A stretch of 64,000 nucleotides of DNA from Catenuloplanes niger. Its GTDB lineage: Bacteria > Actinomycetota > Actinomycetes > Mycobacteriales > Micromonosporaceae. The translations under genes and the position numbers were made by a program. Where the stretch lies: contig NZ_JAVDYC010000001.1 in the NCBI RefSeq assembly GCF_031458255.1, positions 2,799,001 to 2,863,000 of the forward strand. The letters run 5' to 3'. The notes under the pieces are model-generated. The model did no database searches. It was not told the DNA's origin and saw only the letters and a program-made list of their open reading frames with translations. How positions within the stretch are numbered: the first letter of the stretch is position 1; each line of letters begins with the position of its first letter. Shown piece by piece: positions 1 to 64,000 of this stretch.

Positions 1-906
1 CTGCGCAGCGGCTGGAGCAGCCGGAACCTGCTGGAGTTGTTCATAGCCAACGGCTGCACGCCGATCCGGGACGCCAAGGGCCGCGCCACCACGTTCGCGC
101 TGACCGACCGCGGCGCCGTCTACTACGTCAAGCACCGGGAGCCGGACGCCGGCCACGTCGTCTCCGTGCTGCGCAACATGGGCACCACGAAGCAGAACAG
201 CGCGATGCTCGCCGGGTGGGGCATCGAGTTCTCCTACCCGAAGCCGGTCTTCCTGATCGAGTTCCTGATCCGCACGTTCAGCACGCCGGACGACGACGCG
301 CTGGTGCTGGACTTCTTCGCCGGTTCCGCCACCACCGCGCACGCGGTCTTCCGGGCGAACGCGGCCGACGGCGGCAACCGCCGGTTCGTCCTGGTGCAGT
401 TCCCCGAGCCGTTCCCCGGCACCGCGTTCGGCACCATCGCGGACCTGGCCCGGGAGCGCATCCGCCGCTCCGGCGCGGAGGTCGCGGCCGCGCGGCACCA
501 CGGGCGCTGGCTGCGGGACGTCGGCTTCCGCAGCCTGCGCGTCGACGCGCCGAGTCTGCGTGACACGCCCCCGGGGGTGCGGCAGGAGGACCTGGCGGCG
601 TACGCCGACCGCGCGGTCCCCGGCCGTACCGACGAGGATCTGCTCTTCGACGTGCTGCTCCGCTTCGGCGTGGACCCGGCCGCGCGCATCGTCCGGGGCC
701 GGATCGCCGGGCACGACGTGTTCGCGGCCGGTGATCTGCTGGCCTGTCTCTCCACCGTGCCGCCGTACACGCCGGAGTTGTTCGTCGAGGCGGCTCGCCG
801 GCGGCCGGCCCGGATGGTGTTGCGCGACGCCGGGTTCGCCGGTGACGAGCTGCGGATCAACGCGGAGCGGCTGCTCGGCCCCGGCATCGACCTGCGGGTG
901 CTCTGA
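1..906 (+). CDS. Type III restriction-modification methyltransferase (Mod), C-terminal part
   Basis: The reading frame is open to the first base, so the gene begins upstream of the window. The visible part has an SAM-binding motif I of the type III Mod form (LDFFAGSATTAHAV, near bases 301-350), followed by the usual DGGNRRFVLVQFPEP stretch. In this beta-class adenine methyltransferase family the DPPY catalytic motif precedes motif I, so it should lie outside the window. The C-terminus (GPGIDLRVL) is typical of Mod. The stop codon overlaps the start of the following helicase gene by one base, which suggests translational coupling. Mod modifies the recognition site and specifies the target for the Mod-Res complex. 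Confidence 0.88.
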   Translation: MRSGWSSRNLLELFIANGCTPIRDAKGRATTFALTDRGAVYYVKHREPDAGHVVSVLRNMGTTKQNSAMLAGWGIEFSYPKPVFLIEFLIRTFSTPDDDALVLDFFAGSATTAHAVFRANAADGGNRRFVLVQFPEPFPGTAFGTIADLARERIRRSGAEVAAARHHGRWLRDVGFRSLRVDAPSLRDTPPGVRQEDLAAYADRAVPGRTDEDLLFDVLLRFGVDPAARIVRGRIAGHDVFAAGDLLACLSTVPPYTPELFVEAARRRPARMVLRDAGFAGDELRINAERLLGPGIDLRVL

Positions 907-2696
907 TGCGCCTGCGGTACGCGGTGCAGCCGCACCAGACCGAGCCGGTGGACGCGATCGTGGCCGCGTTCGCCGGTCAGCCGCACCTGTCCGGCCCGGC
1001 CAACGCGCCGCTGCGGATCGGCGCGGACCGGTTGCTGGCGAACGTGCGCGCGGTCCAGGCGGAACGCGGCCTGCCCGCCTCCGCGACGCTGGTCCCGAGC
1101 GCGGGCTGCCCGGTCAACCTCGACGTGGAGATGGAGACCGGGACCGGCAAGACCTACGCCTACATCAAGACCATCTTCGAGCTGCACCGGGCGTACGGCT
1201 GGGGCAGGTTCGTCGTGGTCGTCCCCGGCCTGGCGATCCGCGAGGGCGTCGACCGCGCGTTCGCGCAGACCGCCGAGCACTTCATGGCCGCGTACGGCAG
1301 GAAGGCCCGGTTCTTCGTCTACCGCTCCCGGCACCTGCACCGGCTGGAGAGCTTCGCGTCCGGCCCCGGCATCAACGTCATGATCATAAACATGCAGTCG
1401 TTCACCGGGGCCGAGCGACGCCGGATCCACACCGAGCGCGACGACTTCCAGTCCCGGCGCCCGATCGACGTGCTGGCCGGCACCCGCCCGATCCTGGTCC
1501 TGGACGAGCCGCAGCGGATGGAGGGCGGCCGCACGCTGGACGCGCTCGCCTCGTTCCGCCCGATCGCGATCCTGCGCTGGTCCGCCACCCACCGCGTCGT
1601 GCGCAACCTGGTGCACCGGCTCGACGCGCCCGACGCGCACCGGCGCGGGCTGGTCAAGCGCATCGCGGTGCACGGCGTGACCGCGCCCGGCCGGAGCGAG
1701 ACGCAGCTGCGGCGGATCCAGATCCGGGAGGCGGTCCGCGCGCACCTGGAACGGGAGGAGCGGCTCCGGCCGTACCGGGTGAAGGTGCTGTCGCTGTTCT
1801 TCATCGACGCGGTGGCGCGCTATCGCGACTACGCGCGCCCGGACGGCAAGGGCGACTACGCGCGCGTCTTCGAGGACGAGTACCGCCGGGCCGGCGGCGC
1901 CGGCGCGCCCGAGGCCGTGCACCGTGGCTACTTCTCCGTCGACCGCCGGACCGGGCGGCTCACCGACCCGGCCGCGCCGGACGACGAGGACGCGATCGAC
2001 CTGATCCTGCGCGACCGCGAGCGGCTGCTCTCGCCGGACGAGCCGGTGCGCTTCCTGTTCTCGCACTCCGCGCTGCGCGAGGGCTGGGACAACCCGAACG
2101 TCTTCGTGATCTGCCTGCTCAAGCGCGGCGACAGCACGATCTCCCGCCGCCAGGAGGTCGGCCGCGGCCTGCGCCTCGCGGTCGGCCCGGACGGCGAACG
2201 GCTCACCGACCCCGCACTCAACGAGCTGCTCGTGATCACCCCGGAGACCTACCGCGACTTCGTGGCCGGGTTGCAACGCGAGTTCCCCCGCCCGCCCGCG
2301 GTCCGCGACGCGCGCCGCGACCGGCCCGGCCCGGTGCCGCAGCCGGAGCCGACCCGCCTGATCACGCTCGACTCGGCCGCGCTCGTCACCGCCTGCGTCG
2401 CCGCGCTCGACGCCCACCTGCCGGCCGTCCCGGCCCGCCGCACCGTCACCACCGCGGCCGGCACCCGCGACGGCGCCGTGGAACCCGCCCCGGCCGGCGC
2501 CCACGACCTGCTCGGCGACCTGCTCGGCGACCTGGCCGGCGCGACCGGCCTCACCCGCCGCACGCTCGCCGCCGTCCTCACCGCGATCACCCCGGCCGCG
2601 TTCGCCGGCTTCGCGCACGACCCCCGCGCCTTCCTCGCCGAGGCCGCCCGCATCATCACCACGCAACGCCGGCTCGCCGAGCGCGCGCACCGGTGA
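906..2696 (+). CDS. Type III restriction enzyme Res subunit, apparently lacking the nuclease domain
   Basis: This is a 596-residue superfamily 2 helicase/translocase. It has a Q-tip (QPHQTEPVDAI), Walker A METGTGKT (residues 76-83), Walker B DEPQ (200-203), motif III SATH (227-230), motif V REGWDNPNVF (391-400) and motif VI RRQEVGRGLR (414-423). The DEPQ box is diagnostic for type III Res. Family members are usually about 900-1000 residues and end in a PD-(D/E)xK endonuclease domain. This protein stops about 170 residues after motif VI, at the point where the family continues towards the nuclease, and no nuclease-like frame follows because the next gene begins 85 bases later. The ATPase motifs look intact, so it may be a cleavage-dead remnant or work with a separate nuclease. 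Confidence 0.87.
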   Translation: MRLRYAVQPHQTEPVDAIVAAFAGQPHLSGPANAPLRIGADRLLANVRAVQAERGLPASATLVPSAGCPVNLDVEMETGTGKTYAYIKTIFELHRAYGWGRFVVVVPGLAIREGVDRAFAQTAEHFMAAYGRKARFFVYRSRHLHRLESFASGPGINVMIINMQSFTGAERRRIHTERDDFQSRRPIDVLAGTRPILVLDEPQRMEGGRTLDALASFRPIAILRWSATHRVVRNLVHRLDAPDAHRRGLVKRIAVHGVTAPGRSETQLRRIQIREAVRAHLEREERLRPYRVKVLSLFFIDAVARYRDYARPDGKGDYARVFEDEYRRAGGAGAPEAVHRGYFSVDRRTGRLTDPAAPDDEDAIDLILRDRERLLSPDEPVRFLFSHSALREGWDNPNVFVICLLKRGDSTISRRQEVGRGLRLAVGPDGERLTDPALNELLVITPETYRDFVAGLQREFPRPPAVRDARRDRPGPVPQPEPTRLITLDSAALVTACVAALDAHLPAVPARRTVTTAAGTRDGAVEPAPAGAHDLLGDLLGDLAGATGLTRRTLAAVLTAITPAAFAGFAHDPRAFLAEAARIITTQRRLAERAHR

Positions 2697-2780
2697 GCGC
2701 CACGCCCCTCGACTTTGGTCTACGGGGAGATCGACCAATGCCGGTCGCGCCGGTACGGCGGGGCGCGCCAGGCTGAGGCC

Positions 2781-3482
2781 GTGCAGAAGGTGAAACGGTC
2801 GTTCTGGGATCTCGCGCTGGTCTGTGCCGGCTTCCCCGCGCTCGGGGCCGGCCTCGGCCTGCTGATCCACCGGTTCTGGGACTGGCTGGTCGGCCTCGAC
2901 TGGTTTCCGGTGCACGGCCTGGTCCGCTGGGTCGGCGGCTGGCCGGAGCCGTGGGCGCTGATCGGCTTCACCGGTGGTGGGCTGGCGCTCGGCCTGGCGC
3001 TGACCGCGTCCGCGTTCTGGGGTTACACCGTGATCGGCGTGGACGGCGACGAGCTGGTGGTGCGGCGCGGCGACCGGACCGAGCGGGCCCGGCGCGCCGC
3101 GATCGGCACCGTCTGGGCCGACGAGTCCGGCGGCCTGACCAGCAAGGACCTGGTGGTGCTGGGCCGGGACGGCATCGAGCTGTGGCGGGTCCGCGGTGAT
3201 CTCCCACCACGCGGCAACATCCGGGCGGTGCTGGCCGAGCACGGCATCCGCTGGCACGACGGTGGTGATCCGCACGCGTCGTCGTACCGCCGCTGGGTCG
3301 AGGGTCTTCCCGAGGACGACGCCCCGGACGGCCTGCCCCGCGGCGCGAACGCGCTGTTCTTCGCCCGGCAGCGCGCGCTCGACCGGGACGACCACGAGGA
3401 GGCGGACGCGATCCGGCGGGAGCTGGCCCGGCTCGGGATCTCGTTGCGGGACGAGAGGAAACGCCAGCACTGGAGGCGGTAG
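2781..3482 (+). CDS. YqeB family membrane protein
   Basis: This 233-residue protein has two hydrophobic segments near the N-terminus (about residues 10-35 and 55-85), a soluble middle part, and a C-terminal region with GDP..SYRRWVEGLP and a final ALDRDDHEEADAIRRELARLGISLRD..RQHWRR. This architecture and the closing motif match Bacillus subtilis YqeB. The C-terminal helix pair resembles the tail of cysteinyl-tRNA synthetase (KDxxxADxIRxxLxxLGI), but no catalytic domain is present. The function is unknown. A GTG at 2781 is preferred because an upstream extension would add an unconserved Arg-rich stretch; GTG at 2790 is an alternative. It is followed closely by an exporter gene. Confidence 0.85.
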   Translation: MQKVKRSFWDLALVCAGFPALGAGLGLLIHRFWDWLVGLDWFPVHGLVRWVGGWPEPWALIGFTGGGLALGLALTASAFWGYTVIGVDGDELVVRRGDRTERARRAAIGTVWADESGGLTSKDLVVLGRDGIELWRVRGDLPPRGNIRAVLAEHGIRWHDGGDPHASSYRRWVEGLPEDDAPDGLPRGANALFFARQRALDRDDHEEADAIRRELARLGISLRDERKRQHWRR

Positions 3483-3493
3483 CTTGATCCGCG

Positions 3494-4957
3494 ATGAACT
3501 CGGATGTCCGACTCGGCCGCCCCGCGGGCCGCTGGGTCCTGCTCGCCACCGTGCTCGGCTCCGGCCTGGCCTCGATCGACGCGACGGTCGTCAACATCGC
3601 GCTGCCCCGGCTCGGCGAGGAGCTGGACGCCGGGGCCGCCGCGCTGCAGTGGACCGTGAACGGATACACGCTGAGCCTGGCCGCGCTGATCCTGCTCGGC
3701 GGCTCGCTCGGCGACCGCTACGGCCGGCGCACGGTCTTCGTGCTCGGCGTCGCCTGGTTCGCGCTCGCGTCGCTGCTCTGCGGCCTCGCGCCGAACGTGG
3801 AGACACTGATCGCCGCGCGCGTGCTGCAGGGCATCGGCGGCGCACTGCTCACGCCGGGCTCGCTGGCCATCCTGGAGGCCGTGTTCGTCCGGGAGGACCG
3901 CGCGAAGGCGATCGGCGCCTGGTCCGGGCTCGGCGGCGTGGCCGGCGCGATCGGCCCGTTCCTCGGCGGCTGGCTGGTCGAGGCCGCGAGCTGGCGCTGG
4001 GTCTTCCTGATCAACGTGCCGCTCGCGGTGCTGGTGATCGGCGTCGCGCTGCGGCACGTGCCGGAGACCCGGGACGCGGACGCGCCACGCGGCCTGGACC
4101 TGACCGGCGCGGTGGTCGGCGCGGCCGGGCTCGGCGGGCTCACCTACGGCTTCACCGCCTGGCCCACGCTCGGCGGCGGTGACCCGGTCGTGCTCGGCAC
4201 GCTCGCGCTCGGCGTAGCCGGCCTGGTCGCGTTCGTCGTGGTCGAGCGCGTGTCGCCGCACCCGATGCTGCCGCTGACCGTGTTCTCCTCGCGCGCGTTC
4301 TCGGCGACGAACCTGTCGACGTTCGCGGTCTACGCGGCGAACGGTGGCGTGTTCCTGCTCGTGGTGCTGAACCTCCAGGTGGTGACCGGGTTCAGCCCGC
4401 TCGCCGCGGGCATGGCGCTGCTGCCGGTGACCGCGCTGATGCTGGTGCTGTCATCCCGGGCCGGCGCGCTCGCCGAACGGATCGGCCCGCGCCTGCCGAT
4501 GACGCTCGGCCCGCTGATCTGCGCGGTCGCGCTGGTGCTGTTCGCCCGGATCGGCCCGGACTCCGGCTACGTGCGCGACGTGCTGCCGCCGGTGCTGGTG
4601 CTCGGCCTCGGCCTGTCCGCGACCGTGGCGCCGCTGACCGCGACCGCGCTCGGCTCGGTCGACTCCCGGTACGCGGGCGTGGCCAGCGGCGTGAACAACG
4701 CGGTGGCCCGCGCGGCCGGGCTGCTGTCCGTGGCCGTGCTGCCGCTCGCGGCCGGGATCGGCACCGGCAGCCTGACCGACCCGGCCGCGCTCGCGCCCAC
4801 GTACCGGTCCTCGATGTGGATCTGCGCGGGCCTGATGGTCGCCGGAGCGCTGATCGCGCTGTTCGGCGTGCCGGGCCGCACCCGGGCCGCGGACACGCCG
4901 GTGCGGACCCACTGCGCGGTGGCGGACACTCCGCTGCACCCGTCCGAGCGCCTCTGA
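3494..4957 (+). CDS. MFS drug exporter, DHA2 (EmrB/QacA) family
   Basis: This 487-residue integral membrane protein has the 14-helix DHA2 layout. Helix 1 carries the LASIDATVVNIALPRL motif, followed by LGGSLGDRYGRR (motif A) after helix 2 and a GIGGALLTPGSLAIL helix-5 signature (motif C-like). Family members use the proton gradient to export lipophilic drugs or cell-made metabolites. It starts 11 bases after the YqeB-like gene and is co-directional with the following methyltransferase. No TetR or MarR regulator sits next to it, so the substrate cannot be guessed. The C-terminal tail (about 25 residues) is hydrophilic. Confidence 0.9.
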   Translation: MNSDVRLGRPAGRWVLLATVLGSGLASIDATVVNIALPRLGEELDAGAAALQWTVNGYTLSLAALILLGGSLGDRYGRRTVFVLGVAWFALASLLCGLAPNVETLIAARVLQGIGGALLTPGSLAILEAVFVREDRAKAIGAWSGLGGVAGAIGPFLGGWLVEAASWRWVFLINVPLAVLVIGVALRHVPETRDADAPRGLDLTGAVVGAAGLGGLTYGFTAWPTLGGGDPVVLGTLALGVAGLVAFVVVERVSPHPMLPLTVFSSRAFSATNLSTFAVYAANGGVFLLVVLNLQVVTGFSPLAAGMALLPVTALMLVLSSRAGALAERIGPRLPMTLGPLICAVALVLFARIGPDSGYVRDVLPPVLVLGLGLSATVAPLTATALGSVDSRYAGVASGVNNAVARAAGLLSVAVLPLAAGIGTGSLTDPAALAPTYRSSMWICAGLMVAGALIALFGVPGRTRAADTPVRTHCAVADTPLHPSERL

Positions 4958-4991
4958 CAGGCTGGTGCGACCACGCACCCAAGGAGTCCTC

Positions 4992-5576
4992 ATGGCCAAC
5001 GCCCTCTTCCTGCGCGAGTTCTTCCGCTCGCCCGCGCGCACCGGGGCGATCGCACCCAGCTCGCGCCGGCTCGGCACCGCGGTCACCGCGCCGATCCCGG
5101 AGAACGGCGACCCGGTCGTGGTCGAGCTGGGCCCGGGCACCGGCGCGTTCACCTCGGTCATCCAGGAGCGGCTGGCCGGCCGCGGCCGGCACCTCGCGGT
5201 CGAGCTGAACCCGGCGCTCGCCACGCACATCGCGGAGCGGCACCCGGCCGTCGAGGTGATCAACGACAACGCGGCGGACCTGCCCCGGCTGCTGGCCGAG
5301 CGCGGCGTCGAGCGGGCCGACGTGGTGATCAGCGGCCTGCCGTGGGCGTCGTTCCCGCTGTCCGCGCAGCGGTCGATCCTCGACGCGGTGTGCGCGACGC
5401 TCAGCCCGGGCGGCGCGTTCACCACGTTCGCGTACACGATGGCGGCCCGGACGCCGGCCGCGCGCCGCTTCCGCCGCATGCTGGAGGACGCGTTCGAGGA
5501 GGTCGTGCTGGGCCGCACGGTCACCGCCAACCTGCCGCCCGCGTTCGTCTACTACGCGCGGCGCGCCCGCCGCTGA
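4992..5576 (+). CDS. Class I SAM methyltransferase, PmtA-like (phospholipid N-methyltransferase family)
   Basis: The ATG at 4992 is chosen because AAGGAG (4981-4986) lies just upstream. The 194-residue protein begins FLREFFRSPARTGAIAPSSRRL, typical of the COG3963 family (rRNA dimethylase-like phospholipid N-methyltransferases). Motif I is ELGPGTG (residues 45-51) and an acidic ribose-binding region is AVELNP. The SGLPWASFPLSAQ segment corresponds to the family's post-IV motif. Known relatives methylate phosphatidylethanolamine, but many actinobacterial members have no proven substrate, so the lipid role is an inference. It lies 34 bases after an exporter gene and is followed by a strong palindrome. 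Confidence 0.8.
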   Translation: MANALFLREFFRSPARTGAIAPSSRRLGTAVTAPIPENGDPVVVELGPGTGAFTSVIQERLAGRGRHLAVELNPALATHIAERHPAVEVINDNAADLPRLLAERGVERADVVISGLPWASFPLSAQRSILDAVCATLSPGGAFTTFAYTMAARTPAARRFRRMLEDAFEEVVLGRTVTANLPPAFVYYARRARR

Positions 5577-5582
5577 GAAAGC

Positions 5583-5602
5583 CTCAGGAACGCGTTCCTG
5601 AG
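5583..5602. terminator. Perfect 20-bp palindrome CTCAGGAACGCGTTCCTGAG
   Basis: The 20-bp sequence is a perfect inverted repeat that begins six bases after the methyltransferase stop codon and about 110 bases upstream of the sigma factor gene. There is no T-run after it, so it may act as a terminator hairpin or as an operator for the sigma gene. The sequence does not decide between the two. Confidence 0.5.
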
Positions 5603-5712
5603 CGGTCCCCCACCGCTACAACCGAATAGCAACCGTTCGCAACCGGTTCCGCACCCGTGCGATTCGAGAGTTCTCCCTGGCCAGCGAGCCACGACTTCCA
5701 GGGGGAACGCAG

Positions 5713-6585
5713 ATGAGCAGCACCACGACGATCGCGCCCGCACCGATGAGCGACCGGGACCGCGAGGACCTGATCCGCGCGAACATGGCTCTGGTCGGTC
5801 ACCTGGTGCGGGAGATGCTCGGCCGGGTCCCGGCGCACGTCAACCGCGACGACCTGACCTCGGCCGGCCTGGCCGCGCTGGTCACCGCCGCGCGCGGCTT
5901 CGACCCGGAGCGGGGCATCCCGTTCCACCGGTTCGCGGCCACCCGGATCCGCGGCGCGCTGCTGGACGAGCTGCGCGGGCTGGACTGGGCCTCGCGCTCG
6001 GTCCGGCACCGCGCCCGGCAGACCGACGTCGCCCGGCAGGCGCTGACCGCGATGCTGGGCCGCACGCCCACCGCGTACGAGCTGGCCGAGCACCTCGGCA
6101 TCGCGGTCTCGGAGATCACCTCGGTCGAGGACGACGTGCAGCGCGCGGTGGTGCTCTCGCTGCAGGGCTTCACCACCGGCAGCGCCGAGGACATGGTCAC
6201 CGAGCCGACCATGGGCCCGGAGGAGATGCTGGTGCACCGCGAGAAGATCGGCTACCTGCACCACGCGGTCGAGGCACTGCCCGAGCGCCTGCGCGTGGTG
6301 ATCACCCGGTACTTCCTGCACGACGAGCCGATGGCCGTGATCGCGGCCGAGCTGGGCGTCACCGAATCCCGCATCTCCCAGCTGCGCGCCGAGGCGCTGG
6401 TGCTGCTCCGGGACGGCCTGAACAGCCACCTCGACCCGGACCAGGTGAAGAACAACGGCCGCCCGGACGGCTGCGTGGCCCGCCGCCGCGCCGGCTACTT
6501 CGCGCAGATCGCCGGCAAGGGCACGCTCTCCAGCCGGCTGGCCCTCACCAACCACCACGGACTGCCGGTGCAGCGAGTGGCCTGA
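5713..6585 (+). CDS. FliA/WhiG-like sigma-70 family sigma factor
   Basis: This 290-residue sigma factor has region 2 (DREDLIRANMALVGHLVREMLGRVP..NRDDLTSAGLAALVTAARGFDPERGIPFHRFAATRIRGALLDELRGLDWASRSVR). The GALLDELR.LDW.SRSVR run is the signature of the FliA/WhiG group. Region 3 follows, and then a region 4 helix-turn-helix (VIAAELGVTESRISQLRAEAL). The last 50 residues (YFAQIAGKGTLSSRL...) form an extra tail not needed for sigma function. In Micromonosporaceae such factors drive motility or sporulation genes, but no flagellar genes occur here, so its regulon is unknown. No anti-sigma gene is adjacent. Confidence 0.87.
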   Translation: MSSTTTIAPAPMSDRDREDLIRANMALVGHLVREMLGRVPAHVNRDDLTSAGLAALVTAARGFDPERGIPFHRFAATRIRGALLDELRGLDWASRSVRHRARQTDVARQALTAMLGRTPTAYELAEHLGIAVSEITSVEDDVQRAVVLSLQGFTTGSAEDMVTEPTMGPEEMLVHREKIGYLHHAVEALPERLRVVITRYFLHDEPMAVIAAELGVTESRISQLRAEALVLLRDGLNSHLDPDQVKNNGRPDGCVARRRAGYFAQIAGKGTLSSRLALTNHHGLPVQRVA

Positions 6586-6602
6586 TTCCCCGGCAGGCGA
6601 GG

Positions 6603-6621
6603 GACCCGCCCCGCGCGGGTC
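6603..6621 (+). terminator. Short GC-rich hairpin after the sigma factor gene
   Basis: GACCCGC (6603-6609) pairs with GCGGGTC (6615-6621) across a five-base loop, 17 bases past the sigma factor stop. A weak TT follows. It is a plausible but modest terminator. Confidence 0.45.
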
Positions 6622-6704
6622 TTCGCGTGCCCCGTCCGGGAATCCGACGAGCCGAGCACCCAACGTGTGTAGGGTGCAAGCAAATCGATCTCCCGGGAGC
6701 ACGC

Positions 6705-8366
6705 GTGAGCGCCTCTGCCACCACCCCCGCCTCGTCGGCCGCCGAGGGCGACTTCACCCACCGCCAGATCATGACGATCCTGGCCGGGCTGATGATGGGC
6801 ATGTTCCTGGCCGCGCTGGACCAGACCATCGTCGCCACCGCGATCCGGACCATCGCCGACGACCTGCACGGCTTCTCCGTCCAGGCGTGGGCCACGACCG
6901 CGTTCCTGATCACGTCCACGATCTCGACGCCGCTCTACGGCAAGCTCTCCGACATCTACGGCCGCCGCCGGTTCTTCCTGGCCGCGATCGGCATCTTCGT
7001 GATCGGCTCCGCGCTCTGCGGCATGGCCGGCGACATGTACCAGCTCGCCGCGTACCGCGCGGTCCAGGGCGTCGGTGCCGGCGGCCTGATGTCGCTCGCG
7101 CTGGCGATCATCGGGGACATCGTGCCGCCCCGCGAGCGCGCCAAGTACCAGGGCTACTTCCTGGCCGTCTTCGGCAGCGCCAGCGTGCTCGGCCCGGTCC
7201 TCGGCGGCCTGTTCGCCGAGGCCGACGACGTCCTCGGCATCGCCGGCTGGCGCTACATCTTCTACATCAACGTGCCGCTCGGCCTGGTCGCCATGGCCGT
7301 CGTCGCGCGCGTGCTGCACCTGCCGCACCACCGCACCGACCACCGCATCGACTGGCCCGGCGCGCTGGCCCTGGTCGTCGGCCTGGTCCCGCTGCTCACC
7401 GTCGCCGAACAGGGCCGCGACTGGGGCTGGGGCTCCGGCCGCGCGATCCTCTGCTACGTGATCGGCGCGGTCGGCCTGGTCGCGTTCGTCCTCGCCGAAC
7501 GGGCGTACAAGGACGAGGCACTGCTCCCGCCCCGGCTGTTCCGGATCCGCACCTTCGGTGTCGGCGCGGCCAGCAGCTTCGTGGTCGGCATGGCGATGTT
7601 CGGCGGGCTGATGATGGTGCCGCTCTACCTGCAGATCGTGAAGGGCTCGTCCCCGATGGTCGCCGGCCTGCAGATGATCCCGTTCGTCCTCGGCATCATG
7701 ACCGGCTCGATCGTCTTCGGTCAGATCATCTTCCGGACCGGCCGGTACCGCTTCATCCCGATCGTCGGTTCCGCGCTGATGCTGGCCGCGCTGTTCCTGT
7801 TCTCGCTGATCACCGCGGACACGCCGCTCCCGCTCACGATGGGCATCATGCTGCTGATGGGCCTCGGGCTCGGCGGCAACATGCAGCCCATCGTCACCGC
7901 GGTCCAGAACGCGGTCTCCCCGCGCGAGATCGGCACCGCCACCTCCGCCGTCACGTTCTTCCGCCAGATGGGCGGCACGCTCGGCACCGCCGTGTTCCTC
8001 TCGGTCCTCTTCGCGGCCGTCCCCGGCCGGATCCGTGACGCGTTCACCACCGCGCAGACCGACCCGGAGTTCCAGGCCGCGCTGCGCGACAACCCGGAAC
8101 AGGCACCGGCGCTGCAGGCCGGCCAGTCCGCCGAGGGCCTCGACGACACCTCGTTCATCAACACGCTCGACGACGTGATCGCCCACCCCTTCAAGGTCGG
8201 CTTCTCCGAGTCCATGAGCCTGGTCTTCCTGATCGCCGCCCTCATCATGATCGCCGGCCTCGCGGTCGTCCTCTTCCTCCCCGAACTCCCCCTCCAGAAC
8301 CGCTCCGCCGCCGCGGCCCGCGCCGCCGAGGACGCCGAGGCGAAGGCCGCCGCCGAAAACCGATAA
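6705..8366 (+). CDS. MFS exporter, DHA2 family
   Basis: The GTG at 6705 follows a GGGAG ribosome-binding site. The 553-residue protein has the 14-helix DHA2 pattern: helix 1 MGMFLAALDQTIVATAIRTI, motif A LYGKLSDIYGRRR, and a motif C-like VQGVGAGGLMSLALAIIGDI. A long periplasmic-side loop lies between the last helices (about residues 440-500, FTTAQTDPEFQAAL...), as in other actinobacterial members of this subgroup. The Ala/Glu-rich tail is cytoplasmic. Relatives are usually annotated as multidrug or siderophore/antibiotic exporters. The 3' end is followed 13 bases later by a dispersed repeat element. Confidence 0.9.
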   Translation: MSASATTPASSAAEGDFTHRQIMTILAGLMMGMFLAALDQTIVATAIRTIADDLHGFSVQAWATTAFLITSTISTPLYGKLSDIYGRRRFFLAAIGIFVIGSALCGMAGDMYQLAAYRAVQGVGAGGLMSLALAIIGDIVPPRERAKYQGYFLAVFGSASVLGPVLGGLFAEADDVLGIAGWRYIFYINVPLGLVAMAVVARVLHLPHHRTDHRIDWPGALALVVGLVPLLTVAEQGRDWGWGSGRAILCYVIGAVGLVAFVLAERAYKDEALLPPRLFRIRTFGVGAASSFVVGMAMFGGLMMVPLYLQIVKGSSPMVAGLQMIPFVLGIMTGSIVFGQIIFRTGRYRFIPIVGSALMLAALFLFSLITADTPLPLTMGIMLLMGLGLGGNMQPIVTAVQNAVSPREIGTATSAVTFFRQMGGTLGTAVFLSVLFAAVPGRIRDAFTTAQTDPEFQAALRDNPEQAPALQAGQSAEGLDDTSFINTLDDVIAHPFKVGFSESMSLVFLIAALIMIAGLAVVLFLPELPLQNRSAAAARAAEDAEAKAAAENR

Positions 8367-8379
8367 ATCCCTTTTCCTT

Positions 8380-8422
8380 TTCCCGCTTCCGGCGTGGTGC
8401 GGCCCGCATGCTCCCGCGGGCA
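8380..8422 (+). repeat. Dispersed 3' element, copy A
   Basis: Two conserved blocks, CCCGCTTCCGGCG and GCTCCCGCGGGCA, are separated by 15 bases. The element lies just downstream of the exporter stop codon on the sense strand. Similar copies occur at 12598-12641 (+), 30358-30400 (-) and 62658-62700 (-). Block 2 contains the self-complementary core CCCGCGGG. Confidence 0.75.
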
Positions 8423-8789
8423 AACCTCGCGGCGGCCTCCGCCTTCGCTCCGGACGCCGCATCGGAGCCGGTTCACCGGTGGTCACCGAAACCCCCCGGT
8501 GCCGCCGGTCCCGGCGTGCTCCGCCGGTCCCGTTCTTGGCGCCGCCGATTCCGTTTCACGCCGCCGGTCCCGGCCTGCACCGCCGGTCCCGTTCTTGGCG
8601 CCGCCGGCTCCGTGTGGCGCCGGCGGTCCCCGGCCTGCACCGCCGGTCCTGGCCCGCGCCGGAGGTCTCGTCCGTCGCCGGAGACCTCGTCCGGGCGCGT
8701 GCCAGCCCGACGACCGGCGACCCGCCCGGGAGCGGTGCGGGGTGCGGGCGGACGGGACGTACCCCCGGATCGGTTCTAGGCTCTGGGGT
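8423..8789. repeat. Intergenic region with a degenerate ~60-bp tandem repeat
   Basis: No coding region is supported in this gap between the exporter and mhuD. A 27-base segment starting at 8521 recurs exactly at 8580 (CCGCCGGTCCCGTTCTTGGC and the next 7 bases). CGGCCTGCACCGCCGGTCC at 8571-8589 recurs at 8631-8649. The region is therefore about two copies of a 59-60 bp unit with the internal motif CCGCCGGTCCC repeated several times. Base composition is extreme, with long C/G runs. Confidence 0.6.
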
Positions 8790-9086
8790 ATGGCTGTTGT
8801 GAAGATCAATGCGATTGACGTGCCGGACGGCGCGGGCCCGGAGCTGGAGAAGCGGTTCGCGGCGCGGCAGGGCGCGGTGGAGAACTCCAAGGGCTTCCTC
8901 GGGTTCGAACTGCTGCGGCCGGTGAGCGGCGAGACCCGCTACTTCGTCTACACCAAGTGGGAGACGGAAGAGGACTACCAGGCCTGGGCACAGGGCTCCG
9001 GGCGCGCGGCCCACGCGGGCGAGCGGTCCCGCCCGGTGGCGAGCGGCGCGAGCCTGCTGGAGTTCGAGGTCGTCCAGAACGCCTGA
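8790..9086 (+). CDS. mhuD: MhuD-type haem-degrading monooxygenase
   Basis: This 98-residue dimeric ferredoxin-like (ABM) protein closely follows mycobacterial MhuD along its whole length: VVKINAIDVPDGAGPELEKRFA, ENSKGFLGFELLRPV, AAHAG.R..PVASGASLLEFEVV. The residues known to matter in MhuD are all at the same positions: Asn7, Trp66 and His75 (the haem ligand). MhuD opens the haem ring and releases iron, giving mycobilin products without carbon monoxide. The ATG at 8790 gives the family's exact N-terminus. The gene stands alone between repeat-rich gaps, with no haem transport genes beside it. Confidence 0.93.
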   Translation: MAVVKINAIDVPDGAGPELEKRFAARQGAVENSKGFLGFELLRPVSGETRYFVYTKWETEEDYQAWAQGSGRAAHAGERSRPVASGASLLEFEVVQNA

Positions 9087-9305
9087 CCACCACCGGCGAC
9101 CGGCCGCCCGCAGCCGACAACGGGCCGCTGCCGTCGCCAAACCGCAGGCCGCCCGTGAGGCTGGTGGCCCACCGAACCATCGGCCGCACACCAGGCTGTG
9201 GCCGGGCACCTGCCCTACCGGCCTTCCCGAGAACCGGTCCACCCGACCGGGAAGCGGGCAAGCCGGAGACCGGCCGGTTCCTCGGCGGGCCGGGTGGGGC
9301 CGCCC

Positions 9306-9369
9306 GGAAACCGGCCCGCCTGAAAACCGGCCTGCCCGGAAACCAACCTCGCTGGAAAAGCGGACTCGC
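9306..9369. repeat. 16-bp tandem repeat, four units
   Basis: Units begin at 9306, 9322, 9338 and 9354, each opening with GGAAACC or a close variant (GAAAACC, GGAAAAG), at an exact 16-base period. The array lies in the convergent gap between mhuD and the GAF-ANTAR gene and touches the latter's stop codon. The unit sequence drifts towards the array's end. Confidence 0.6.
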
Positions 9370-10370
9370 TAGGAACCGGAGCGGCGCTGGGCGGTCTCGA
9401 GCAGGCGTTCGGCGACCACCCGGGGGCTGACGGCCAGGCGGGTGGCGGTCTCGTCGATGACCTCGAAGGCCTCGGCGGGGCCGCACCCGCGCTGGGCCAT
9501 GATCAGGCCGACGGCGTGGTTGACGGTGGCGTCGGAGGGTTCCTGGGCGACCAGCGGCGGCGTGGTCTCCTCGGCTCGGCGCAGCACCTCGCCGAGCAGC
9601 AGCGCGGCTTGGCCGGCGATGGCCAGGGCGGCGACCATCCGGCCGGGTCCGGCGGCGTCCGGCTCGGTGAGGTAGAGCGTGAGCGCGCCGACCGCGTCCC
9701 GGTTCACGTCGATCGGGAGCGCTATCGCGGTGCGCAGGCCGGCCCCGACCGCGGCCGGCTGGAGGGCGGGCCAGCGCTCGTCGGTGTACAGGTCCGTGCT
9801 GACCACCGGCTCGCGGGTGTGGATGGCGTCCAGCGACGGTCCCGCGGCCTCGTCCTGCTGCGCATCGTCGATCTTGCGGCGGCTGGTCTCGGACGACGCG
9901 GAGACCGCGGGACGGCCCTCGGTGATCAGCAGAGCCGAACAGCGGACGACGCCGGGTACGGCGAAGGCGGCGAACCGCGACAGGTCGGCCAGCGCCGACT
10001 CAATGTCCGTGGCGCCGAGCAGCATCGCGGTCAGCTCGTGCAGCAGCCCCACCAGCTCCACGCTGTGCGGCCCGGAAGACTCCGGCCCGGACGCGCCCGG
10101 GCCGAAAGGCCCCGGTCCGGAAGAGTCGGAAGACTGCGGCCCGGAAGGCTCGAAGGACTCAGACCCGGACCCGGACCCGGAAAACCCCGGCCCGGAGGAG
10201 TCGGGCCCCGCAGAGCCAGGCCCGGAGGACGCCGGGCCGGCAGACCCGAAACCCGCGGCCCCGAGGCCCGTGGTCTCGAAATCCGCGGACCCGAAGCCCG
10301 TGGCCCCGAAGCCGGTGGCCCCGAAGCGCCCGGCGGTATCAGCCCCATCGTCGTCGACGGCGAAAATCAC
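9369..10370 (-). CDS. GAF-ANTAR domain regulator with a low-complexity N-terminus
   Basis: The C-terminal 60 residues are an ANTAR RNA-binding antiterminator domain (VNHAVGLIMAQRGCGPAEAFEVIDETATRLAVSPRVVAERLL). Before it is a GAF sensor domain (roughly residues 105-260: ELVGLLHELTAMLLGATDIESALADLSRFA...). GAF-ANTAR proteins bind paired RNA hairpins and prevent termination in response to a ligand or redox signal. The first ~100 residues are almost only Gly, Ser, Ala, Pro and Phe (FGATGFGATGFGS..., SSGPGSAGPDSSGPG) and are encoded by short tandem repeats. This region may be a disordered leader, or translation may start near GTG 10061. The start shown (GTG 10370) has no clear ribosome-binding site. 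Confidence 0.83.
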   Translation of the reverse strand: MIFAVDDDGADTAGRFGATGFGATGFGSADFETTGLGAAGFGSAGPASSGPGSAGPDSSGPGFSGSGSGSESFEPSGPQSSDSSGPGPFGPGASGPESSGPHSVELVGLLHELTAMLLGATDIESALADLSRFAAFAVPGVVRCSALLITEGRPAVSASSETSRRKIDDAQQDEAAGPSLDAIHTREPVVSTDLYTDERWPALQPAAVGAGLRTAIALPIDVNRDAVGALTLYLTEPDAAGPGRMVAALAIAGQAALLLGEVLRRAEETTPPLVAQEPSDATVNHAVGLIMAQRGCGPAEAFEVIDETATRLAVSPRVVAERLLETAQRRSGS

Positions 10371-10379
10371 CCGGCAACG

Positions 10380-10748
10380 TTACCAGCGCTCCCGCCGAGT
10401 CGCCGTGCGGCTGATCGACATCTGTGACAAGGTCGCGGGTTTGGCCCCCGCCTCGAAGCGGGTCCAGTGCCCGGCGTTCTCGTACCGTCGCACGCCCCGG
10501 TGGTAGATCCGCACGCCCACCACCACGCACGCCCCCGCGACCACCGGTGTGACCAGCGCGGTCCACCGGCTCCGGTCCGGGTCGAGGTGCCAGGAGACCG
10601 GGAAGAACGCGGTGAACGCGAACGGCACCACCAGCGACAGCATCCCGCGCACCGCCACGCCGTAGAGCCTCAGCGGGTACCGCGCCGGCGTACCCATGTG
10701 GTTGATCGCCATGGCGAAGCCGGAATGCGGCCGCCCCCGCCGGCGACA
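10380..10748 (-). pseudogene. C-terminal remnant of an ABC-2 family transporter permease
   Basis: About 110-120 codons resemble the end of actinobacterial ABC-2 (DUF990-like) permeases: TPARYPLRLYGVAVRGMLSLVVPFAFTAFFPVSW, then VTPVVAGACVVVGVRIYHRGVRRYENAGHW. This corresponds to the last two membrane helices and the conserved (L/V)RRYESAG end. Full-length relatives have about 260 residues with six helices, so most of the gene is missing, and no ATPase gene is present. An apparent ATG at 10712 exists, but the frame stays open upstream, consistent with a truncated relic. It lies between the GAF-ANTAR gene and mscR. Confidence 0.6.
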
Positions 10749-10872
10749 TGCCTCGATGTTCGCCGGCCCTGCGCGACGGGGTCGACGCGATTAATCCGCG
10801 CAAGGAGGCGCGATTCCCACAACCGCTGTGTTACGGATTGACGGCGAAAATGACAAGACGAAGGAGGACACC

Positions 10873-11961
10873 GTGAGCCAGACAGTCCGCGGGGTTATCG
10901 CTCGCGCGAAGAACGCAGAGGTCGAGGTGGTCTCGATCGTCGTTCCCGACCCGGGTCCCGGCGAAGCGGTCGTGAGGATCCAGACGTGCGGGGTCTGCCA
11001 CACCGACCTGCACTACAAGCAGGGCGGGATCAACGACGACTTCCCGTTCCTGCTCGGTCACGAGGCGGCCGGCACGGTGGAGTCGGTCGGCGCGGGCGTG
11101 ACCGAGGTGGCTCCCGGCGACTTCGTGGTGCTCAACTGGCGCGCGGTCTGCGGTGACTGCCGGGCCTGCCGCCGGGGCAAGCCGCAGTACTGCTTCGCCA
11201 CCCACAACGCGAAGCAGCCGATGACGCTGGAGGACGGCACGCCGCTCTCGCCCGCGCTCGGCATCGGCGCGTTCATCGAGAAGACGCTGGTCGCGGCCGG
11301 CCAGTGCACGAAGGTCGACCCGGCGGCCCGCCCGGCCGCGGTCGGCCTGCTCGGCTGCGGCGTGATGGCCGGCATCGGCGCCGCGATCAACACCGGCGGC
11401 GTGCAGCGCGGCGACTCGGTCGCGGTGATCGGCTGCGGCGGCGTCGGTGACGGCGCGATCGCGGGTGCGGCGCTGGCCGGCGCGACCACGATCATCGCGG
11501 TCGACACCGACGACCGGAAGCTGGAGTGGGCCAAGGGCTTCGGCGCCACCCACACGGTCAACGCACGCGAGGGCGACGTGGTCGCGGCGATCCAGGGGCT
11601 GACCGGCGGCTTCGGCGCGGACGTGGTGATCGACGCGGTCGGCCGCCCGGAGACCTGGAAACAGGCGTTCTACGCCCGCGACCTGGCCGGCACCGTGGTG
11701 CTGGTGGGCGTGCCCACGCCGGAGATGAAGATCCCGGAGATCCCGCTGCTGGACGTGTTCGGCCGCGGCGGCGCGCTCAAGTCCAGCTGGTACGGCGACT
11801 GCCTGCCGACCCGCGACTTCCCGATGCTGACCGAGCTCTACCGCCAGGGCCGGCTGGACCTGGACGCGTTCGTCTCCGAGGAGATCGGCCTGGAGCAGGT
11901 CGAGGAGGCGTTCACCAAGATGCACCGCGGTGACGTCCTCCGCTCGGTGGTGGTCCTCTGA
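10873..11961 (+). CDS. mscR: S-(hydroxymethyl)mycothiol dehydrogenase (formaldehyde detoxification)
   Basis: GTG 10873 follows AAGGAGG (10861-10867). This 362-residue zinc-dependent alcohol dehydrogenase (class III-like MDR) has catalytic zinc ligands in CGVCHTD and GHEAAG, a structural zinc loop [15 protein letters not shown], and a Rossmann motif [14 protein letters not shown]. The overall sequence is that of the mycothiol-dependent formaldehyde dehydrogenase family. It oxidises the spontaneous mycothiol-formaldehyde adduct with NAD to S-formylmycothiol; nitrosomycothiol reduction is also known for the family. It overlaps the next gene by one base, the same pairing seen for Mycobacterium tuberculosis Rv2259-Rv2260. 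Confidence 0.92.
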
Positions 11962-12590
11962 TGCCGGCCCGCATCGACCACACGGTCACGTCCGGCACGT
12001 TCTCGCTGGACGGTCAGACGTTCGACGTCGACAACAACGTCTGGGTGCTCGGCGACGACACCGAGTGCGTGGTGATCGACGCCCCGCACGACGTCGACGC
12101 GATCCTGCGGGTGGTCGGCGGCCGCACGGTGAAGGCGATCCTGGCCACGCATGCGCACGACGACCACGTCCGGCGGGCTCCCGCGCTGGCGGAGGCGACC
12201 GGCGCGCCGATCTGGCTGCACCCGGACGACCTGGTCGTCTGGCGGCTCACCCATCCGGACGTGACGATCGACGGCGAGCTGAGCGACGGCCAGACGATCG
12301 AGGTGGGCGGCGTCGCGCTGCACGTGTTGCACACGCCCGGCCACGCCCCTGGCGCATGCTGCTTCCACGTACCCGCGCTGGGTGCGGTCTTCACCGGGGA
12401 CACGCTGTTCCAGGGCGGCCCGGGCGCGACCGGCCGCAGCTTCAGCAGCTTCGACACGATCGTCGAGTCGATCCGGACGAAGCTGCTGACCCTGCCCGCG
12501 GAGACGGTCGTGCACACCGGGCACGGCGACAGCACGACCATCGGCGCCGAGGCACCCCACCTCGACGAATGGCTCAAAAGAGGGCATTGA
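11961..12590 (+). CDS. MBL-fold metallo-hydrolase paired with mscR
   Basis: This 209-residue metallo-beta-lactamase-fold protein has the zinc motif HAHDDH (about residues 62-67), then HTPGHAPG, GVFTGDTLF-like AVFTGDTLF and HTGHGD. Its start codon overlaps the mscR stop (TGATG), so the two are translationally coupled. The Rv2260-like family always accompanies mscR, and a thioesterase role on S-formylmycothiol is a reasonable inference but not proven from sequence. A dispersed repeat copy begins eight bases after the stop. Confidence 0.85.
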   Translation: MPARIDHTVTSGTFSLDGQTFDVDNNVWVLGDDTECVVIDAPHDVDAILRVVGGRTVKAILATHAHDDHVRRAPALAEATGAPIWLHPDDLVVWRLTHPDVTIDGELSDGQTIEVGGVALHVLHTPGHAPGACCFHVPALGAVFTGDTLFQGGPGATGRSFSSFDTIVESIRTKLLTLPAETVVHTGHGDSTTIGAEAPHLDEWLKRGH

Positions 12591-12597
12591 ACCCATC

Positions 12598-12641
12598 TTC
12601 CCGCTTCCGGCGCGGGCACGTTCCCAGTGCTCCCGCGGGCA
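12598..12641 (+). repeat. Dispersed 3' element, copy B
   Basis: CCCGCTTCCGGCG and GCTCCCGCGGGCA blocks occur in the same order and on the same strand as the preceding hydrolase gene, 8 bases beyond its stop. The spacer is 16 bases instead of 15. The flanking CACCGGTCGG is shared with copy D. Confidence 0.72.
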
Positions 12642-12704
12642 CCGGTCGGCCGCGGGCGGCCTCCCTGCACGTCCCGCGGTGGTCCCGCAGACCCGGCCGG
12701 ACGG

Positions 12705-12908
12705 TCAGTCCGGTGGCTCCTGCGACGCGCCGGCGGCCTCGACCGACGTGCGGTGCTCGACGAACGAGTCGGGCGCCGCCGTCGAGTCGGCCGTCCGCTC
12801 GTCCGACTCCAGCAGGATCTCCTCCGCCTGCGCCTCCACGTCGTCACTGCCGACGCGACGCTCCTCGGGCAGCAGCGACGCGGCCCGGCTCTCCACCCGA
12901 TCAGTCAT
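12705..12908 (-). CDS. Small acidic protein of unknown function
   Basis: This 67-residue frame starts with ATG at 12908, preceded on the minus strand by GAGAGGGAC (a good ribosome-binding site). The protein is hydrophilic and Glu/Ser-rich (AASLLPEERRVGSDDVEAQAEEILLESDERTADST), with one likely amphipathic helix and a disordered tail. I do not recognise a domain. It lies convergent to the metallo-hydrolase and divergent from the aroG leader. Codon bias and the ribosome-binding site support it as a real gene; a signalling or stress role cannot be inferred. Confidence 0.6.
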   Translation of the reverse strand: MTDRVESRAASLLPEERRVGSDDVEAQAEEILLESDERTADSTAAPDSFVEHRTSVEAAGASQEPPD

Positions 12909-12997
12909 GTCCCTCTCGTACCCACGAAGAGGGTGTTCAGTCACCATCACGACCCTGATGGCAGACGAGCGGCGCCGGACGCGGTAAGGTATCCGGC

Positions 12998-13063
12998 GTG
13001 ACGAAGTCCTTTTATTGGTTTGGGTGGCCGGCCCTGAGCGCCGGTGACTCGACCCTGGTCTGA
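12998..13063 (+). CDS. Aromatic-residue leader peptide of the DAHP synthase gene
   Basis: GTG 12998 opens a 21-codon frame ending TGA 13061-13063. Residues 5-10 read FYWFGW, so all three aromatic amino acids lie within six codons, which is very unlikely by chance in this GC-rich genome. The frame lies upstream of a rho-independent terminator and the aroG gene, the arrangement of a ribosome-stalling attenuator. An AAGG lies eight bases before the GTG. A possible -10 (TAAGGT, 12985-12990) would place transcription start near the GTG, so leaderless translation is also possible. Confidence 0.82.
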   Translation: MTKSFYWFGWPALSAGDSTLV

Positions 13064-13185
13064 CGTCACCACAGCCTTCAGAGAGCCGGCAAGGGCAGGG
13101 AGCTTCTTCCCTGCCCTTTTCGCATGCGACAGAACACGCTGCCCGGCTCTCCAGGTCACCGGCCCTGGGGCGGGCCGGTGAAAGG
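13025..13185 (+). promoter_or_regulatory. Transcription attenuator with alternative RNA structures upstream of aroG
   Basis: Several mutually exclusive pairings are visible. CCGGTGAC (13041-13048, inside the leader frame) can pair with GTCACCGG (13155-13162), and CCGGCCC (13028-13034) with GGGCCGG (13172-13178). GAGAGCCGG (13081-13089) can pair with CCGGCTCTC (13143-13151), which encloses the terminator. CACCGGCCC (13157-13165) and GGGCCGGTG (13172-13180) form a hairpin directly before the AAAGG ribosome-binding site of aroG. Ribosome stalling at the FYWFGW codons would change which pairs form. The mechanism is inferred from the layout. Confidence 0.7.
13091..13120 (+). terminator. Intrinsic terminator within the aroG leader
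   Basis: AAGGGCAGGGA (13091-13101) pairs perfectly over 11 bp with TCCCTGCCCTT (13108-13118) across a GCTTCT loop, and TTTT ends at 13120. It lies between the leader peptide and aroG, so read-through must be regulated for aroG to be expressed. Confidence 0.85.
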
Positions 13186-13194
13186 AAATCTGCA

Positions 13195-14271
13195 ATGACG
13201 TCCTCACAACGGGTCACCGATCAGCGGATCGACAAGGTCGTTCCGCTGATGACCCCCGACCTGCTCCACCACCACCTGCCGTTGAGCGAGGAGCTGGCCG
13301 ACCGCGTGGTCGAGGGCCGCCGCGCGGTCGCCCGCGTCCTCGACGGCGAGGACGACCGGCTGATCGTCGTGGTCGGCCCGTGCTCGGTGCACGACCCGGC
13401 CGCCGCGCTCGACTACGCCCGCCGGCTGCGCCCGGTCGCCGAGCGGCTCTCCGACGACCTGCTGATCGTGATGCGCGTCTACTTCGAGAAGCCGCGCTCC
13501 ACGGTCGGCTGGAAGGGCCTGATCAACGACCCGGCGCTGGACGGTTCCGGAGACGTCAACACCGGCCTGCGCGTCGCCCGTCAGCTGCTGCTCCAGGTGC
13601 TGGAGCTGGGCCTGCCGGTCGGCTGCGAGTTCCTCGACCCGATCACGCCGCAGTTCATCGCGGACACCGTGGCCTGGGGCGCGATCGGCGCGCGCACGGT
13701 GGAGAGCCAGGTGCACCGCCAGCTCTCGTCCGGCCTGTCGATGCCGATCGGCATGAAGAACCGCCCGGACGGCGCGATCAGCACCGCGATCGACGCGATC
13801 AACGCGGCCGCCGTGCCGCACGTGTTCCCCGGCATCGCGATGTCCGGTACGCCGGCGATCCTGCACACCCGCGGCAACGCGGACTGCCACCTGGTGCTGC
13901 GCGGCGGCAACGACGGCCCGAACTACGACGCGGACTCGGTCGGCGGCGCGCTGGCGCTGCTGCGCAAGGCCGGCCTGCCGGAGCGGTTGATCATCGACTG
14001 CAGCCACGCGAACAGCGGCAAGGACCACCGCCGCCAGCCGCTGGTGGCCGCGGACGTGGCCGAGCAGCTCAAGGCCGGCAACCGGGGCATCTCCGGCGTG
14101 ATGCTGGAGTCGTTCCTGGAGCCGGGCCGGCAGGAGCTGGACCCGACGCGCGAGCTGACCTACGGTCAGTCGGTCACGGACGCGTGCCTCGGCTGGGAGC
14201 AGACCGAGCCCGTGCTCGACCTGCTCGCGTCCGCGGCCGCCGCCCGCCGCGCCGCGGTCGCCGTCGCCTGA
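13195..14271 (+). CDS. aroG: 3-deoxy-7-phosphoheptulonate synthase, class I (AroG/F/H type)
   Basis: This 358-residue enzyme of the shikimate pathway condenses phosphoenolpyruvate and erythrose-4-phosphate. The class I signatures are present: VVGPCSVHDP, MRVYFEKPRSTVGWKGLINDP, GCEFLDPITPQ, WGAIGARTVESQ(V)HR, GMKNRPDG, ILHTRGNADCHLVLRGG and IIDCSHANSGKDHRRQ. Actinobacteria commonly use the unrelated class II enzyme, so this class I form may be an additional, separately regulated isoenzyme. It starts at ATG 13195 after AAAGGAAA. Expression is probably controlled by the attenuator upstream; a 12-bp hairpin follows the gene. Confidence 0.93.
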   Translation: MTSSQRVTDQRIDKVVPLMTPDLLHHHLPLSEELADRVVEGRRAVARVLDGEDDRLIVVVGPCSVHDPAAALDYARRLRPVAERLSDDLLIVMRVYFEKPRSTVGWKGLINDPALDGSGDVNTGLRVARQLLLQVLELGLPVGCEFLDPITPQFIADTVAWGAIGARTVESQVHRQLSSGLSMPIGMKNRPDGAISTAIDAINAAAVPHVFPGIAMSGTPAILHTRGNADCHLVLRGGNDGPNYDADSVGGALALLRKAGLPERLIIDCSHANSGKDHRRQPLVAADVAEQLKAGNRGISGVMLESFLEPGRQELDPTRELTYGQSVTDACLGWEQTEPVLDLLASAAAARRAAVAVA

Positions 14272-14335
14272 CCGGCCCGCCGGTCACGGGAGCCACCCGG
14301 TGCCACCGCACGAGCGCGCTGCCCCGGACACAGCG

Positions 14336-14366
14336 ACGCCCCGCCGGAATGATCCCGGCGGGGCGT
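14336..14366 (+). terminator. 12-bp perfect hairpin after aroG
   Basis: ACGCCCCGCCGG (14336-14347) pairs with CCGGCGGGGCGT (14355-14366) across AATGATC. There is no T-tract, as is common in actinobacterial terminators. The remaining gap to 14547 shows nothing else recognisable. Confidence 0.7.
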
Positions 14367-14547
14367 GCACCGTAAGGGTGTCGGTGTGCCGGTCGCCTCG
14401 CGGCGAGTGGCGCGACGCGGCTCCTGCCGAACGGTATTCCGCGAAGGCTGTTAGGTGAGGCCCGGGGACACTGCGCACACCGACACCTGACTCAACCATC
14501 GGCCATGGGTGCCTGTTCCTGAGGCCGATGTATCGGGAATCACATGA

Positions 14548-14934
14548 TCAGCCGTCCCGCAGCCGCTGCGGGTCGACCTCCCGGCCCGGGTGCCGGGTGA
14601 GGTACTCGGTCTCCAGGTCCGCGGTGCGGCGCAGGTGGGTGGCGAGCGCCGCGTCGGACGCGTGCCGCAACGTGTCCAGCCTGGTCCGGTGCAGGCTGGC
14701 CATCTCACGGGTGAGGTCCTCGTCGGACAGGTCCGCCGGGTCCACCCCGATCTCCTCGTGCGAGTCGCCCGCCGGTCCCTTCCGGTGGTCGCCGTCCCAC
14801 TCGTCCACGCGCTGCTCCGGGCTCGCGTCCGGCAGCGTGGTCTGCTCCGGAGTGGGCGGCCCGTCCGGGTTCGGGTGAAACGCGGTGCCCGAGGCCGACG
14901 GCGAACCGTCGCTGTAACGCACTGAGTCGGTCAT
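14548..14934 (-). CDS. DUF6158 family protein
   Basis: The ATG at 14934 is preceded by GAGGAGAGGGG. The 128-residue hydrophilic protein has a disordered first half (Pro, Asp, Ser, Gly) and a conserved helical C-terminal half, LSDEDLTREMASLHRTRLDTLRHASDAALATHLRRTADLETEYLTRHPGRE. I recognise this as the DUF6158 type found in Micromonosporaceae, where it occurs as a single gene without known function. The helical half could be a small dimerisation module. It is convergent with aroG. Confidence 0.72.
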   Translation of the reverse strand: MTDSVRYSDGSPSASGTAFHPNPDGPPTPEQTTLPDASPEQRVDEWDGDHRKGPAGDSHEEIGVDPADLSDEDLTREMASLHRTRLDTLRHASDAALATHLRRTADLETEYLTRHPGREVDPQRLRDG

Positions 14935-14997
14935 CACTGCCCCTCTCCTCAATGAGTCAACGGTTGCCCGATCGCCACGTCCCCAAACACTCGGCAG

Positions 14998-15738
14998 CTA
15001 GAGGCTGGCCTGCGCGTACACCGCGATGGCGTCCCGCAGGAACTCGGCCAGCCGGGGATCCCGCGCGTCGAACCGGGCCCGGAAGTCCGGGCTGTCGACG
15101 TAGAGCCGGCCCAGCCCGGTGTACGACTCCCGGTCCGGCGTCCAGTGCCGCGTGATCCACCGGTAGTGGTCCGCGATGACCGCCTGCACCGCCGGCGACT
15201 CCGGCGCGGAGTCCAGCAGCGCGACCACGCGGTCCTCGATCCCGGCCCACTCCGCCCGCAGCTCGGCACCCTGGCCGGCGGTACGCTCCCGGCTCTCCGC
15301 GATGGCCGTGGCCGCGCCGGCGCCGTACCGCTCGATCAGCTCCGCCTCGTAGCGGGCCTGCCGGTCCGCGTCGAAGCCCTCGAAGAGCTGTTCCGTGCTC
15401 ATCTCCGTTCCACCTTCCCATTGGGCGATGGTGGCCGCGACCGTGCCCGCGAGCCGGTCGAACCGGTCCCGTTCCTCGATCAGCCACCGATGATGACGGC
15501 GGAGTTGCTCGACCCGGTCGGCCTCGCCCGCGACGACGGTGCCGATCGTCTCCAGGCTCATGCCGAGCTCGCGCAGCAGCATGATCTGCTGCAGCCGCAG
15601 CAGTTGCTCCCGCTCGTAGTGCCGCAGCCCACCCGGGCTCACCCGGGCCGGCCGCAGCAGGCCGATGTCGTCGTAATGCCGCAGCGTCCGGGACGTGATC
15701 CCGGCGATGCGCGCCACCTGTGCCGTCGACCAACTCAC
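14998..15738 (-). CDS. MerR family regulator with TipAS ligand-binding domain
   Basis: This 246-residue protein has an N-terminal MerR winged helix (STAQVARIAGITSRTLRHYDDIGLLRPARVSPGGLRHYE, residues 4-43), a dimerisation coiled coil (about 75-115) and a C-terminal TipAS antibiotic-recognition domain (DRQARYEAELIERYG... WITRHWTPDRESYTGLGRLYVDSPDFRARFD). TipAL-type regulators bind structurally varied thiopeptides and activate their own promoter, giving induced drug resistance. The palindrome TTGACGCTGCGTCAA lies just upstream and is the likely autoregulatory site. Confidence 0.9.
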   Translation of the reverse strand: MSWSTAQVARIAGITSRTLRHYDDIGLLRPARVSPGGLRHYEREQLLRLQQIMLLRELGMSLETIGTVVAGEADRVEQLRRHHRWLIEERDRFDRLAGTVAATIAQWEGGTEMSTEQLFEGFDADRQARYEAELIERYGAGAATAIAESRERTAGQGAELRAEWAGIEDRVVALLDSAPESPAVQAVIADHYRWITRHWTPDRESYTGLGRLYVDSPDFRARFDARDPRLAEFLRDAIAVYAQASL

Positions 15739-15755
15739 CGGAACGACGCTACGAG

Positions 15756-15770
15756 TTGACGCTGCGTCAA
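15756..15770. promoter_or_regulatory. Likely operator of the TipA-like MerR regulator
   Basis: TTGACGC and GCGTCAA form a perfect 7-bp inverted repeat around a single T. It lies 18 bases upstream of the regulator start and between the divergent genes at 15738 (-) and 15844 (+). MerR family proteins bind such dyads inside their target promoters. Confidence 0.65.
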
Positions 15771-15843
15771 GCGCAAGCCTTTACCGGACGCCCACTACGA
15801 CGCTGCGTCGGAGACACCGGAGCTCCCCGGTACGCTCGCCTGT

Positions 15844-16197
15844 ATGAAGCGGCTCTGGACACCGCGGTGGATCGCGGTCCACCTCGCCACCGTGCTGCTG
15901 GTGATCGCCTTTTTGGCCCTGGGCTGGTGGCAGCTGTCCCGGGCCGAGGCCGGCGGCAACCCGTCCAGCTGGGGTTACATGCTGGAGTGGCCGGTCTTCG
16001 CCGCCTTCGTGATCTTCCTCTGGGTCCGTGAGGTCCGCGCGGTGCTGCGCCGCGACGCACCCCCCGCCGCCGCACCCGCCCCGGAGCCCGAGGATCCGAA
16101 CCGGCTGAGGGTTCGCCGCCCGGTGCGCACCGAGGCCGTCCGGCGCGCCACCGAACGATCCGCCTACGGTCCGGCGCGTCCCCCCGCCGACCACTGA
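15844..16197 (+). CDS. Small membrane protein, SURF1-like N-terminus
   Basis: This 117-residue protein has two membrane helices, RWIAVHLATVLLVIAFLALGWWQLSRA (residues 9-35) and WPVFAAFVIFLWVREV (about 48-64), followed by a charged Pro/Arg-rich cytoplasmic tail. The first helix with LGWWQLSR resembles the start of SURF1 cytochrome-oxidase assembly proteins, but the rest of that family is missing. This short form is common in actinobacteria next to a DUF3817 gene, as here (10-base gap), which suggests a conserved two-gene membrane unit. The function is not known. Confidence 0.75.
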   Translation: MKRLWTPRWIAVHLATVLLVIAFLALGWWQLSRAEAGGNPSSWGYMLEWPVFAAFVIFLWVREVRAVLRRDAPPAAAPAPEPEDPNRLRVRRPVRTEAVRRATERSAYGPARPPADH

Positions 16198-16207
16198 CGA
16201 CACGCAC

Positions 16208-16576
16208 ATGACTATCCCGGCGCTCGCGCCGGACGAAGGGAAGGCCGCGGTGCGCGGAGCACTGACCCGCTATCGGACGATCGCCTACATCGTCGGCGTG
16301 GTGCTGATCCTGCTCGTGGTGATCGGCATGCCGCTGAAGTACATCTGGGGCCAGCCCGCCGTCGTCCAGGGCATCGGCCCCGCGCACGGCTTCCTCTACA
16401 TGGTCTACCTGATCGCCGCGTTCGACCTCGGCCGCCGCGCGAACTGGCCGCTGAAGCGCATGCTGCTGGTCATGCTCGCCGGCACGGTGCCGTTCCTGTC
16501 CTTCTACGCGGAGCGCGTCGTCACCACGCGCTGGGTCCCCGCCCCGGCCCCCGCCGAGCACCAGCCCACCCACTGA
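16208..16576 (+). CDS. DUF3817 family membrane protein
   Basis: This 122-residue protein has three predicted membrane helices. The family pattern is visible: RYRTIAYIVGVVLILLVVIGMPLKY, GIGPAHGFLYMVYLIAAFDLG and LLVMLAGTVPFLSFYAERVV. The GPxHGxxYxxY motif with a conserved His between helices is the DUF3817 hallmark. Its function is unknown. It follows the preceding small membrane protein by 10 bases and is followed by a convergent hairpin shared with the DUF397 gene. Confidence 0.87.
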   Translation: MTIPALAPDEGKAAVRGALTRYRTIAYIVGVVLILLVVIGMPLKYIWGQPAVVQGIGPAHGFLYMVYLIAAFDLGRRANWPLKRMLLVMLAGTVPFLSFYAERVVTTRWVPAPAPAEHQPTH

Positions 16577-16623
16577 GGACCCGCGTGCCCGACCCCGGAC
16601 ACGCGACCGGCCCCGGACACGCG

Positions 16624-16657
16624 ACCGCCCGGCCGAGCTGACGGCTCGCCGGGCGGT
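16624..16657. terminator. Bidirectional hairpin between DUF3817 and DUF397 genes
   Basis: ACCGCCCGG (16624-16632) pairs with CCGGGCGGT (16649-16657), and an inner CGAGC/GCTCG extends the stem with one bulge. It serves two convergent genes. Confidence 0.65.
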
Positions 16658-16680
16658 TGTGGTTCGAGGGCGGTGCGACG

Positions 16681-16875
16681 TCAGAGATCGCCGTTACGCA
16701 CGGTGCGGACGAAGGCCTGCCAGGCCGGCCCCTCGAAGCTGATGCGAAGCTCGGGGCGGGTCGAGTTACGGACCGCCATGCGGCCGCCGGGTGCCTCGGC
16801 CACCTCGAGGCAGGTGTGCGACTCGCAGCGGCTGCTCTTCCGCCACGCCATGTCACCCGCGGTCGACGTGATCAT
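16681..16875 (-). CDS. DUF397 domain protein
   Basis: This 64-residue protein has the family's core: MAWRKSSRCESHTCLEVAEAPGGRMAVRNSTRPELRISFEGPAWQAFVRTVRNG. DUF397 proteins are small partners of XRE/DUF5753 regulators in actinobacteria (the WhiJ/BldB-associated sets) and may act as antitoxin-like or modulator proteins. This gene is divergent from a tandem pair of XRE/DUF5753 genes 620 bases away, a looser arrangement than the adjacent pair at 40.5-41.6 kb. Confidence 0.9.
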   Translation of the reverse strand: MITSTAGDMAWRKSSRCESHTCLEVAEAPGGRMAVRNSTRPELRISFEGPAWQAFVRTVRNGDL

Positions 16876-17498
16876 TTGTCACTCCAGTCCGGCGCGGGCA
16901 ACGTTGGCCGCGCACGATAGAAAAATATCGCATTAAATGAACAATTGCTGCATAAATGCAAGATTTGAGCAAAAAGGACCAACCGCGCGTTGATCACGCG
17001 ATCGGACAGATGCCCGCGCGAGCGTAGCGTCTAGCCAGGCCCGGGACCAAGACCACTCCCGCGCCCTCCCCCGTACTCTCCGTGACAAACGGCGCCGACC
17101 CCGCCGGGTTACCGCGAAATACCCGCAGCTCACGCAATCGTGCTCACACCCGATCGCGTGACCGCCGTTCCCCACTCTTCCGCCCTGGAATATGCATCCA
17201 TGCGCGAGTAACCTCTGTGTCATTGGCTCATTGACAGGAAGCCATGGGCCAGGTGGCAACCGGCTAAGGCTGACCAGCCAGGTGGCAACCAGCCAAGGCT
17301 GACGGGCCAGGCGGCGAACCGGCCCGGCCCGCGCGGCTACGTGGCGGATCGACGGCGTGACGCCGGCACATGGCACGTCGCAATATCAGGTCTGCCAGGT
17401 GGCACCGACAAGCCGGTGCCCGAGAGGGCACCGCCCGGACGGCCGTAGAGTATCGGCCGTCACAGCGGGCGACGTGCCCGTGAGCGCAAGGAGGCGCC
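16876..17498. other. Long divergent intergenic region with repeated CCAGGTGGCA sites
   Basis: No gene is supported here. The first part (16915-16980) is AT-rich for this genome and probably holds promoters for the DUF397 gene. Further on, a 29-bp unit is repeated at 17249-17277 and 17278-17306, with a decayed third copy from 17307. Each unit opens with CCAGGTGGCA. A further TGCCAGGTGGCA lies at 17393-17404, 95 bases upstream of the first XRE gene. The sites look like an operator cluster. Confidence 0.6.
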
Positions 17499-18365
17499 AT
17501 GTCCACCGCCCACGGCCCTTCGGGCGGCCGGCGGCAGCTCCGGGCCCGGCTGCGCGCGGCGCGCGACGCGGCCGGCCTGACGCAGGAGCAGGCCGCCGAG
17601 GCGATGGACTGGTCGCTGTCGAAATTGATCCGGATCGAGGCCGGCACCGTCTCGATCTCGACGAACGACCTGAAGGCCCTGCTCCAGCACTACCGGGTGG
17701 ACGATCCGGGCACGGTCGCGGAGCTGCTCGCGCTCGCCCGGCTGGCCCGGCAGCGCGGCTGGTGGGTGCAGTACCGCGAGATCTTCGAGCGCGAGCGCGC
17801 GTACTACGACTACGTCGGCCTGGAGGCGGAGGCGGCCACGCTGCGTGTCTTCCAGCCGATCGGCATGCCCGGCCTGCTGCAGACCGAGTCGTACGCGCGG
17901 GCTTACATCAGCGCCGCCGTGCCGTCCCAGGTGGAGCCGGAGGACGTGACCGTCCGGGTCGGCCTGCGCCTGCGCCGCCAGGAGGAGCTGTTCTCCCGGC
18001 CGGTCCCGCCGACGCTGCAGGTGATCCTGGACGAGGCGAATCTGCACCGGCACATCGGCGGCACCGAGGTGCTCCGCGAGCAGCTGGAACGGCTGCGCGC
18101 GGAGGGCCTGAAAGACCACGTCACGCTGCAGATCCTGCCGTTCACGGCGGAGAGCTACGGCGCCACCGGGCAGTTCAACCTGCTCTCCTTCGAGGCCGGC
18201 ACGCCGGACGTCGTCTATATCGAGTCGACGCCGACCGTCGCGCTGGTCGACCAGCCCGCCGAGGTCGAGACCTACCGGCAGACCTTCGCCCGACTGCAGA
18301 ATCTCGCTCTCAACCCCAGCGAGTCCCTCGAAATGATCAACAAAATGGTCACCCAGATGGTCTGA
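17499..18365 (+). CDS. XRE family regulator with DUF5753, first of a tandem pair
   Basis: ATG 17499 follows AAGGAGG. This 288-residue protein has an N-terminal helix-turn-helix (LRARLRAARDAAGLTQEQAAEAMDWSLSKLIRIEAGTVSISTNDLKALLQHY, residues 14-65) and a C-terminal DUF5753 domain (about 105-285: GLLQTESYARAYI, LRRQEELFSRP, LHRHIGG, LQILPF, VVYIES). The WhiJ-like family represses developmental or antibiotic genes in Streptomyces. The second gene (18395) is a paralogue with the same HTH recognition stretch MDWSLSK.IRIEAGTV.IST. CCAGGTGGCA sites upstream are candidate autoregulatory operators. Confidence 0.92.
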   Translation: MSTAHGPSGGRRQLRARLRAARDAAGLTQEQAAEAMDWSLSKLIRIEAGTVSISTNDLKALLQHYRVDDPGTVAELLALARLARQRGWWVQYREIFERERAYYDYVGLEAEAATLRVFQPIGMPGLLQTESYARAYISAAVPSQVEPEDVTVRVGLRLRRQEELFSRPVPPTLQVILDEANLHRHIGGTEVLREQLERLRAEGLKDHVTLQILPFTAESYGATGQFNLLSFEAGTPDVVYIESTPTVALVDQPAEVETYRQTFARLQNLALNPSESLEMINKMVTQMV

Positions 18366-18394
18366 CCACCCCTTGAGTCAGGTGCGGCCCCGCG

Positions 18395-19288
18395 ATGACA
18401 CACGATCAGAGCGAAGACCCCGACCACGGAGCACGACCGGCGAAACGGGCGCCGACGGCGCGGCAGGGCCCCTCGACGGGCCGGCGGCGGCTGAGCCAGG
18501 CGCTGAAGGCGGCCCGGGAGTCGGCCGGCAAGACCCGTGCCGAGGTGGCGACCGCGATGGACTGGTCGCTGTCCAAGGTGATCCGGATCGAGGCGGGCAC
18601 GGTCGGGATCTCGACCATCGACGCCCGCGCGCTGACCGGGCTGTACGGCATCACCGAGCCGGAGCGGGTGGAGGAGATCCTCTCGCTGGCCCGCAACTCC
18701 CGGCTGCGCACCTGGTGGTCGACGCTGCGCGACCGGGTCAACCCGTCCTACTACGCGTACATCGGGCTCGAGGACGAGAGTGTCGAGGTGCTCTACTTCG
18801 CGCCGACCACGTTGCCCACGCTGCTGCAGACCCGTGACTTCGCGGCCGGCGGCACCTCGGTGCGGCCGACCGACGAGGAGATCACCGTCCGGCTGCGCCG
18901 TCAGCAGGAGATCCTGAACAAGTCGCGCCCGCCGCGGATCACCGCGATCATCGACGAGGCCGTGCTGCACCGCATCGCGCACGCACCGAACCGGGCGCCC
19001 GAGCAGCTCAGCCATCTGCTGTCGCTGAGCGCGGCGCCGCACATCACGATCCAGGTGCTGCCGTTCAGCGCGGGCCCGCCGCCGGTGGTGGCACCGTTCG
19101 CGATCCTGCAGTTCCCGGACCCGGAGGACGCGGACGTCATGTACGTGGAGAACGCGGTCACCGACGAGGTCATCGACCGGCCGGAGGACGTCCGGCCGTA
19201 CCTGCACGTCTTTCACGAGCTGCGGGACAAGGCACTGGACCCGGCCGAGTCGCTTGCCATGATCAAAGGAATCGTCGAGGACGGCTGA
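18395..19288 (+). CDS. XRE family regulator with DUF5753, second of a tandem pair
   Basis: This 297-residue paralogue starts 29 bases after the first gene. Its HTH (LSQALKAARESAGKTRAEVATAMDWSLSKVIRIEAGTVGISTIDARALTGLYG) is nearly identical to its neighbour's in the recognition part but diverges in helix 1. The DUF5753 part has PTLLQTRDFAAGG, RRQEILNK, EAVLHRIA, IQVLPFSAGP and VMYVENAV. The closeness suggests a tandem duplication followed by divergence of the sensor region, so the two may share DNA sites but respond to different inputs. A strong hairpin closes the unit. Confidence 0.92.
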   Translation: MTHDQSEDPDHGARPAKRAPTARQGPSTGRRRLSQALKAARESAGKTRAEVATAMDWSLSKVIRIEAGTVGISTIDARALTGLYGITEPERVEEILSLARNSRLRTWWSTLRDRVNPSYYAYIGLEDESVEVLYFAPTTLPTLLQTRDFAAGGTSVRPTDEEITVRLRRQQEILNKSRPPRITAIIDEAVLHRIAHAPNRAPEQLSHLLSLSAAPHITIQVLPFSAGPPPVVAPFAILQFPDPEDADVMYVENAVTDEVIDRPEDVRPYLHVFHELRDKALDPAESLAMIKGIVEDG

Positions 19289-19297
19289 GGAAACGGA

Positions 19298-19329
19298 TCA
19301 TGGGCGCGCCCGGGGAAGCGCGCCCATGA
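19298..19329 (+). terminator. Perfect 12-bp hairpin terminator
   Basis: TCATGGGCGCGC (19298-19309) pairs fully with GCGCGCCCATGA (19318-19329) across an eight-base loop and is followed by CTTT. It ends the tandem XRE unit. Confidence 0.8.
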
Positions 19330-19419
19330 CTTTCCGGTGTGGCTATCTCAAGGGGTCATGTCGTGCCCGCCAGACCCCGGTCCGCAATCGTCACGTGGGC
19401 ACGGACGTGGTACTTCGAC

Positions 19420-19950
19420 TCACATGCCGTACGGATTGATCGACGACACCGGCGCACGGACGCCGCCGAGCCGGGCGATCTCCTGTGCGCGCACCAGTGC
19501 GCGGGAGATCTGGCCGTACTGCCTCTCGCTGTCGCTGACGAAGAGGCGCACCGACATGCCCTGGTAATCGCCCCAGAGCTCGTAGACGCGCGGCCGGGTG
19601 CGATTCCCGACCACCCCGAGCAGCATCGGGACGAACGCGGCCGCGCCCATCACGACGTACGCCGCCGGGCCGAGCGCGTGCAGGCCGTTGCCGAAGCTGA
19701 GCGCCGCGAAGATCGCCAGCAGGCTCACCCCGGACGTGGCGACCGCACGCACCGTGAGCTGGTCGAACGGGCCCCGCACGGTCCGCAGCCCGGCCAGCTC
19801 GCTGGTCGGCCAGCGCCGGCCGGCGACCTCGAAGTACTCCGGGGTGACGATGACGTCGGCCGTCTCGAATGCGACCCGGCTGCGCGGTGCGGCACCGGGA
19901 GAAGCGTAGCGACGGGTTGAACGCGGCGAGTAACGAGCGCTATTCTCCAT
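19420..19950 (-). CDS. DUF6232 family membrane protein
   Basis: This 176-residue protein has a PH-like N-terminal part (VIVTPEYFEVAGRRWPTSELAGLRTVRGPFD), two adjacent membrane helices (VSLLAIFAALSFGNGLHALGPAAYVVMGAAAFVPMLLGVVG), and a C-terminal part YELWGDYQGMSVRLFVSDSERQYGQISRALVRAQE. This is the DUF6232 arrangement, of unknown function. The ATG at 19950 is preceded by AGGAGGACTCC. Upstream lies an array of 18-bp dyads that could be a regulator-binding cluster for its promoter. Confidence 0.8.
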   Translation of the reverse strand: MENSARYSPRSTRRYASPGAAPRSRVAFETADVIVTPEYFEVAGRRWPTSELAGLRTVRGPFDQLTVRAVATSGVSLLAIFAALSFGNGLHALGPAAYVVMGAAAFVPMLLGVVGNRTRPRVYELWGDYQGMSVRLFVSDSERQYGQISRALVRAQEIARLGGVRAPVSSINPYGM

Positions 19951-20004
19951 CGGAGTCCTCCTGCGGCTCTTTAGGAGTTGGTCTTTTGTTTACGGCGATC
20001 GCGG

Positions 20005-20110
20005 TGCCGAATTCGGCATGATGTCGAGAACCGGCACAGTGTCGAGAAACCGGCACAGTGTCGAGAACCGGCACAGTGTCGAGAACCGGCACGATGTCGA
20101 ATCCGGCATG
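20005..20110. repeat. Iteron-like array of 18-bp dyad repeats
   Basis: TGCCGAATTCGGCA (20005-20018) is a perfect palindrome. Five tandem units follow at 20021, 20039, 20058, 20076 and 20094, each 17-19 bases long, with consensus GTGTCGAGAACCGGCACA. Each unit is a degenerate form of the palindrome (TGTCGA..ACCGGCA). The array begins about 55 bases upstream of the DUF6232 start. Confidence 0.75.
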
Positions 20111-20780
20111 TGGTGTCTCCGGTTGCCGCCGGTCACCACACCGCGTTCGCCGCGTTGGCTCCCCCGCCCCCGGGGAAAGACGATCTCCGGAGTTCCGTGG
20201 CGTGAACTCCGAGGATCACGTGATGCGTCAGTGCGCACTGCGAGAAAGTCCGCGCTGCGAGAAAGTCACTGGGTAACGGTGCTTCCCTTGCGGGAGAACC
20301 CTGAGACCTCCCTAACAGCCATACTCCCAACCGCGTGCCACTAATGGGAAGAGGGCAATCTGCCAGGTGGCAGATTTCCACCCGTCAGGTAGGGCCCGGC
20401 ACCCGTTTTCCCGGCGCATTTCTCCGCATTTGCCCGAGAGGCGAGGTCCCTGAGACTCGCCCAAACACGCAAAGGGCCCGTTTCGGGTACTGCCCACCGC
20501 AATTGCACGGAGCGGTTACTTGAGGGAATCATTCCTTCACTCTGAGCTATCTAGATATTTGCCCTATTACCGGCGAAAGCCCACAGATGACCGCCGTCAC
20601 CCTTTCGATCCTCCGAAATGGTCGTTACCGTGGGTTGGCCGGACCTGGTCTTCAGTCACTCCCCCCGGAATGACGCCAGCCCGGCGCCGCCGAATCGCCC
20701 GGCCTCGGCCGTCGGTGCTCCCCCGCACCGTTCGTGCCAGGCGCGCCGATCGCCGGCCGTGCCGGGCCCACCCGACGCGG
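20111..20780. other. Long non-coding region upstream of the c-di-AMP riboswitch
   Basis: No gene is supported. Features noted are an unusually AT-rich patch at about 20515-20580 (likely promoter DNA) and the palindrome at 20357-20376. Short open frames here have no ribosome-binding site and atypical composition. Confidence 0.5.
20357..20376. promoter_or_regulatory. Palindromic CCAGGTGGCA operator-like site
   Basis: AATCTGCCAGGTGGCAGATT has 9-bp arms around GG. Its core CCAGGTGGCA is the same as in the three sites upstream of the tandem XRE genes (17249, 17278, 17395), so the same regulator may bind both regions. Confidence 0.55.
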
Positions 20781-20904
20781 TCTTCGACCGGTGTCGCGGC
20801 GAACCGGGGACCCACAGAGTCCCACCGGGGTGAATCCGCGCTCGCGCGGTAGGGCGTCCTTCTCGCCCGAATCCGTCAGCTAACCCGGTAGGCGGCAGCG
20901 AAGA
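20781..20904 (+). ncRNA. c-di-AMP riboswitch (ydaO/yuaA type)
   Basis: The conserved core is recognisable: GAACCGGGGACCCA, then CCGGGGTGAATC, a variable hairpin, TAGGGCGT, and CCGAATCCGTCAGCTAACCCGGTAGGCGG. The outer stem P1 is TCTTCG (20781-20786) with CGAAGA (20899-20904). The class senses cyclic di-AMP and in actinobacteria usually precedes cell-wall hydrolase genes, as here. The P1 3' strand overlaps the AAGAAGGG that would serve as ribosome-binding site for the gene at 20918, so ligand-stabilised folding could block translation (inference). Confidence 0.92.
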
Positions 20905-20917
20905 AGGGTCCACCCCG

Positions 20918-21931
20918 TTGTCAGCTTCGCGTGCGATCCTGCGCGCTGTCGTGCTGGCGGCCGTTGCGGTCGGCGTTCTCGCGCCGACCTCCGCTGCCCT
21001 GGCCGAACCGTCAAGCGCCGAACTCACCAAGCAGATCGACAAGGCCTCCCATGAGCTGGAGGTCGTGATCGAGTCCTACAACAAGATCAATGAGGAACTG
21101 AAGGCCACCCAGGCGGCGGCCAAGGAACTCAGTGAGAAGACCGCCACGCTGGAGCAGGAGGTCAAGGAGGCCAGCACCAACGTCGGCCAACTGGCCAACC
21201 GCGCCTACAAGTCCGGGCGGTTCAGTGACGCGAACACGCTGCTCACGCTCAGCGACAGCCAGGATCTGATGGCCGGTCTCAGCGTGCTCGAGCAGCTGGC
21301 CCAGGCGCGCAACGACGAGGTCGCCGCCTACACGGCCACCGAGGCGAGGTACGTCGAGGAGAAGGCCAAGCTCGACGCCGCCGAGAAGAAGCAGAAGGCG
21401 CAGAAGGACGAGGCCGGCAAGCGCAAGGCCGGCATCGAGGGCGAGCTGAAGAACCTGTACTCGCTGCGCAAGGCCGCCTACGGCCGGGAGCAGGAGCAGG
21501 CAGTCGCGGCGCCGGTCAGCAACGGTGGCGGCAACAGCGGCGGCGGTAGCAACAGCGGCGGTGGCGGTGCCGCGCCGAGCGCACCCGCCGGGTCGAGCGC
21601 CGTGGTGCAGTTCGCCTACGCCCAGCTCGGCAAGCCCTACATCTACGCCTCCGCGGGACCGACCGGTTTCGACTGCTCCGGCCTGGTGAAGGCGGCCTGG
21701 GCGAAGGCCGGGAAGTCGCTGCCGCACAACGCGGCCATGCAGTACAACTCGACCGCGCGGATATCGGCCTCCCAGGTCGTCCCGGGAGACCTGGTCTTCT
21801 ACAACGGGCTCGCGCACGTCGCGATCGCGATCGGCGGCGGCAAGGTGATCCACGCGCCCAGACCGGGCGAGGTGCTCACGATCGCGCCGCTCAACATGAT
21901 GTCGATCGTCGGGTACGGCAGAGTCAGATAG
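20918..21931 (+). CDS. Secreted NlpC/P60 peptidoglycan hydrolase with coiled-coil domain
   Basis: This 337-residue protein has a signal peptide (RAILRAVVLAAVAVGVLAPTSAALA, cleavage near residue 29). A long coiled-coil region (about 33-190, LTKQIDKASHELEVVIESYNKINEELKATQAAAKELSEK...) is followed by a Gly/Ser linker and an NlpC/P60 endopeptidase domain (about 225-337). The catalytic Cys is in FDCSG (about residue 251), with His in LAHVAI (about 299) and a third polar residue in IHAPRPG. It cleaves peptide stems of peptidoglycan, with the coiled coil probably autoinhibitory or FtsX-binding as in RipC-like proteins. TTG 20918 is the start that gives the signal peptide. Confidence 0.92.
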   Translation: MSASRAILRAVVLAAVAVGVLAPTSAALAEPSSAELTKQIDKASHELEVVIESYNKINEELKATQAAAKELSEKTATLEQEVKEASTNVGQLANRAYKSGRFSDANTLLTLSDSQDLMAGLSVLEQLAQARNDEVAAYTATEARYVEEKAKLDAAEKKQKAQKDEAGKRKAGIEGELKNLYSLRKAAYGREQEQAVAAPVSNGGGNSGGGSNSGGGGAAPSAPAGSSAVVQFAYAQLGKPYIYASAGPTGFDCSGLVKAAWAKAGKSLPHNAAMQYNSTARISASQVVPGDLVFYNGLAHVAIAIGGGKVIHAPRPGEVLTIAPLNMMSIVGYGRVR

Positions 21932-21943
21932 CGGAGTCGGTCA

Positions 21944-21977
21944 GGAAGAGGGCGGGGAGCCATCCCCGCCCTTCTTC
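21944..21977. terminator. Bidirectional hairpin between NlpC/P60 and DUF6642 genes
   Basis: AGGGCGGGGA (21949-21958) pairs with TCCCCGCCCT (21963-21972), and CTTCTTC follows on the plus strand. It ends both convergent genes. Confidence 0.75.
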
Positions 21978-22596
21978 ATGCCGCGGTGGCCTGGGCCGGC
22001 ACCCGGGGCCGGGTCCCGGGCCGCCAGGTGCGCCCGTTCGCGTAGACGATCCGGAAGCCCAGGTACGCCGCCAGCTCCCGCCACGGCCCGGAGCCCATCC
22101 GCTTCTCCGCCGCGTTCACCAGTGCGCCGTTCGCCAGCACGTCCAGCAGCACGGTCTCGAACGCGGCCGAGTCGACCCAGTCCACCTCGCGGGTGTAGCC
22201 GCACACCATCGCGGCCCCGGAGACGTCCAGGAAGTCCAGCAGCGTGGCGTCCGAGGCCTTCAGCACCGAGCAGGACCCGAAGTAGAGCCGCTTGTCCTGG
22301 CAGCGGCCGGCCAGCTGCTCCGCCACGTCGTCCAGCTCGACCGTGGCCCGGTCGGTGAGGCAGAGCCGGCCGGGCTCGCCGTGCATCGCGAAGAAGCCCA
22401 CCCGGTAGTCGCTGTACTGCTTCAGCAGCCACCGGTCCAGGAAGTAGCTCAGCTCCTCCGGCGTGGCCACGTCCCGGTAGATGAACCGGATCCGGCGCAG
22501 ACGCTCCAGCAGCTCGAGCGTGGGGATGACGGAGCCTTGCTCGGAGAGGTCCCGGTGCCACTGGCCCTCCACACAGAAGATGCCGCCGCGCGCCAC
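21976..22596 (-). CDS. DUF6642 family protein
   Basis: GTG 22596 is chosen because GGGGGAGG precedes it and the protein then starts ARGGIFCVEGQWH, as in the family. This 206-residue soluble protein has conserved parts IFCVEGQWHRDLSEQGSV.PTLELLERL, FIYRDVATPEELSYFLDRW, FFAMHGEPGRLCL, LYFGSCSVL and CGYTREVDWVDSAAFETVLL. The HGEPG and FGSCS motifs with a reactive-looking Cys and His recall caspase-like (CHAT/clan CD) peptidase folds, where His follows a hydrophobic strand and Cys lies in a later one. That is a tentative structural reading, not an established function. Confidence 0.75.
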   Translation of the reverse strand: MARGGIFCVEGQWHRDLSEQGSVIPTLELLERLRRIRFIYRDVATPEELSYFLDRWLLKQYSDYRVGFFAMHGEPGRLCLTDRATVELDDVAEQLAGRCQDKRLYFGSCSVLKASDATLLDFLDVSGAAMVCGYTREVDWVDSAAFETVLLDVLANGALVNAAEKRMGSGPWRELAAYLGFRIVYANGRTWRPGTRPRVPAQATAA

Positions 22597-22716
22597 ATCG
22601 CCTCCCCCGAGCTGTGGTTTCGTACCCCGCAGGCGACCATACCCATCCCGTGCCGCCCTGCCCATCGCCGACGCGGTGGCTGTCGCGACATGAAGCCGTC
22701 ACAGTGACAAACGCAA

Positions 22717-22743
22717 CGGCCGGTCCCGCGTCGGGACCGGCCG
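22717..22743 (-). terminator. Terminator of the SigB-type sigma factor gene
   Basis: CGGCCGGTCCC (22717-22727) pairs over 11 bp with GGGACCGGCCG (22733-22743) across GCGTC. It lies 40 bases past the sigma factor stop on the minus strand, and GCGTTTGT follows in that direction. Confidence 0.75.
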
Positions 22744-22782
22744 GTTCGTTCGTACCACCGAGGGGTTCGTGGGGGAATGTCG

Positions 22783-23784
22783 TTATGCCGCCTGGAGGCC
22801 CTCCGCGCGGGCCAGCTCACGCAGCCGGCCGAGCGCCTGGATCTCCAGCTGGCGGATCCGCTCCCGGGAGAGCGAGAACCGCGAGGCCACCTCGGTCAGC
22901 GAGTGCTCGCGACCGTCCTCCAGCCCGTACCGCGCGCGCATGATGCCGGCGGAGCGGTCGTCCAGGTGGTTCAGCAGGCCCTCGATGCGCTGACGCTCCA
23001 GCGCGGTGAGGACGATCTCCTCCGGCGACGGCGCGTCCGAGTCGGCGACCAGGTCGCCGAGGTTGGTGTCGCCGTCGTCGCCGACCGGGGTGTCCAGCGA
23101 CACCGTGTCCTGCGACCACCGGATCAGCTCGGACACCCGCTCGACGGTCACGCCCAGCGCGGTCGCGATCTGCGCCGGCTCCGGGTCGGACCCGAGCTCG
23201 CGGGTGAGCTGGCGGGTGACGTTGCGCATGCGGTTCACGTCCTCCACCAGGTGGACGGGGAGCCGCACGGTGCGCTCCTGCTGCGCGATGGCCCGGCTGA
23301 TCGCCTGACGGATCCACCACGTCGCGTACGTCGAGAACTTGTAGCCGCGCTCGTAGTCGAACTTCTCGACCGCGCGCACCAGGCCGGTGTTGCCCTCCTG
23401 GATCAGGTCGAGCATCGGCATGCCGGAGCGCACGTAGCGCCGGGCGATCGAGACCACGAGGCGCAGGTTGGCGCGGATGAACTCGTCCTTCGCGCGGTTG
23501 CCGTCGGCGACGACGCGCTCGAGCTCCTCGCGGCTCACGCCGGCCGGAAGCTGGTCGGCGTCGAGCAGGTGCTCGGCGTAGAGCCCCGCCTCGATCGCCT
23601 TGGAGAGATCGACCTCACGTGCCGCGTCGAGCAGAGGTGTCCGGGAGATCTCGTGCAGGTAGACTCCGACGAGGTCGCGCTCCTCGGCGACCTCGTCCGT
23701 TCGCAACACCATGCTTTTTTCCATGTCGCCCACGGTCCCCTCGTTGACCCCATTTGCCTTCTTGCGGGCCGTCCCTGTATCCAT
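22783..23784 (-). CDS. Group 2 primary-like sigma factor (SigB/HrdB type)
   Basis: This 333-residue sigma-70 lacks the long acidic N-terminus of the housekeeping factor. Region 1.2 is DLVGVYLHEISRTPLLDAAREVDLSKAIEAG. Region 2 is FIRANLRLVVSIARRYVRSGMPMLDLIQEGNTGLVRAVEKFDYERGYKFSTYATWWIRQAISRAIAQQERTVRLPVH. Region 3 is next, and region 4.2 is SLTEVASRFSLSRERIRQLEIQALGRLR. The composition fits the nonessential group 2 factors used in stress or stationary phase. ATG 23784 follows GGGGAGG. No anti-sigma gene is near. Confidence 0.92.
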   Translation of the reverse strand: MDTGTARKKANGVNEGTVGDMEKSMVLRTDEVAEERDLVGVYLHEISRTPLLDAAREVDLSKAIEAGLYAEHLLDADQLPAGVSREELERVVADGNRAKDEFIRANLRLVVSIARRYVRSGMPMLDLIQEGNTGLVRAVEKFDYERGYKFSTYATWWIRQAISRAIAQQERTVRLPVHLVEDVNRMRNVTRQLTRELGSDPEPAQIATALGVTVERVSELIRWSQDTVSLDTPVGDDGDTNLGDLVADSDAPSPEEIVLTALERQRIEGLLNHLDDRSAGIMRARYGLEDGREHSLTEVASRFSLSRERIRQLEIQALGRLRELARAEGLQAA

Positions 23785-24207
23785 CAGGCCCTCCCCGGTA
23801 ATCCGCGTCCCCAGCGGTGCCCCTCTAACAACGGCGCACGTCCCCAGCTGATTCCGGCATTCGGATGGAATCTCGTTGTCGTACGATCGAAGCTGTCACG
23901 AATGCCTGAAATCTGGCTGTGAGCGCGGTGCGTAGTTCCTGAATCGGCTCGGCTGGCGGGGGATGTAGAGTTACCGGCCGGTCGATGCGCTCAACGGGTG
24001 CTTACCCCTGGCCCGTCAAATCACACCATCCGGGACAGTTGAGTCGCAGCGACCCAACTCACTGGGCCCCTGCGATCCCTGTCACCCAAGACTTACGGGA
24101 AACGTGATCGGAGGGTTCAGCCCACCAGCGAACCTTCCCGGTCCGCACCGCATTCCCAGCGGACCGGCAGTGCGCCACCACCCCGACGAGCGCAAGATCA
24201 TCCCAGG
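23785..24207. other. Promoter region of the SigB-type gene, no gene supported
   Basis: This 423-base gap lies between the RpiR stop and the sigma factor start, both on the minus strand. GTTGAGTCGC (24038-24047) and GCGACCCAAC (24049-24058) form an imperfect 10-bp inverted repeat with one mismatch (a G-U pair in RNA), which could terminate the RpiR transcript or bind a regulator. Nothing else is recognised. Confidence 0.45.
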
Positions 24208-25104
24208 TCAGCGTGGCTTTCCGCGACCGCCCGGCGCACGCAGTGGCGCCGTGGCCTCATCGGCCGCGGCGAGTGCCCGGCCGGCCCGCTTCTGGTTACG
24301 CACAGCGACGCCGACGAAGATGCAATCGACGACCATCAACTGCACGGCCCGGCTGGCGAACGCGCCCGCCCGGTACGTCGTCTCGCGCACCGCCGTGGTC
24401 AGCACCAGATCGGCCGTGTCCGCGATCGGCGAGCGCGGGAAGTTCGTCACCGCGACCGTGACCGCGCCGCGTCGTCGCGCCTGTGCCAGCACGTCCAGCA
24501 CGCCGGCGCTGGTGCCGCTGTGCGAGATGCCGATCGCCACGTCGCCCTCGGCCAGCAGCGCGGTGGAGGCGAGCGCGGCCTGCGGGTCCGGCCAGTAGGC
24601 GACGCTGCGGCCGATCCGGTGCAGCTTCTGCTGCAGGTCCAGCGCCGCGCACCCGCTGGTCCCGGTGCCGTAGACCTCGATCCGGCCGGCGGCGTCCACG
24701 GCCGCCACGACCCGCTCGCAGGCGACCGCGTCGAGCTGGGCCGCGGTCTCCTCCAGGGCCCGCGCCTCGTTGAACGCGATCGTCGCCACGATCCGGGCCA
24801 GGTCCGCGTCCGGCGGGATCTCGCCGCCGGCCACGCGCGCGTCCGTGGGGCGTCCACGGCCGGCCGCCCCGGCCGCCTCCGCCGCCAGCCGGAGCCGCAG
24901 CTGCGGGTAGCCGGCGACGCCGATCGAGCGGCAGAACCGGATGACCGTGGCCTCGGACGTCTCCGCGGCGGTGGCCAGACCCGTGATGGTGTGGCCGGCC
25001 GCGTCGGCCGGATCCGAGACGACCAGGCGCGCGACGCGCTGTTCGGCGGGTGACAGCGAGGGCAGGAGCGCGTTGATGTGCACGAGCAGCCCAGGCGAAT
25101 TCAC
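24208..25104 (-). CDS. MurR/RpiR family transcriptional regulator
   Basis: This 298-residue protein has an N-terminal RpiR helix-turn-helix (LVHINALLPSLSPAEQRVARLVVSDPADAAGHTITGLATAAETSEATVIRFCRSIGVAGYPQLRLRLAAE) and a C-terminal SIS sugar-phosphate isomerase domain (about 125-270: RIEVYGTGTSGCAALDLQQKLHRIGRSVAYW, AIGISHSGTSAGVLDVL, TVAVTNFPRSPIADTADLVL). These regulators sense phosphosugars such as N-acetylmuramic acid 6-phosphate. GTG 25104 is preferred; GTG 25107 is an alternative. No sugar operon is adjacent, so the target is unclear. Confidence 0.9.
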   Translation of the reverse strand: MNSPGLLVHINALLPSLSPAEQRVARLVVSDPADAAGHTITGLATAAETSEATVIRFCRSIGVAGYPQLRLRLAAEAAGAAGRGRPTDARVAGGEIPPDADLARIVATIAFNEARALEETAAQLDAVACERVVAAVDAAGRIEVYGTGTSGCAALDLQQKLHRIGRSVAYWPDPQAALASTALLAEGDVAIGISHSGTSAGVLDVLAQARRRGAVTVAVTNFPRSPIADTADLVLTTAVRETTYRAGAFASRAVQLMVVDCIFVGVAVRNQKRAGRALAAADEATAPLRAPGGRGKPR

Positions 25105-25214
25105 CACGGTCCGAGTTTGTTTGCGCAGTTCGTACCCGTCAACGGAACCTGCCCCGCGGTGTCTGTTACGGGGAACAGCTTCGACGGAACGGGCAGGCGG
25201 TCGTGTCCGGAGGG

Positions 25215-25252
25215 CGGAGGTCACGGGTGGGCGATGTCACCCGCGGCCTCCG
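25215..25252 (-). terminator. Interrupted hairpin after the thymidylate kinase-like gene
   Basis: CGGAGG (25215-25220) pairs with CCTCCG (25247-25252) and CGGGTG (25224-25229) with CACCCG (25238-25243), giving a two-part stem. It begins four bases past the kinase stop on the minus strand. Confidence 0.5.
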
Positions 25253-25255
25253 GTG

Positions 25256-25963
25256 TCAGGCCGCCGCCACCTCCGCCGGGCGGTGCTGAGGGTCCGGCAG
25301 TCGCACCACCGTGGGCTCCGGGCGCGCGGGCAGCATGTGCGCCAGGATCTCGGCGGCCACCTCGTCCTCCGTGCCGTCGCCGTCGATCAGCACGAACGAG
25401 TCGTGCTCCGGCAGCGAGGCGTAGGACGCGGAGGCACGCGTCAGGTACTCGATCGTCTCGTGGTCGGTGCCGCGCGCCTCGATCCGCCGGTAGGCCGCGC
25501 CCGGGCTGACCACCAGCAGGAACGTGACGTCCGGCGCGGGGAACAGCCGGTACGCGAACCGGGCCAGCCGCTCGGCGACGCGCCCCCGGCCGAGCTGGGT
25601 GCGGATGCTGGCGTACTGGCAGTAGCTGTACCGGTCCATCACCGCGATCCGGCCGGACCGGCGGGTGCGCGCCAGCGTGCGGGCGATGGCGAGCCAGCGG
25701 AGCACCGACTCCACGACCGGCCAGCCGCGGCGGCCGAAGAGGTGCTGCGCGTCGCCCGCGCCGATCCGCTGGGCGACCCGGCCGAACCAGGCGCGGCCAC
25801 CCGCGTTCTGCTGGTAGTCGGCCAGCAGGCCGGCCTCGGTGAGCGCGTCCGCGAGGCGGTGCGCCTGGGTGGTCTTCCCGGAGCCGTCGACGCCGATCAG
25901 CGCGACGATCCTGGGCGGATGTCCGGAGTCGTCGTCACGGGTGGATTCAAAGATCGGCGCCAT
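25256..25963 (-). CDS. Thymidylate kinase-like P-loop protein
   Basis: This 235-residue protein has a P-loop GVDGSGKTTQA (residues 24-34), a lid/LID-like segment with RR repeats, a DR(Y/F) motif (MDRYSYCQYASIRTQL, near residue 110), and a long helical C-terminus, LLVVSPGAAYRRIEARGTDHETIEYLTRASASYASL. This is the thymidylate kinase fold (dTMP to dTDP). A typical actinobacterial Tmk has DRY-x-x-S-x-x-A, and here the residues after DRY differ (SYCQYA). It may be an isoenzyme acting on another nucleoside monophosphate or small substrate. It is divergent from a SigF-type sigma gene. Confidence 0.78.
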   Translation of the reverse strand: MAPIFESTRDDDSGHPPRIVALIGVDGSGKTTQAHRLADALTEAGLLADYQQNAGGRAWFGRVAQRIGAGDAQHLFGRRGWPVVESVLRWLAIARTLARTRRSGRIAVMDRYSYCQYASIRTQLGRGRVAERLARFAYRLFPAPDVTFLLVVSPGAAYRRIEARGTDHETIEYLTRASASYASLPEHDSFVLIDGDGTEDEVAAEILAHMLPARPEPTVVRLPDPQHRPAEVAAA

Positions 25964-26160
25964 ACTCCGACACGGTAGCGAGTCGAGGCATCTTTTCGCT
26001 GAGAGTCATAGTCGGGCATTTACTATTTTTTTCCGCATATCCGCTTAAAGGAGCCTGGATATCTATCAGCCTTTCGGCTGGATTTCCACCGTCCATCCGG
26101 ACTAAAGTTGTTTGCTGTACGCGAAACGATCCCCGACCCCCTTCAGTGGGGAGGCCGTTC

Positions 26161-26925
26161 GTGAGCACACCCCCGGAACGACGGCATCGCGCCGCCCGGC
26201 TGCTGGCCACGCTGTCCGAGATGCCGCCGCAGCACCCCGACCGCGCACGCGTCCGCGCGGAGGTGATCGAGGCGTGGCTGCCGCTGGCCCATCACCTGGC
26301 CAACCGGTTCGCCGGCCGCGGCGAGCCACGCGAGGACCTGGACCAGACCGCGATCGTCGGGCTGATCAAAGCGGTCAACCGGTACGACGCGGACCGCGGC
26401 GTGGAGTTCGTGGCATACGCGATCCCGACCATCGCCGGGGAGATCAAGCGACACTTCCGCGACCGGTGCTGGGACGTCCGGGTGCCACGCCGCCTCCAGG
26501 AGATGCGCGCCGCCACGTCCGAGGCGACCACCACGCTGACCCAGGCGCTCGGCCGCTCTCCCACCGTGGCGGAGCTGGCCCGGCACCTGGACCGCGGCGA
26601 GGAGGAGATCCTGGAAGGGCTGGAGGCGGCCCGGGCGTACAGCGCGGTCTCGCTCTCCGCACCGGCGGGCGAGGGCGAGACGCCGCTCAGCGACCTGCTC
26701 GGCGCGGACGACGAGGACCTGGAGACGGCCGAGCTGCGGGTGGCGCTCGGGCCCGCACTGGCCGCGCTCGACCCTCGCGAGCAGCGCATCCTGACGCTGC
26801 GCTTCTACGGCAACCTGACCCAGTCGCAGATCGCGGAGCGGGTCGGCATCTCCCAGATGCACGTGTCCCGGATTCTCGCCCGCGCGCTGGCCAAGCTCCG
26901 CGGGCGGCTCGCCGACGACTTCTGA
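26161..26925 (+). CDS. SigF/SigB-type (group 3) stress or sporulation sigma factor
   Basis: GTG 26161 has GGGGAGG six bases upstream. The 254-residue sigma factor has region 2 (AWLPLAHHLANRFAGRGEPREDLDQTAIVGLIKAVNRYDADRGVEFVAYAIPTIAGEIKRHFRDRCWDVRVPRRLQEM), region 3, and region 4 (LDPREQRILTLRFYGNLTQSQIAERVGISQMHVSRILARALAKLR). EIKRHFRD..W.VRVPRR is the SigB/SigF signature. These factors are normally held by an RsbW-like anti-sigma, but none is beside it. The NTase-BON-phosphoesterase operon starts 89 bases downstream and could be in its regulon. Confidence 0.92.
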   Translation: MSTPPERRHRAARLLATLSEMPPQHPDRARVRAEVIEAWLPLAHHLANRFAGRGEPREDLDQTAIVGLIKAVNRYDADRGVEFVAYAIPTIAGEIKRHFRDRCWDVRVPRRLQEMRAATSEATTTLTQALGRSPTVAELARHLDRGEEEILEGLEAARAYSAVSLSAPAGEGETPLSDLLGADDEDLETAELRVALGPALAALDPREQRILTLRFYGNLTQSQIAERVGISQMHVSRILARALAKLRGRLADDF

Positions 26926-27014
26926 CCCGTCCGAAATGCCGGTTTCCCGGTGTGTGAACCGGCTCCCCGCCGGGTAGGTGGACAGGACACCGCCACATAC
27001 GACGGGAGATCGCC

Positions 27015-27638
27015 ATGCCGTACCGGGTGGACGCCGGGCTCGTCAATACGCTCAAGCGCGTCGCCGCCATCTTCAAGCAGGCCGACGTGCCGTTCGCGCT
27101 GGGCGGAAGCTTCGCGGTCTACGCGCACGGGGGTTACTCCAGCGACCACGACGTGGACTTCATGATCCGCGAGCAGGACGTGGACCGCGCGCTCGAGGAG
27201 CTGACCGCCGCGGGTTTCACCAGCGAGCGACCGCCGGAGGACTGGCTGGTCAAGGTCTACGACGACGGGCGGATGGTGGACCTCATCTTCCGGCCGGTGG
27301 AGACGCCGGTGACGGACGAGACGCTGGCCGATTCCGTGGTCCGGCCGGTCGACGCGATCCAGATGCCGTGCATCTCCGCGACCCAGCTGATGGTGCACAA
27401 GCTGCTCAGCTTCTCCCAGCACTACTGCGACTTCGCGCGCGGCCTGCCGGTCGCCCGGTCGCTGCGGGAGCAGATCGACTGGGCGCGCGTGCGCCACGAG
27501 ACGGCCGACTCGCCGTACGCGGAGGCGTTCCTGGTGCTCCTGGACCGGCTCGACGTGGTCTCCACGGAGGAGTCGGAGACGCCGGACTCGGAGGGGTCCG
27601 GCCAGCGCGGCACGCTCCGTCTCGCCGCCACACAGTAA
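27015..27638 (+). CDS. Nucleotidyltransferase family protein
   Basis: ATG 27015 follows GGGAG. This 207-residue protein has the polymerase-beta fold motif GGSFAVYAHGGYSSDHDVDFMI (residues 30-51), in which GGS and DxD are the nucleotide and metal-binding elements. A third acidic residue (VDLIFR) follows near residue 89. It resembles small NTases with an AbiEii/MNT-like core, and the C-terminal 60 residues are helical. The genes for a BON-like protein and a metallophosphoesterase follow at 15 bases and with a 4-base overlap, so the three are one operon. The substrate is not evident; nucleotide transfer to protein or RNA is possible. Confidence 0.82.
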   Translation: MPYRVDAGLVNTLKRVAAIFKQADVPFALGGSFAVYAHGGYSSDHDVDFMIREQDVDRALEELTAAGFTSERPPEDWLVKVYDDGRMVDLIFRPVETPVTDETLADSVVRPVDAIQMPCISATQLMVHKLLSFSQHYCDFARGLPVARSLREQIDWARVRHETADSPYAEAFLVLLDRLDVVSTEESETPDSEGSGQRGTLRLAATQ

Positions 27639-27653
27639 GGAAGGTGACATCAC

Positions 27654-27938
27654 GTGACGACACAGCATCATGCGGACATCGGGACGAACCGTCCGCTGGA
27701 CGAGTACGCCGAGGCCGAGGTGCAGCGCCTGCTGACCGAGGACGGACGGGTGGCCGAGCAGGGCCTGACCGTCTCGCGCCGGGAGCACACGCTGATCCTC
27801 TGCGGTGACGTGGAGAGCGCCCAGCGCCGCGACGAGATCGTCCGGCTGATCCGGGAGCAGTTCCCCGGCATCGACCTCCAGGTCGACATCGGCCTGACCC
27901 GGGCGAACGCCCCGGCCGACGCGGAGGAGCTGTCGTGA
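27654..27938 (+). CDS. BON-like domain protein
   Basis: This 94-residue protein starts at GTG 27654. The pattern DEYAEAEVQRLLTEDGRVAEQGLTVSRREHTLILCGDVESAQRRDEIVRLIREQFPGIDLQVDIGLTRA fits the BON/hyperosmotic stress fold: a helix, a beta-hairpin around TLILCGDVES, and another helix. BON domains often bind phospholipid or small effectors. No signal peptide or membrane segment is present, so it acts in the cytosol. The stop overlaps the metallophosphoesterase start by four bases (GTGA). Confidence 0.75.
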   Translation: MTTQHHADIGTNRPLDEYAEAEVQRLLTEDGRVAEQGLTVSRREHTLILCGDVESAQRRDEIVRLIREQFPGIDLQVDIGLTRANAPADAEELS

Positions 27939-28693
27939 TCCGGATCGCGGCCGTCGGGGACGTGCACATCGACAAGGACGTGGTCGGGCGCTACCGGCCC
28001 GCGCTGGAGGAACTGCCGGACAAGGCGGACGTGCTGCTGCTGGCCGGGGACCTGACCCGGCACGGCACCGAGGACGAGGCGCGCTGCGTGGCCACGGAGT
28101 TCGGTGGGCTCGGCGTACCGGTGATCGCGGTGCTGGGCAATCACGACCACCAGTCGGACCAGCCGGACGCGGTCACCCGCGTGCTCACCGACGCCGGCAT
28201 CACCGTGCTGGAGGGCACCGGGACCGTGCTGGACTGCGGCGGCACCCGGCTCGGCGTGGCCGGTGTGAAGGGCTTCGGCGGCGGCTTCGCCGGGCGGTGC
28301 GCCAGCAACTTCGGCGAGCCGGAGATGAAGGCGTTCGTCGGGACCACCGAGCGGATCGCGGACAGCCTGGCCGACGCGCTGCACGCGCTCGACTGCGACG
28401 TGAAGGTCGCGCTCACCCACTACGCACCGGTGCCGGACACGCTGGTCGGCGAGCCGCTGGAGATCTACCCGTTCCTCGGCTGCTACCAGCTGGGGCGCGC
28501 GATCGACTCGGCAGGGACCGCGCTGGCGCTGCACGGGCACGCGCACCACGGCACCGAGCGCGGCACCACGCCGGGCGGCGTGCGGGTGCGCAACGTGGCC
28601 CACCCGGTGATCAAGCAGGCGTACAGCGTCTACCACCTCCTCGGCGACGACGCGGACATCGACAGTCCGTCCCTGGTCCACGCCGGACGATAA
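27935..28693 (+). CDS. Calcineurin-like metallophosphoesterase
   Basis: This 252-residue enzyme has all the dimetal motifs: DVHID (residues 9-13, GDVH), LLAGDLTRHG (GD), LGNHDH (GNHD), THYAP (H) and HGHAHHG (GHxH). The family cleaves phosphomonoesters or phosphodiesters, including cyclic nucleotides and nucleotide second messengers. It is in an operon with a nucleotidyltransferase and a BON protein, which suggests that it could reverse a nucleotide modification or degrade a signal made by the first gene (inference). A terminator follows. Confidence 0.88.
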   Translation: MIRIAAVGDVHIDKDVVGRYRPALEELPDKADVLLLAGDLTRHGTEDEARCVATEFGGLGVPVIAVLGNHDHQSDQPDAVTRVLTDAGITVLEGTGTVLDCGGTRLGVAGVKGFGGGFAGRCASNFGEPEMKAFVGTTERIADSLADALHALDCDVKVALTHYAPVPDTLVGEPLEIYPFLGCYQLGRAIDSAGTALALHGHAHHGTERGTTPGGVRVRNVAHPVIKQAYSVYHLLGDDADIDSPSLVHAGR

Positions 28694-28712
28694 GAAATCG
28701 ATCTACGCGACG

Positions 28713-28736
28713 AAGGCGGCCCACGGGCCGCCTTTT
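28713..28736 (+). terminator. Intrinsic terminator after the phosphoesterase operon
   Basis: AAGGCGGC (28713-28720) pairs with GCCGCCTT (28727-28734), and a T-run (TTTT, 28733-28736) follows. It is a typical rho-independent terminator, 19 bases past the stop. Confidence 0.85.
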
Positions 28737-28788
28737 CGCCGCTCACGGCCATGTTTTGCAATCGTCGGGGTCGGGTACAGAACAGACC

Positions 28789-28935
28789 ATGCTCGATACT
28801 CTTCTGTGGATCCTGGCAGTGGTGCTCGTGGTCGCCGGCGTCGTCTCGCTCGTCCGGCGGCAGATTCTCTGGGGAATCGTCCTGATCGTGGTGGGCCTCC
28901 TGGTCGGTCCCGGCGGTGTCAGCATCTTCACGTAG
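28789..28935 (+). CDS. GPGG-motif small membrane protein
   Basis: This 48-residue protein, MLDTLLWILAVVLVVAGV and then LVRRQILWGIVLIVVGLLVGPGGVSIFT, has two membrane helices joined by a short RRQ loop. It ends in the GPGG motif that names this actinobacterial family. ATG 28789 gives the family's N-terminus. The function is unknown. The gene stands alone, with a terminator before it and a hairpin after it. Confidence 0.87.
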   Translation: MLDTLLWILAVVLVVAGVVSLVRRQILWGIVLIVVGLLVGPGGVSIFT

Positions 28936-28986
28936 GCCGCCCGACATCCCCCTTCATCCCTCACGCCCCCGGGGTCGTCGCCACCT

Positions 28987-29019
28987 CGGACCGGAGTCCT
29001 CCCCCGACTGGCCGGTCCG
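28987..29019 (+). terminator. Hairpin after the small membrane protein gene
   Basis: CGGACCGG (28987-28994) pairs with CCGGTCCG (29012-29019), and GTC/GAC inside the loop can extend the stem. It is followed by ATGCGACGACCCCGGTTTT. Confidence 0.5.
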
Positions 29020-29188
29020 ATGCGACGACCCCGGTTTTACGTCCGTGACCAGCATCGATGCGTCGACTACCCCCGTCCGTGAAGGTCGGACGGCATGTGC
29101 GACGACGGCCGGTCGCGATGTGACTGAATCCTCGACTGAATGACCCTGATGTCCGATCGGGTCTTATTTGTCGAGGTGTCAGCGCGCG

Positions 29189-30094
29189 ATGGCCGAGGTC
29201 CACCACTTCACGCACGGGGCGTTCAACCCGATCGTCTCCTTCCTGATGGCGTTTCTCGGCTCACTGCTGGGACTCGGCTGCACGGTCCGCGCCCGTGAGT
29301 CACAGACCCGCGGCCGGCGCGCGCGCTGGCTGGGGATCGCCGCGTTCGCGATCGGCGGCGCCGGCATCTGGCTCATGCACTTCATGGCCATGCTGGGCTT
29401 CGACGTCCCCGACAGCACGCTCCGCTACGACCTCGGCCTCACGCTGGCCAGCGCGGCCATCGCGGTCGGCACGGTCGGGTTCGGCCTGTTCGTGGTCGGC
29501 TTCGGTCCCCGTTCCTGGCAGCGCATCCTCACCAGCGGCGTGCTGACCGGCGCGGGCGTGGTGGCGATGCACTACACCGGCATGCGGGCGATGCGCGTGG
29601 TCGGAGTGATCCACTATGACCCGGGCCTGGTCGCCGCGTCGTGCGTGATCGCCGTGGTCGCCGCGACCGTCGCGCTCTGGTTCACCGTCACGATCAAGGG
29701 CTGGGGCCCGATCGTCGTCGCCGCCGCGATCATGGGCGTCGCGGTGACCGGCATGCACTACACCGGCATGGCCGCGATGCGCGTCGAGCTCTGGAACGAC
29801 GGGCGCGGACCGGTCGACGGCCTGGCCCCCTACATCCTGATCATCCCGATCACGCTGCTGGCCGCCGCCACGCTGATCGGCATGGCCTTCAGCGGTCTCC
29901 AGGCGATGACCCAGGAGGAGTTCGCCGCCGGCGCGCCGATCCTGCCGTTCCGCCCGACCGGGGCGCACGCGGAACGGACCTGGTCCATCCGCGCGACCGA
30001 GCCGGTCATCCCGCCCGCACCCGCGGTCGACCGGCTGGCCACGTCGTCCGCCGTGGCGGCCGCCACCGCCGGAGCCAGCCGCGCCCGCACCTGA
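29189..30094 (+). CDS. MHYT domain membrane sensor protein
   Basis: ATG 29189 is preferred over an upstream TTG. This 301-residue protein has seven membrane helices and the MHYT hallmarks MHFMAMLGF, MHYTGMRAMRV and MHYTGMAAMRV, one per repeated helix pair, with the preceding HFTHG. The motif residues are thought to bind copper and sense oxygen, CO or NO. Unlike many family members it has no GGDEF/EAL output domain, only an Ala-rich cytosolic tail. Its signalling partner is unknown. The following 360-base gap holds no gene. Confidence 0.9.
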   Translation: MAEVHHFTHGAFNPIVSFLMAFLGSLLGLGCTVRARESQTRGRRARWLGIAAFAIGGAGIWLMHFMAMLGFDVPDSTLRYDLGLTLASAAIAVGTVGFGLFVVGFGPRSWQRILTSGVLTGAGVVAMHYTGMRAMRVVGVIHYDPGLVAASCVIAVVAATVALWFTVTIKGWGPIVVAAAIMGVAVTGMHYTGMAAMRVELWNDGRGPVDGLAPYILIIPITLLAAATLIGMAFSGLQAMTQEEFAAGAPILPFRPTGAHAERTWSIRATEPVIPPAPAVDRLATSSAVAAATAGASRART

Positions 30095-30231
30095 GAACGG
30101 GACCCGCGTGGCCGCCGCCCTCAGCACGCCGGCCAACCGCGTGACCGCTGCCCGGACGCTCCCGCCGGTACCGGCCGGCCGCACGGCGGAACGCCAGCAT
30201 GGGTGGCCGGCACCGGCCAGGACGCGGCGGT

Positions 30232-30265
30232 GCCGGTGGTCGCCACGCGTGTGGCGACCACCGGC
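30232..30265. terminator. Perfect 34-bp palindrome in a gene-free gap
   Basis: The arms GCCGGTGGTCGCCAC (30232-30246) and GTGGCGACCACCGGC (30251-30265) pair without mismatch across GCGT. The gap 30095-30453 between MHYT (+) and TspO (-) otherwise shows only the dispersed element (30358-30400). The hairpin probably terminates MHYT read-through but is unusually long and perfect. Confidence 0.7.
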
Positions 30266-30357
30266 GCGGCCGCGTGGGCTCGTGGTGACCACACGGACGC
30301 CGGCTTCGACCGGCGGACCGGAGCGGAGCGCCGGCGGAGCCGGAGGGAGCCGGGATT

Positions 30358-30400
30358 TGCCCGCGGGAGCGGACCGGCCGCACCACGCCGGAAGTGGGAG
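30358..30400 (-). repeat. Dispersed 3' element, copy C
   Basis: On the minus strand it reads CACTTCCGGCG, a 15-base spacer, then GCTCCCGCGGGCA. It lies 54 bases downstream of the TspO stop, again on the sense strand. It shares TGGTGCGGCC within the spacer with copy A. Confidence 0.72.
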
Positions 30401-30453
30401 ATCCGCCGTGGAGGGCGTGTTCCGCGGGAGAGGGCCGGGCCCGCCGCGAGTGC

Positions 30454-30942
30454 CTAGTTCATCGACCAGATGGCCGCGTTGAGCGCCGTGGCGTAGGTGA
30501 CCCAGAGCAGGTACGGCACCAGGAGCAGGGCCGCGACGGTGGAGATCCGGCGGAACAGCGCGACGGTCGCGGCGATGGCGAGCCAGAGCAGGACGATCTC
30601 GGCCAGCGCGAGGCCGTACTGGCCGGCGCCGAAGAAGAGCGGGGTCCAGAGCGCATTCAGGACGAGCTGGACGGCGTAGACGGTGAGCGCGGTGGTCCAG
30701 CCGGCCCGGCGCCAGGCGAGCCAGCCGGCGAGCGCGATCATCGCGTAGAGCACGGTCCAGACCGGACCGAACAGCCAGGACGGGGGCGCCCAGGAGGGCT
30801 GGGCCAGGCTGTTGTACTCCGCGGCGGTGCCCTGGACGCCGAGGCCACCGATCGCGGCGGCGGCGAACGCGGCGAGCGCGAAGCCGGCGAGGGCGAGCCA
30901 TGGGGCGGAACCGTGGTGGTGGCGGGCGCTCAGCGTGGACAT
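30454..30942 (-). CDS. tspO: TspO/MBR family protein
   Basis: This 162-residue protein has five helices and the family motifs PSWAPPSWLFGPVWTVLYAMIALAGWLAWRR, YAVQLVLNALWTPLFFGAGQYGLALAEI and PYLLWVTYATALNAAIW. The conserved Trp- and Asn-rich positions of the porphyrin/cholesterol-binding pocket are present. TspO binds protoporphyrin IX or degrades it in bacteria. The start ATG 30942 lies 28 bases after the HD-hydrolase stop, so the two may be co-transcribed, linking tetrapyrrole and stress metabolism (inference). Confidence 0.92.
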   Translation of the reverse strand: MSTLSARHHHGSAPWLALAGFALAAFAAAAIGGLGVQGTAAEYNSLAQPSWAPPSWLFGPVWTVLYAMIALAGWLAWRRAGWTTALTVYAVQLVLNALWTPLFFGAGQYGLALAEIVLLWLAIAATVALFRRISTVAALLLVPYLLWVTYATALNAAIWSMN

Positions 30943-30970
30943 GTGCGGATAGTTCCCCGTGGGCGGGTGG

Positions 30971-31702
30971 TCAATCCAGGATGGCGGCGAATCGCTCCTC
31001 GGCCAGATCGAGCTGGTCCATGATGTGGGACTTCGCCTCCGGGGCGAGCGGGGTGTCGGACCGGGCGATGAGGTCCCGGAACGTGGGCACCAGCGGGCGG
31101 TACTTCCGGGCGCTCGACTCGAGCTTCGGCCCGGTGGTGTGAATGATGCCGACGCCGTTGTCGGTGAAGTCGCTGACCTTGATCACGCGGGCCCACGGGT
31201 CGCGCTCCAGGCTGTCCGCGACGTGCTCCCGGTACTGCTCGTAGCGGTCCCGGCCGGGCTCGTACTCCGGGTTGGTGACCGACCGGACCAGGTCCGCGAC
31301 GCGCTTGTTGAAGCGGCGGGCGACCTCGGCGAGCGCGGCCTCGGTGGCGACGTCGTGCGGCTGCGGCTCGGGCAGCCCGGCCAGCTCGCACGGGTGGTCC
31401 TCGACTGCGTCGTGCAGCAGCGCCGCGCACAGCACGTCCACGTCCTCGACGCGGTAGTAACACATGATCCGCAGCGCGACCCGGAGCAGGTGGTTGAGGT
31501 ACGGCTCGCGCACCCGGCGGTCGTCGCGGTGCAGGCGGGCCGCGAGCGTGAGCGCGTCGGTGAGCGCGTCCCGGTGCGCGCCGGGGAAGCGAGCGATCTC
31601 GTCGAGGAAGCGCTGCCGCAGACCGGGCTCGCCGTACACCTCGGTAATGGCGTGCAGCGGCATGGTGCGCAGGATCTCGGACTTCGGGTTCTCGGCGGGC
31701 AT
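30971..31702 (-). CDS. HD domain hydrolase, possible small alarmone hydrolase
   Basis: This 243-residue protein has an N-terminal helical part and an HD domain: NHLLRVALRI, CAALLHDAVEDH, then VADLVRSVTNPEYE and VIKVSDFTDNGVGI. The HDxxED motif and the KVSD/KLAD-like element are those of the SpoT/Mesh1 (p)ppGpp hydrolases. The synthetase and regulatory domains are missing, so it could be a single-domain alarmone hydrolase. That assignment needs biochemical support, since generic HD phosphohydrolases look similar. ATG 31702 is chosen over upstream extensions; TspO follows it. Confidence 0.78.
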   Translation of the reverse strand: MPAENPKSEILRTMPLHAITEVYGEPGLRQRFLDEIARFPGAHRDALTDALTLAARLHRDDRRVREPYLNHLLRVALRIMCYYRVEDVDVLCAALLHDAVEDHPCELAGLPEPQPHDVATEAALAEVARRFNKRVADLVRSVTNPEYEPGRDRYEQYREHVADSLERDPWARVIKVSDFTDNGVGIIHTTGPKLESSARKYRPLVPTFRDLIARSDTPLAPEAKSHIMDQLDLAEERFAAILD

Positions 31703-31867
31703 GGCGCCCACATATACCCGATATTGCCTGCTCAGGGTAGCCGCCGTATCGGTGCGAACCACCACGAAAACCGACGTTTGCGACGAGAATGGCCGTGTGC
31801 CACAGAGCGGTCGCAGGTTTCTGAATTGTTACCGATCAAGGTCGGCCGACCGCTGGACTAAAGATCC

Positions 31868-31881
31868 TGCAAGCGCTTACA
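31868..31881. promoter_or_regulatory. LacI-type operator for the alpha-glucoside operon
   Basis: TGCAAGCGCTTACA is a near-perfect palindrome with the core AAGCGCTT and one mismatch per outer arm. It lies about 77 bases upstream of the solute-binding protein gene and is of the form bound by actinobacterial LacI-family sugar repressors, such as the one encoded at 35524. Confidence 0.75.
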
Positions 31882-31957
31882 TGTGAGGACGCCCACAGGA
31901 ACGGGATCCGGCGAACGGGCTTGCAGTGCCTTGCGCCGGCTAGGGAAGGAGGACGCC

Positions 31958-33298
31958 ATGGCGGTCAAGTCTCGACCTCGCCAGGCCCTTGCGGTCGCCA
32001 CCGCTCTCGGGCTGGTGCTGACCGCCGCCGCGTGCGGCGGCGGAGACGACGAGAACAGCGCGGGCACGGGGGACTGCTCGACATACGAGGCGTACAAGCA
32101 CGACGGCACCGAGGTCTCGATCTACGCGTCGATCCGCGACGCCGAGGCGGATCTGCTGGAGCAGTCGTGGGCCGAGTTCAGCGAGTGCACCGGCATCGCG
32201 ATCAACTACGAGGGCAGCGGTGAGTTCGAGGCGCAGCTGCAGGTGCGCGTGGACGGCGGCAACGCGCCCGACATCGCGTTCATCCCGCAGCCGGGCCTGA
32301 TCAAGCGCTTCGCCGACTCGGGCAAGCTCAAGGCCGTCTCCGCGGAGACGAAGACGCAGGCCGAGGCGAACTACTCGGCCGACTGGCTGAAGTACGCGAC
32401 GGTCAACGGCCAGCTGTACGGCGCTCCGTTCGGCTCGAACGTGAAGTCCTTCGTGTGGTACTCGCCGAAGACCTTCACGGAGAAGGGCTACAAGGTCCCC
32501 ACCACCTGGGACGAGCTGATCGCGCTGAGCGACCAGATCGCCGGTGCCGGCGAGAAGCCGTGGTGCGCGGGCATCGAGTCCGGTGACGCGACCGGCTGGC
32601 CGGCCACCGACTGGATCGAGGACGTCATGCTGCGCACGCAGACGCCCGAGGTCTACGACCAGTGGGTCAACCACGAGATCCCGTTCAACGACCCGAAGGT
32701 CGCGGAGGCGGTCGACCGGGCCGGCACGATCCTGAAGAACGACAAGTACGTCAACGGCGGCTTCGGTGACTCGAAGTCGATCTCGACGACCGCGTTCCAG
32801 GAGGGCGGCCTGCCGATCCTCGAGGGCAAGTGCACGCTGCACCGCCAGGCCTCGTTCTACGCGAACCAGTGGCCCGAGGGCACCAAGGTGGCCGAGGACG
32901 GCGACGTCTACGCGTTCTACTTCCCGGCGATCGACGCGGCCGGCGGCAAGCCGATCCTGGGCGCCGGTGAGTTCACCGTCGCGTTCGCGGACCGTCCCGA
33001 GGTCCAGGCCGTGCAGACGTACCTGGCCAGCGGCGAGCACGCGAACGCCCGGGCCAAGCTCGGCAACTGGGTCTCGGCGAACAAGAAGCTGGACATCAAC
33101 AACGTCCAGAACCCGATCGACAAGCTCTCCGTGGGCATCCTCCAGGACGCCTCGACCGTGTTCCGCTTCGACGGCTCGGACCTGATGCCGGCGTCGGTCG
33201 GCGCGGGCACGTTCTGGAAGGGCATGGTCGACTGGATCAACGGCGGCAAGGACACCGCGGGCACCCTCAAGTACATCGAGGATTCCTGGCCCAAGTAG
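31958..33298 (+). CDS. ABC transporter sugar-binding lipoprotein (alpha-glucoside type)
   Basis: ATG 31958 follows GGAAGGAGG. This 446-residue protein has a lipoprotein signal with lipobox LTAAACGGG (Cys about residue 26) and a family 1 extracellular solute-binding fold (EVSIYASIRDAEADLLEQSW, APDIAFIPQPGLIKRF, GAPFGSNVKSFVWYSPKTF, TTWDELIALSDQI). It is related to AglE-type alpha-glucoside binders. A long hairpin after it suggests that more of this protein is made than of the permeases. It is the first gene of the operon with permeases, LacI and GH13. Confidence 0.9.
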   Translation: MAVKSRPRQALAVATALGLVLTAAACGGGDDENSAGTGDCSTYEAYKHDGTEVSIYASIRDAEADLLEQSWAEFSECTGIAINYEGSGEFEAQLQVRVDGGNAPDIAFIPQPGLIKRFADSGKLKAVSAETKTQAEANYSADWLKYATVNGQLYGAPFGSNVKSFVWYSPKTFTEKGYKVPTTWDELIALSDQIAGAGEKPWCAGIESGDATGWPATDWIEDVMLRTQTPEVYDQWVNHEIPFNDPKVAEAVDRAGTILKNDKYVNGGFGDSKSISTTAFQEGGLPILEGKCTLHRQASFYANQWPEGTKVAEDGDVYAFYFPAIDAAGGKPILGAGEFTVAFADRPEVQAVQTYLASGEHANARAKLGNWVSANKKLDINNVQNPIDKLSVGILQDASTVFRFDGSDLMPASVGAGTFWKGMVDWINGGKDTAGTLKYIEDSWPK

Positions 33299-33306
33299 GG
33301 GCACCC

Positions 33307-33341
33307 GATCCGGGCCGGGCGCTGCGCGCCCGGCCCGGATC
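33307..33341 (+). terminator. 16-bp perfect hairpin between binding protein and permease genes
   Basis: GATCCGGGCCGGGCGC (33307-33322) pairs fully with GCGCCCGGCCCGGATC (33326-33341) across TGC, and TCTTT follows. It lies inside an operon and probably attenuates or stabilises the 5' transcript, so that binding protein exceeds permease. Confidence 0.85.
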
Positions 33342-33388
33342 TCTTTATCGGTACAACAACCCGTATGGGTGAGCTCTGGGGAGCGGTG

Positions 33389-34450
33389 ATGAACTTCGAC
33401 CTCGCCGATCAAGCCGACAAGTTCGTGATGCTGCTGGGCGGCCTGGTCGCCTTCGTGGTGCTGGTCGGTGGCCTGCTGCTGGTCCTGGACGTGATCCCGA
33501 CCAAGCTGGCCGAACGCCGGGAGGCCCGGCTCGCGGCCGCGGCCGATGCCGGTGTGCCGATCGCACCCGGTGCCGCGCGCGGCCGGGAAGGCTGGCTGGC
33601 ACTCGGTTTCCTGGCACCGGCGCTGCTGCTGCTGTCGATCGGCCTGATCTTTCCGGCGATCCGCACGACCGTTCTGTCGTTCATGAACGGTGACAGCACG
33701 CGCTGGGTCGGCTTCGACAACTACACCTGGATGTTCGGTCAGCCCGACATCCAGAACGTGCTGCTGAACACGCTGGTGTGGGTGCTCGTGGTGCCGACGC
33801 TGGCGGCCACGATCGGCCTGCTCTACGCGATCATGGTGGACAAGGCGCGCGGCGAGGCCGTGGCCAAGGCGCTGATCTTCCTGCCGATGGCGATCTCGTT
33901 CGTCGGCGCCAGCATCATCTGGAAGTTCGTGTACGCGTACCGGTCCGGTGAGCAGGACCAGATCGGCCTGCTCAACCAGATCGTGGTCTGGTTCGGCGGC
34001 GAGCCGAGGCAGTGGCTGCTGGAGGAGGGCTTCAAGCTCAACACGCTGCTGCTGATCGTCATCATGATCTGGATCCAGGCCGGTTTCGCCATGGTGATCC
34101 TGTCCGCCGCGATCAAGGCGATCCCGGCGGAGATCGTGGAGGCGGCGAAGATCGACGGCACCAACGCGTGGCAGATGTTCTGGCGGATCACGCTGCCGGC
34201 GATCCGGGCCGCGCTGATCGTCGTGGTCGTCACGATCACGATCGCCACGCTGAAGGTGTTCGACATCGTCCGCACCATGACGAACGGCAACTACGACACC
34301 AGCGTCATCGCGAACGAGATGTACAACCAGTCGTTCCGGTACGGCGAGACCGGCCACGGCTCCGCGCTCGCCGTCTTCCTCTTCGTCCTGGTGATCCCGA
34401 TCGTGATCTTCCAGATCCGGAACATCCGCAAGCAGCGGTCGGAGGCATGA
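33389..34450 (+). CDS. ABC sugar transporter permease 1 (AglF/MalF-like)
   Basis: ATG 33389 follows GGGGAG. This 353-residue protein has a first helix near residues 10-35, an extended cytosolic linker (PTKLAERREARLAAAADAGVPIAPGAARGREG), and then six helices. The EAA loop, which contacts the ATPase, is EAAKIDGTNAWQMFWRITLPAIR. It forms the channel with permease 2. No ATP-binding gene is in the operon, so a shared MsiK-type ATPase encoded elsewhere probably energises it, as in other actinobacteria. Confidence 0.9.
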   Translation: MNFDLADQADKFVMLLGGLVAFVVLVGGLLLVLDVIPTKLAERREARLAAAADAGVPIAPGAARGREGWLALGFLAPALLLLSIGLIFPAIRTTVLSFMNGDSTRWVGFDNYTWMFGQPDIQNVLLNTLVWVLVVPTLAATIGLLYAIMVDKARGEAVAKALIFLPMAISFVGASIIWKFVYAYRSGEQDQIGLLNQIVVWFGGEPRQWLLEEGFKLNTLLLIVIMIWIQAGFAMVILSAAIKAIPAEIVEAAKIDGTNAWQMFWRITLPAIRAALIVVVVTITIATLKVFDIVRTMTNGNYDTSVIANEMYNQSFRYGETGHGSALAVFLFVLVIPIVIFQIRNIRKQRSEA

Positions 34451-34451
34451 C

Positions 34452-35429
34452 ATGACGACTACCAACCCGCCCGCCGCAGCGGTCCCGGTGACGAAGTCCG
34501 GCGGTGACCGGCCGAACACGGCCGCCGGGCGCGTCCGGAAGAAGCTCTCCAGCCCGCTGGCGACCGGCATCGCGATCGTCATCGCGCTGTTCTGGAGCGT
34601 GCCGACGTTCGGGCTGCTGATCAGCTCGTTCCGGCCGGAGGACGACATCAAGACGACCGGCTGGTGGTCGTTCTTCACGGATCCGCAGCTGACCCTGGAC
34701 AACTACGACGAGGTGCTGTTCGGCGGCAGCGCCAGCTCCGGTCAGCTGGCCGGCTACTTCATCAACTCGCTGGTCATCACGATCCCCGCGGTGCTGTTCC
34801 CGATGGCGATCTGCGCGCTGGCCGCGTACGCGCTGGCCTGGATCGACTTCCGCGGCCGTGACTGGATCTACATCCTGGTCTTCGCGCTGCAGATCGTGCC
34901 GCTGCAGATGGCGCTGGTCCCGCTGCTGCGCTTCTTCTCGCAGGGCGTGGAGCTGTTCGGCGTGCAGTTGCTGCCGGCCTGGGGGCTGAGCGGCGAGGAG
35001 CTGTTCATCCAGGTCTGGTTCGCGCACACCTGCTTCGCCATCCCGTTCGGCGTCTACCTGCTGCACAACTTCATCTCGGAGCTGCCGAAGGACGTGATGG
35101 AGGCGGCGCGCGTCGACGGCGCGAACCACCCGAAGATCTTCCGGACCATCGTGCTGCCGCTGATCACGCCGGTGCTCGCCTCGTTCGGCATCTTCCAGTT
35201 CCTCTGGGTCTGGAACGACCTGCTGGTCGCGCTGATCTTCGCCAGCGGCGGTGGCCGGGACACCAACCCGATGACGGTACGGCTGGCGGAGCTGGCCGGT
35301 ACGCGCGGCAACGAGTGGCAGCGGCTGACCTCCGGGGCGTTCGTGTCGATGATCGTCCCCCTGATCGTCTTCCTCTCGCTCCAGCGATACTTCGTCCGGG
35401 GTCTCCTGGCCGGCAGCGTCAAGGGCTGA
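34452..35429 (+). CDS. ABC sugar transporter permease 2 (AglG/MalG-like)
   Basis: This 325-residue protein starts one base after the permease 1 stop, with GGAGG inside the end of that gene. It has six helices and the EAA loop EAARVDGANHPKIFRTIVLPLITPVLASFG. The N-terminus is Ala/Pro-rich and variable. It completes the membrane part of the importer. A 14-bp perfect hairpin follows, and then the LacI repressor gene. Confidence 0.9.
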   Translation: MTTTNPPAAAVPVTKSGGDRPNTAAGRVRKKLSSPLATGIAIVIALFWSVPTFGLLISSFRPEDDIKTTGWWSFFTDPQLTLDNYDEVLFGGSASSGQLAGYFINSLVITIPAVLFPMAICALAAYALAWIDFRGRDWIYILVFALQIVPLQMALVPLLRFFSQGVELFGVQLLPAWGLSGEELFIQVWFAHTCFAIPFGVYLLHNFISELPKDVMEAARVDGANHPKIFRTIVLPLITPVLASFGIFQFLWVWNDLLVALIFASGGGRDTNPMTVRLAELAGTRGNEWQRLTSGAFVSMIVPLIVFLSLQRYFVRGLLAGSVKG

Positions 35430-35461
35430 CTTCGTCAGCGGGCACAACACCACAACGACAG

Positions 35462-35495
35462 GACGGCCGGCCGCTGGCAGAAGCGGCCGGCCGTC
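35462..35495 (+). terminator. 14-bp perfect hairpin after the permeases
   Basis: GACGGCCGGCCGCT (35462-35475) pairs with AGCGGCCGGCCGTC (35482-35495) across GGCAGA. It lies between permease 2 and the LacI gene, and GTCAACGCG follows instead of a T-tract. Confidence 0.8.
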
Positions 35496-35523
35496 GTCAA
35501 CGCGCCCTCGTGAAGGTGGCGAC

Positions 35524-36534
35524 GTGACCAGGATCGATGATGTGGCCCGGGCGGCCGGTGTCTCCACCGCCACCGTCTCCCGGGCGCTCCGTGGACTGCC
35601 GATGGTGTCCGAGAAGACCCGCCGGCGGGTGCTGGACGCCGCGGCCCGGCTGGGCTACATCGCCTCGCCCAGCGCGTCCCGGCTGGCCGGCGGCCGTACC
35701 GGCTGCGTCGGGGTGGTCGTGCCGCGGATCACCCGGTGGTTCTTCTCCACCGTGGTGGAGGCGGCCGAGGAGAGTCTGCACGAGGCGGGGTACGACGTGC
35801 TGCTGTTCAACCTCGGTGGCAGCGAGCAGGCGCGGCTGAAGCTGCTGCACACCGGCGCGCTGCGGCAGCGGGTGGACGCGGTCATGATGATCTCCATGCC
35901 GCTGCTCGCCGAGGACTTCGCGGCCGTCAGCCGGCTGGAGCTGCCCGGCGTGACGGTCAGCTCCGGCACGCCGGTGCCCGGCTGGCCGAGCGTCCGGATA
36001 GACGACGTGGCCGCGGCGCGGGACGCGGTCGAGCACCTGATCGGGCTCGGGCACACCCGGATCGCGCGGATCTGCGGCAAGTCCTCGGACGAGCTGGCGT
36101 TCACCACGCACGTGGACCGGCAGGACGGCTACCACGCGGCGCTGCGCGGGGCCGGGATCCGGCCGGACCCGGCGCTGGAGGTGGAGGGCGCGCTGGACCT
36201 GGCCGGTGGCGTGGCCGCGACCGAGGAGCTGCTGCGCCGTGGCGTACCGTTCTCCGCGATCTACGCCATCTGCGACGAGGCCGCGATGGGCGCGCTCACC
36301 GCGTTGCGCCGGCACGGTCTGCGGGTACCCGAGGACGTGAGCCTGGTCGGTATCGACGATCACGACCTGGCGCCCGCGATCGGGCTGACCACGGTCGCGC
36401 AGCCGGCCGCGGAACAGGGCCGGCGGGCGGTCGAGACGCTGCTGTCGCCGACCGTGCCGGACGGTGCGGTGCTGCTGCCGACACGCCTCATCATTCGCGA
36501 GTCGACGGCCGCGCCGCGCAGCACACTTGAATGA
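35524..36534 (+). CDS. LacI family sugar-responsive repressor
   Basis: GTG 35524 gives TRIDDVARAAGVSTATVSRALRGLPMVSEKTRRRVLDAAARLGYIASPSASRLAGGRTG, a standard LacI helix-turn-helix plus hinge helix. The rest of the 336 residues is the periplasmic-binding-like effector domain. It lies downstream of the importer genes and immediately before the alpha-glucosidase gene. Its probable operator is TGCAAGCGCTTACA at 31868, which would silence the operon until an alpha-glucoside is present. The start follows a GTGAAGGTGGC ribosome-binding region. Confidence 0.93.
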   Translation: MTRIDDVARAAGVSTATVSRALRGLPMVSEKTRRRVLDAAARLGYIASPSASRLAGGRTGCVGVVVPRITRWFFSTVVEAAEESLHEAGYDVLLFNLGGSEQARLKLLHTGALRQRVDAVMMISMPLLAEDFAAVSRLELPGVTVSSGTPVPGWPSVRIDDVAAARDAVEHLIGLGHTRIARICGKSSDELAFTTHVDRQDGYHAALRGAGIRPDPALEVEGALDLAGGVAATEELLRRGVPFSAIYAICDEAAMGALTALRRHGLRVPEDVSLVGIDDHDLAPAIGLTTVAQPAAEQGRRAVETLLSPTVPDGAVLLPTRLIIRESTAAPRSTLE

Positions 36535-36568
36535 GCACGGAACAACACCTCACGGGACGGAGAAGACC

Positions 36569-38218
36569 CTGAACACGCACAAGGGCAGCGAGTGGTGGCG
36601 GCACGCCGTGATCTACCAGGTCTACCCCCGGTCCTGGGCGGACAGCGACGGCGACGGCCTCGGCGATCTGCCCGGCATCACCGGCCGGCTGGACCACCTG
36701 GTGGAGCTGGGCGTGGACGCGCTCTGGCTGTCCCCGTTCTATCCGTCCCCGCAGGCGGACGCCGGATACGACGTGGCCGACTACCGCAACGTCGACCCGA
36801 TCTTCGGGCAGCTGGAGGACGCGGACAAGCTGATCGGCGAGGCGCACGCGCGTGGGCTGAAGCTGATCGTGGACCTGGTGCCGAACCACACGTCCAGCGC
36901 GCACGAGTGGTTCCAGGAGGCGCTGGCGTCGGAGCCGGGCAGCCCGGCGCGCAACCGGTACGTCTTCCGGGACGGCAAGGGCGCGAACGGCGACCAGCCG
37001 CCGAACGACTGGAGCGCGGTCTTCGGCGGGTCGGCCTGGCAGCGGGTCACCGAGCTGGACGGCACGCCCGGCCAGTGGTACCTGCACCTGTTCGACCCCG
37101 CGCAGCCGGACCTGAACTGGGACAACCCGGAGATCCGGGCGGACTTCGTGAAGACGCTGCGGTTCTGGCTGGACCGGGGCGTGGACGGGTTCCGGGTGGA
37201 CGTGGCGCACGGCCTGATCAAGCAGCGCGACCTGGCGAACTGGCACTACCCGATCGGCGGCGCGACCGGGGACGGCGTCGAGGGCCGGCGGGCGCCGATG
37301 TGGGACCAGGACGAGGTGCACGAGGTCTACCGCGAGTGGCGGCAGGTGCTCGACTCGTACGAGGGTGAGCGGATCCTGGTCGCGGAGGCGTGGGTGCAGC
37401 CGGCCGAGCGGCTCGCCGCGTACGTGCGCCCGGACGAGATGCACCAGGCGTTCAACTTCGAGTACCTGGAGGCGCACTGGTCCGCGGCCGCGCAGCGATC
37501 GGTGATCGGCCGCTCGCTGGCCGCGAACGGTGCGGTGGGCGCGCCGACCACCTGGGTGCTCTCCAACCACGACGTGCTGCGGCACGCGTCCCGGCTGGGC
37601 CTGCCGATCGGCACGCCGCGCCCGGACGGCATCGGCATCGGCGACCCGCAGCCGGACCCGGTGCTCGGCCTGCGCCGGGCCCGGGCGGCCACGCTGCTGA
37701 TGCTGAGCCTGCCCGGCGGCGCCTACCTCTACCAGGGCGAGGAGCTGGGCCTGCCGGAGCACATGACGATGCCGGACGAGGCGCGGCAGGACCCGACGTG
37801 GGAGCGGTCCGGGCACGAGCGCCGCGGCCGGGACGGCTGCCGGGTGCCGATCCCGTGGGAGGCGGACGCGCCGTCGTACGGCTTCGGGCCGACGGACGCC
37901 AGCTGGCTGCCGCAGCCGGAGCTGTGGGCGGAGTACGCGCTGGACCGGCAGCGCGGCGTGCCGGGCAGCACCTACGAGCTGTACCGGGAGGCGCTGCGCC
38001 GGCGTCGTGAGCTCGGCCTGGGCAGCGGCGAGCTGACCTGGGACGCGGACGTGAGCGACCCGGTGCTGTCGTTCGTCAACGGCGGCGTGCGGGTGCTGAC
38101 CAACTTCGGGCCGGACGACGCGGTGCTGCCGGACGGCGCGGAGGTCATCCTGACCAGCCACCCGCTGGAGACGCCCGGCCGGGTGCCGTCCGACGTGACG
38201 GTCTGGCTGCGCGCGTAG
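36569..38218 (+). CDS. GH13 alpha-glucosidase / oligo-1,6-glucosidase
   Basis: This 549-residue family 13 glycoside hydrolase has EWWRHAVIYQVYPRSWADSDGDGLGDLPGITGRLDHL, GFRVDVAHGL (nucleophile Asp), LVAEAW (acid/base Glu), WVLSNHDVLRH (transition-state Asp) and YLYQGEELGLPEH. It cleaves alpha-1,4 or alpha-1,6 glucosidic oligosaccharides such as trehalulose, isomaltose or maltose in the cytosol. The start is unusual: CTG 36569, 7 bases after GGAG, gives the family N-terminus. The nearest in-frame alternative is TTG 36527, which overlaps the LacI stop. It closes the importer operon. Confidence 0.9.
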   Translation: MNTHKGSEWWRHAVIYQVYPRSWADSDGDGLGDLPGITGRLDHLVELGVDALWLSPFYPSPQADAGYDVADYRNVDPIFGQLEDADKLIGEAHARGLKLIVDLVPNHTSSAHEWFQEALASEPGSPARNRYVFRDGKGANGDQPPNDWSAVFGGSAWQRVTELDGTPGQWYLHLFDPAQPDLNWDNPEIRADFVKTLRFWLDRGVDGFRVDVAHGLIKQRDLANWHYPIGGATGDGVEGRRAPMWDQDEVHEVYREWRQVLDSYEGERILVAEAWVQPAERLAAYVRPDEMHQAFNFEYLEAHWSAAAQRSVIGRSLAANGAVGAPTTWVLSNHDVLRHASRLGLPIGTPRPDGIGIGDPQPDPVLGLRRARAATLLMLSLPGGAYLYQGEELGLPEHMTMPDEARQDPTWERSGHERRGRDGCRVPIPWEADAPSYGFGPTDASWLPQPELWAEYALDRQRGVPGSTYELYREALRRRRELGLGSGELTWDADVSDPVLSFVNGGVRVLTNFGPDDAVLPDGAEVILTSHPLETPGRVPSDVTVWLRA

Positions 38219-38229
38219 CGCGTCGACGG

Positions 38230-38261
38230 TGATCGGGGCGCCGGGCGTGGCGCCCCGATCA
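38230..38261. terminator. 13-bp perfect bidirectional hairpin
   Basis: TGATCGGGGCGCC (38230-38242) pairs with GGCGCCCCGATCA (38249-38261) across GGGCGT. It sits between the convergent alpha-glucosidase (+) and MFS (-) genes. Confidence 0.8.
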
Positions 38262-38295
38262 TCCGGCGGTGGAGCAGCGCGGGAGTGCGGGCGGC

Positions 38296-39723
38296 TCAGG
38301 CCGAGGCGGCGGCCGTACCCTCGGATGGCTGTTGGTCCGTGGTTCTCGCCGCGCGGGTGAGCAGCGTGGCGTGCACGTCCGCGATGTCCCGCGGCGCGGT
38401 GCGCGAGGCGAGGTAGTACATGACGCCGGTGGGGACGAAGAACAGCTGGAACAGTGCGAGGCCGGCCGCGTAGTTGAGCGGCGGCGGGAACGCCCCGGCC
38501 AGCGCCCGCGCGGCCACGCCGATCAGCGCGTTGCCGCCGGCCCGGCCGAGGCTGTTGACCAGGTTTCCGATCGAGTAGACCGTGCCCCGGTGCTCCGGCA
38601 GGTTGACGTCGCCGATCAGCGCGAACCAGTTCGGCGAGTTCGCGGACGTGAACGCGAGCGCGGTGAACGCGGTGACCAGGCTGATCGCGACGGTCGGCTC
38701 GGTGACCACGCTGGTCAGCACGGCCGCGATCACCTCGCCGCTCCCGCCGCCGTTCGGCACGGTGATCCTCATCGGTACGTAGAACAGGATCGCGTAGAAC
38801 GGCAGCGCGCCCAGCACGCCGACGGCCGCGACCAGGGCCCGGCCGCGCGGGGTGCGCCGCTGCAGACGGTCGCCGATCACCCCGCCGATGATCGACAGTG
38901 CGCCGCCGAGCTGGAACAGCGTGGTGAAGATCGTGCCGACCACGACCGCGGTGGAGTCGTCGTACCCCTGGTCCTTGGCCCGCTCGGTGAACAGCACCGG
39001 CAGCCAGACCAGTGAGCCGAACGCGACCTGCGCGGTGAGTCCCTGCGCGACCAGCCAGACGTTGGACCGGTTGCGCCAGATGCGCGGCAGGTCGCGGCGG
39101 GAGATGCGGTAGTCGTAGTCGGCGGTGTCCGCCAGTTCCGGCTCCGACTCGCCGCGCCGGATGTCGTAGGTGAACAGGTATGCCACGGTCGCGACCAGGC
39201 CGGCCACGGTCAGCACCATGAACGGGCGGCGCCAGTCCGCGTTGCCGAGCAGGCCGCCGAGCAGCGTGCCGGTGAGCGAGCCGACGCCCTGGGCCAGGCC
39301 GAAGAACGCCATCACCAGCCCGCGGCGGCGCGGCGTGATCAGGTCGGTGACCACGGAGAAGCCGACCGAGGAGACCGCGCCGAGCCCGGCGGCCGCGACC
39401 AGCTGGGCGAGCACGAACATGACGAAGGTGCCGGACAGCGCGGTGCCGGCGGTCCCGGCGGCCCAGACCAGCGTGCCGGACATCAGCAGCCGCTTGCGGT
39501 CGGTGCGGTCCCCGCTGTACGCCCAGGCGACGGACGCGACCGCGCTCACCAGGTAGGTCACGGAGATGACGCCGGCGATCGCGCCGCGGCTGACGTCGAG
39601 CCCGTCGCCGATCCGGCCGTAGAGCGGCGGCGTGATGCCGATGACCACGTTGTCCAGCGAGGCGAGCACGACGAAGACCACCACGCTGTACGAGCGGTGC
39701 ACCCGCCCGCCGCCGCCCCTCAT
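38296..39723 (-). CDS. MFS transporter
   Basis: This 475-residue protein has a first helix SYSVVVFVVLASLDNVVIGITPPLYGRIGDGLDVSRGAIAG, motif A-like AYSGDRTDRKRLLMSG, and a helix 5 motif with FGLAQGVGSLTGTLLGG. A long central loop (about residues 190-235, DIRRGESEPELADTADYDY) precedes the second half. The pattern of 12 helices with SVTYLVSAVASVAWAYSGDR is close to MFS proteins annotated as sugar or organic-acid transporters. Substrate and direction are not evident. ATG 39723 is the likely start, without a clear ribosome-binding site. Neighbours are a GNAT gene and the convergent alpha-glucosidase operon. Confidence 0.83.
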   Translation of the reverse strand: MRGGGGRVHRSYSVVVFVVLASLDNVVIGITPPLYGRIGDGLDVSRGAIAGVISVTYLVSAVASVAWAYSGDRTDRKRLLMSGTLVWAAGTAGTALSGTFVMFVLAQLVAAAGLGAVSSVGFSVVTDLITPRRRGLVMAFFGLAQGVGSLTGTLLGGLLGNADWRRPFMVLTVAGLVATVAYLFTYDIRRGESEPELADTADYDYRISRRDLPRIWRNRSNVWLVAQGLTAQVAFGSLVWLPVLFTERAKDQGYDDSTAVVVGTIFTTLFQLGGALSIIGGVIGDRLQRRTPRGRALVAAVGVLGALPFYAILFYVPMRITVPNGGGSGEVIAAVLTSVVTEPTVAISLVTAFTALAFTSANSPNWFALIGDVNLPEHRGTVYSIGNLVNSLGRAGGNALIGVAARALAGAFPPPLNYAAGLALFQLFFVPTGVMYYLASRTAPRDIADVHATLLTRAARTTDQQPSEGTAAASA

Positions 39724-39739
39724 GACACGGGAGGGTAGC

Positions 39740-40345
39740 TCAGGTGCCGGCCCCGGCGCTGTGGCTCGGCCGCCACATCGGCCAGAACGCGGCACCGTCC
39801 GGGAGCAGGATCGGCGCGGCGGCGCGGTAGCCGTGCCGGGCGTAGAGGTCGCGCGCGGCGGGATTGCCGGAGACCAGGTAGGCGGGAATGCCGGCCGCGT
39901 CCAGCCGGGCGTGGTGCGCGCGGAGCAGCGCGCTGCCCAGTCCCTCACCGCGCCGGTTCGGCTCCACGGCCATGAACAGCAGGTGGTGGTGCGGCTCGGC
40001 CGGGTGGTGCGCGGCGAGTAGCGTGGCGAGCTGGCGGAACCGGGCGCCGAACTCCGCGGTGATCTCGTCCGTCCGGGCGTCGTACCGCCCCGGCAGCGCG
40101 GGCCACGCGTCGCCGTCGTGCGGCAGCCAGACCGCGACGCCGGTCCGGTCCGGCGTGCACAGCACCTCGCCGAGCGTCAGGGCCGCGTCCAGCGCGGTGC
40201 GGATCGCGCTGCCGAGGACCACGTGGCGGCGGGCGCGCGGTGGGACGAGCCAGACCGCGGGTGCCTGGCTCTCCAGCGAGTGGGTGATCAGGTCGGTCGC
40301 CCAGACCACGTCGGACGCATCGGCCTTCGTGACTGTCGGATGCAC
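39740..40345 (-). CDS. GNAT family N-acetyltransferase
   Basis: GTG 40345 is preferred because AGGGGG precedes it by six bases; ATG 40360 is the alternative. The 201-residue protein has a variable N-terminal part and a GNAT core with HLLFMAVEPNRRGEGLGSALLRAHHARLDAAGIPAYLVSGNPAARDLYARHGYRAAAP. The RRGEGLGSALL stretch is the acetyl-CoA-binding motif A, and ARDLYARHGYR is the motif B end. It lacks a recognisable substrate signature; the fold occurs in antibiotic, amine and protein acetylases. It starts 156 bases from a divergent XRE gene. Confidence 0.85.
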   Translation of the reverse strand: MHPTVTKADASDVVWATDLITHSLESQAPAVWLVPPRARRHVVLGSAIRTALDAALTLGEVLCTPDRTGVAVWLPHDGDAWPALPGRYDARTDEITAEFGARFRQLATLLAAHHPAEPHHHLLFMAVEPNRRGEGLGSALLRAHHARLDAAGIPAYLVSGNPAARDLYARHGYRAAAPILLPDGAAFWPMWRPSHSAGAGT

Positions 40346-40500
40346 GCCGATCCCCCTCATGAGACACGCCGCTAGCAGACTGGCATCTATGCCCGCGTCC
40401 TTGCAACTCCCACTATGGAGCAACTTCCAAGGCTGGAACTTCTCCAAAATTCGCGGAGTCGGCTACCCGCTCACGACCTGCATCGGCGACACTCTGCGCT

Positions 40501-41358
40501 ATGGGAACCCATCCGACGGTGCGGCGGCGCCGGCTCGCATCCGAGCTGCGGCGGCTGCGGGAGGCGGCGGACCTGACCATCGAGCAGGCCGCCGCCGAGG
40601 CGAAGGTCAGCAAGTCCACGCTGTCCCGGATCGAGACGGCACAGATCCGAGTCCAGCCGCGCACGGTCGGCACGCTGCTGCGCGTCTACGGCGTGTCGTC
40701 CGAGGTGCGCGGCGCACTGATGCAACTGGCCCGGGACGCGCGCGAACACGGCTGGTGGGTGGACTACTCCGGCTCGATGCCGCAGTGGTTCGCGGGGTAC
40801 GTGGCGTTCGAGGACGAGGCGTCCGGCTTCCAGATCGTCGACATCCAGCTGGTGACCGGCCTGCTGCAGACGCCGGACTACGCGCGGGCCGTGATAGCCG
40901 CGGAGTTCCCCGAGGACTCGCCGGAGCGCATCGACGAACGGGTGGAGCTCCGGCTGGCGCGCCAGGCCGTGCTGCGCCGGGAGACGCCGCCGAAACTGTG
41001 GCTGATCCTGGACGAGTCCGTGACGCAGCGCGTCATCGGCGGGCCGAACGTGATGGCGGCTCAGCTTCGGCATCTGGTGGACACCAGTCAGTTACCGAAC
41101 GTCACCATCCAGGTCCTGCCGTTCGGGCAGGGACCTTATGCCGGGATGGGGGTGGGTTTCACCATTATGGAATTCGCCAACCCCGGTGATCCCACCGTGG
41201 TCTACCTGGAAAATCTCTCCGGAGCGTTGCTTTTGGACAGTCCGGAGCACGTGGCCACGCATGCCACCGCATATGACCATATGCGGGCGATTGCGCTCTC
41301 CCCGGTGGACAGCGTTAAACTACTAAGCGTGAAGGCGGACGCGTTCGCTCCCAGGTGA
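40501..41358 (+). CDS. XRE family regulator with DUF5753, paired with DUF397
   Basis: This 285-residue protein has the N-terminal helix-turn-helix RRRRLASELRRLREAADLTIEQAAAEAKVSKSTLSRIETAQIRVQPRTVGTLLRVYG and a DUF5753 domain (GLLQTPDYARAVIA, RLARQAVLRRETPP, ILDESVTQRVIGG, IQVLPFGQGPYAGMG, VVYLENLSGALLLD). It is a distant paralogue of the two at 17.5-19.3 kb. A DUF397 gene follows at 89 bases, the classical pair. An imperfect inverted repeat TTCCAAGGCTGGAA (40425-40438) lies upstream and may be a binding site. Confidence 0.92.
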   Translation: MGTHPTVRRRRLASELRRLREAADLTIEQAAAEAKVSKSTLSRIETAQIRVQPRTVGTLLRVYGVSSEVRGALMQLARDAREHGWWVDYSGSMPQWFAGYVAFEDEASGFQIVDIQLVTGLLQTPDYARAVIAAEFPEDSPERIDERVELRLARQAVLRRETPPKLWLILDESVTQRVIGGPNVMAAQLRHLVDTSQLPNVTIQVLPFGQGPYAGMGVGFTIMEFANPGDPTVVYLENLSGALLLDSPEHVATHATAYDHMRAIALSPVDSVKLLSVKADAFAPR

Positions 41359-41447
41359 AGACTGCCTGGGATCGGGCGACCTCTGTTGATCTCTGTCCGT
41401 CCTCACAGCACAACGTCGGCGAGATCAACAGAGTAGGAGGGCGCACT

Positions 41448-41645
41448 ATGGTTGCGCCGAATCCGTCCGAGGTCACGTGGCGCAAGAGCAGCCGCAGTAA
41501 CGGCCAGGGACAGTGCGTGGAGTTCGCCCGGCTCGACGACGCCGTCGTCGGGGTGCGCGACTCCAAGGACGTGCAGGGACCGACGCTGACGTTCGCCCCG
41601 GCAAGCTGGCGGACCTTCCTGGCCAGCGACCTCATCCAGAGATAA
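41448..41645 (+). CDS. DUF397 domain protein, partner of the preceding XRE regulator
   Basis: ATG 41448 follows AGGAGG. The 65-residue protein reads SEVTWRKSSRSNGQGQCVEFARLDDAVVGVRDSKDVQGPTLTFAPASWRTFLAS, the complete DUF397 pattern (TWRKSSRS, CVEFA, VGVRDSKD, W..FL). It sits in the classic XRE-DUF397 arrangement and ends in a strong T-rich terminator. In Streptomyces such small proteins modulate the activity of their XRE partner. Confidence 0.93.
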   Translation: MVAPNPSEVTWRKSSRSNGQGQCVEFARLDDAVVGVRDSKDVQGPTLTFAPASWRTFLASDLIQR

Positions 41646-41658
41646 ACGACTTGCAAGC

Positions 41659-41698
41659 GGGCCCGCCGTCCTTCGTGTTCGGACGGCGGGCCCTTTTT
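41659..41698 (+). terminator. Strong 13-bp intrinsic terminator
   Basis: GGGCCCGCCGTCC (41659-41671) pairs with GGACGGCGGGCCC (41681-41693) and is followed by TTTTT (41694-41698). It lies between the DUF397 gene and the convergent xylB. Confidence 0.9.
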
Positions 41699-41724
41699 GC
41701 TTCCCGCCTTGACCGGTCCCGGGA

Positions 41725-43113
41725 TCAGTGCCGGTCGACCGTCAGCTCGCGGGCCGCGGCGTACTGCTCGCGGATCGCGGGAACGGGCGTGCCGTCGTAC
41801 TCCCGGGTGTCCGTGATCGTCCACTCGGGAGCGTGACCGGTCGCGACCCAGGCGGCCTGGCGGGCGGCGCCGTCCGCCACGTACTCCCCCGGCGGCGGGA
41901 CCACGACCGGCAGCCCGAAGACCGCGGGCGCGATCCGGCGGACCGCCTCGGACCGGGCACCGCCGCCGACCAGGATCACCCGGTTGACCGTGGCACCCTG
42001 CGCGACCAGCGCGTCCAGCCCGTCCGCGAGCGCGCAGAGCATGCCCTCGACCGCGGCGCGGGCCAGGTGCGCGGGCGTGCCGGTGCGCAACGTCAGGCCG
42101 TGCACCGCGCCGGACGCGTGCGGCTTGTTCGGCGTGCGCTCACCCTCCAGGTAGGGCACCAGCACCAGGCCGTCCGCGCCGGCCGGCGCGTCGAGCGCCA
42201 GGTCGGAGAGCTTCGCCACGTCGACGCCGAGCATGGTCGCGGCCGTGGTGAGCACCCGGGCCGCGTTCAGCGTGCAGACCAGCGGCAGGAACCGGCCGGT
42301 CACGTCCGCGAAGCCGGCGACGATGCCGCTCGGGTCGTTCGCCGGCGTGTCCGCCACCGAGAAGACGGTGCCGGACGTGCCGATGGAGACGATCACGTCG
42401 CCGGGCTGCGCACCCGCGCCGAACCCGGCCGCCGCGTTGTCGCCGGCGCCGGGGCCGAGCAGCGCGTTCCCGTGCGAGCCCGCCGTCTCGGCCGGGCCGA
42501 GGACGGTGGGGACGATCAGGTCCTTCCGGACCGCGTGCCGCAGGAGGTCCGGCCGGTACTCCCCGGTGGCCGCGGACCAGTAGCCGGTGCCGCTGGCGTC
42601 GCTGCGGTCGGTGCGCAGCCCGTCCAGGCCCGGCGCGCCGGCCAGTTTCCAGGTCAGCCAGTCGTGCGGCAGGCAGACCGCGGCGGCACGAGCGGCGTTC
42701 TCCGGCTCGTGGTCGGCCAGCCAGCGCAGCTTGGTGACGGTGAACGAGGCGACCGGCACCAGGCCGACCGCGTCCGTCCACTGCCGCGCGCCGCCGAGCT
42801 CGTCGATCAGGTCCACCGCGGCCCCGGCGGACCGGGTGTCGTTCCACAGCAGCGCGGGGCGGACCACCTCGCCCCGCTCGTCGAGCGTGACCATGCCGTG
42901 CTGCTGGCCGCCGACGGAGATCGCGGCGATGTCGTCGAGGCCACCGGCCTGTGCGGCCGCGTCGTTGAGCGCGCTCCACCACGCGTCCGGGTGCACCTCG
43001 GTGCCGTCCGGGTGGGCCGCGCGGCCCTCCCGGACGAGCGCGCCGGTCTCCGCGTCCCGGATCACGACCTTGCATGACTGGGTCGAGGAGTCGACCCCGG
43101 CGACGAGAGGCAT
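41725..43113 (-). CDS. xylB: Xylulokinase
   Basis: This 462-residue FGGY-family sugar kinase begins [20 protein letters not shown] (phosphate 1 motif). It has the segments [45 protein letters not shown] and [12 protein letters not shown], with a later IRVVGGGARS-like [21 protein letters not shown] phosphorylates D-xylulose to D-xylulose 5-phosphate for the pentose-phosphate pathway. It lies two bases after xylA, so the two are one operon under the divergent ROK repressor. Confidence 0.94.
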
Positions 43114-43115
43114 GG

Positions 43116-44303
43116 CTATCGGGCCCCGAGCACGTGCTCGACCGCGAGCTGGTTGAGGCGGACGAAGCCGAAGCCGCGCTGGGCGGCCGCGTCCACGTCG
43201 TAGTCCTCGAAGCTGCTCCGGTCGGCGAGCAGGTCGGCGAGCGTCTCGCCCTGACCCAGCGTGGACTGGTTCAGCTCGGCGACGCCGCTCGCGACCAGTG
43301 CCTCCTGCACCTCCGGGTCCGCGCGGAACGCGGCGGCGCGCTCCTTGAGCAGCAGGTAGGTCCGCATGTTCGCGGCCGCGGACGCCCAGACGCCGTCGTA
43401 GTCCTCGGTGCGGGACGGCTTGTAGTCGAAGTGCCGCGGGCCGGAGTAGGCCTCGCCGCCGCCGGGCGCGCCGTTCTCCAGCAGGTCGACCAGCGCGAAC
43501 GCGTTGAGCAGGTCGCCGTGGCCGAAGACCAGGTCCTGGTCGTACTTGATGCCGCGCTGGCCGTTGAGGTCGATGTGGAAGAGCTTGCCGTGCCACAGCG
43601 CCTGCGCGATGCCGTGCGCGAAGTTGAGGCCGGCCATCTGCTCGTGGCCCACCTCCGGGTTGAGGCCGACCAGCTCCGGCTTGTCCAGCTCGCCGATGAA
43701 CGCGATCGCGTGACCAACCGTGGGGAGCAGGATGTCGCCGCGGGGCTCGTTCGGCTTCGGCTCGATCGCGAAGCGGATGTCGTAGCCCTTCTCCGTGACG
43801 TACTGCGTGAGGAGGTTCAGGCCCTCCTTGTAGCGCTCGAGCGCGGCCCGCACGTCCTTGGCCACGTCGTACTCCGCGCCCTCGCGGCCACCCCACAGCA
43901 CGTAGGTGTTCGCGCCCAGCTCGGCGGCGAGGTCGATGTTGCGCAGCACCTTGCGCAGCGCGTAGCGCCGGACCGAGCGGTCGTTGCTGGTGAAGCCGCC
44001 GTCCTTGAACACCGGGTGGGTGAACAGGTTGGTGGTGACCATCGGGACCTTGAGGCCGGTCTCGTCCAGCGCCTTCTTGAACCGGCTGATCTGCTCGTCG
44101 CGCGCGGCGGTCTCGGCGCCGAACGGGATCAGGTCGTCGTCGTGGAACGTCATGCCGTATGCACCGAGCTCGGCCAGCTTGTGCACGGCCTCGACCGCGT
44201 CGAGCGGGGCGCGGGTGGCGTCGCCGAACGGGTCACGGGCCGTCCAGCCGACCGTCCAGAGGCCGAACGTGAACCTGTCCGCGGGAGTGGGCTGAGCGGC
44301 CAT
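43116..44303 (-). CDS. xylA: Xylose isomerase
   Basis: This 395-residue class I xylose isomerase starts at ATG 44303 after TGGAGG. Signatures include [33 protein letters not shown] (catalytic His in FHD), [25 protein letters not shown] (metal Glu), [17 protein letters not shown] (Glu and His) and [23 protein letters not shown]. It interconverts D-xylose and D-xylulose (and glucose/fructose) with Mg or Co. It is the promoter-proximal gene of xylAB. Confidence 0.95.
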
Positions 44304-44378
44304 GCGATACCTCCACGTAACATCCGCGATTTGTTTATTGGTTGAATTATTTGAGTGGCGTGTGGCATTGTCAACCCC
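44304..44378. promoter_or_regulatory. Compact divergent xylAB / ROK regulator promoter region
   Basis: Only about 75 bases separate xylA (-) and the ROK gene (+). The DNA at 44326-44355 is very AT-rich for this genome (ATTTGTTTATTGGTTGAATT). Promoters for both directions and the repressor site must overlap here. Confidence 0.6.
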
Positions 44379-45569
44379 GTGATTTCCGGGATCTCCGCGG
44401 CCGGCAGCCCGGTGCGGCAGGCGAGTCTGCGCCGGCACAACCTGCGGCTGGTGCTGGCCCAGATCGCTCTCTCGAGCCCACAGTCGCGCGCCGACGTCGC
44501 CGCCGCCACCGGCCTCACCCGCGCCACGGTCTCCACTCTCGTCGACGATCTCGTCTCCGGCAGGCTGTTGCGCGAGGTCTCGCCGGCCCCGCGCAGCGGT
44601 GCCGGCCGGCCCGGCGTCGGGCTGGTGCTCAACGACGCGGACGGCCCGGCCGGGCTCGGGCTGGAGATCAACGTCGACTACCTGGCCGCGTGCGTGCTCG
44701 ACCTGGCCGGCGCGGTCCGCCACCGGGAGATCCAGCCCGGCGACCGGCGCGGCGACTCGCCCGCCCGGGTGCTGGCCGACGCCGCCTCGCTGGCCGCGCG
44801 CGCCCGCCTGGTGGCGGAGGACCAGGGACTGACCATCGCGGGTACGGCCGTGGCCGTGCCCGGCCTGGTCTCGCCGGACGGCACGATCCGGCTCGCGCCG
44901 AACCTGGGCTGGCGGGACGTGGACGCGTCCGGCTTCACGCCGGGCCCGCTCACCGTGGAGAACGAGGCGAACCTGGCCGCGATCGGCGAGCTGCACCACG
45001 GCGCACCCGCCGGCCCGTCCAGCTTCCTCTACGTCTCCGGGGAGATCGGCATCGGCGCCGGCATCGTGCTGCACGGCAGCCTGTTCCGCGGCGCCCGCGG
45101 CTGGAGCGGCGAACTCGGCCACGTCGCGGTCGACCCGGACGGCCCCGCCTGCCGGTGCGGCGCCCGCGGCTGCCTGGAGCAGTACGCGGGCCAGGAGGCG
45201 CTGCTGCCGCCCGGCCGCACCGTCGGCGACCTGACGGCGCTCGCGTCGTCCGGCGACGCCGCCACGCTCGCCCGGCTGGCCGCCGCCGCGTCCGCGCTCG
45301 GCGTCACCATCGCCGGGGTGATCAACCTGCTGGACGTGGACACGGTCGTGCTCGGCGGCATCTACGCGCCGCTCGCGCCGTGGCTCTCCCCCGGCATCGA
45401 GGCCCAGATCGCGTCCCGGGTGCTGACCGCGGGCTGGTCACCGGTGCACGTGCGCCCCGCCGGGCTCGGCAGCGACGCGGCCGTCGTCGGTGCCGCCGGT
45501 GCGATCATCCGCGCGGTGCACGAGGAGCCCGCCGGCTGGCTCGTCGAGACCTCACCCGGTACGCCATAG
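44379..45569 (+). CDS. xylR: ROK family transcriptional repressor (XylR-like)
   Basis: This 396-residue protein has an N-terminal winged helix ([52 protein letters not shown]) and a ROK sugar-kinase-like domain ([88 protein letters not shown], and the zinc motif [12 protein letters not shown]). It is divergent from xylAB with a shared short promoter region, so it is the likely xylose-responsive repressor. The start is uncertain between GTG 44379 and GTG 44355; neither has a clear ribosome-binding site. Confidence 0.9.
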
Positions 45570-45607
45570 AGACACGACACACATCGCGGGGGTACTCTCG
45601 GCGGACG

Positions 45608-46141
45608 ATGGCCGTACAGCACGGGCCAAACCGGCCGGAACCCATCCTCGCCACAGCGTCGGCGGTCCCCTCAACGACCGTCGCCGTCTCGGCCGACGCC
45701 GCCGCGATCGACGAGGCGGCCGAGGCGCTGCTGGGTGTCTGGGACACCGCCCGGGAAAAGGCCACCAACCGTCTCTCGGGCTCGCAGCTGCGGGCCCTGC
45801 TGGTCGTGGAGCAGGACGAGGGCATCAACCTGGGCAGGCTCGCCGGCAACCTCGGCATGATCCTCTCCTCCGCCAGCCGGCTCTGCGACCGGCTGGTGGC
45901 CGCCGGCATGCTGGAACGCGAGCCGGGCCGCGCCGACCGCCGGGAGATCGCCCTCAGCCTCACGTCCGCCGGCCGCGACCTGCTGGACGAGGTGCGCGCG
46001 GAACGCCGCGACCAGCTCTCCGGCGTGCTCGCCCGGATGTCGCCCGCGTCCCGCGCCGCCCTGGTGACCGGCCTCCAGGCCTTCAGCGACGCCGCCCGGC
46101 CGGCCGCCGAGGAGTCCCCGGCCGCGGCCCGCACCGCCTGA
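45608..46141 (+). CDS. MarR family transcriptional regulator
   Basis: ATG 45608 gives a 177-residue protein. The winged helix spans about 50-130 (SGSQLRALLVVEQDEGINLGRLAGNLGMILSSASRLCDRLVAAGMLEREPGRADRREIALSLTSAGRDLLDEV), with the RREIALSLT wing. The dimerisation helices lie on both sides and the first 40 residues are variable. MarR proteins respond to phenolic compounds or oxidants. It lies 39 bases after the ROK gene and could be transcribed with it; no target operon is obvious. Confidence 0.9.
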   Translation: MAVQHGPNRPEPILATASAVPSTTVAVSADAAAIDEAAEALLGVWDTAREKATNRLSGSQLRALLVVEQDEGINLGRLAGNLGMILSSASRLCDRLVAAGMLEREPGRADRREIALSLTSAGRDLLDEVRAERRDQLSGVLARMSPASRAALVTGLQAFSDAARPAAEESPAAARTA

Positions 46142-46165
46142 CCGCACGCCGGCGGCACGACCGGG

Positions 46166-47653
46166 TCAGTAGGCTCCGCGCGACCGGACCACCGCGCCGA
46201 CCGTCTTCCACAGGATGGTGAGGTCGGCGGCCAGCGACCAGTTCTCGACGTAGAACAGGTCGAGCCGGACGCCGTCCTCCCAGGAGAGGTCGGACCGGCC
46301 GCTGACCTGCCAGAGCCCGGTCATGCCGGGCTTGACCAGCAGCCGCCGGGCGAGGTCGCCGTCGTACCGCGCCACCTCGGAGGGCAGCGGCGGTCGCGGG
46401 CCGACCAGGCTCATGTGCCCGAGCAGCACGTTGAACAGCTGCGGCAGCTCGTCGAGCGACCACTTGCGCAGGAACCGCCCCACCCGGGTGACCCGCGGGT
46501 CGTTGCGCATCTTGAACATCAGGCCGTCGGTCTCGTTCTTGGCCTTCAGCTCGGCGAGCAGCGCGTCCGCGTTGGTTACCATGGTGCGGAACTTGTAGAC
46601 GCCGAACTCCCGCGAGTCCAGGCCGACGCGCGTCTGGCGGAAGATGACCGGACCGCGGCTGTCGATCTTGATGGCGATCGCGATCGCGATCATCACCGGC
46701 AGCGCGGCCAGCGTGACCAGCAGCGCGATGCTGCGGTCGAGGAGCTCCTTGATGAGCTTGCGGCCGCCGCGGAACTCCGGTGACTCGACGTGGATCAGCG
46801 GCAGGCCGGCGACCGGGCGGGTGTGGATGCGCGGGCCGGCCACGTCGGTGAGCGCGGGCGCCAGCACCAGGTCGACGTCGGTGCCCTCGAGCTGCCAGCC
46901 GAGACGGCGGAGGCGGCCGGCGGTCAGCTCGCCGGAGGCGGTGACCGCGACCGTGTCCACGCCGGTGGCGGCGACCGCGTCGAGGATGCCGCGGAACGAC
47001 CCGACCACCGGCACGTCACCGAGGCGCTGCGGGACCGGCGCGAGCAGCGCGTCCGGGATGCAGGCGCCGACCACCTGGTATCCGGCGTACGGCTCGCGGC
47101 GCAGCGTGTGGACCAGTTCCAGCACGTGCGGCGCGTCGCCGACGACGAGCACCCGGCGGGCCCAGCCACGGCCGGCCCGGCGCTGGCGGTGCAGGTGCTG
47201 GCGGACCGCCCAGCGCGCGGCGATCAGCAGGACCGTGCCGAGCGCGAACGAGATGGCGAGGAAGCCGCGGGCGACGCCGATGTCGATGATGTAACCGGTG
47301 ATCGCGACGCCGGCGGCCATCCGCCCGCTGGCCGTGAAGATCCGGCGGTACTCGTCCGCGCCGTAGCCGAGCACCCGGTCGTCGTAGCAGTGCGCGGCCT
47401 TCAGCGAGAGCAGCCAGACGACCGCCAGGACCGGCAGGATCACGTAGTAGGGCACGTCGACGCCGATGACCGGGGTGGCGTAGAAGCGCCCGACGTAACC
47501 GGCCAGGACGGCGAGCGCGACCACGGCCGCGTCGATCACCACGAGGGTACGGACGTAGCGGTGCTGCCGGAGGCGGAGCGTGGCCACCGAGGCGTCCTGC
47601 CGGGTGTCGCCCGGCTGCGTCCCGGACGACGGCGCTAGCGTCGCTGACGTCAT
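46166..47653 (-). CDS. Exopolysaccharide polyprenyl glycosylphosphotransferase
   Basis: ATG 47653 follows GGGAGGGCC. The 495-residue membrane protein has a variable N-terminal part with about four helices, a nucleotide-binding-like middle domain (RRVLVVGDAPHVLELVHTLRREPYAGYQVVGACIPDA) and a final helix. The C-terminal bacterial sugar transferase domain follows (KELLDRSIALLVTLAALPVMIAIAIAIKIDSRGPVIFRQTRVGLDSREFGVYKFRTM, SLDELPQLFNVLLGHMSLVGPRPPLPSE, GMTGLWQVSGRSDLSWEDGVRLDL). It adds the first sugar-phosphate to undecaprenyl phosphate in exopolysaccharide synthesis. No other glycan genes are beside it. Confidence 0.92.
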   Translation of the reverse strand: MTSATLAPSSGTQPGDTRQDASVATLRLRQHRYVRTLVVIDAAVVALAVLAGYVGRFYATPVIGVDVPYYVILPVLAVVWLLSLKAAHCYDDRVLGYGADEYRRIFTASGRMAAGVAITGYIIDIGVARGFLAISFALGTVLLIAARWAVRQHLHRQRRAGRGWARRVLVVGDAPHVLELVHTLRREPYAGYQVVGACIPDALLAPVPQRLGDVPVVGSFRGILDAVAATGVDTVAVTASGELTAGRLRRLGWQLEGTDVDLVLAPALTDVAGPRIHTRPVAGLPLIHVESPEFRGGRKLIKELLDRSIALLVTLAALPVMIAIAIAIKIDSRGPVIFRQTRVGLDSREFGVYKFRTMVTNADALLAELKAKNETDGLMFKMRNDPRVTRVGRFLRKWSLDELPQLFNVLLGHMSLVGPRPPLPSEVARYDGDLARRLLVKPGMTGLWQVSGRSDLSWEDGVRLDLFYVENWSLAADLTILWKTVGAVVRSRGAY

Positions 47654-47805
47654 CGGCCCTCCCACCCGTTGTGCCCGCGGAAAGGCGGGAGGCCCATGAT
47701 CACTCAGTAGGGCCGGTCGCAGAATATCCGCGGCCGATCACCGTCAGCTCCGCCGTACGGTGGAATTTCCGCTGGCCGGACGGGTTGCCCGAGGGCGACG
47801 GCGGC

Positions 47806-49548
47806 TCAGCCGACCGTCGCGGCGCGGGAGGCGATCGCCTGCAGGAAGATCTCGTCGATCTTCGCCGGGTCCTGGGCGACGAACGCGCCACCGCCCCCGG
47901 CCGCCGCGATGCTCTCCAGCTCCTCCTTGTTGACCTCGTTGCCGATGCCGATCAGGATCACCCGGACCGGTCGCTTGGCGTCGGACTTCTCCTTGAGCTG
48001 TGCGACCAGTTCCTCGCGGCTGATGCTGTTCGCGTCCTCGTTCTGGCCGTCGGTGAAGAGCACCACCGAGTTGACCTTGTCGGCCTGGTAGCCCTCCTGG
48101 ACCGCGAGGTACGACGCGAGCACGGTGTCGTAGAGGCCGGTGGCACCGCCGTCGACCGGCTGGACCTCGCCCAGCGAGGCCTGCAACGCGTCCCGCTGCT
48201 TGCTGAGCTGGCCGATCGGGACCAGCTCGCGGTAGTCCCGCGAGCCCTGCAGCTCGGTGGAGAACACCCAGACGCCGAGCCACCACTCGTTGTCGAGCAG
48301 GCCCAGGCCGCGGCCGGCCGCCTCGACCATCACCTGGTTGCGCGTCTTGTCCGCGGCCGTGGGCACCGGGCTGAGCATCGAGCCGGAGACGTCGAAGACC
48401 ACCAGCATGCGGCCGGGCGACGTGATCGCGGTCCAGCTGGCCAGCGCGCGGCCGATCGCGGCCGCGTCCAGCCCGTTGGCCGCGCCGCCGCCGGTGGCGG
48501 GCGCGGACGCGGCGATCGCCGCCGGGCTGGGCGCGCCGGTCGGTGCCGCGAACCCGCCGCCCGCACTGCCGTCGGCGCTGCGCAGGCCGGCCTTCGCCAG
48601 CGCGTCGCGGTACGCCGGGCTCGACGTCAGCTCACCGAAGAGCAGGTCGGCCGCGTTGCCCTTGGCCGCGTCCGCCTCCGGCATCACGGCGAACGGATAG
48701 TCCAGCGCGACCGCGGCCGGCTCGACGTAGAGCGCGGCCAGCGACACCGGGGGCTGCGTCGCGTTGTACGCGATCACGTCCTCCTCGGAGAGCGCGGCCA
48801 GGCTGACGCCGTCCGCCAGGGCGGCCGGGTCCTCCGACTTCGGGAACTTCGCCATCAGGTCGGCGCGCAGGTTGGACCGGTTGAGCGCGAGCGTGCGCAG
48901 CACACCCACGCGGGCCGCGTCGTTGCCGTTGCCGGCCGACGCCTGCCCGAGCGCGAGCAGACCGGCCAGGCCGGAGGCGTCCCGGGCCGGGTCGACGATG
49001 CCGGCCTTCAGCGGGGAGTCGCTGCTGGTCATCTGGCCGAGCAGCTCGGACCACTGCAGCTTCTTGTCCGGCCAGCCGACCGTGGTCTTGGCCAGCGGCT
49101 CCGGCATGGCCACGACGACCGGGCTGGTCGCCACGGAGGCGCCGTTGAGCGGCTGGAACCCGGGCGCGGCCTGCTCGAGGCGCTGCAGCCAGGTCGACGA
49201 GTCCGGCACCCAGACGTCGGGCAGCACGGTCGCGCCGCTGCCCTGCCCGACGCCGGTCAGCGTGGTGGCGTGCTTGGTCGCGATCGCGGCCGCGATCTCG
49301 ACCGGCTCGGCGGCCTGCACGGTCACCTCGAGACAGCGGCCGTCCACCCCGGCACCGGCCGCGACCTTCGCCTCGGCGGCGGCCTTGATGGGCTCGACGA
49401 TCTCGGGAGACGCCGCGACGCTCAGCGGCACCGACCCGGTGCAGCTGGGCTGCGATAACTGTCGGTAACCGAGGTAGGAGCCGGAGACGACGGCGACCAG
49501 TGCCATCGCCGCGGCGATGGCACCGGCTCCCCGAAAGCTGCTGTTCAT
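47806..49548 (-). CDS. Membrane-anchored solute-binding and VWA domain protein
   Basis: This 580-residue protein starts at ATG 49548. An N-terminal helix (AIAAAMALVAVVSGSYLGY) anchors it outside the membrane. The middle part is a type 2 solute-binding fold (PLSVAASPEIVEPIKAAAEAK, LPDVWVPDSSTWLQRL, VAMPEPLAKTTVGW). An Ala/Gly linker leads to a VWA domain (about 395-575: MLVVFDVSGSMLSPVPTAADKTRNQVMVEAAGRGLGLL, DxSxS metal site intact, and VVLFTDGQNEDAN). It probably assembles extracellular or cell-surface complexes, perhaps with the neighbouring polysaccharide machinery (inference). Confidence 0.85.
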   Translation of the reverse strand: MNSSFRGAGAIAAAMALVAVVSGSYLGYRQLSQPSCTGSVPLSVAASPEIVEPIKAAAEAKVAAGAGVDGRCLEVTVQAAEPVEIAAAIATKHATTLTGVGQGSGATVLPDVWVPDSSTWLQRLEQAAPGFQPLNGASVATSPVVVAMPEPLAKTTVGWPDKKLQWSELLGQMTSSDSPLKAGIVDPARDASGLAGLLALGQASAGNGNDAARVGVLRTLALNRSNLRADLMAKFPKSEDPAALADGVSLAALSEEDVIAYNATQPPVSLAALYVEPAAVALDYPFAVMPEADAAKGNAADLLFGELTSSPAYRDALAKAGLRSADGSAGGGFAAPTGAPSPAAIAASAPATGGGAANGLDAAAIGRALASWTAITSPGRMLVVFDVSGSMLSPVPTAADKTRNQVMVEAAGRGLGLLDNEWWLGVWVFSTELQGSRDYRELVPIGQLSKQRDALQASLGEVQPVDGGATGLYDTVLASYLAVQEGYQADKVNSVVLFTDGQNEDANSISREELVAQLKEKSDAKRPVRVILIGIGNEVNKEELESIAAAGGGGAFVAQDPAKIDEIFLQAIASRAATVG

Positions 49549-49798
49549 TCGATGGCGGCCTGGCACACGCCAATACTCCGCACGATCGTGGCCGAACGCC
49601 ACAGACGTTCGGACGAAAGTTACGGAGAAGAAACCGATCTATACCAGCAGAATCACTGTTAGTAATTGATCAGTCTCCGCGCGTTGGCAAATACGGTAAG
49701 ACCGGCACAGTAGTTTAGGAAAGCTTTAAGGTTGCCGTCCAGACCCCATCTCGGCAAGCATCCGCCAAATCGGACGTAACGCCCCGGAAATATCTCGA

Positions 49799-50857
49799 TC
49801 AAGCGCGCAGAACGCATGTCGGGGTGCCGAGCTCCAGCACAGGGCCCCCGGGCGCGGGAATTCCGGTCTCCGGGTCGATGCGGAACGTGATCACGGTGTC
49901 CGATCTCTCGTTCGCCACGTAGAGGAACTCCGATCCGCCGGGATCGATGCTCGGCATGATCGAGAAATGGCGCGGCCAGACTCCGCCGGACGGCACCTCG
50001 CCGACCAGTGCGGGAATGCCGGACGTCGCTTGCAGCGCGAAAACGGCAATCGTGTCCGGGCCCCGATTGGCGACATACCCGAAACGCCCGTCCGCGCCGA
50101 GGCCGATCTCGGACGGCTGCACCGGCCCGTCCGCGTCGCTGGTCCGCGCCCGGCCGCGCTCACTCAGCGTGCCGTCCGTGGCCGCGTCGTACCCGGTGAT
50201 CGAGCCGTCCAGCTCACCCACCAGATAGAGGCGGCCGTCCCCGCGGGCGAGGTGCCGGGGGCCGGTGCCGGGACGGACGTGGAACGGCGCGGGCGGCGGC
50301 TCCAGCCGGCCGCTGTCCGGATCCAGCCGGTACGGGAAGAGCCCGTCCACGCCCAGGTCGACCACCCACACCCGGTCGCCGTCCGGGTCCGGCGTGGCCA
50401 TGTGCGCGTGCGGTCCCTCCTGCCGGTCCTCGACCGGGCCGCTCCCGGAGTGCTGCCGCAGGTCGGTGCGCTCGCCCGGCACGCCGAGCAGGTCGAGCGG
50501 GTGCACGGAGACGCTGCCGCTGCCGTAGTTCGCGGTCACCAGGTGCCGGCCGTCCGCGGTGACGGCCAGGTGGCACGGGTGCTCGCCGCCGGTGGGCTGC
50601 TCGCCGAGCAGCGTCAGGTCGCCGTCCGCCGCGATCGCCCACGCGGTGACCCGGCCCTCGGCCAGCTCGCCGGCCGCGTACAGCACGGGCAGGCGCGGGT
50701 GCCGGGCCAGGAACGACGGGGACGGCGTGGTCGCGACCAGGCGCGGTGCGGAGAGCTCGCCGGTCCGCGGGTCGCGGCGGGTCACGGTGATGCCGTCACC
50801 CCGGCCGCCCGCCTCGGAGGTGTAGCAGCCGATGAATACGAGTTCGCCGTCACTCAT
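49799..50857 (-). CDS. Lactonase family protein (6-phosphogluconolactonase/cycloisomerase-like)
   Basis: This 352-residue seven-bladed propeller has family blocks VFIGCYTSEAGGRGDGITVTRRD, FLARHPRLPVLYAAGE, HPCHLAVTADGRHLVTANYGSGSVSVHPL, PHAHMATPDPDGDRVWVVDLGVD, RHLARGDGRLYLVGELDGSI, QPSEIGLGADGRFGYVANRGPDTIAVF and WPRHFSIMPSIDPGGSEFLYVANERSDTV. Pgl of the YbhE type hydrolyses 6-phosphogluconolactone; many homologues act on other sugar lactones. It is 96 bases past an aldo/keto reductase that could oxidise a sugar to its lactone, which suggests a joint role (inference). Confidence 0.85.
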   Translation of the reverse strand: MSDGELVFIGCYTSEAGGRGDGITVTRRDPRTGELSAPRLVATTPSPSFLARHPRLPVLYAAGELAEGRVTAWAIAADGDLTLLGEQPTGGEHPCHLAVTADGRHLVTANYGSGSVSVHPLDLLGVPGERTDLRQHSGSGPVEDRQEGPHAHMATPDPDGDRVWVVDLGVDGLFPYRLDPDSGRLEPPPAPFHVRPGTGPRHLARGDGRLYLVGELDGSITGYDAATDGTLSERGRARTSDADGPVQPSEIGLGADGRFGYVANRGPDTIAVFALQATSGIPALVGEVPSGGVWPRHFSIMPSIDPGGSEFLYVANERSDTVITFRIDPETGIPAPGGPVLELGTPTCVLRA

Positions 50858-50953
50858 GATCCGATGAAACCAGAGTTGCCGGTGGTACGCGCGCCAGGGG
50901 CTGCACGGCCGTTCCGCGTCGCGCCCGCCGCGGACCGGCCCGGACGGCACGGC

Positions 50954-51946
50954 TCACGAGGTGGGCGTGGGGACGTGCGGCGGGAGGAGACGCTCGCTCC
51001 GGAGCGCGGTCCACAGCTCGGCCGGGATCGGCAGCGCGGTCAGGTCCACGTTGTCGTCCACCTCCGCCGGCGTGCGGGAGCCGCAGACCACGGCCGCGAC
51101 CGCCGGGTGGCCGAACGCGAACTGGAGCGCGACGGCGCGCAGCGGGACCCCGTACCCCCGGCAGACGTCCTTGATCCGGAGGGCCCGCTCGAGCTGCTCG
51201 CGCCGGGCGGGCGCGTAGTCGAAGCGGGAGCCGGGTCGCGGGTCGGCCAGCAGGCCGGAGTTGTACGGCGCCGCGGCCAGCACGGAGATGCCGCGGCGGG
51301 CGGCGAGCGGCAGCAGGTCGCCGAGCGCGGACTGGTCGAGCAGCGTGTAGCGGCCGGCCACCATGACCGCGTCCGGGCCGGGCGCGCCCGTCGCGCGGAT
51401 GAACGCGGCCAGCATCGGCGCCTGGTTCATCCCGATGCTGATCGCGCCGACCGCGCCGGACCTGCGCAGCTCGGCCATGGCCGGCAGCGCCTCGTGCAGC
51501 GCCGGCAGGTAGTGGTCGTCCGGGTCGTGCAGGTGCAGCAGGTCCACCCGGTCCAGGCCGAGCCGGTCCAGGCTCTCCTCGACCGAGCGGCGGATCGCAC
51601 CGGCGGAGAAGTCGAACCGCGTGCTGACGCCCGGCGGCAGCTCGGCCCACAGCGGGTCGGTCGCGTCGCCGGGCACGACCAGCCGGCCGGCCTTGGTGGA
51701 GAGCACGAGCTGGTGGCGCGGCTTGTCGCGGAGCGCGGCGCCGGCCCGCCGTTCGGAGAGGCCGTGGCCGTAGAGCGGCGCCGTGTCGAACAGCCGGATC
51801 CCGCGCTCCCAGGCGCGGTCGACGACGGCCGTGGCGGTCTCGTCGCCGACCGGGGCGTAGAGGCCGCCGATCGGGGCGAGGCCGAGGCCGAGCCGGGTGA
51901 CCAGCACGTCGCTGCCGCCGAGCCGGATGCGTGCCGCCGGATCCAT
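50954..51946 (-). CDS. Aldo/keto reductase, L-fucose/D-threo-aldose dehydrogenase-like
   Basis: This 330-residue TIM-barrel oxidoreductase has LGLGLAPIGGLYAPVGDETATAVVDRAWERGIRLFDTAPLYGHGLSERRAGAAL (catalytic Asp and Tyr), STKAGR (Lys) and LLHLHDPDDHYL (His). It is closest in style to D-threo-aldose 1-dehydrogenase / L-fucose dehydrogenase (GNLYAPVxD type), which oxidise fucose or galactose-type aldoses to lactones. It is divergent from a GntR regulator with a perfect palindrome between them, so it is probably controlled by that regulator. A lactonase gene follows. Confidence 0.85.
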   Translation of the reverse strand: MDPAARIRLGGSDVLVTRLGLGLAPIGGLYAPVGDETATAVVDRAWERGIRLFDTAPLYGHGLSERRAGAALRDKPRHQLVLSTKAGRLVVPGDATDPLWAELPPGVSTRFDFSAGAIRRSVEESLDRLGLDRVDLLHLHDPDDHYLPALHEALPAMAELRRSGAVGAISIGMNQAPMLAAFIRATGAPGPDAVMVAGRYTLLDQSALGDLLPLAARRGISVLAAAPYNSGLLADPRPGSRFDYAPARREQLERALRIKDVCRGYGVPLRAVALQFAFGHPAVAAVVCGSRTPAEVDDNVDLTALPIPAELWTALRSERLLPPHVPTPTS

Positions 51947-51965
51947 GCCTTCTCCTTCGCACCGT

Positions 51966-51981
51966 AGATCCTATAGGATCT
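51966..51981. promoter_or_regulatory. Perfect 16-bp GntR/FCD-type operator
   Basis: AGATCCTATAGGATCT is a perfect palindrome, 37 bases before the GntR start and 20 bases upstream of the aldo/keto reductase start. FCD-type GntR proteins typically bind palindromes of the form ATCCTATAGGAT. Confidence 0.8.
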
Positions 51982-52017
51982 GCCTACCGTGTTCCCCCTC
52001 ACACAGATTAGGTCCCG

Positions 52018-52653
52018 ATGCGCCCGGTCCGGAGACTCACGCTCACCGATGACGTCTACACGTCGGTCCAGACGCTGATCATGGATCACGCGATGGCGCC
52101 GGGCGAGAAGATCAACATCGACGCGCTGGCGCGCCGCCTGCAGGTCTCCCCCACGCCGGTACGGGAGGCGCTGGCCCGGCTCGAGTCCGACGGCCTGGTC
52201 CGCAAGCGGGCACTGGTCGGCTACACCGCGTCCCCGCTGCTCAGCCGCGCGGAGTTCGAGGACCTGATCGAGATGCGGCTGCTGCTGGAACCGGCCGCGG
52301 CCGCGAAGGCGGTCTACGCCGACGACCTGCGCGCCGAGGCCGACCTGCCGGTGCAGCCGGACGCGCCGGGCTTCCAGGGGATCGCCGGGTTCACCGCGCG
52401 GGACGCCCGGTTCCACCACCGCGTCGCGGAGCTGTCCGGCAACGGGATGCTGCACGACGCGATCGTCCGGCTCCGCTCCCACCTGCACCTGTTCCGGCTC
52501 AACTTCCCGCAGAGCCACTACGGGACCAGCGCGGCCGAGCACCACCGGATCGTCGACGCGATCGCGGCCGGGGACGGCGCCGCGGCCGGTGCGGCGATGC
52601 GCGACCACATCACCGCCGCCCGCGAGCGGCACCTGTCCTACTTCGGGAGCTGA
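52018..52653 (+). CDS. GntR family (FCD/FadR subfamily) transcriptional regulator
   Basis: This 211-residue protein has a winged helix (LTLTDDVYTSVQTLIMDHAMAPGEKINIDALARRLQVSPTPVREALARLESDGLVRKRALVGYTAS) and an FCD ligand-binding domain (EFEDLIEMRLLLEPAAA, DARFHHRVAELSGNGML, HHRIVDAIAAGDGAAAGAAMRDHI). The metal-binding Asp/His set of the FCD fold is present. Regulators beside lutABC often sense lactate, and here it shares a promoter region with an aldo/keto reductase as well. lutA starts four bases after it. Confidence 0.92.
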   Translation: MRPVRRLTLTDDVYTSVQTLIMDHAMAPGEKINIDALARRLQVSPTPVREALARLESDGLVRKRALVGYTASPLLSRAEFEDLIEMRLLLEPAAAAKAVYADDLRAEADLPVQPDAPGFQGIAGFTARDARFHHRVAELSGNGMLHDAIVRLRSHLHLFRLNFPQSHYGTSAAEHHRIVDAIAAGDGAAAGAAMRDHITAARERHLSYFGS

Positions 52654-52657
52654 CGCC

Positions 52658-53392
52658 GTGCGGATAGCGCTCTTCATCACCTGCGTGAACGACCTGATGT
52701 ACCCGGACACCGGCAAGGCCGTGGTGTCCATCCTGGAACGGCTCGGGCACGCCGTCGACTTCCCGGCCGCGCAGACCTGCTGCGGGCAGATGCACGCCAA
52801 CAGCGGCTACCGCGCGGAGGCGATGCCGATGGTGCGCGGGTTCGTCGACACGTTCCGCCGCTACGACGCGGTGGTGGCCCCGTCGGGCTCCTGCGTGGCG
52901 ATGGTGCGTGACTCGTACCCCCGGCTGGCGCTCGGTGACCCCGCTCTGGAGGCCGCCGTGGCGGAGGTGGCGCCACGCACCTACGAATTCGCGGAGCTGC
53001 TGGTCGACGTGCTGGGCGTGACCGACCTGGGCGCGGTCTTCCCGCACACCGCGACGTACCACCCGACCTGCCACGGGCTGCGGATGCTGCGCCTGGGCGA
53101 CAAGCCGCTGACGTTGCTGCGGGCGGTGCGCGGGCTGGAGCTTCGCGAGCTGGCCGGCGCCGAGGAGTGCTGCGGGTTCGGCGGCACGTTCGCGCTGAAG
53201 AACGCCGGCGTCTCGGCCGCGATGCTGGCCGACAAGTGCGGCGCGGTGGACTCCACCGGCGCGGAGTACGTGGTGGCCGCGGACAACTCCTGCCTGACCC
53301 ACATCGGCGGCGGGCTGTCCCGCCGCGCGGCGTCGACCGCGAAACCGATCCACTACGCCGAGATCCTCGCCAGCACCGGGAGCGCACAGTGA
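52658..53392 (+). CDS. lutA: Lactate utilization protein LutA (Fe-S/CCG domain)
   Basis: GTG 52658 gives a 244-residue protein with two CCG domains: ITCVNDLMYPDTG...QTCCGQMHANSGY (first) and TYHPTCHGLRMLRLGDKPLTLLRAV...ECCGFGGTFALKNAGVSAAML (second). These cysteine-rich blocks bind a noncubane iron-sulfur cofactor related to heterodisulfide reductase. LutA, LutB and LutC together oxidise L-lactate to pyruvate. The stop overlaps the lutB start (GTGA). Confidence 0.93.
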   Translation: MRIALFITCVNDLMYPDTGKAVVSILERLGHAVDFPAAQTCCGQMHANSGYRAEAMPMVRGFVDTFRRYDAVVAPSGSCVAMVRDSYPRLALGDPALEAAVAEVAPRTYEFAELLVDVLGVTDLGAVFPHTATYHPTCHGLRMLRLGDKPLTLLRAVRGLELRELAGAEECCGFGGTFALKNAGVSAAMLADKCGAVDSTGAEYVVAADNSCLTHIGGGLSRRAASTAKPIHYAEILASTGSAQ

Positions 53393-54795
53393 GCCACGGG
53401 ACCGGGAACATCGTCGCGCTCAGGCCGTTCCCGGACGCGGCGCGGCTGGAGCTGGACGACGCGCAGCTGCGAGCCAACCTGCGGCGCGCCACGCACACGA
53501 TCCGGGACAAGCGGCTGCGCGTGGTCGGCGAGGTCGACGACTGGGAGGACCTGCGCCGGTCCGGCGCCGCGATCAAGGACGACGTGCTCGCCCGCTTGCC
53601 CGAGCTGCTGGAACAGTTCGAGGAGTCCGCGACCAGGGCCGGCGCGGTGGTGCACTGGGCGCGCGACGCGGCCGAGGCGTGCGACGTCGTCACCCGGCTC
53701 GTGCGCGAGACCGCGGCGCGCGAGGTCGTCAAGGTCAAGTCGATGGCGACCCAGGAGATCGGGCTCAACGAGGCGCTGGCGGCGGTCGGCATCGAGGCGA
53801 CCGAGACCGACCTCGCGGAGCTGATCGTGCAGCTCGCCGAGGACACGCCGTCGCACATCCTGGTCCCGGCGATCCACTACAACCGCAGCCAGATCCGGGA
53901 CATCTTCCGGTCCAGGATGCCCGGCGTCGCGGCGGGGCTCACCGACGACCCGCCCGCGCTGGCCGAGGCCGCGCGCACGCACCTGCGGGCCAAGTTCCTC
54001 AGCGCCACGGTCGGCGTGTCCGGTGCCAACTTCGCGATCGCGGACACCGGCACGCTGGTCGTGGTCGAGTCCGAGGGCAACGGGCGGATGTGCCTGACGC
54101 TGCCGCAGACGCTGATCTCGGTGGTCGGCATCGAGAAGATCCTGCCGACGTTCGCCGAGCTGGAGGTGTTCCTCCAGCTGCTGCCGCGCTCGTCGACCGG
54201 GGAGCGGATGAACCCGTACACCTCGATGTGGACCGGGGTCACGCCCGGCGACGGGCCGCAGACCACGCACGTCGTGCTGATCGACAACGGGCGGACCGCC
54301 ACGCTGGAGGACGAGGTCGGGCGACAGGCGCTGCGCTGCATCCGCTGCTCCGCGTGCCTGAACGTGTGCCCGGTCTACGAGCGGGTCGGCGGGCACGCGT
54401 ACGGGTCGGTCTATCCCGGGCCGATCGGTGCGATCCTGTCGCCGCAGATGACCGGCGCCGGCGCGAACAAGACGCTGCCGTACGCGTCCACGCTCTGCGG
54501 CGCCTGCTTCGACGCCTGCCCGGTGCGGATCGACATCCCCCAGGTGCTGGTGCACCTGCGGCAGAAGGGACCCAAGCCGGCGGCGGAGCGGGCCGCGTTC
54601 CGCTCGCTCTCCTGGATCATGCGGGATCGCCGCCGGTACGCCGCCGCGCTGCGTGCCGCCCGCCGGGGCAGTGCGCCGCTGCGCGGGTTCGGGCGACTGC
54701 GCCGGCTGCCCTGGCCGGCCTCCGCGTGGACGGACAGCCGGGACGTGCCGCTGCCGCCGAAGCAGACCTTCCGGGAATGGTGGACCAAGCGATGA
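53389..54795 (+). CDS. lutB: Lactate utilization protein LutB (iron-sulfur)
   Basis: This 468-residue protein has an N-terminal LUD domain (RATHTIRDKRLRVVGEVDDWEDLRRSGAAIKDDVLARLPELLEQFEESATRAGAVVHWARDAAEA...). Two 4Fe-4S motifs follow: CIRCSACLNVCPV (about residue 317) and CGACFDACPV (about 371). The C-terminal extension is WRR/PLPPKQTFREWWTKR, as in the family. It passes electrons within the LutABC complex. GTG 53389 overlaps the lutA stop, and the stop overlaps the lutC start. Confidence 0.93.
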   Translation: MSHGTGNIVALRPFPDAARLELDDAQLRANLRRATHTIRDKRLRVVGEVDDWEDLRRSGAAIKDDVLARLPELLEQFEESATRAGAVVHWARDAAEACDVVTRLVRETAAREVVKVKSMATQEIGLNEALAAVGIEATETDLAELIVQLAEDTPSHILVPAIHYNRSQIRDIFRSRMPGVAAGLTDDPPALAEAARTHLRAKFLSATVGVSGANFAIADTGTLVVVESEGNGRMCLTLPQTLISVVGIEKILPTFAELEVFLQLLPRSSTGERMNPYTSMWTGVTPGDGPQTTHVVLIDNGRTATLEDEVGRQALRCIRCSACLNVCPVYERVGGHAYGSVYPGPIGAILSPQMTGAGANKTLPYASTLCGACFDACPVRIDIPQVLVHLRQKGPKPAAERAAFRSLSWIMRDRRRYAAALRAARRGSAPLRGFGRLRRLPWPASAWTDSRDVPLPPKQTFREWWTKR

Positions 54796-55403
54796 GCGAC
54801 GCGCGTACGGAGATCCTGGCCCGGGTCCGGGCGGCCCGGCCCGCCTCGGCGCCGCCGGTGCCCCGCGACTACCGCCGCGACGTGCCCGGCATCGACGTGG
54901 TCGAGGTGCTGGTGGACCGGCTCGTCGACTACCGGGCCGGCGTGCACCGGGCCACCGCGGCGTCGCTGGCGGACGTGCTCGGCGGGCTGCTGGCGTCCTC
55001 GTCCACCGTGGTGGTGCCGCCCGGCCTGCCGGCCCCGTGGATCCCCGGGCCGGTCCTGCGGGACTCGTCCGACGCGCCGATCTCGGTCGCCGCGCTGGAC
55101 GAGCCCGGCGTCACGGTGGTCACCGGCGCCGCGGTCGCGATCGCGGTCACCGGCACGCTGATCCTGGACGCCGGTCCCGACCAGGGCCGGCGGGTGCTCA
55201 GCCTGGTGCCGGACCACCACGTCTGCGTGGTCTGGACGGATCAGATCGCCGGCGGCGTGCCGGCCGCGCTCAGCCGGCTCCCCGACCCGACACGGCCGCT
55301 CACGCTCGTCTCCGGTCCGTCCGCGACCAGCGACATCGAACTGAACCGGGTGGAGGGTGTGCACGGCCCGCGCCGGCTGGACGTCGTCATCGCCACGCGC
55401 TGA
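54792..55403 (+). CDS. lutC: Lactate utilization protein LutC (LUD domain)
   Basis: This 203-residue LUD domain protein (DARTEILARVRAARPASAPP, YRAGVHRATAASLADVLGGLLA, VTVVTGAAVAIAVTGTLILDAGPDQGRRVLSLVPDHHVCVVWTDQIAGGVPAALSRL, SGPSATSDIELNRVEGVHGPRRLDVVIA) is the third LutABC subunit. The SGPSATSDIE motif is characteristic. The overlapping start and stop with lutB (ATGA) support one transcript. No lactate permease is adjacent, so uptake must be encoded elsewhere. Confidence 0.93.
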   Translation: MSDARTEILARVRAARPASAPPVPRDYRRDVPGIDVVEVLVDRLVDYRAGVHRATAASLADVLGGLLASSSTVVVPPGLPAPWIPGPVLRDSSDAPISVAALDEPGVTVVTGAAVAIAVTGTLILDAGPDQGRRVLSLVPDHHVCVVWTDQIAGGVPAALSRLPDPTRPLTLVSGPSATSDIELNRVEGVHGPRRLDVVIATR

Positions 55404-55415
55404 GCGCCGGCCCGC

Positions 55416-56018
55416 CTACGACGGCGCTCCGGCCAGGCTGAGCCCGCGGCGCTCGGCGACGTACTCCACCAGCGCGATCAGCACGCTCTTGCCGGAACGG
55501 CGGTCCCGGGCGTCGCAGAGCACGATCGGCACCTCCGGGTCGAGGTCGAGCGCGGTCCGCAGCGCGGCCTCGGTGATCTCCTTGTGGCCCTCGAACATGT
55601 TGACCGCGACCACGAACGGCGTGCCGCGCTGCTCGAAGTAGTCGACGGACGGGAAGCAGTCCGCGAGCCGCCGGGTGTCGGCCAGCACGACCGCGCCGAG
55701 CGCGCCGAACGCCAGCTCGTCCCAGAGGAACCAGAAGCGGTCCTGGCCGGGCGTGCCGAACAGGTAGATCTGCAGGTCCTCGCTGATCGTGATGCGCCCG
55801 AAGTCCATCGCGACCGTGGTGGTGCCCTTCTGCTCGACGCCGAACGTGTCGTCCACGTCCAGGCCGAGGCCGGTCAGCACCTCCTCGGTCTGCAACGGCC
55901 GGACCTCGCTGACGGAGCCGACCAGCGTGGTCTTCCCGGCACCGAAGCCGCCCGCGATCAAGATCTTGAGAGCCGTCGGTACGGTGACCGACTGCTCGTC
56001 ATAGCGCACGGAGTCCAT
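55416..56018 (-). CDS. cvnD: Conservon GTPase-like protein CvnD
   Basis: This 200-residue protein has a P-loop ILIAGGFGAGKTTLVGSVSEV (GxxGxGKT), switch-like TVAMDFGRI, DxxG-equivalent FGTPGQDRFWFLWDELAFGALGAVVLADTRRL and NxxD-like VVAVNMFEG, with a final SGKSVLIALVEYV. It belongs to the Ras/Rab-like bacterial MglA/Cvn group. Together with CvnA-C it forms a membrane signalling unit typical of actinobacterial conservons that couples to development and antibiotic control. The start overlaps cvnC by 20 bases. Confidence 0.9.
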   Translation of the reverse strand: MDSVRYDEQSVTVPTALKILIAGGFGAGKTTLVGSVSEVRPLQTEEVLTGLGLDVDDTFGVEQKGTTTVAMDFGRITISEDLQIYLFGTPGQDRFWFLWDELAFGALGAVVLADTRRLADCFPSVDYFEQRGTPFVVAVNMFEGHKEITEAALRTALDLDPEVPIVLCDARDRRSGKSVLIALVEYVAERRGLSLAGAPS

Positions 56019-56403
56019 TAACAACCGCCTTGAGGATGTCTTCGTCATGCCGGCGAGCCGCGGGCGGCTCGTACATGGAGATCAGGTCGGCGGCCAGCAG
56101 GTCACCGAGGAGGACCCGGATCACGCCGAGCGCCAGGTTCAGTTTCGCGGCCACCTCCGCCACGGAGAGCGGCTCGCGGGAGGCCGCGAGGATGGCGCGC
56201 TGCTCCGGGCTCAGGTGGGCCGGCCACGCGTTCTCCCCGGCCCGGGAGACGACGAACGCCACCAGGTCGAACCCGCCGGCGACCGGGCGCACCCGGCCAC
56301 CGGTCACCGCGTAGGCGCGGACGACCGGGCCGGCGTCGTCGTCCATCCAGTGCGTCTCCGGCTCGCCCGGCCGCTGCGGCATGTCCGGTGGCCTATCCCG
56401 CAT
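55999..56403 (-). CDS. cvnC: Conservon DUF742 protein CvnC
   Basis: This 134-residue protein fits DUF742: VVRAYAVTGGRVRPVAGGFDLVAFVVS, LSPEQRAILAASREPLSVAEVAAKLNLALGVIRVLLGDLLAADLISMYEPP and DEDILKAVVNGLRAL. The central part is a winged-helix-like fold. In conservons it links CvnB and CvnD. The frame overlaps the start of cvnD and the stop of cvnB. Confidence 0.92.
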   Translation of the reverse strand: MRDRPPDMPQRPGEPETHWMDDDAGPVVRAYAVTGGRVRPVAGGFDLVAFVVSRAGENAWPAHLSPEQRAILAASREPLSVAEVAAKLNLALGVIRVLLGDLLAADLISMYEPPAARRHDEDILKAVVNGLRAL

Positions 56404-56815
56404 CGGTGTGCACCCCCGGGGTTCGCTGGGTGGCGCTCATGGTCTGCCCCACCCGGGTGACGAGCATGGCCATCTCGTAGGCGATCAGCCCGATGTCGGA
56501 GTCGGACGCGGCCAGCACGGCGAGGCAGGCACCCGCCCCGGCCGCGGTCACGAAGAGGTACGCGGACTCCATCTCGACCACGGTCTGCCGCACCGGGCCG
56601 GCACCGAAGTGCCGGCTGGCACCCTTGGCGAGGCTCTGGAAGCCGGCCGCCATCGCGGACATGTGCTCCGCGTCCTCCCGGCTCAGACTGCGCGACGCGC
56701 CCATCAGCAGGCCGTCGGAGGAGAGCACGACCGCCTGGTGCGCCGTCGGGACCCGGTCGATCAGGTCGTCGAGGAGCCAGTTGAGGTTGGCGGAGGAGGT
56801 CATCTGCTGTGCCAC
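56393..56815 (-). CDS. cvnB: Conservon roadblock/LC7 protein CvnB
   Basis: This 140-residue protein has the roadblock/LC7 fold (LNWLLDDLIDRVPTAHQAVVLSSDGLLMGASRSLSREDAEHMSAMAAGFQSLAKGASRHFGAGPVRQTVVEMESAYLFVTAAGAGACLAVLAASDSDIGLIAYEMAMLVTRVGQ). Such proteins act as GTPase-activating or regulatory partners of the CvnD type. ATG 56815 immediately follows the cvnA stop, so the four genes are one operon. Confidence 0.93.
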   Translation of the reverse strand: MAQQMTSSANLNWLLDDLIDRVPTAHQAVVLSSDGLLMGASRSLSREDAEHMSAMAAGFQSLAKGASRHFGAGPVRQTVVEMESAYLFVTAAGAGACLAVLAASDSDIGLIAYEMAMLVTRVGQTMSATQRTPGVHTDAG

Positions 56816-59437
56816 TTATGCGTCCCTGTCTGTCACCTGATGCATGCTGTGCTCTGCCGCGCCGTTCTCCGCAGCCGCGCTGGACTGCACGGTCGTCGGC
56901 GTACCGACCGCGGGGATCTCGGCGTCCGGGGCCGGTGTCAGCACCGCGCCGGGCGGCGGCGTCGCGGTGGCACGCACGGCCTCGCTCCGCTGCTCCGGCA
57001 CCGGCTGCCCGGCGGTGATCGCCTCGGCCGCGCGCCGGCCGCGGTTCGTACCCGCCTGCAGCGCGGACATCAGACTGCGAACCTGATCGGGGGTACGCGG
57101 TGCGGCCTCCGTGGGCGCGGGTGGTGCCGCGGCGCGCCCCGGGCGGAGCTGCGGTGCCAGGTGCGCCTGACGCACGCGCTTGGGCAGGCCGTCCATCGTG
57201 GTGGTCTCCTCCGGGTCGTCCCCCGGGTTCGCGTCCGTCGTCTCCCGCCCCGGCTGCGGCATGGCGAGCGTCGGCGCGTCCTCGCCGTCCTCTGTCGTCC
57301 TATTCTCCGTGTCCGATGTGGCGGCCGCGATCGGGGCTGCCTTCCGGCGTTTCGTCGAGCGGCGGCCGGGCAGTTCCATCCCATCGACCACGACCGTGCC
57401 GATGCTCTCACCCACCGGCCGGGCGCTGCGCGCGGGTTCGATCTCGCGGGGCTTCGCCGGACGGGCGTCCACCGCCGTGCGGCCGTTCTGCGGCGGGGTC
57501 GCCACCGGCTGCGCCACGGCGAACCGGGGCAGCGTCGGCTCGACCACGGTGACCAGCTCGCTCGGGACCAGCACGACCGCGGACACGCCACCGTACGGCG
57601 AGACGCGCAGGCTGACCTGGATCTGGTGGCGGGCGGCCAGCTGGGCGACCACGAACAGGCCCAGCCGGGCACTGTTCGCCGGGTCGAACTCCGGCGGCTC
57701 GGCGAGCCGGCGGTTCGCGTCGGCCAACTCCTCCGGCGACATGCCGAGGCCGCGGTCCTCCACCTCGATCGCGTAGCCGTTCGGCACCGGCTGGCCGCCG
57801 ACCTTGACCCGGGTGTGCGGCGGCGAGAACGACGTACCGTTCTCGATCAGCTCGGCGAGCAGGTGGATCACGTCGCCGACCGCGCGGCCGACCACCGCGA
57901 TGTCGTCCGCCACGCCGATGTCGACGCGCGCGTAGTCCTCCACCTCGGAGACCGCGCCGCGGACCACGTCGATCATCGGGACCGGGTTGCGCCAGCCGCG
58001 GCCGGGGACCGCGCCCGCGAGGATCACCAGGTCCTCCGCGTGGCGGCGCATGCGGGTCGCCATGTGGTCGACGCGGAACAGGTCGGCCAGCTCGTCCGGG
58101 TCGGTGACCCGGCGCTCCATCCGGTCCAGCAGCGCGAGCTGGCGGTGCAGCAGCGTCTGGCTGCGCCGCGCGATGTTGAGGAACACGTCGTTGAGGCCGC
58201 GGCGCAGCGCCGCCTCGTCCACCGCGGCCTGCACGGCGGTGCGCTGGACCTCGGTGAACGCGTTGCCGAGCTGGCCGATCTCGTCGGTGCCGAACTCCAG
58301 GTGCTGCGTCTCCGCGGCCACATCGACCTCGTCGCCGCGCCGCAGCCTGCCGACCACCTCGGGCAGCCGGTGCCCGGCCAGATCGGTGGCGGCCGCGCGC
58401 AGCTCGGAGAGCCGCTTGATCAGCGACCGGCCGACCTTGACGGAGATGACCAGGGACAGCACGATCGCGGCCAGGCCCAGCAGACCGGCGACACCGAGCA
58501 GTCCGAGGGTCCGGACGGCGAGCGGGACCGCGTCCTCGGCCGCGCGGTCCGCGGTGAACTTCTCGAAGACGCGCAGCTGCAGCGCGACCTGGTCATAGGT
58601 GCGGGTCCACTGGGTCAGTCCGATCGGCACCGCCTTGCCGTCCGCGCCGGACGTGATGAGCGCGTTCTCCATGTTGTTCATGCGCTCGAAGACCGGCGAC
58701 TGGATCAACAGGTTGTAGCGCTGTCGCGTCTCCGCGTCCAGATCGGCCACCGCGGTGTCGTACAGGTACCGATACGTACCGATTATCTGCACCAATTGGC
58801 CGTGCTCGCTGATCTGGAACTTGCCGGCCGTGGAGGCGCCGGCGACCAGCGCGTCCACCTGACCGAGCACCTCGCGGGCCTGGCCGAGCTGGGCCATCGC
58901 GTTCGCCCGGCGGCTGAGCACCGGGTCGTCGTACTGGCTGACCATGTCGAAGACCTTGAACATGTCGCCGATCACCGCACTGTAGAACCGCAGCGCACCC
59001 GGCTTGTCCACCTCACGCGAGTCGATGAACGCGCGCTGCCGGGCGATCGCGTCCAGCGACGTGTAGGCGATCTCCAGCCGGCGGCCCAGTTCCTCACCGG
59101 TGTCCGCGTGCTCGACCGACAACTCCCGGAACGAGGCCAGCGCCGCGTCCGTACGCTCCCGCTGCTCGGTCAGCGCCACGTTGTCCTGCCGCGCGGTCGG
59201 CGTGCTCGCGCTCCCGGCCAGATAGACCAGCGACAGCCGGCGCTCCTGCTGCAGCTCCGCCACCAGATCCTCGCCGGGCCGGCCGACCCCGGCGAGCACG
59301 TCCTGCGACGCCAGCAGGCGCAGCGCCGGGTCGACGGTCAGCACGGTGGCGAAGACCCAGAGGGCCAGCAGCGCCGCGATCGGCACCGACACCAGCGCGA
59401 CGATCTTCGATCGGATTGACCAGTTCCGGATGTTCAT
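56816..59437 (-). CDS. cvnA: Conservon sensor histidine kinase-like protein CvnA
   Basis: This 873-residue protein starts at ATG 59437. A membrane helix near residues 10-32 is followed by a nitrate/nitrite-sensing (NIT) domain (about 45-285, ELQQERRLSLVYLAGS...) and a second helix (about 300-330, LLGVAGLLGLAAIVLSLVISV). HAMP lies at about 330-390, and a helical region leads to a HATPase domain (about 500-640, ENGTSFSPPHTRVKVGG, EVEDRGLGMSPEELADANRRL, RLGLFVVAQLAARH). The long C-terminus is disordered and Pro/Arg/Glu-rich. Conservon kinases often lack a typical phospho-acceptor His. It heads the cvnABCD unit. Confidence 0.92.
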   Translation of the reverse strand: MNIRNWSIRSKIVALVSVPIAALLALWVFATVLTVDPALRLLASQDVLAGVGRPGEDLVAELQQERRLSLVYLAGSASTPTARQDNVALTEQRERTDAALASFRELSVEHADTGEELGRRLEIAYTSLDAIARQRAFIDSREVDKPGALRFYSAVIGDMFKVFDMVSQYDDPVLSRRANAMAQLGQAREVLGQVDALVAGASTAGKFQISEHGQLVQIIGTYRYLYDTAVADLDAETRQRYNLLIQSPVFERMNNMENALITSGADGKAVPIGLTQWTRTYDQVALQLRVFEKFTADRAAEDAVPLAVRTLGLLGVAGLLGLAAIVLSLVISVKVGRSLIKRLSELRAAATDLAGHRLPEVVGRLRRGDEVDVAAETQHLEFGTDEIGQLGNAFTEVQRTAVQAAVDEAALRRGLNDVFLNIARRSQTLLHRQLALLDRMERRVTDPDELADLFRVDHMATRMRRHAEDLVILAGAVPGRGWRNPVPMIDVVRGAVSEVEDYARVDIGVADDIAVVGRAVGDVIHLLAELIENGTSFSPPHTRVKVGGQPVPNGYAIEVEDRGLGMSPEELADANRRLAEPPEFDPANSARLGLFVVAQLAARHQIQVSLRVSPYGGVSAVVLVPSELVTVVEPTLPRFAVAQPVATPPQNGRTAVDARPAKPREIEPARSARPVGESIGTVVVDGMELPGRRSTKRRKAAPIAAATSDTENRTTEDGEDAPTLAMPQPGRETTDANPGDDPEETTTMDGLPKRVRQAHLAPQLRPGRAAAPPAPTEAAPRTPDQVRSLMSALQAGTNRGRRAAEAITAGQPVPEQRSEAVRATATPPPGAVLTPAPDAEIPAVGTPTTVQSSAAAENGAAEHSMHQVTDRDA

Positions 59438-59699
59438 CAGACCTCGTCCGCTGAGGGGTTCGGCAGGGCCGACGCAGCACCTTCCCCGCTGGGCAGGATA
59501 CGTAATCGACGGCGCGCGCACTACCTCGCCGGTGGTGCAAGTAGACGGACAGGGAATGCGACACCGCGCGCTGACCGGGAGTGATCAGGCATTGATCAAC
59601 TTTTCGGTCGGCTCACCGCGGTCCGCGCGCCAACAAACCCGCGGAAGGTGGATTGGGGATCACGTTCCGCCGGGCATTAGCCCGGGGAAGGAGGAAACC

Positions 59700-60296
59700 A
59701 TGTCCGGTACGCAGATCGCCGTCCTCATCGTCGTCGCCGTCATCGTGCTCGCCGTCGCGGGAGTCGCCGTCTTCCTCGGCCGCAACCGCTCCCGCCGGCG
59801 GCTCCAGGAACGCTTCGGGCCCGAGTACGACCGCACCGTGGAAGAGTCCGGCAGCCGCGAGGCCGCCGAGAAGGAACTGCTCGAACGCGAGCGCCGGCAC
59901 GCCGAGCTGACGCTGACGCCGCTGAGCGCGGAGTCCCGCACCCGGTACAGCACCGAGTGGGAACGGGTCCAGGCCATGTTCATCGACTCGCCGGTCACGG
60001 CGGTGGCCGAAGCCGACGAACTCGTGACCCAGTTGATCGCCGAGCGCGGATATCCTACGGAGAACTACGAAGAGCAGCTCAGCCACCTCTCGGTCGAGCA
60101 CGCGAACACGCTCGGCCACTACCGGGACGCGCACGAGATCAGCGTCGCGAGCGCCCGTGGTGAGGCAAGCACCGAGCAGCTCCGCAAGGCCCTCGTTCAC
60201 TACCGCGCACTCTTCGGCGAGCTGCTCGAAGCCGATCCGGTGCCGCCGGTCTCTCCCGCCAGTTCCACCGAGAACACCCACACCAGCCACCGGTGA
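59700..60296 (+). CDS. Membrane protein of unknown function, related to the next gene
   Basis: ATG 59700 follows GGAAGGAGG. This 198-residue protein has one N-terminal helix (IAVLIVVAVIVLAVAGVAVFLGRNRSRRRLQERFGPEYDRTVEESGSREAAEKELLERERRHAELTLTPLS) and a helical domain in the cytosol (SRTRYSTEWERVQAMFIDSPVTAVAEADELVTQLIAERGYPTENYEEQLSHLSVEHANTLGHYRDAHEIS). The ERFGPEYDRTVEE and W..VQ..F(I/V)D(S/D)P segments identify an actinobacterial family without known function. The following gene repeats this domain at its C-terminus, so the two are paired. Confidence 0.82.
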   Translation: MSGTQIAVLIVVAVIVLAVAGVAVFLGRNRSRRRLQERFGPEYDRTVEESGSREAAEKELLERERRHAELTLTPLSAESRTRYSTEWERVQAMFIDSPVTAVAEADELVTQLIAERGYPTENYEEQLSHLSVEHANTLGHYRDAHEISVASARGEASTEQLRKALVHYRALFGELLEADPVPPVSPASSTENTHTSHR

Positions 60297-60308
60297 GGAG
60301 ATCCCCCG

Positions 60309-62159
60309 ATGCGTTTCTTCCAGAGCGAGTCCCACCCGAAGCCTGACGACCGGACCGACGACAGCGCGACCGACGACGACGCCACCGGCACCGTCCGCTC
60401 CGAGCCGGTGCCGGTGCCGCGCAGCTCCGACGAGAACGACGTGACCGACGACGGCCGGCGCGGACCGGACACCGCGGACCACCCGCACCTCTCCGGCGGC
60501 CCCGACGACCAGGGCACCACCGACCCCGACCGGGCCGACGGTACGGACCACCCGCACATCTCTCCCGGGACCGGCACGCCGGACGGGACCGCCGCCGACC
60601 GGCCGCACATCTCGATCGGCGCGGCCGACGCGGACCCGGCGGACACCGACCGGTCCGCCGACGGCGACCCGGACGGCACCGACAGCTCGGTCCGGACCGG
60701 CGAGCCCGCGGACGCGGACGTGGTGCCGGGCCCGGACTCGGCGACGGGCACCGGCTCGGTGCCGGTCGCCGCCGGCGCGCGCCGGGACGACGAGGAGCCG
60801 GTGTTCGTCGAGCCGGTGCCGCAGGAGACCGCGTTCGGCGCGGCCACGGTGGGCGGCGCGGTGGCGGCGTCGGAGCTGGCCGCACGCCGCGAGACGGACG
60901 ACCCGGACGCGACGGCCACGGTGCGCCCGATACCGGCCGAGCCGACGGACGCGTTCGGCACGCCGGTCACGGCGGGCTTCGGCGGGGCCGCCCAGGCACC
61001 GCACGACTTCGGCCGCGCCGGCGACACACCCGGCGACGACCCGGTGCAGCCGTCCGACGAGTCCGGACACGCCGGTGACCCGGCACAGTCGCCCCACGAG
61101 TTCGGCCGCGCCGGCGACCCGGCACAGTCGTCCGACCGGTCCGGGCCCGCCGGTGAGCCGGACGGCAGCCCGTCCGAGTTCGGCCGCGCCGGCGACACCA
61201 CCGATCGCGAGGGGTTCGGCCCGGCGAACGGGCGGGACCAGGTCGAAGGCTTCGGCCCGGCGGACGGGCGGGGCCCCGAGCCGGTCGAGGGTTTCGGCAC
61301 GGCCGGCGCGCGGGACACCGGCGAGGCCGGGACGGACAAGCCGCTCCGGGCCGAAGGGCTGACGGCCACCGAGGGCTTCGGCACCGCCGACGACCCGGAC
61401 CGGTCCGCACGCCTCGCCGCCGAGGACCGGCCCGAGGACGAGCAGACGCGGTCGCACGCCGCGGAAACCGCGGCGCTCGGTGTCGCGGGCGGCGCGGCCG
61501 CCGGTGCCGCCGTGGTCGGCGCCGCCGCGGTCCGGAACCGGAACCACCCCGCCACGGACCCCGACGGCCGGGCCGGCTCCGCGCCGACCACGACCGACCG
61601 CGACGGCGACGGCCGCCCGGACACCGGACGAGCCGGAACCGACCGCGACGGCGACGGCCGGCCGGACACCGGGCGGGCCGCGACGGACCGGGACGGCGAC
61701 GGCTGGCCCGACGCGGAACCGATCTCGAACGATCGGGACGGTGACGGCCGCCTCGACGACGAGCCGACCGGCGCGGCCGGCACAGCCGCGGTGCCGATCG
61801 AGCCGATCCCGGAGCCGGCCGACGCGGAGGAGACACCCGCCACCGTCGACGAGCCGGTCGAGCTGCTCCCCGGCGACGTGCCGGAGCAGCCTGCGCTGGC
61901 CGCGTTCTTCACCGAGCGGACGGCCGGCGACTTCCGCGACCGGTGGCGCGAGGTGCAGCTCCGCTTCGTCGACGACCCGGCCCGGGCCGCCGCGGACGCG
62001 GGCACGCTGATCGACGAGGTCGTGGCCGCGCTGAACGCGGCCATCACCGAACAGCGCGAGGCACTCGGCGGCTCGACGACCGGTCAGGGCGACACCGAGC
62101 AGCTCCGCGTCCTGGTCCGCCGCCAGCGCGACTTCCTGGACCGCATCCTCGGCCTCTGA
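60309..62159 (+). CDS. Large low-complexity protein with DxDGDG repeats and a domain shared with its neighbour
   Basis: This 616-residue protein is mostly Asp/Gly/Pro/Thr/Ala-rich and is predicted disordered. Repeated segments include PHISIGAADADPADTD-like runs and FGRAGD(T/P)... blocks (residues 235-300). A hydrophobic Ala/Gly stretch (AALGVAGGAAAGAAVVGAAAV) lies near residue 390-410. Four DRDGDG(R/W)(P/L)D repeats then follow (about 425-475), which look like calcium-binding DxDxDG loops. The last 90 residues (FFTERTAGDFRDRWREVQLRFVDDPARAAADAGTLIDEVVAALN) repeat the W..VQ..FVDDP domain of the preceding gene. There is no signal peptide. Function unknown. Confidence 0.75.
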   Translation: MRFFQSESHPKPDDRTDDSATDDDATGTVRSEPVPVPRSSDENDVTDDGRRGPDTADHPHLSGGPDDQGTTDPDRADGTDHPHISPGTGTPDGTAADRPHISIGAADADPADTDRSADGDPDGTDSSVRTGEPADADVVPGPDSATGTGSVPVAAGARRDDEEPVFVEPVPQETAFGAATVGGAVAASELAARRETDDPDATATVRPIPAEPTDAFGTPVTAGFGGAAQAPHDFGRAGDTPGDDPVQPSDESGHAGDPAQSPHEFGRAGDPAQSSDRSGPAGEPDGSPSEFGRAGDTTDREGFGPANGRDQVEGFGPADGRGPEPVEGFGTAGARDTGEAGTDKPLRAEGLTATEGFGTADDPDRSARLAAEDRPEDEQTRSHAAETAALGVAGGAAAGAAVVGAAAVRNRNHPATDPDGRAGSAPTTTDRDGDGRPDTGRAGTDRDGDGRPDTGRAATDRDGDGWPDAEPISNDRDGDGRLDDEPTGAAGTAAVPIEPIPEPADAEETPATVDEPVELLPGDVPEQPALAAFFTERTAGDFRDRWREVQLRFVDDPARAAADAGTLIDEVVAALNAAITEQREALGGSTTGQGDTEQLRVLVRRQRDFLDRILGL

Positions 62160-62297
62160 CCCCGACCACCCATCCGCGGCCGCCCCGATTTCGGGGCGGC
62201 CGCTTCTTCGTCCGGAGACCTCCGCACGTCCCGAAGCACCACGCCATCCGAGGCCCATCTCGCTATCCGAGTCGAACGGAGTCCGAGGAGGCACTGT

Positions 62298-62615
62298 TCA
62301 CGGCGCCGCGGAGCCGCGGAGCGTTACGGACCGCAGGGCGCCGCAGACCCGCACGGCGCCACAGACCCGCACCGCGCACGGACCGCACCGCGCCGCGGAC
62401 CCGCACGACGCCACAGACCCGCACGACGCCACAGACCCGCACGGCGCCACGGACCGCACCGCGCCGCGGACCCGCACGGCGCCACGGACCGCACCGCGCC
62501 GCGGACCCGCACGGCGCCGCAGACCCGGGAAGTGCCGCGGACCCGGAAAGTGCCGCCGACCCGGAAAGTGCCGCGGAGCCGGAAAATGCTGCGGAGCTGG
62601 GAAGTGCCGCAGCGG
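62298..62615. repeat. Minisatellite of 18-bp and 35-bp units in a gene-free gap
   Basis: GACGCCACAGACCCGCAC occurs at 62407 and 62425 (18-bp period). A 35-bp unit beginning ACGGCGCCACGGACCGCACC is exactly repeated at 62441 and 62476. A second 18-bp series (GTGCCGCGGACCCGGAAA and variants) runs from about 62530 to 62600. The gap 62160-62750 between the low-complexity gene and the LysM gene contains only this array and the element at 62658-62700. Open frames here encode only repeats. Confidence 0.7.
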
Positions 62616-62657
62616 CGACCGCGGGACCGGCAGGGAGGCCGGCCAACGGCCGACCGG

Positions 62658-62700
62658 TGCCCGCGGGAGCACCGCGAAGCGACCACGCCGGAAGCGGGAA
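62658..62700 (-). repeat. Dispersed 3' element, copy D
   Basis: On the minus strand it reads CCCGCTTCCGGCG, a 15-base spacer, then GCTCCCGCGGGCA, 51 bases past the LysM gene stop. The outer flank CACCGGTCGG is shared with copy B. Confidence 0.75.
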
Positions 62701-62750
62701 CAGCGGGTAAGGGTTTTCAGGCCGTTGGGTCCGGGTTTGCGGTGGTGTCG

Positions 62751-64000
62751 TCAGTGGCGTGGGCGGCGGCGGTCGCGGAGGCCGAGGAGCGCGCCGACCT
62801 GGGCGCCGACCACCGCGGCCGCGGCCAGGACCGCGGAGACCGCGAGGGGCAGTGGGCCGCGGTCGTTGCCGTCCAGGCCCTTGGCGCCGTTGAGGCCGCC
62901 GAGCGGGTCCTCGCCGTGGTGTGCCGGTGGTGGGGCCGGTGTGGCGTGGCCACCGGGCGCGGCGGCGCCGGGCGCGGGCGCGGTGGTGCTCGGTCCGGGC
63001 GCCGGCGTCCCGGGCGTGGTGCTGCCGGGCGTGGTGCTGCCGGGCGCGGCCGGTTCGGGTGCGGGCCGCTCGGGTGCGGGCTTCTCGGGGGCCGGTTTGT
63101 CGGGCGCGGGCGTCCCGGGGGTGGCAGTGCCGCCGGGGGCGGTGACCGGCGGTGGGGCGTCGACCAGGCCGGTCGCGTGCTCGCGTACGCCACGGTCGCG
63201 GGCGTTCTCCGGCAGGTGCAGGAAGTCGCCGACCTGGATCCGGTCCGGGTCGGAGATGCCGTTGAGCTGTGCCAGCTCCGGGTAGCGCTCGAAGTCACCG
63301 AGGTAGCGGTCCGCGATCGTGCCCAGGTAGTCGTCCTGTTCGACCCGGTAGACCGGGTCGCCGGGCTGTGCCTCCTTGGCCGGTGCCCGGTAGGACTGGC
63401 CGCCGGCCTCGCCCGCGGTGCTGTTCCCGGTGGCCGCGTGCATCGGGTCGGCACCCGGCGTGCCGCTCCAGGGGCCCTGGTCCCACGCGTTCGGGGCGCT
63501 GAAGCCGGCGCCGACCAGGTCCGGGGTGGCGGGCCGGGCCGGCGCGGCGCCGAACCCGGCGGTGTACGTCGGTGCCGCGCTCTGGTAGCCGACGTGCAGC
63601 GGCGTGTCGCCCGGGATGCCGATGCTCGGCGCCGCCGCGGGTGCGAAGCCGGTGGCCGGCGCGTGCGTGGCGCCGAGGCCGAGCGCGGACGCGGAGGCCG
63701 CGGCGCCGGTGGAGACGATCAGCGTTACGGACGCCAGCAGCGCGGTCGCCATCCGCTGCTGGGTGCGCATGCCGGGCAGGTGCGGCGCCGGCACCCGCAG
63801 GATCATCGCGACCAGCTCGACCAGCACGGACAGCGCGAACGTGAGCCAGCCGAGCCAGCCGACGAGCGCGAGCGCGCGCAGGAAGAGCTGCCCGTCGTCC
63901 GGGCTGGTCAGCGTGTTGATCGCCTGATCGAGCGTGGGCAGCTGGTCCGGGATCGGGTTGCCCGCGACCGCGTAGAGCGCGACCGGCGCGCCGCCCAGCA
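62751..64000 (-). CDS. LysM domain membrane protein, N-terminus outside the window
   Basis: The frame is open to the end of the window, so the 5' part is missing. The visible part has membrane helices (ALALVGWLGWLTFALSVLVELVAMILRV; RMATALLASVTLIVSTGAAASASA), an Ala/Pro/Gly-rich extracellular segment and a LysM domain (YRVEQDDYLGTIADRYLGDFERYPELAQLNGISDPDRIQVGDFLHLPENARDRG). A Pro-rich spacer made of short repeats (APDKPAPEKPAPERPAPEP, TTPGSTTPGTPAPG) and a final helix (LPLAVSAVLAAAAVVGAQVGALLGL) follow. LysM binds peptidoglycan sugars. Similar proteins in Micromonosporaceae are long membrane proteins with a cytosolic transcription-activator-like part, but that part cannot be seen here. Confidence 0.8.
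   Translation of the reverse strand, partial: LGGAPVALYAVAGNPIPDQLPTLDQAINTLTSPDDGQLFLRALALVGWLGWLTFALSVLVELVAMILRVPAPHLPGMRTQQRMATALLASVTLIVSTGAAASASALGLGATHAPATGFAPAAAPSIGIPGDTPLHVGYQSAAPTYTAGFGAAPARPATPDLVGAGFSAPNAWDQGPWSGTPGADPMHAATGNSTAGEAGGQSYRAPAKEAQPGDPVYRVEQDDYLGTIADRYLGDFERYPELAQLNGISDPDRIQVGDFLHLPENARDRGVREHATGLVDAPPPVTAPGGTATPGTPAPDKPAPEKPAPERPAPEPAAPGSTTPGSTTPGTPAPGPSTTAPAPGAAAPGGHATPAPPPAHHGEDPLGGLNGAKGLDGNDRGPLPLAVSAVLAAAAVVGAQVGALLGLRDRRRPRH

Follow-up and report, generated by a model that had tools for sequence, protein, structure and literature searches.

Short aromatic leaders ahead of DAHP synthase genes have a precedent in aroR, which Neshat et al. reportedly described in 2014 upstream of aroF in Corynebacterium glutamicum; the leaderless cysteine uORFs of mycobacteria are likewise said to have been treated by Canestrari in 2020. 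According to one review, AroR, a leader with Phe-Tyr-Phe, precedes C. glutamicum aroF, and transcription of aroF is raised by Phe limitation, with Tyr availability irrelevant (PMC11802643). Excerpts of other papers have aroF attenuated when Phe is present (PMC11525245), call AroR a translational regulatory leader that confers control by Phe and Tyr (PMC7356990), and place it among the small transcripts detected in C. glutamicum (PMC4046766). The mycobacterial cysteine uORFs are described as leaderless, and translation attenuation is reported for them in M. smegmatis (PMC13236596, PMC4633059). The accessible text of Seliverstov and others places conserved structures only before Trp, Cys and Leu/Ilv pathways, together with T-boxes before ileS (PMC1262725), and the eight leaders listed for S. 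lividans in a further excerpt include, as aromatic ones, two for Trp only (PMC8079986). How actinomycetes control entry into aromatic synthesis, a pathway that feeds many antibiotics, seems little described. In the literature searched, which covered few subscription journals, C. glutamicum had the sole recognised actinobacterial DAHP synthase leader, and no wider description was found.

The DNA analysed here (the window) is a 64-kb stretch within a 9.74-Mb chromosome. It contains a gene whose product matches the TIGR00034 profile at 488.7 bits (cut-off 173.2) and is therefore a class I DAHP synthase. The gene and the elements ahead of it are as follows.

12985-12990, plus strand: -10-like promoter element TAAGGT, 7 nt ahead of the leader GTG
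12998-13063, plus strand: leader peptide frame, GTG at 12998 to TGA at 13063, 21 codons plus TGA (VTKSFYWFGWPALSAGDSTLV), kept in relatives
13010-13027, plus strand: sensing codons F5 Y6 W7 F8 (G9) W10, that is, TTT TAT TGG TTT GGG TGG
13091-13120, plus strand: intrinsic-terminator hairpin and T tract, arms 13091-13102 and 13107-13118 with 11 pairs, TTTT at 13117-13120
13180-13186, plus strand: aroG ribosome-binding site GAAAGGA
13195-14271, plus strand: aroG, class I DAHP synthase of 358 aa, matched by profile TIGR00034

The initial annotation of this DNA had proposed a 21-codon frame rich in F, Y and W, and such a frame is present, with F5, Y6, W7, F8 and W10 within VTKSFYWFGWPALSAGDSTLV. 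It stands alone among 1103 short frames in having at least five F/Y/W in six codons, in a census that took start-to-stop frames of 8-45 codons on both strands of the 64-kb window and counted nested starts separately. The surrounding region (12990-13215) folds better than 200 of 200 dinucleotide shuffles, with a z score of -5.0, and the distance from the leader stop to aroG is 131 nt. That an aromatic leader and a terminator precede a class I DAHP synthase gene is thus confirmed as an observation. Because TAAGGT lies only 7 nt before the GTG, the transcript that carries the aroG leader is likely leaderless, with its start at or next to that codon. Every one of the 132 distinct leaders has TANNNT 6-8 nt ahead of its start, 100 of them at 7 nt, a figure that is favoured because the leader finder rewarded the element and dropped frames without it; the background at the same spacing is 270 of 19,167 ATG/GTG codons. 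The leaders are recognisable even when the element is not used. The last codon and stop, CGC TGA, end 35 of 65 dissimilar leaders, though the rest of the tail varies.

To place this element among its relatives, we compared the regions ahead of DAHP synthase genes across actinomycetes. The leader precedes 20 of 27 class I loci among 61 relatives; the other seven (L021-L027, with proteins 46-53% identical) are without it. A class II DAHP synthase was also found in 61 of the 61 genomes searched, the window's genome included, and the leader element therefore regulates a second, class I enzyme. Leaders of the window's family are the same as or similar to those of Micromonospora and Paractinoplanes loci, so the window very probably derives from the Micromonosporaceae. 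A nucleotide pattern built from the leaders hit 83 of the family's 200 genomes, and its backward control hit 2; it matched 0 of 5 genomes of the window's own genus, in which the aromatic codons are differently arranged. One genome of the family (G117) has two matches to the pattern, possibly two controlled copies or a fragment.

Wider sampling extended the set well beyond the family. Sixty regions hand-picked for variety included 43 with a leader and 17 with none. Eighty named loci comprised, by title, 27 actinobacterial and 53 other loci, and 23 of the actinobacterial ones were used; four actinobacterial class I loci (L093, L100, L122 and L124) had no clear leader. The resulting leader set, from which L008 was dropped, holds 142 records, which reduce to 132 distinct leaders once 10 repeats over 150 nt are removed and to 65 that are mutually dissimilar. 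It covers Micromonosporaceae, Mycobacterium, Rhodococcus, Nocardia, Williamsia, Gordonia, Tsukamurella, Amycolatopsis, Kribbella, Streptomyces and others. The comparison of actinobacterial aroG 5′ regions that had been proposed at the outset thus yields a conserved F/Y/W-rich frame together with covarying pairings. In one leader (L036) the sensing segment seems doubled (VSRWYSWLPTYSWFEWPAFAG...), so that leaders may gain sensor codons through duplication. Three non-actinobacterial loci (L113, L114 and L118) carry other aromatic frames (YFSFFSWYGYF, FYFYFFAF and FYFYFYGF, respectively) ahead of class I DAHP synthase genes, and these are perhaps independent inventions.

The choice of codons in the leaders is strongly skewed. 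Across the 132 distinct leaders, Tyr is encoded by TAT in 132 of 141 codons and Phe by TTT in 141 of 174, and the codon adjoining the downstream RNA strand that we call A is TTT in 129 of 132. In 61 DAHP synthase genes from the same loci, the corresponding counts are 1 of 314 for TTT and 1 of 312 for TAT, which makes both of them rare codons. Judging from these frequencies, rare TTT and TAT may be maintained either for slow reading or via another constraint on the nucleotides. The initial annotation had further argued that the gene answers to all three aromatic amino acids together, and this has partial support. Of the 132 distinct leaders, 127 have F, Y and W all ahead of strand A; however, one family outside the window's order (f34) lacks W there in 11 of its 16 distinct leaders, and the aroR reports, as far as their available text goes, conflict on whether the signal is Phe only or Phe and Tyr.

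Strand A is one of four RNA strands, inside and downstream of the leader, that have alternative partners.

13027-13037, plus strand: strand A (GCCGGCCCTGA), inside the leader, spaced 5 nt from the preceding Phe codon F8; B and C are its possible partners
13040-13048, plus strand: strand B (GCCGGTGAC), pairs with A and is complementary also to 13155-13163
13078-13090, plus strand: strand C (TCAGAGAGCCGGC), beyond the leader stop; its partner can be A, with C-side bulges, or D
13143-13151, plus strand: strand D (CCGGCTCTC), a look-alike of A that encloses the terminator when paired with C

A targeted search for F/Y codons placed exactly 5 nt ahead of the A motif found one in 142 of 142 records. 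Measured from the last F/Y codon to the first A motif, the spacing is 5 nt for 59 of the 65 dissimilar leaders; the other 6, in which motifs overlap, have 1-2 nt. When the GGC core of A is the reference point, the spacing is 8 nt in 42 leaders and 5 nt in 23, values that rest on a start of A sought solely at 5 nt behind an F/Y codon.

In the window, the duplex energies are -16.8 kcal/mol for A:C, -17.3 for C:D and -12.1 for A:B. The enclosing pair described in the initial annotation is there, with GAGAGCCGG (13081-13089) and CCGGCTCTC (13143-13151) forming nine perfect pairs at -17.3 kcal/mol. Across relatives, evidence for A:C comes from several directions. Specifically, with the register fixed on the core, the outer six A:C pairs gave 280, against 225.1 ± 6.3 when permuted (maximum 248 of 5000) and 234.6 ± 6.1 (maximum 259) when permuted within leader classes, both permutations ignoring relatedness; in L001, three of the six outer pairs form. 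A nine-pair A:C helix in 53 sequences has 85.0% of its cells paired, against 79.4 ± 0.7 in shuffles and 51.6% in the best slid register, and contains 27 compensatory cells, against 9.9 in shuffles. Changes on both sides were seen in two of these nine pairs, no more than in shuffles (458/500), and further pair types were at chance (404/500); slid by -1, A:C gives a slightly higher covariation score (0.127 vs 0.116). Large compensatory changes in the A:C core were rejected as a signal, being partly a one-codon register shift between two leader classes, and are superseded by the register-fixed test. When partners were ranked by duplex energy, own partners gave -35.4 and swapped partners -31.5, with a modest median rank of 11 of 65. 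Strand C against the leader gave -25.6 kcal/mol, compared with -14.4 for shuffled sequence, and was better in 41 of 41 relatives.

A covariance model of strands A and C, built from 53 sequences with nine pairs and applied at E up to 0.001, found one site apiece in 45 of 296 genomes of the class, with a second site in none of the 45. A class I DAHP synthase (55-100% identical) follows the site in 30 of 30 checked, out of these 45 genomes. The figure of 45 is a lower bound, because the model missed G272, the source of L182, and many genomes may lack the class I gene.

The pairing of C with D was scored in the same set of 65 leaders. At least 9 of 10 pairs form in 37% of them, as opposed to 4% after shuffling C and 19% when D was swapped within the same class, and at least nine pairs form in 50% of one leader class and 13% of the other; C was taken here as the best match to A and is consequently misplaced in some leaders. 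The alternatives A:B, A:C and C:D are thus all present, of which A:C covaries and C:D stands above both shuffles and swaps. For the clade of relatives that have no terminator (see below), RNAalifold chose C:D, not A:C, and reported no covarying pair.

These observations are consistent with a ribosome-operated attenuator that controls class I DAHP synthase and includes an exchange among A, C and D, and we consider this reading probable. We envisage that the transcript would begin at or beside the leader GTG, and that a ribosome would then read the aromatic codons. A shortage of Phe-tRNA, and perhaps of Tyr- and Trp-tRNA, would stop it with a rare TTT in the A site and, given the observed spacing, strand A would come to lie at or partly inside the front edge of the stalled ribosome. 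The position of the ribosome on A would in turn decide which of the alternative partners, A or D, is taken by C. In the order that we prefer, the stall would remove the short hairpin A:B and A would hold C, corresponding to ON; passage of the ribosome would let A:B re-form and C join D, corresponding to OFF. By analogy with the C. glutamicum relative, low aromatic supply would raise aroG.

Equilibrium folding speaks to parts of this scheme. A ribosome at the Phe codon or at the stop alters the choice among A:B, A:C and C:D. For the window's own sequence it gives A:B and C:D; C:D prevails whether the ribosome is absent, stalled or at the stop, and A:C is close to zero in all three cases. In the window's clade (26 dissimilar leaders), a stall gives no rise in A:C, with 6.7 expected pairs in the free state and 5.6 or 1.9 in the stalled state for two footprints; in two other clades a stall does raise A:C, but a ribosome at the stop does so too. 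The ON/OFF order is therefore offered as a proposal and is the weakest step of the mechanism, and folding of the window's own sequence does not bear it out.

How would such an exchange be read out? The 11-bp terminator ending in TTTT that had been noted at this site is borne out: the hairpin at 13091-13118 runs into the TTTT at 13117-13120 and has an energy of -22.1 kcal/mol as a duplex. A generic terminator scan, whose rule needs at least five T in eight, did not list 13091-13120. Among 26 aligned relatives, the terminator covaries, with 34 compensatory cells, and in the RNAalifold consensus of the aligned relatives all six covarying pairs fall within it. In the window, the output is probably transcription through the terminator.

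Given a terminator this strong and this well supported by covariation, attenuation might be purely transcriptional, with 13091-13120 as the sole output; a stall would then act via a competing antiterminator or via kinetics, as in trp operons, and C:D and the hairpin near the ribosome-binding site would be incidental. The available text on C. glutamicum, in which aroF transcription goes up when ribosomes stall at AroR codons under Phe limitation (PMC11802643), fits this account, and folding lends a translational output no support. However, the leader-paired strand is C, which lies beside the terminator, and the terminator 5′ arm has no partner above chance: between the Phe codon and C, its best partner gave -10.5 kcal/mol, against -10.4 for shuffled sequence, and beat the shuffled mean in 19 of 41 relatives (L170, L177, L205 and L208 were left out). 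The same figures lend a textbook antiterminator no support. The power of this statistic is limited; for E. coli trpL it is only modest, at -10.9 vs -7.7 ± 2.0. Moreover, of 65 dissimilar relatives, an automatic search assigned a terminator to 45, including 4 doubtful cases, and found it missing in 20, mostly Nocardia, Rhodococcus, Amycolatopsis and their kin, which nevertheless retain the leader, A and C. On balance, we regard a purely transcriptional mechanism as a credible account that we would not call probable. Treating the terminator as a switched helix in equilibrium folding was abandoned: its probability was 0.86, 0.86 and 0.87 across ribosome states (45 relatives, 4 of them doubtful), and the test is uninformative because E. 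coli trpL is equally flat, at 0.76 in all states.

The initial annotation had also suggested control at two levels, with translation as the second, on the basis of the enclosing pair and a hairpin over the aroG start region, and had noted pairing between the leader codons and the region of the ribosome-binding site. Both the hairpin and this pairing exist.

13157-13180, plus strand: hairpin CACCGGCCC/GGGCCGGTG, arms 13157-13165 and 13172-13180, -19.2 kcal/mol, directly 5′ of the ribosome-binding site

The leader segment GCCGGTGAC (13040-13048) is complementary to GTCACCGGC (13155-13163), and in 26 aligned relatives this pairing comprises 11 pairs that are 93% kept, with little covariation (4 cells). 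In the terminator-less clade, a hairpin around the ribosome-binding site scored 125 pairs, against 116.1 ± 2.3, a value reached in 0 of 5000 permutations that ignore relatedness. The same hairpin has five perfect pairs in 21 of 26 loci, several of them closely related, with a swapped rate of 0.46, and its score with six pairs was reached in 44 of 5000 permutations. This test, and the one on D that follows, left out L110 and L190. A pairing of D with the region before the ribosome-binding site in this clade, promising by eye and in a column scan, failed its permutation (65 vs 63.7) and was discarded. In scans of two clades the tail of the terminator, too, paired with the ribosome-binding site; T tracts match sites of this kind by chance.

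The case for two-level control is divided: the hairpin in the terminator-less clade covaries, but in equilibrium folding exposure of the ribosome-binding site did not change with ribosome position, so that simple sequestration of the site, as read from such folding, was set aside. Joint control of transcription and translation is possible, with weak support; translation is the likelier output in the terminator-less relatives. More broadly, we tentatively suggest a class-wide regulatory RNA that serves a single enzyme and whose leaderless aromatic frame would drive a terminator-independent exchange among A, C and D, with transcription as the output in some lineages and translation in others. 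As part of this three-strand reading, and held just as tentatively, the fixed Phe codon before A would make Phe the main signal, with Tyr and Trp secondary.

Because the residues that follow the aromatic codons are conserved across families, it is worth asking whether the peptide itself could be the sensor. Such a peptide (F..PA or F.EAP, then often GG) would take an aromatic metabolite as its ligand and stall in the exit tunnel, in the manner of TnaC. It is strand A, however, that encodes those conserved residues, and its nucleotides match C; the residues before the aromatic cluster vary; in addition, the peptide would have about ten residues, which is short for arrest in the exit tunnel. We therefore think nascent-peptide arrest unlikely. 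That the small frame merely delivers ribosomes to aroG by leaderless entry and reinitiation, with no sensing, finds a parallel in the leaderless small ORFs that the excerpted text calls common in mycobacteria (PMC4633059), but it leaves the aromatic clusters, the rare codons, the Phe-to-A spacing and the covarying pairings unexplained, would have to span the 131 nt between leader stop and aroG, and strikes us as very improbable.

Returning to the attenuator with its A/C/D exchange, comparison with known systems shows both kinship and departures. Like C. glutamicum aroR as its available descriptions present it, the element is a short aromatic leader before a DAHP synthase gene, described there as an attenuator; unlike aroR, with its Phe-Tyr-Phe and Phe response, most leaders here carry Trp codons too. 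L205, from a 2.4-Mb genome of the window's order, has an FYF leader MRMWRFYFSKAPEAETS together with strands A and C and a hairpin of the terminator type. We infer that the leader set is homologous to aroR, which is known here from published descriptions, and aroR appears to be the only studied member of a wide actinobacterial set of one architecture. With the trp-type attenuators (E. coli trpL, and the Corynebacterium and Streptomyces trp leaders in the accessible part of PMC1262725) the element shares an amino-acid-rich leader, alternative pairings and a terminator; in contrast to theirs, its leader-paired strand C is not part of the terminator, can pair instead with D downstream of it, and persists in the 20 of 65 relatives for which the automatic search found no terminator. 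The proposal of a ribosome-dependent aromatic attenuator thus survives in its conserved leader and covarying pairings; a textbook trp-type device finds no support, in that C, beside the terminator, is the partner of the leader. The mycobacterial cysteine uORFs, as far as the excerpts describe them, resemble it as leaderless regulatory small frames but serve another amino acid and other genes, and the likeness noted here concerns the frame. The cis-regulatory leaders in Rfam are the same kind of object, yet no family matches: nothing at the element lies above a gathering threshold, and two hits at E up to 1 fall far below their gathering scores.

What is new here is the breadth of the set, its leaderless frame, the constraints on rare codons and spacing, and the leader-paired strand beside, not in, the terminator. 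The element offers a starting point for tests and for engineering producer strains, and the forms with and without a terminator amount to a natural experiment in how a single sensor comes to have different outputs.

Several further observations concern the surroundings of the element. On the opposite strand, at about 12709-12909 (minus strand), an internal ATG of ORF 12705-13217 opens a small acidic frame (MTDRVESRAASLLPEERR...) that diverges from the leader; this ORF had no match in NCBIfam. Upstream of the leader lie, at 10828-12590, a gene for S-(hydroxymethyl)mycothiol dehydrogenase (TIGR03451, 683 bits) and, after it, one for a metallo-beta-lactamase-fold hydrolase. Elsewhere in the window, a c-di-AMP riboswitch (ydaO/yuaA, 68.6 bits, gathering 38) occupies 20779-20909 on the plus strand, directly before ORF 20918-21931, the end of which presumably resembles an NlpC/P60 cell-wall hydrolase.
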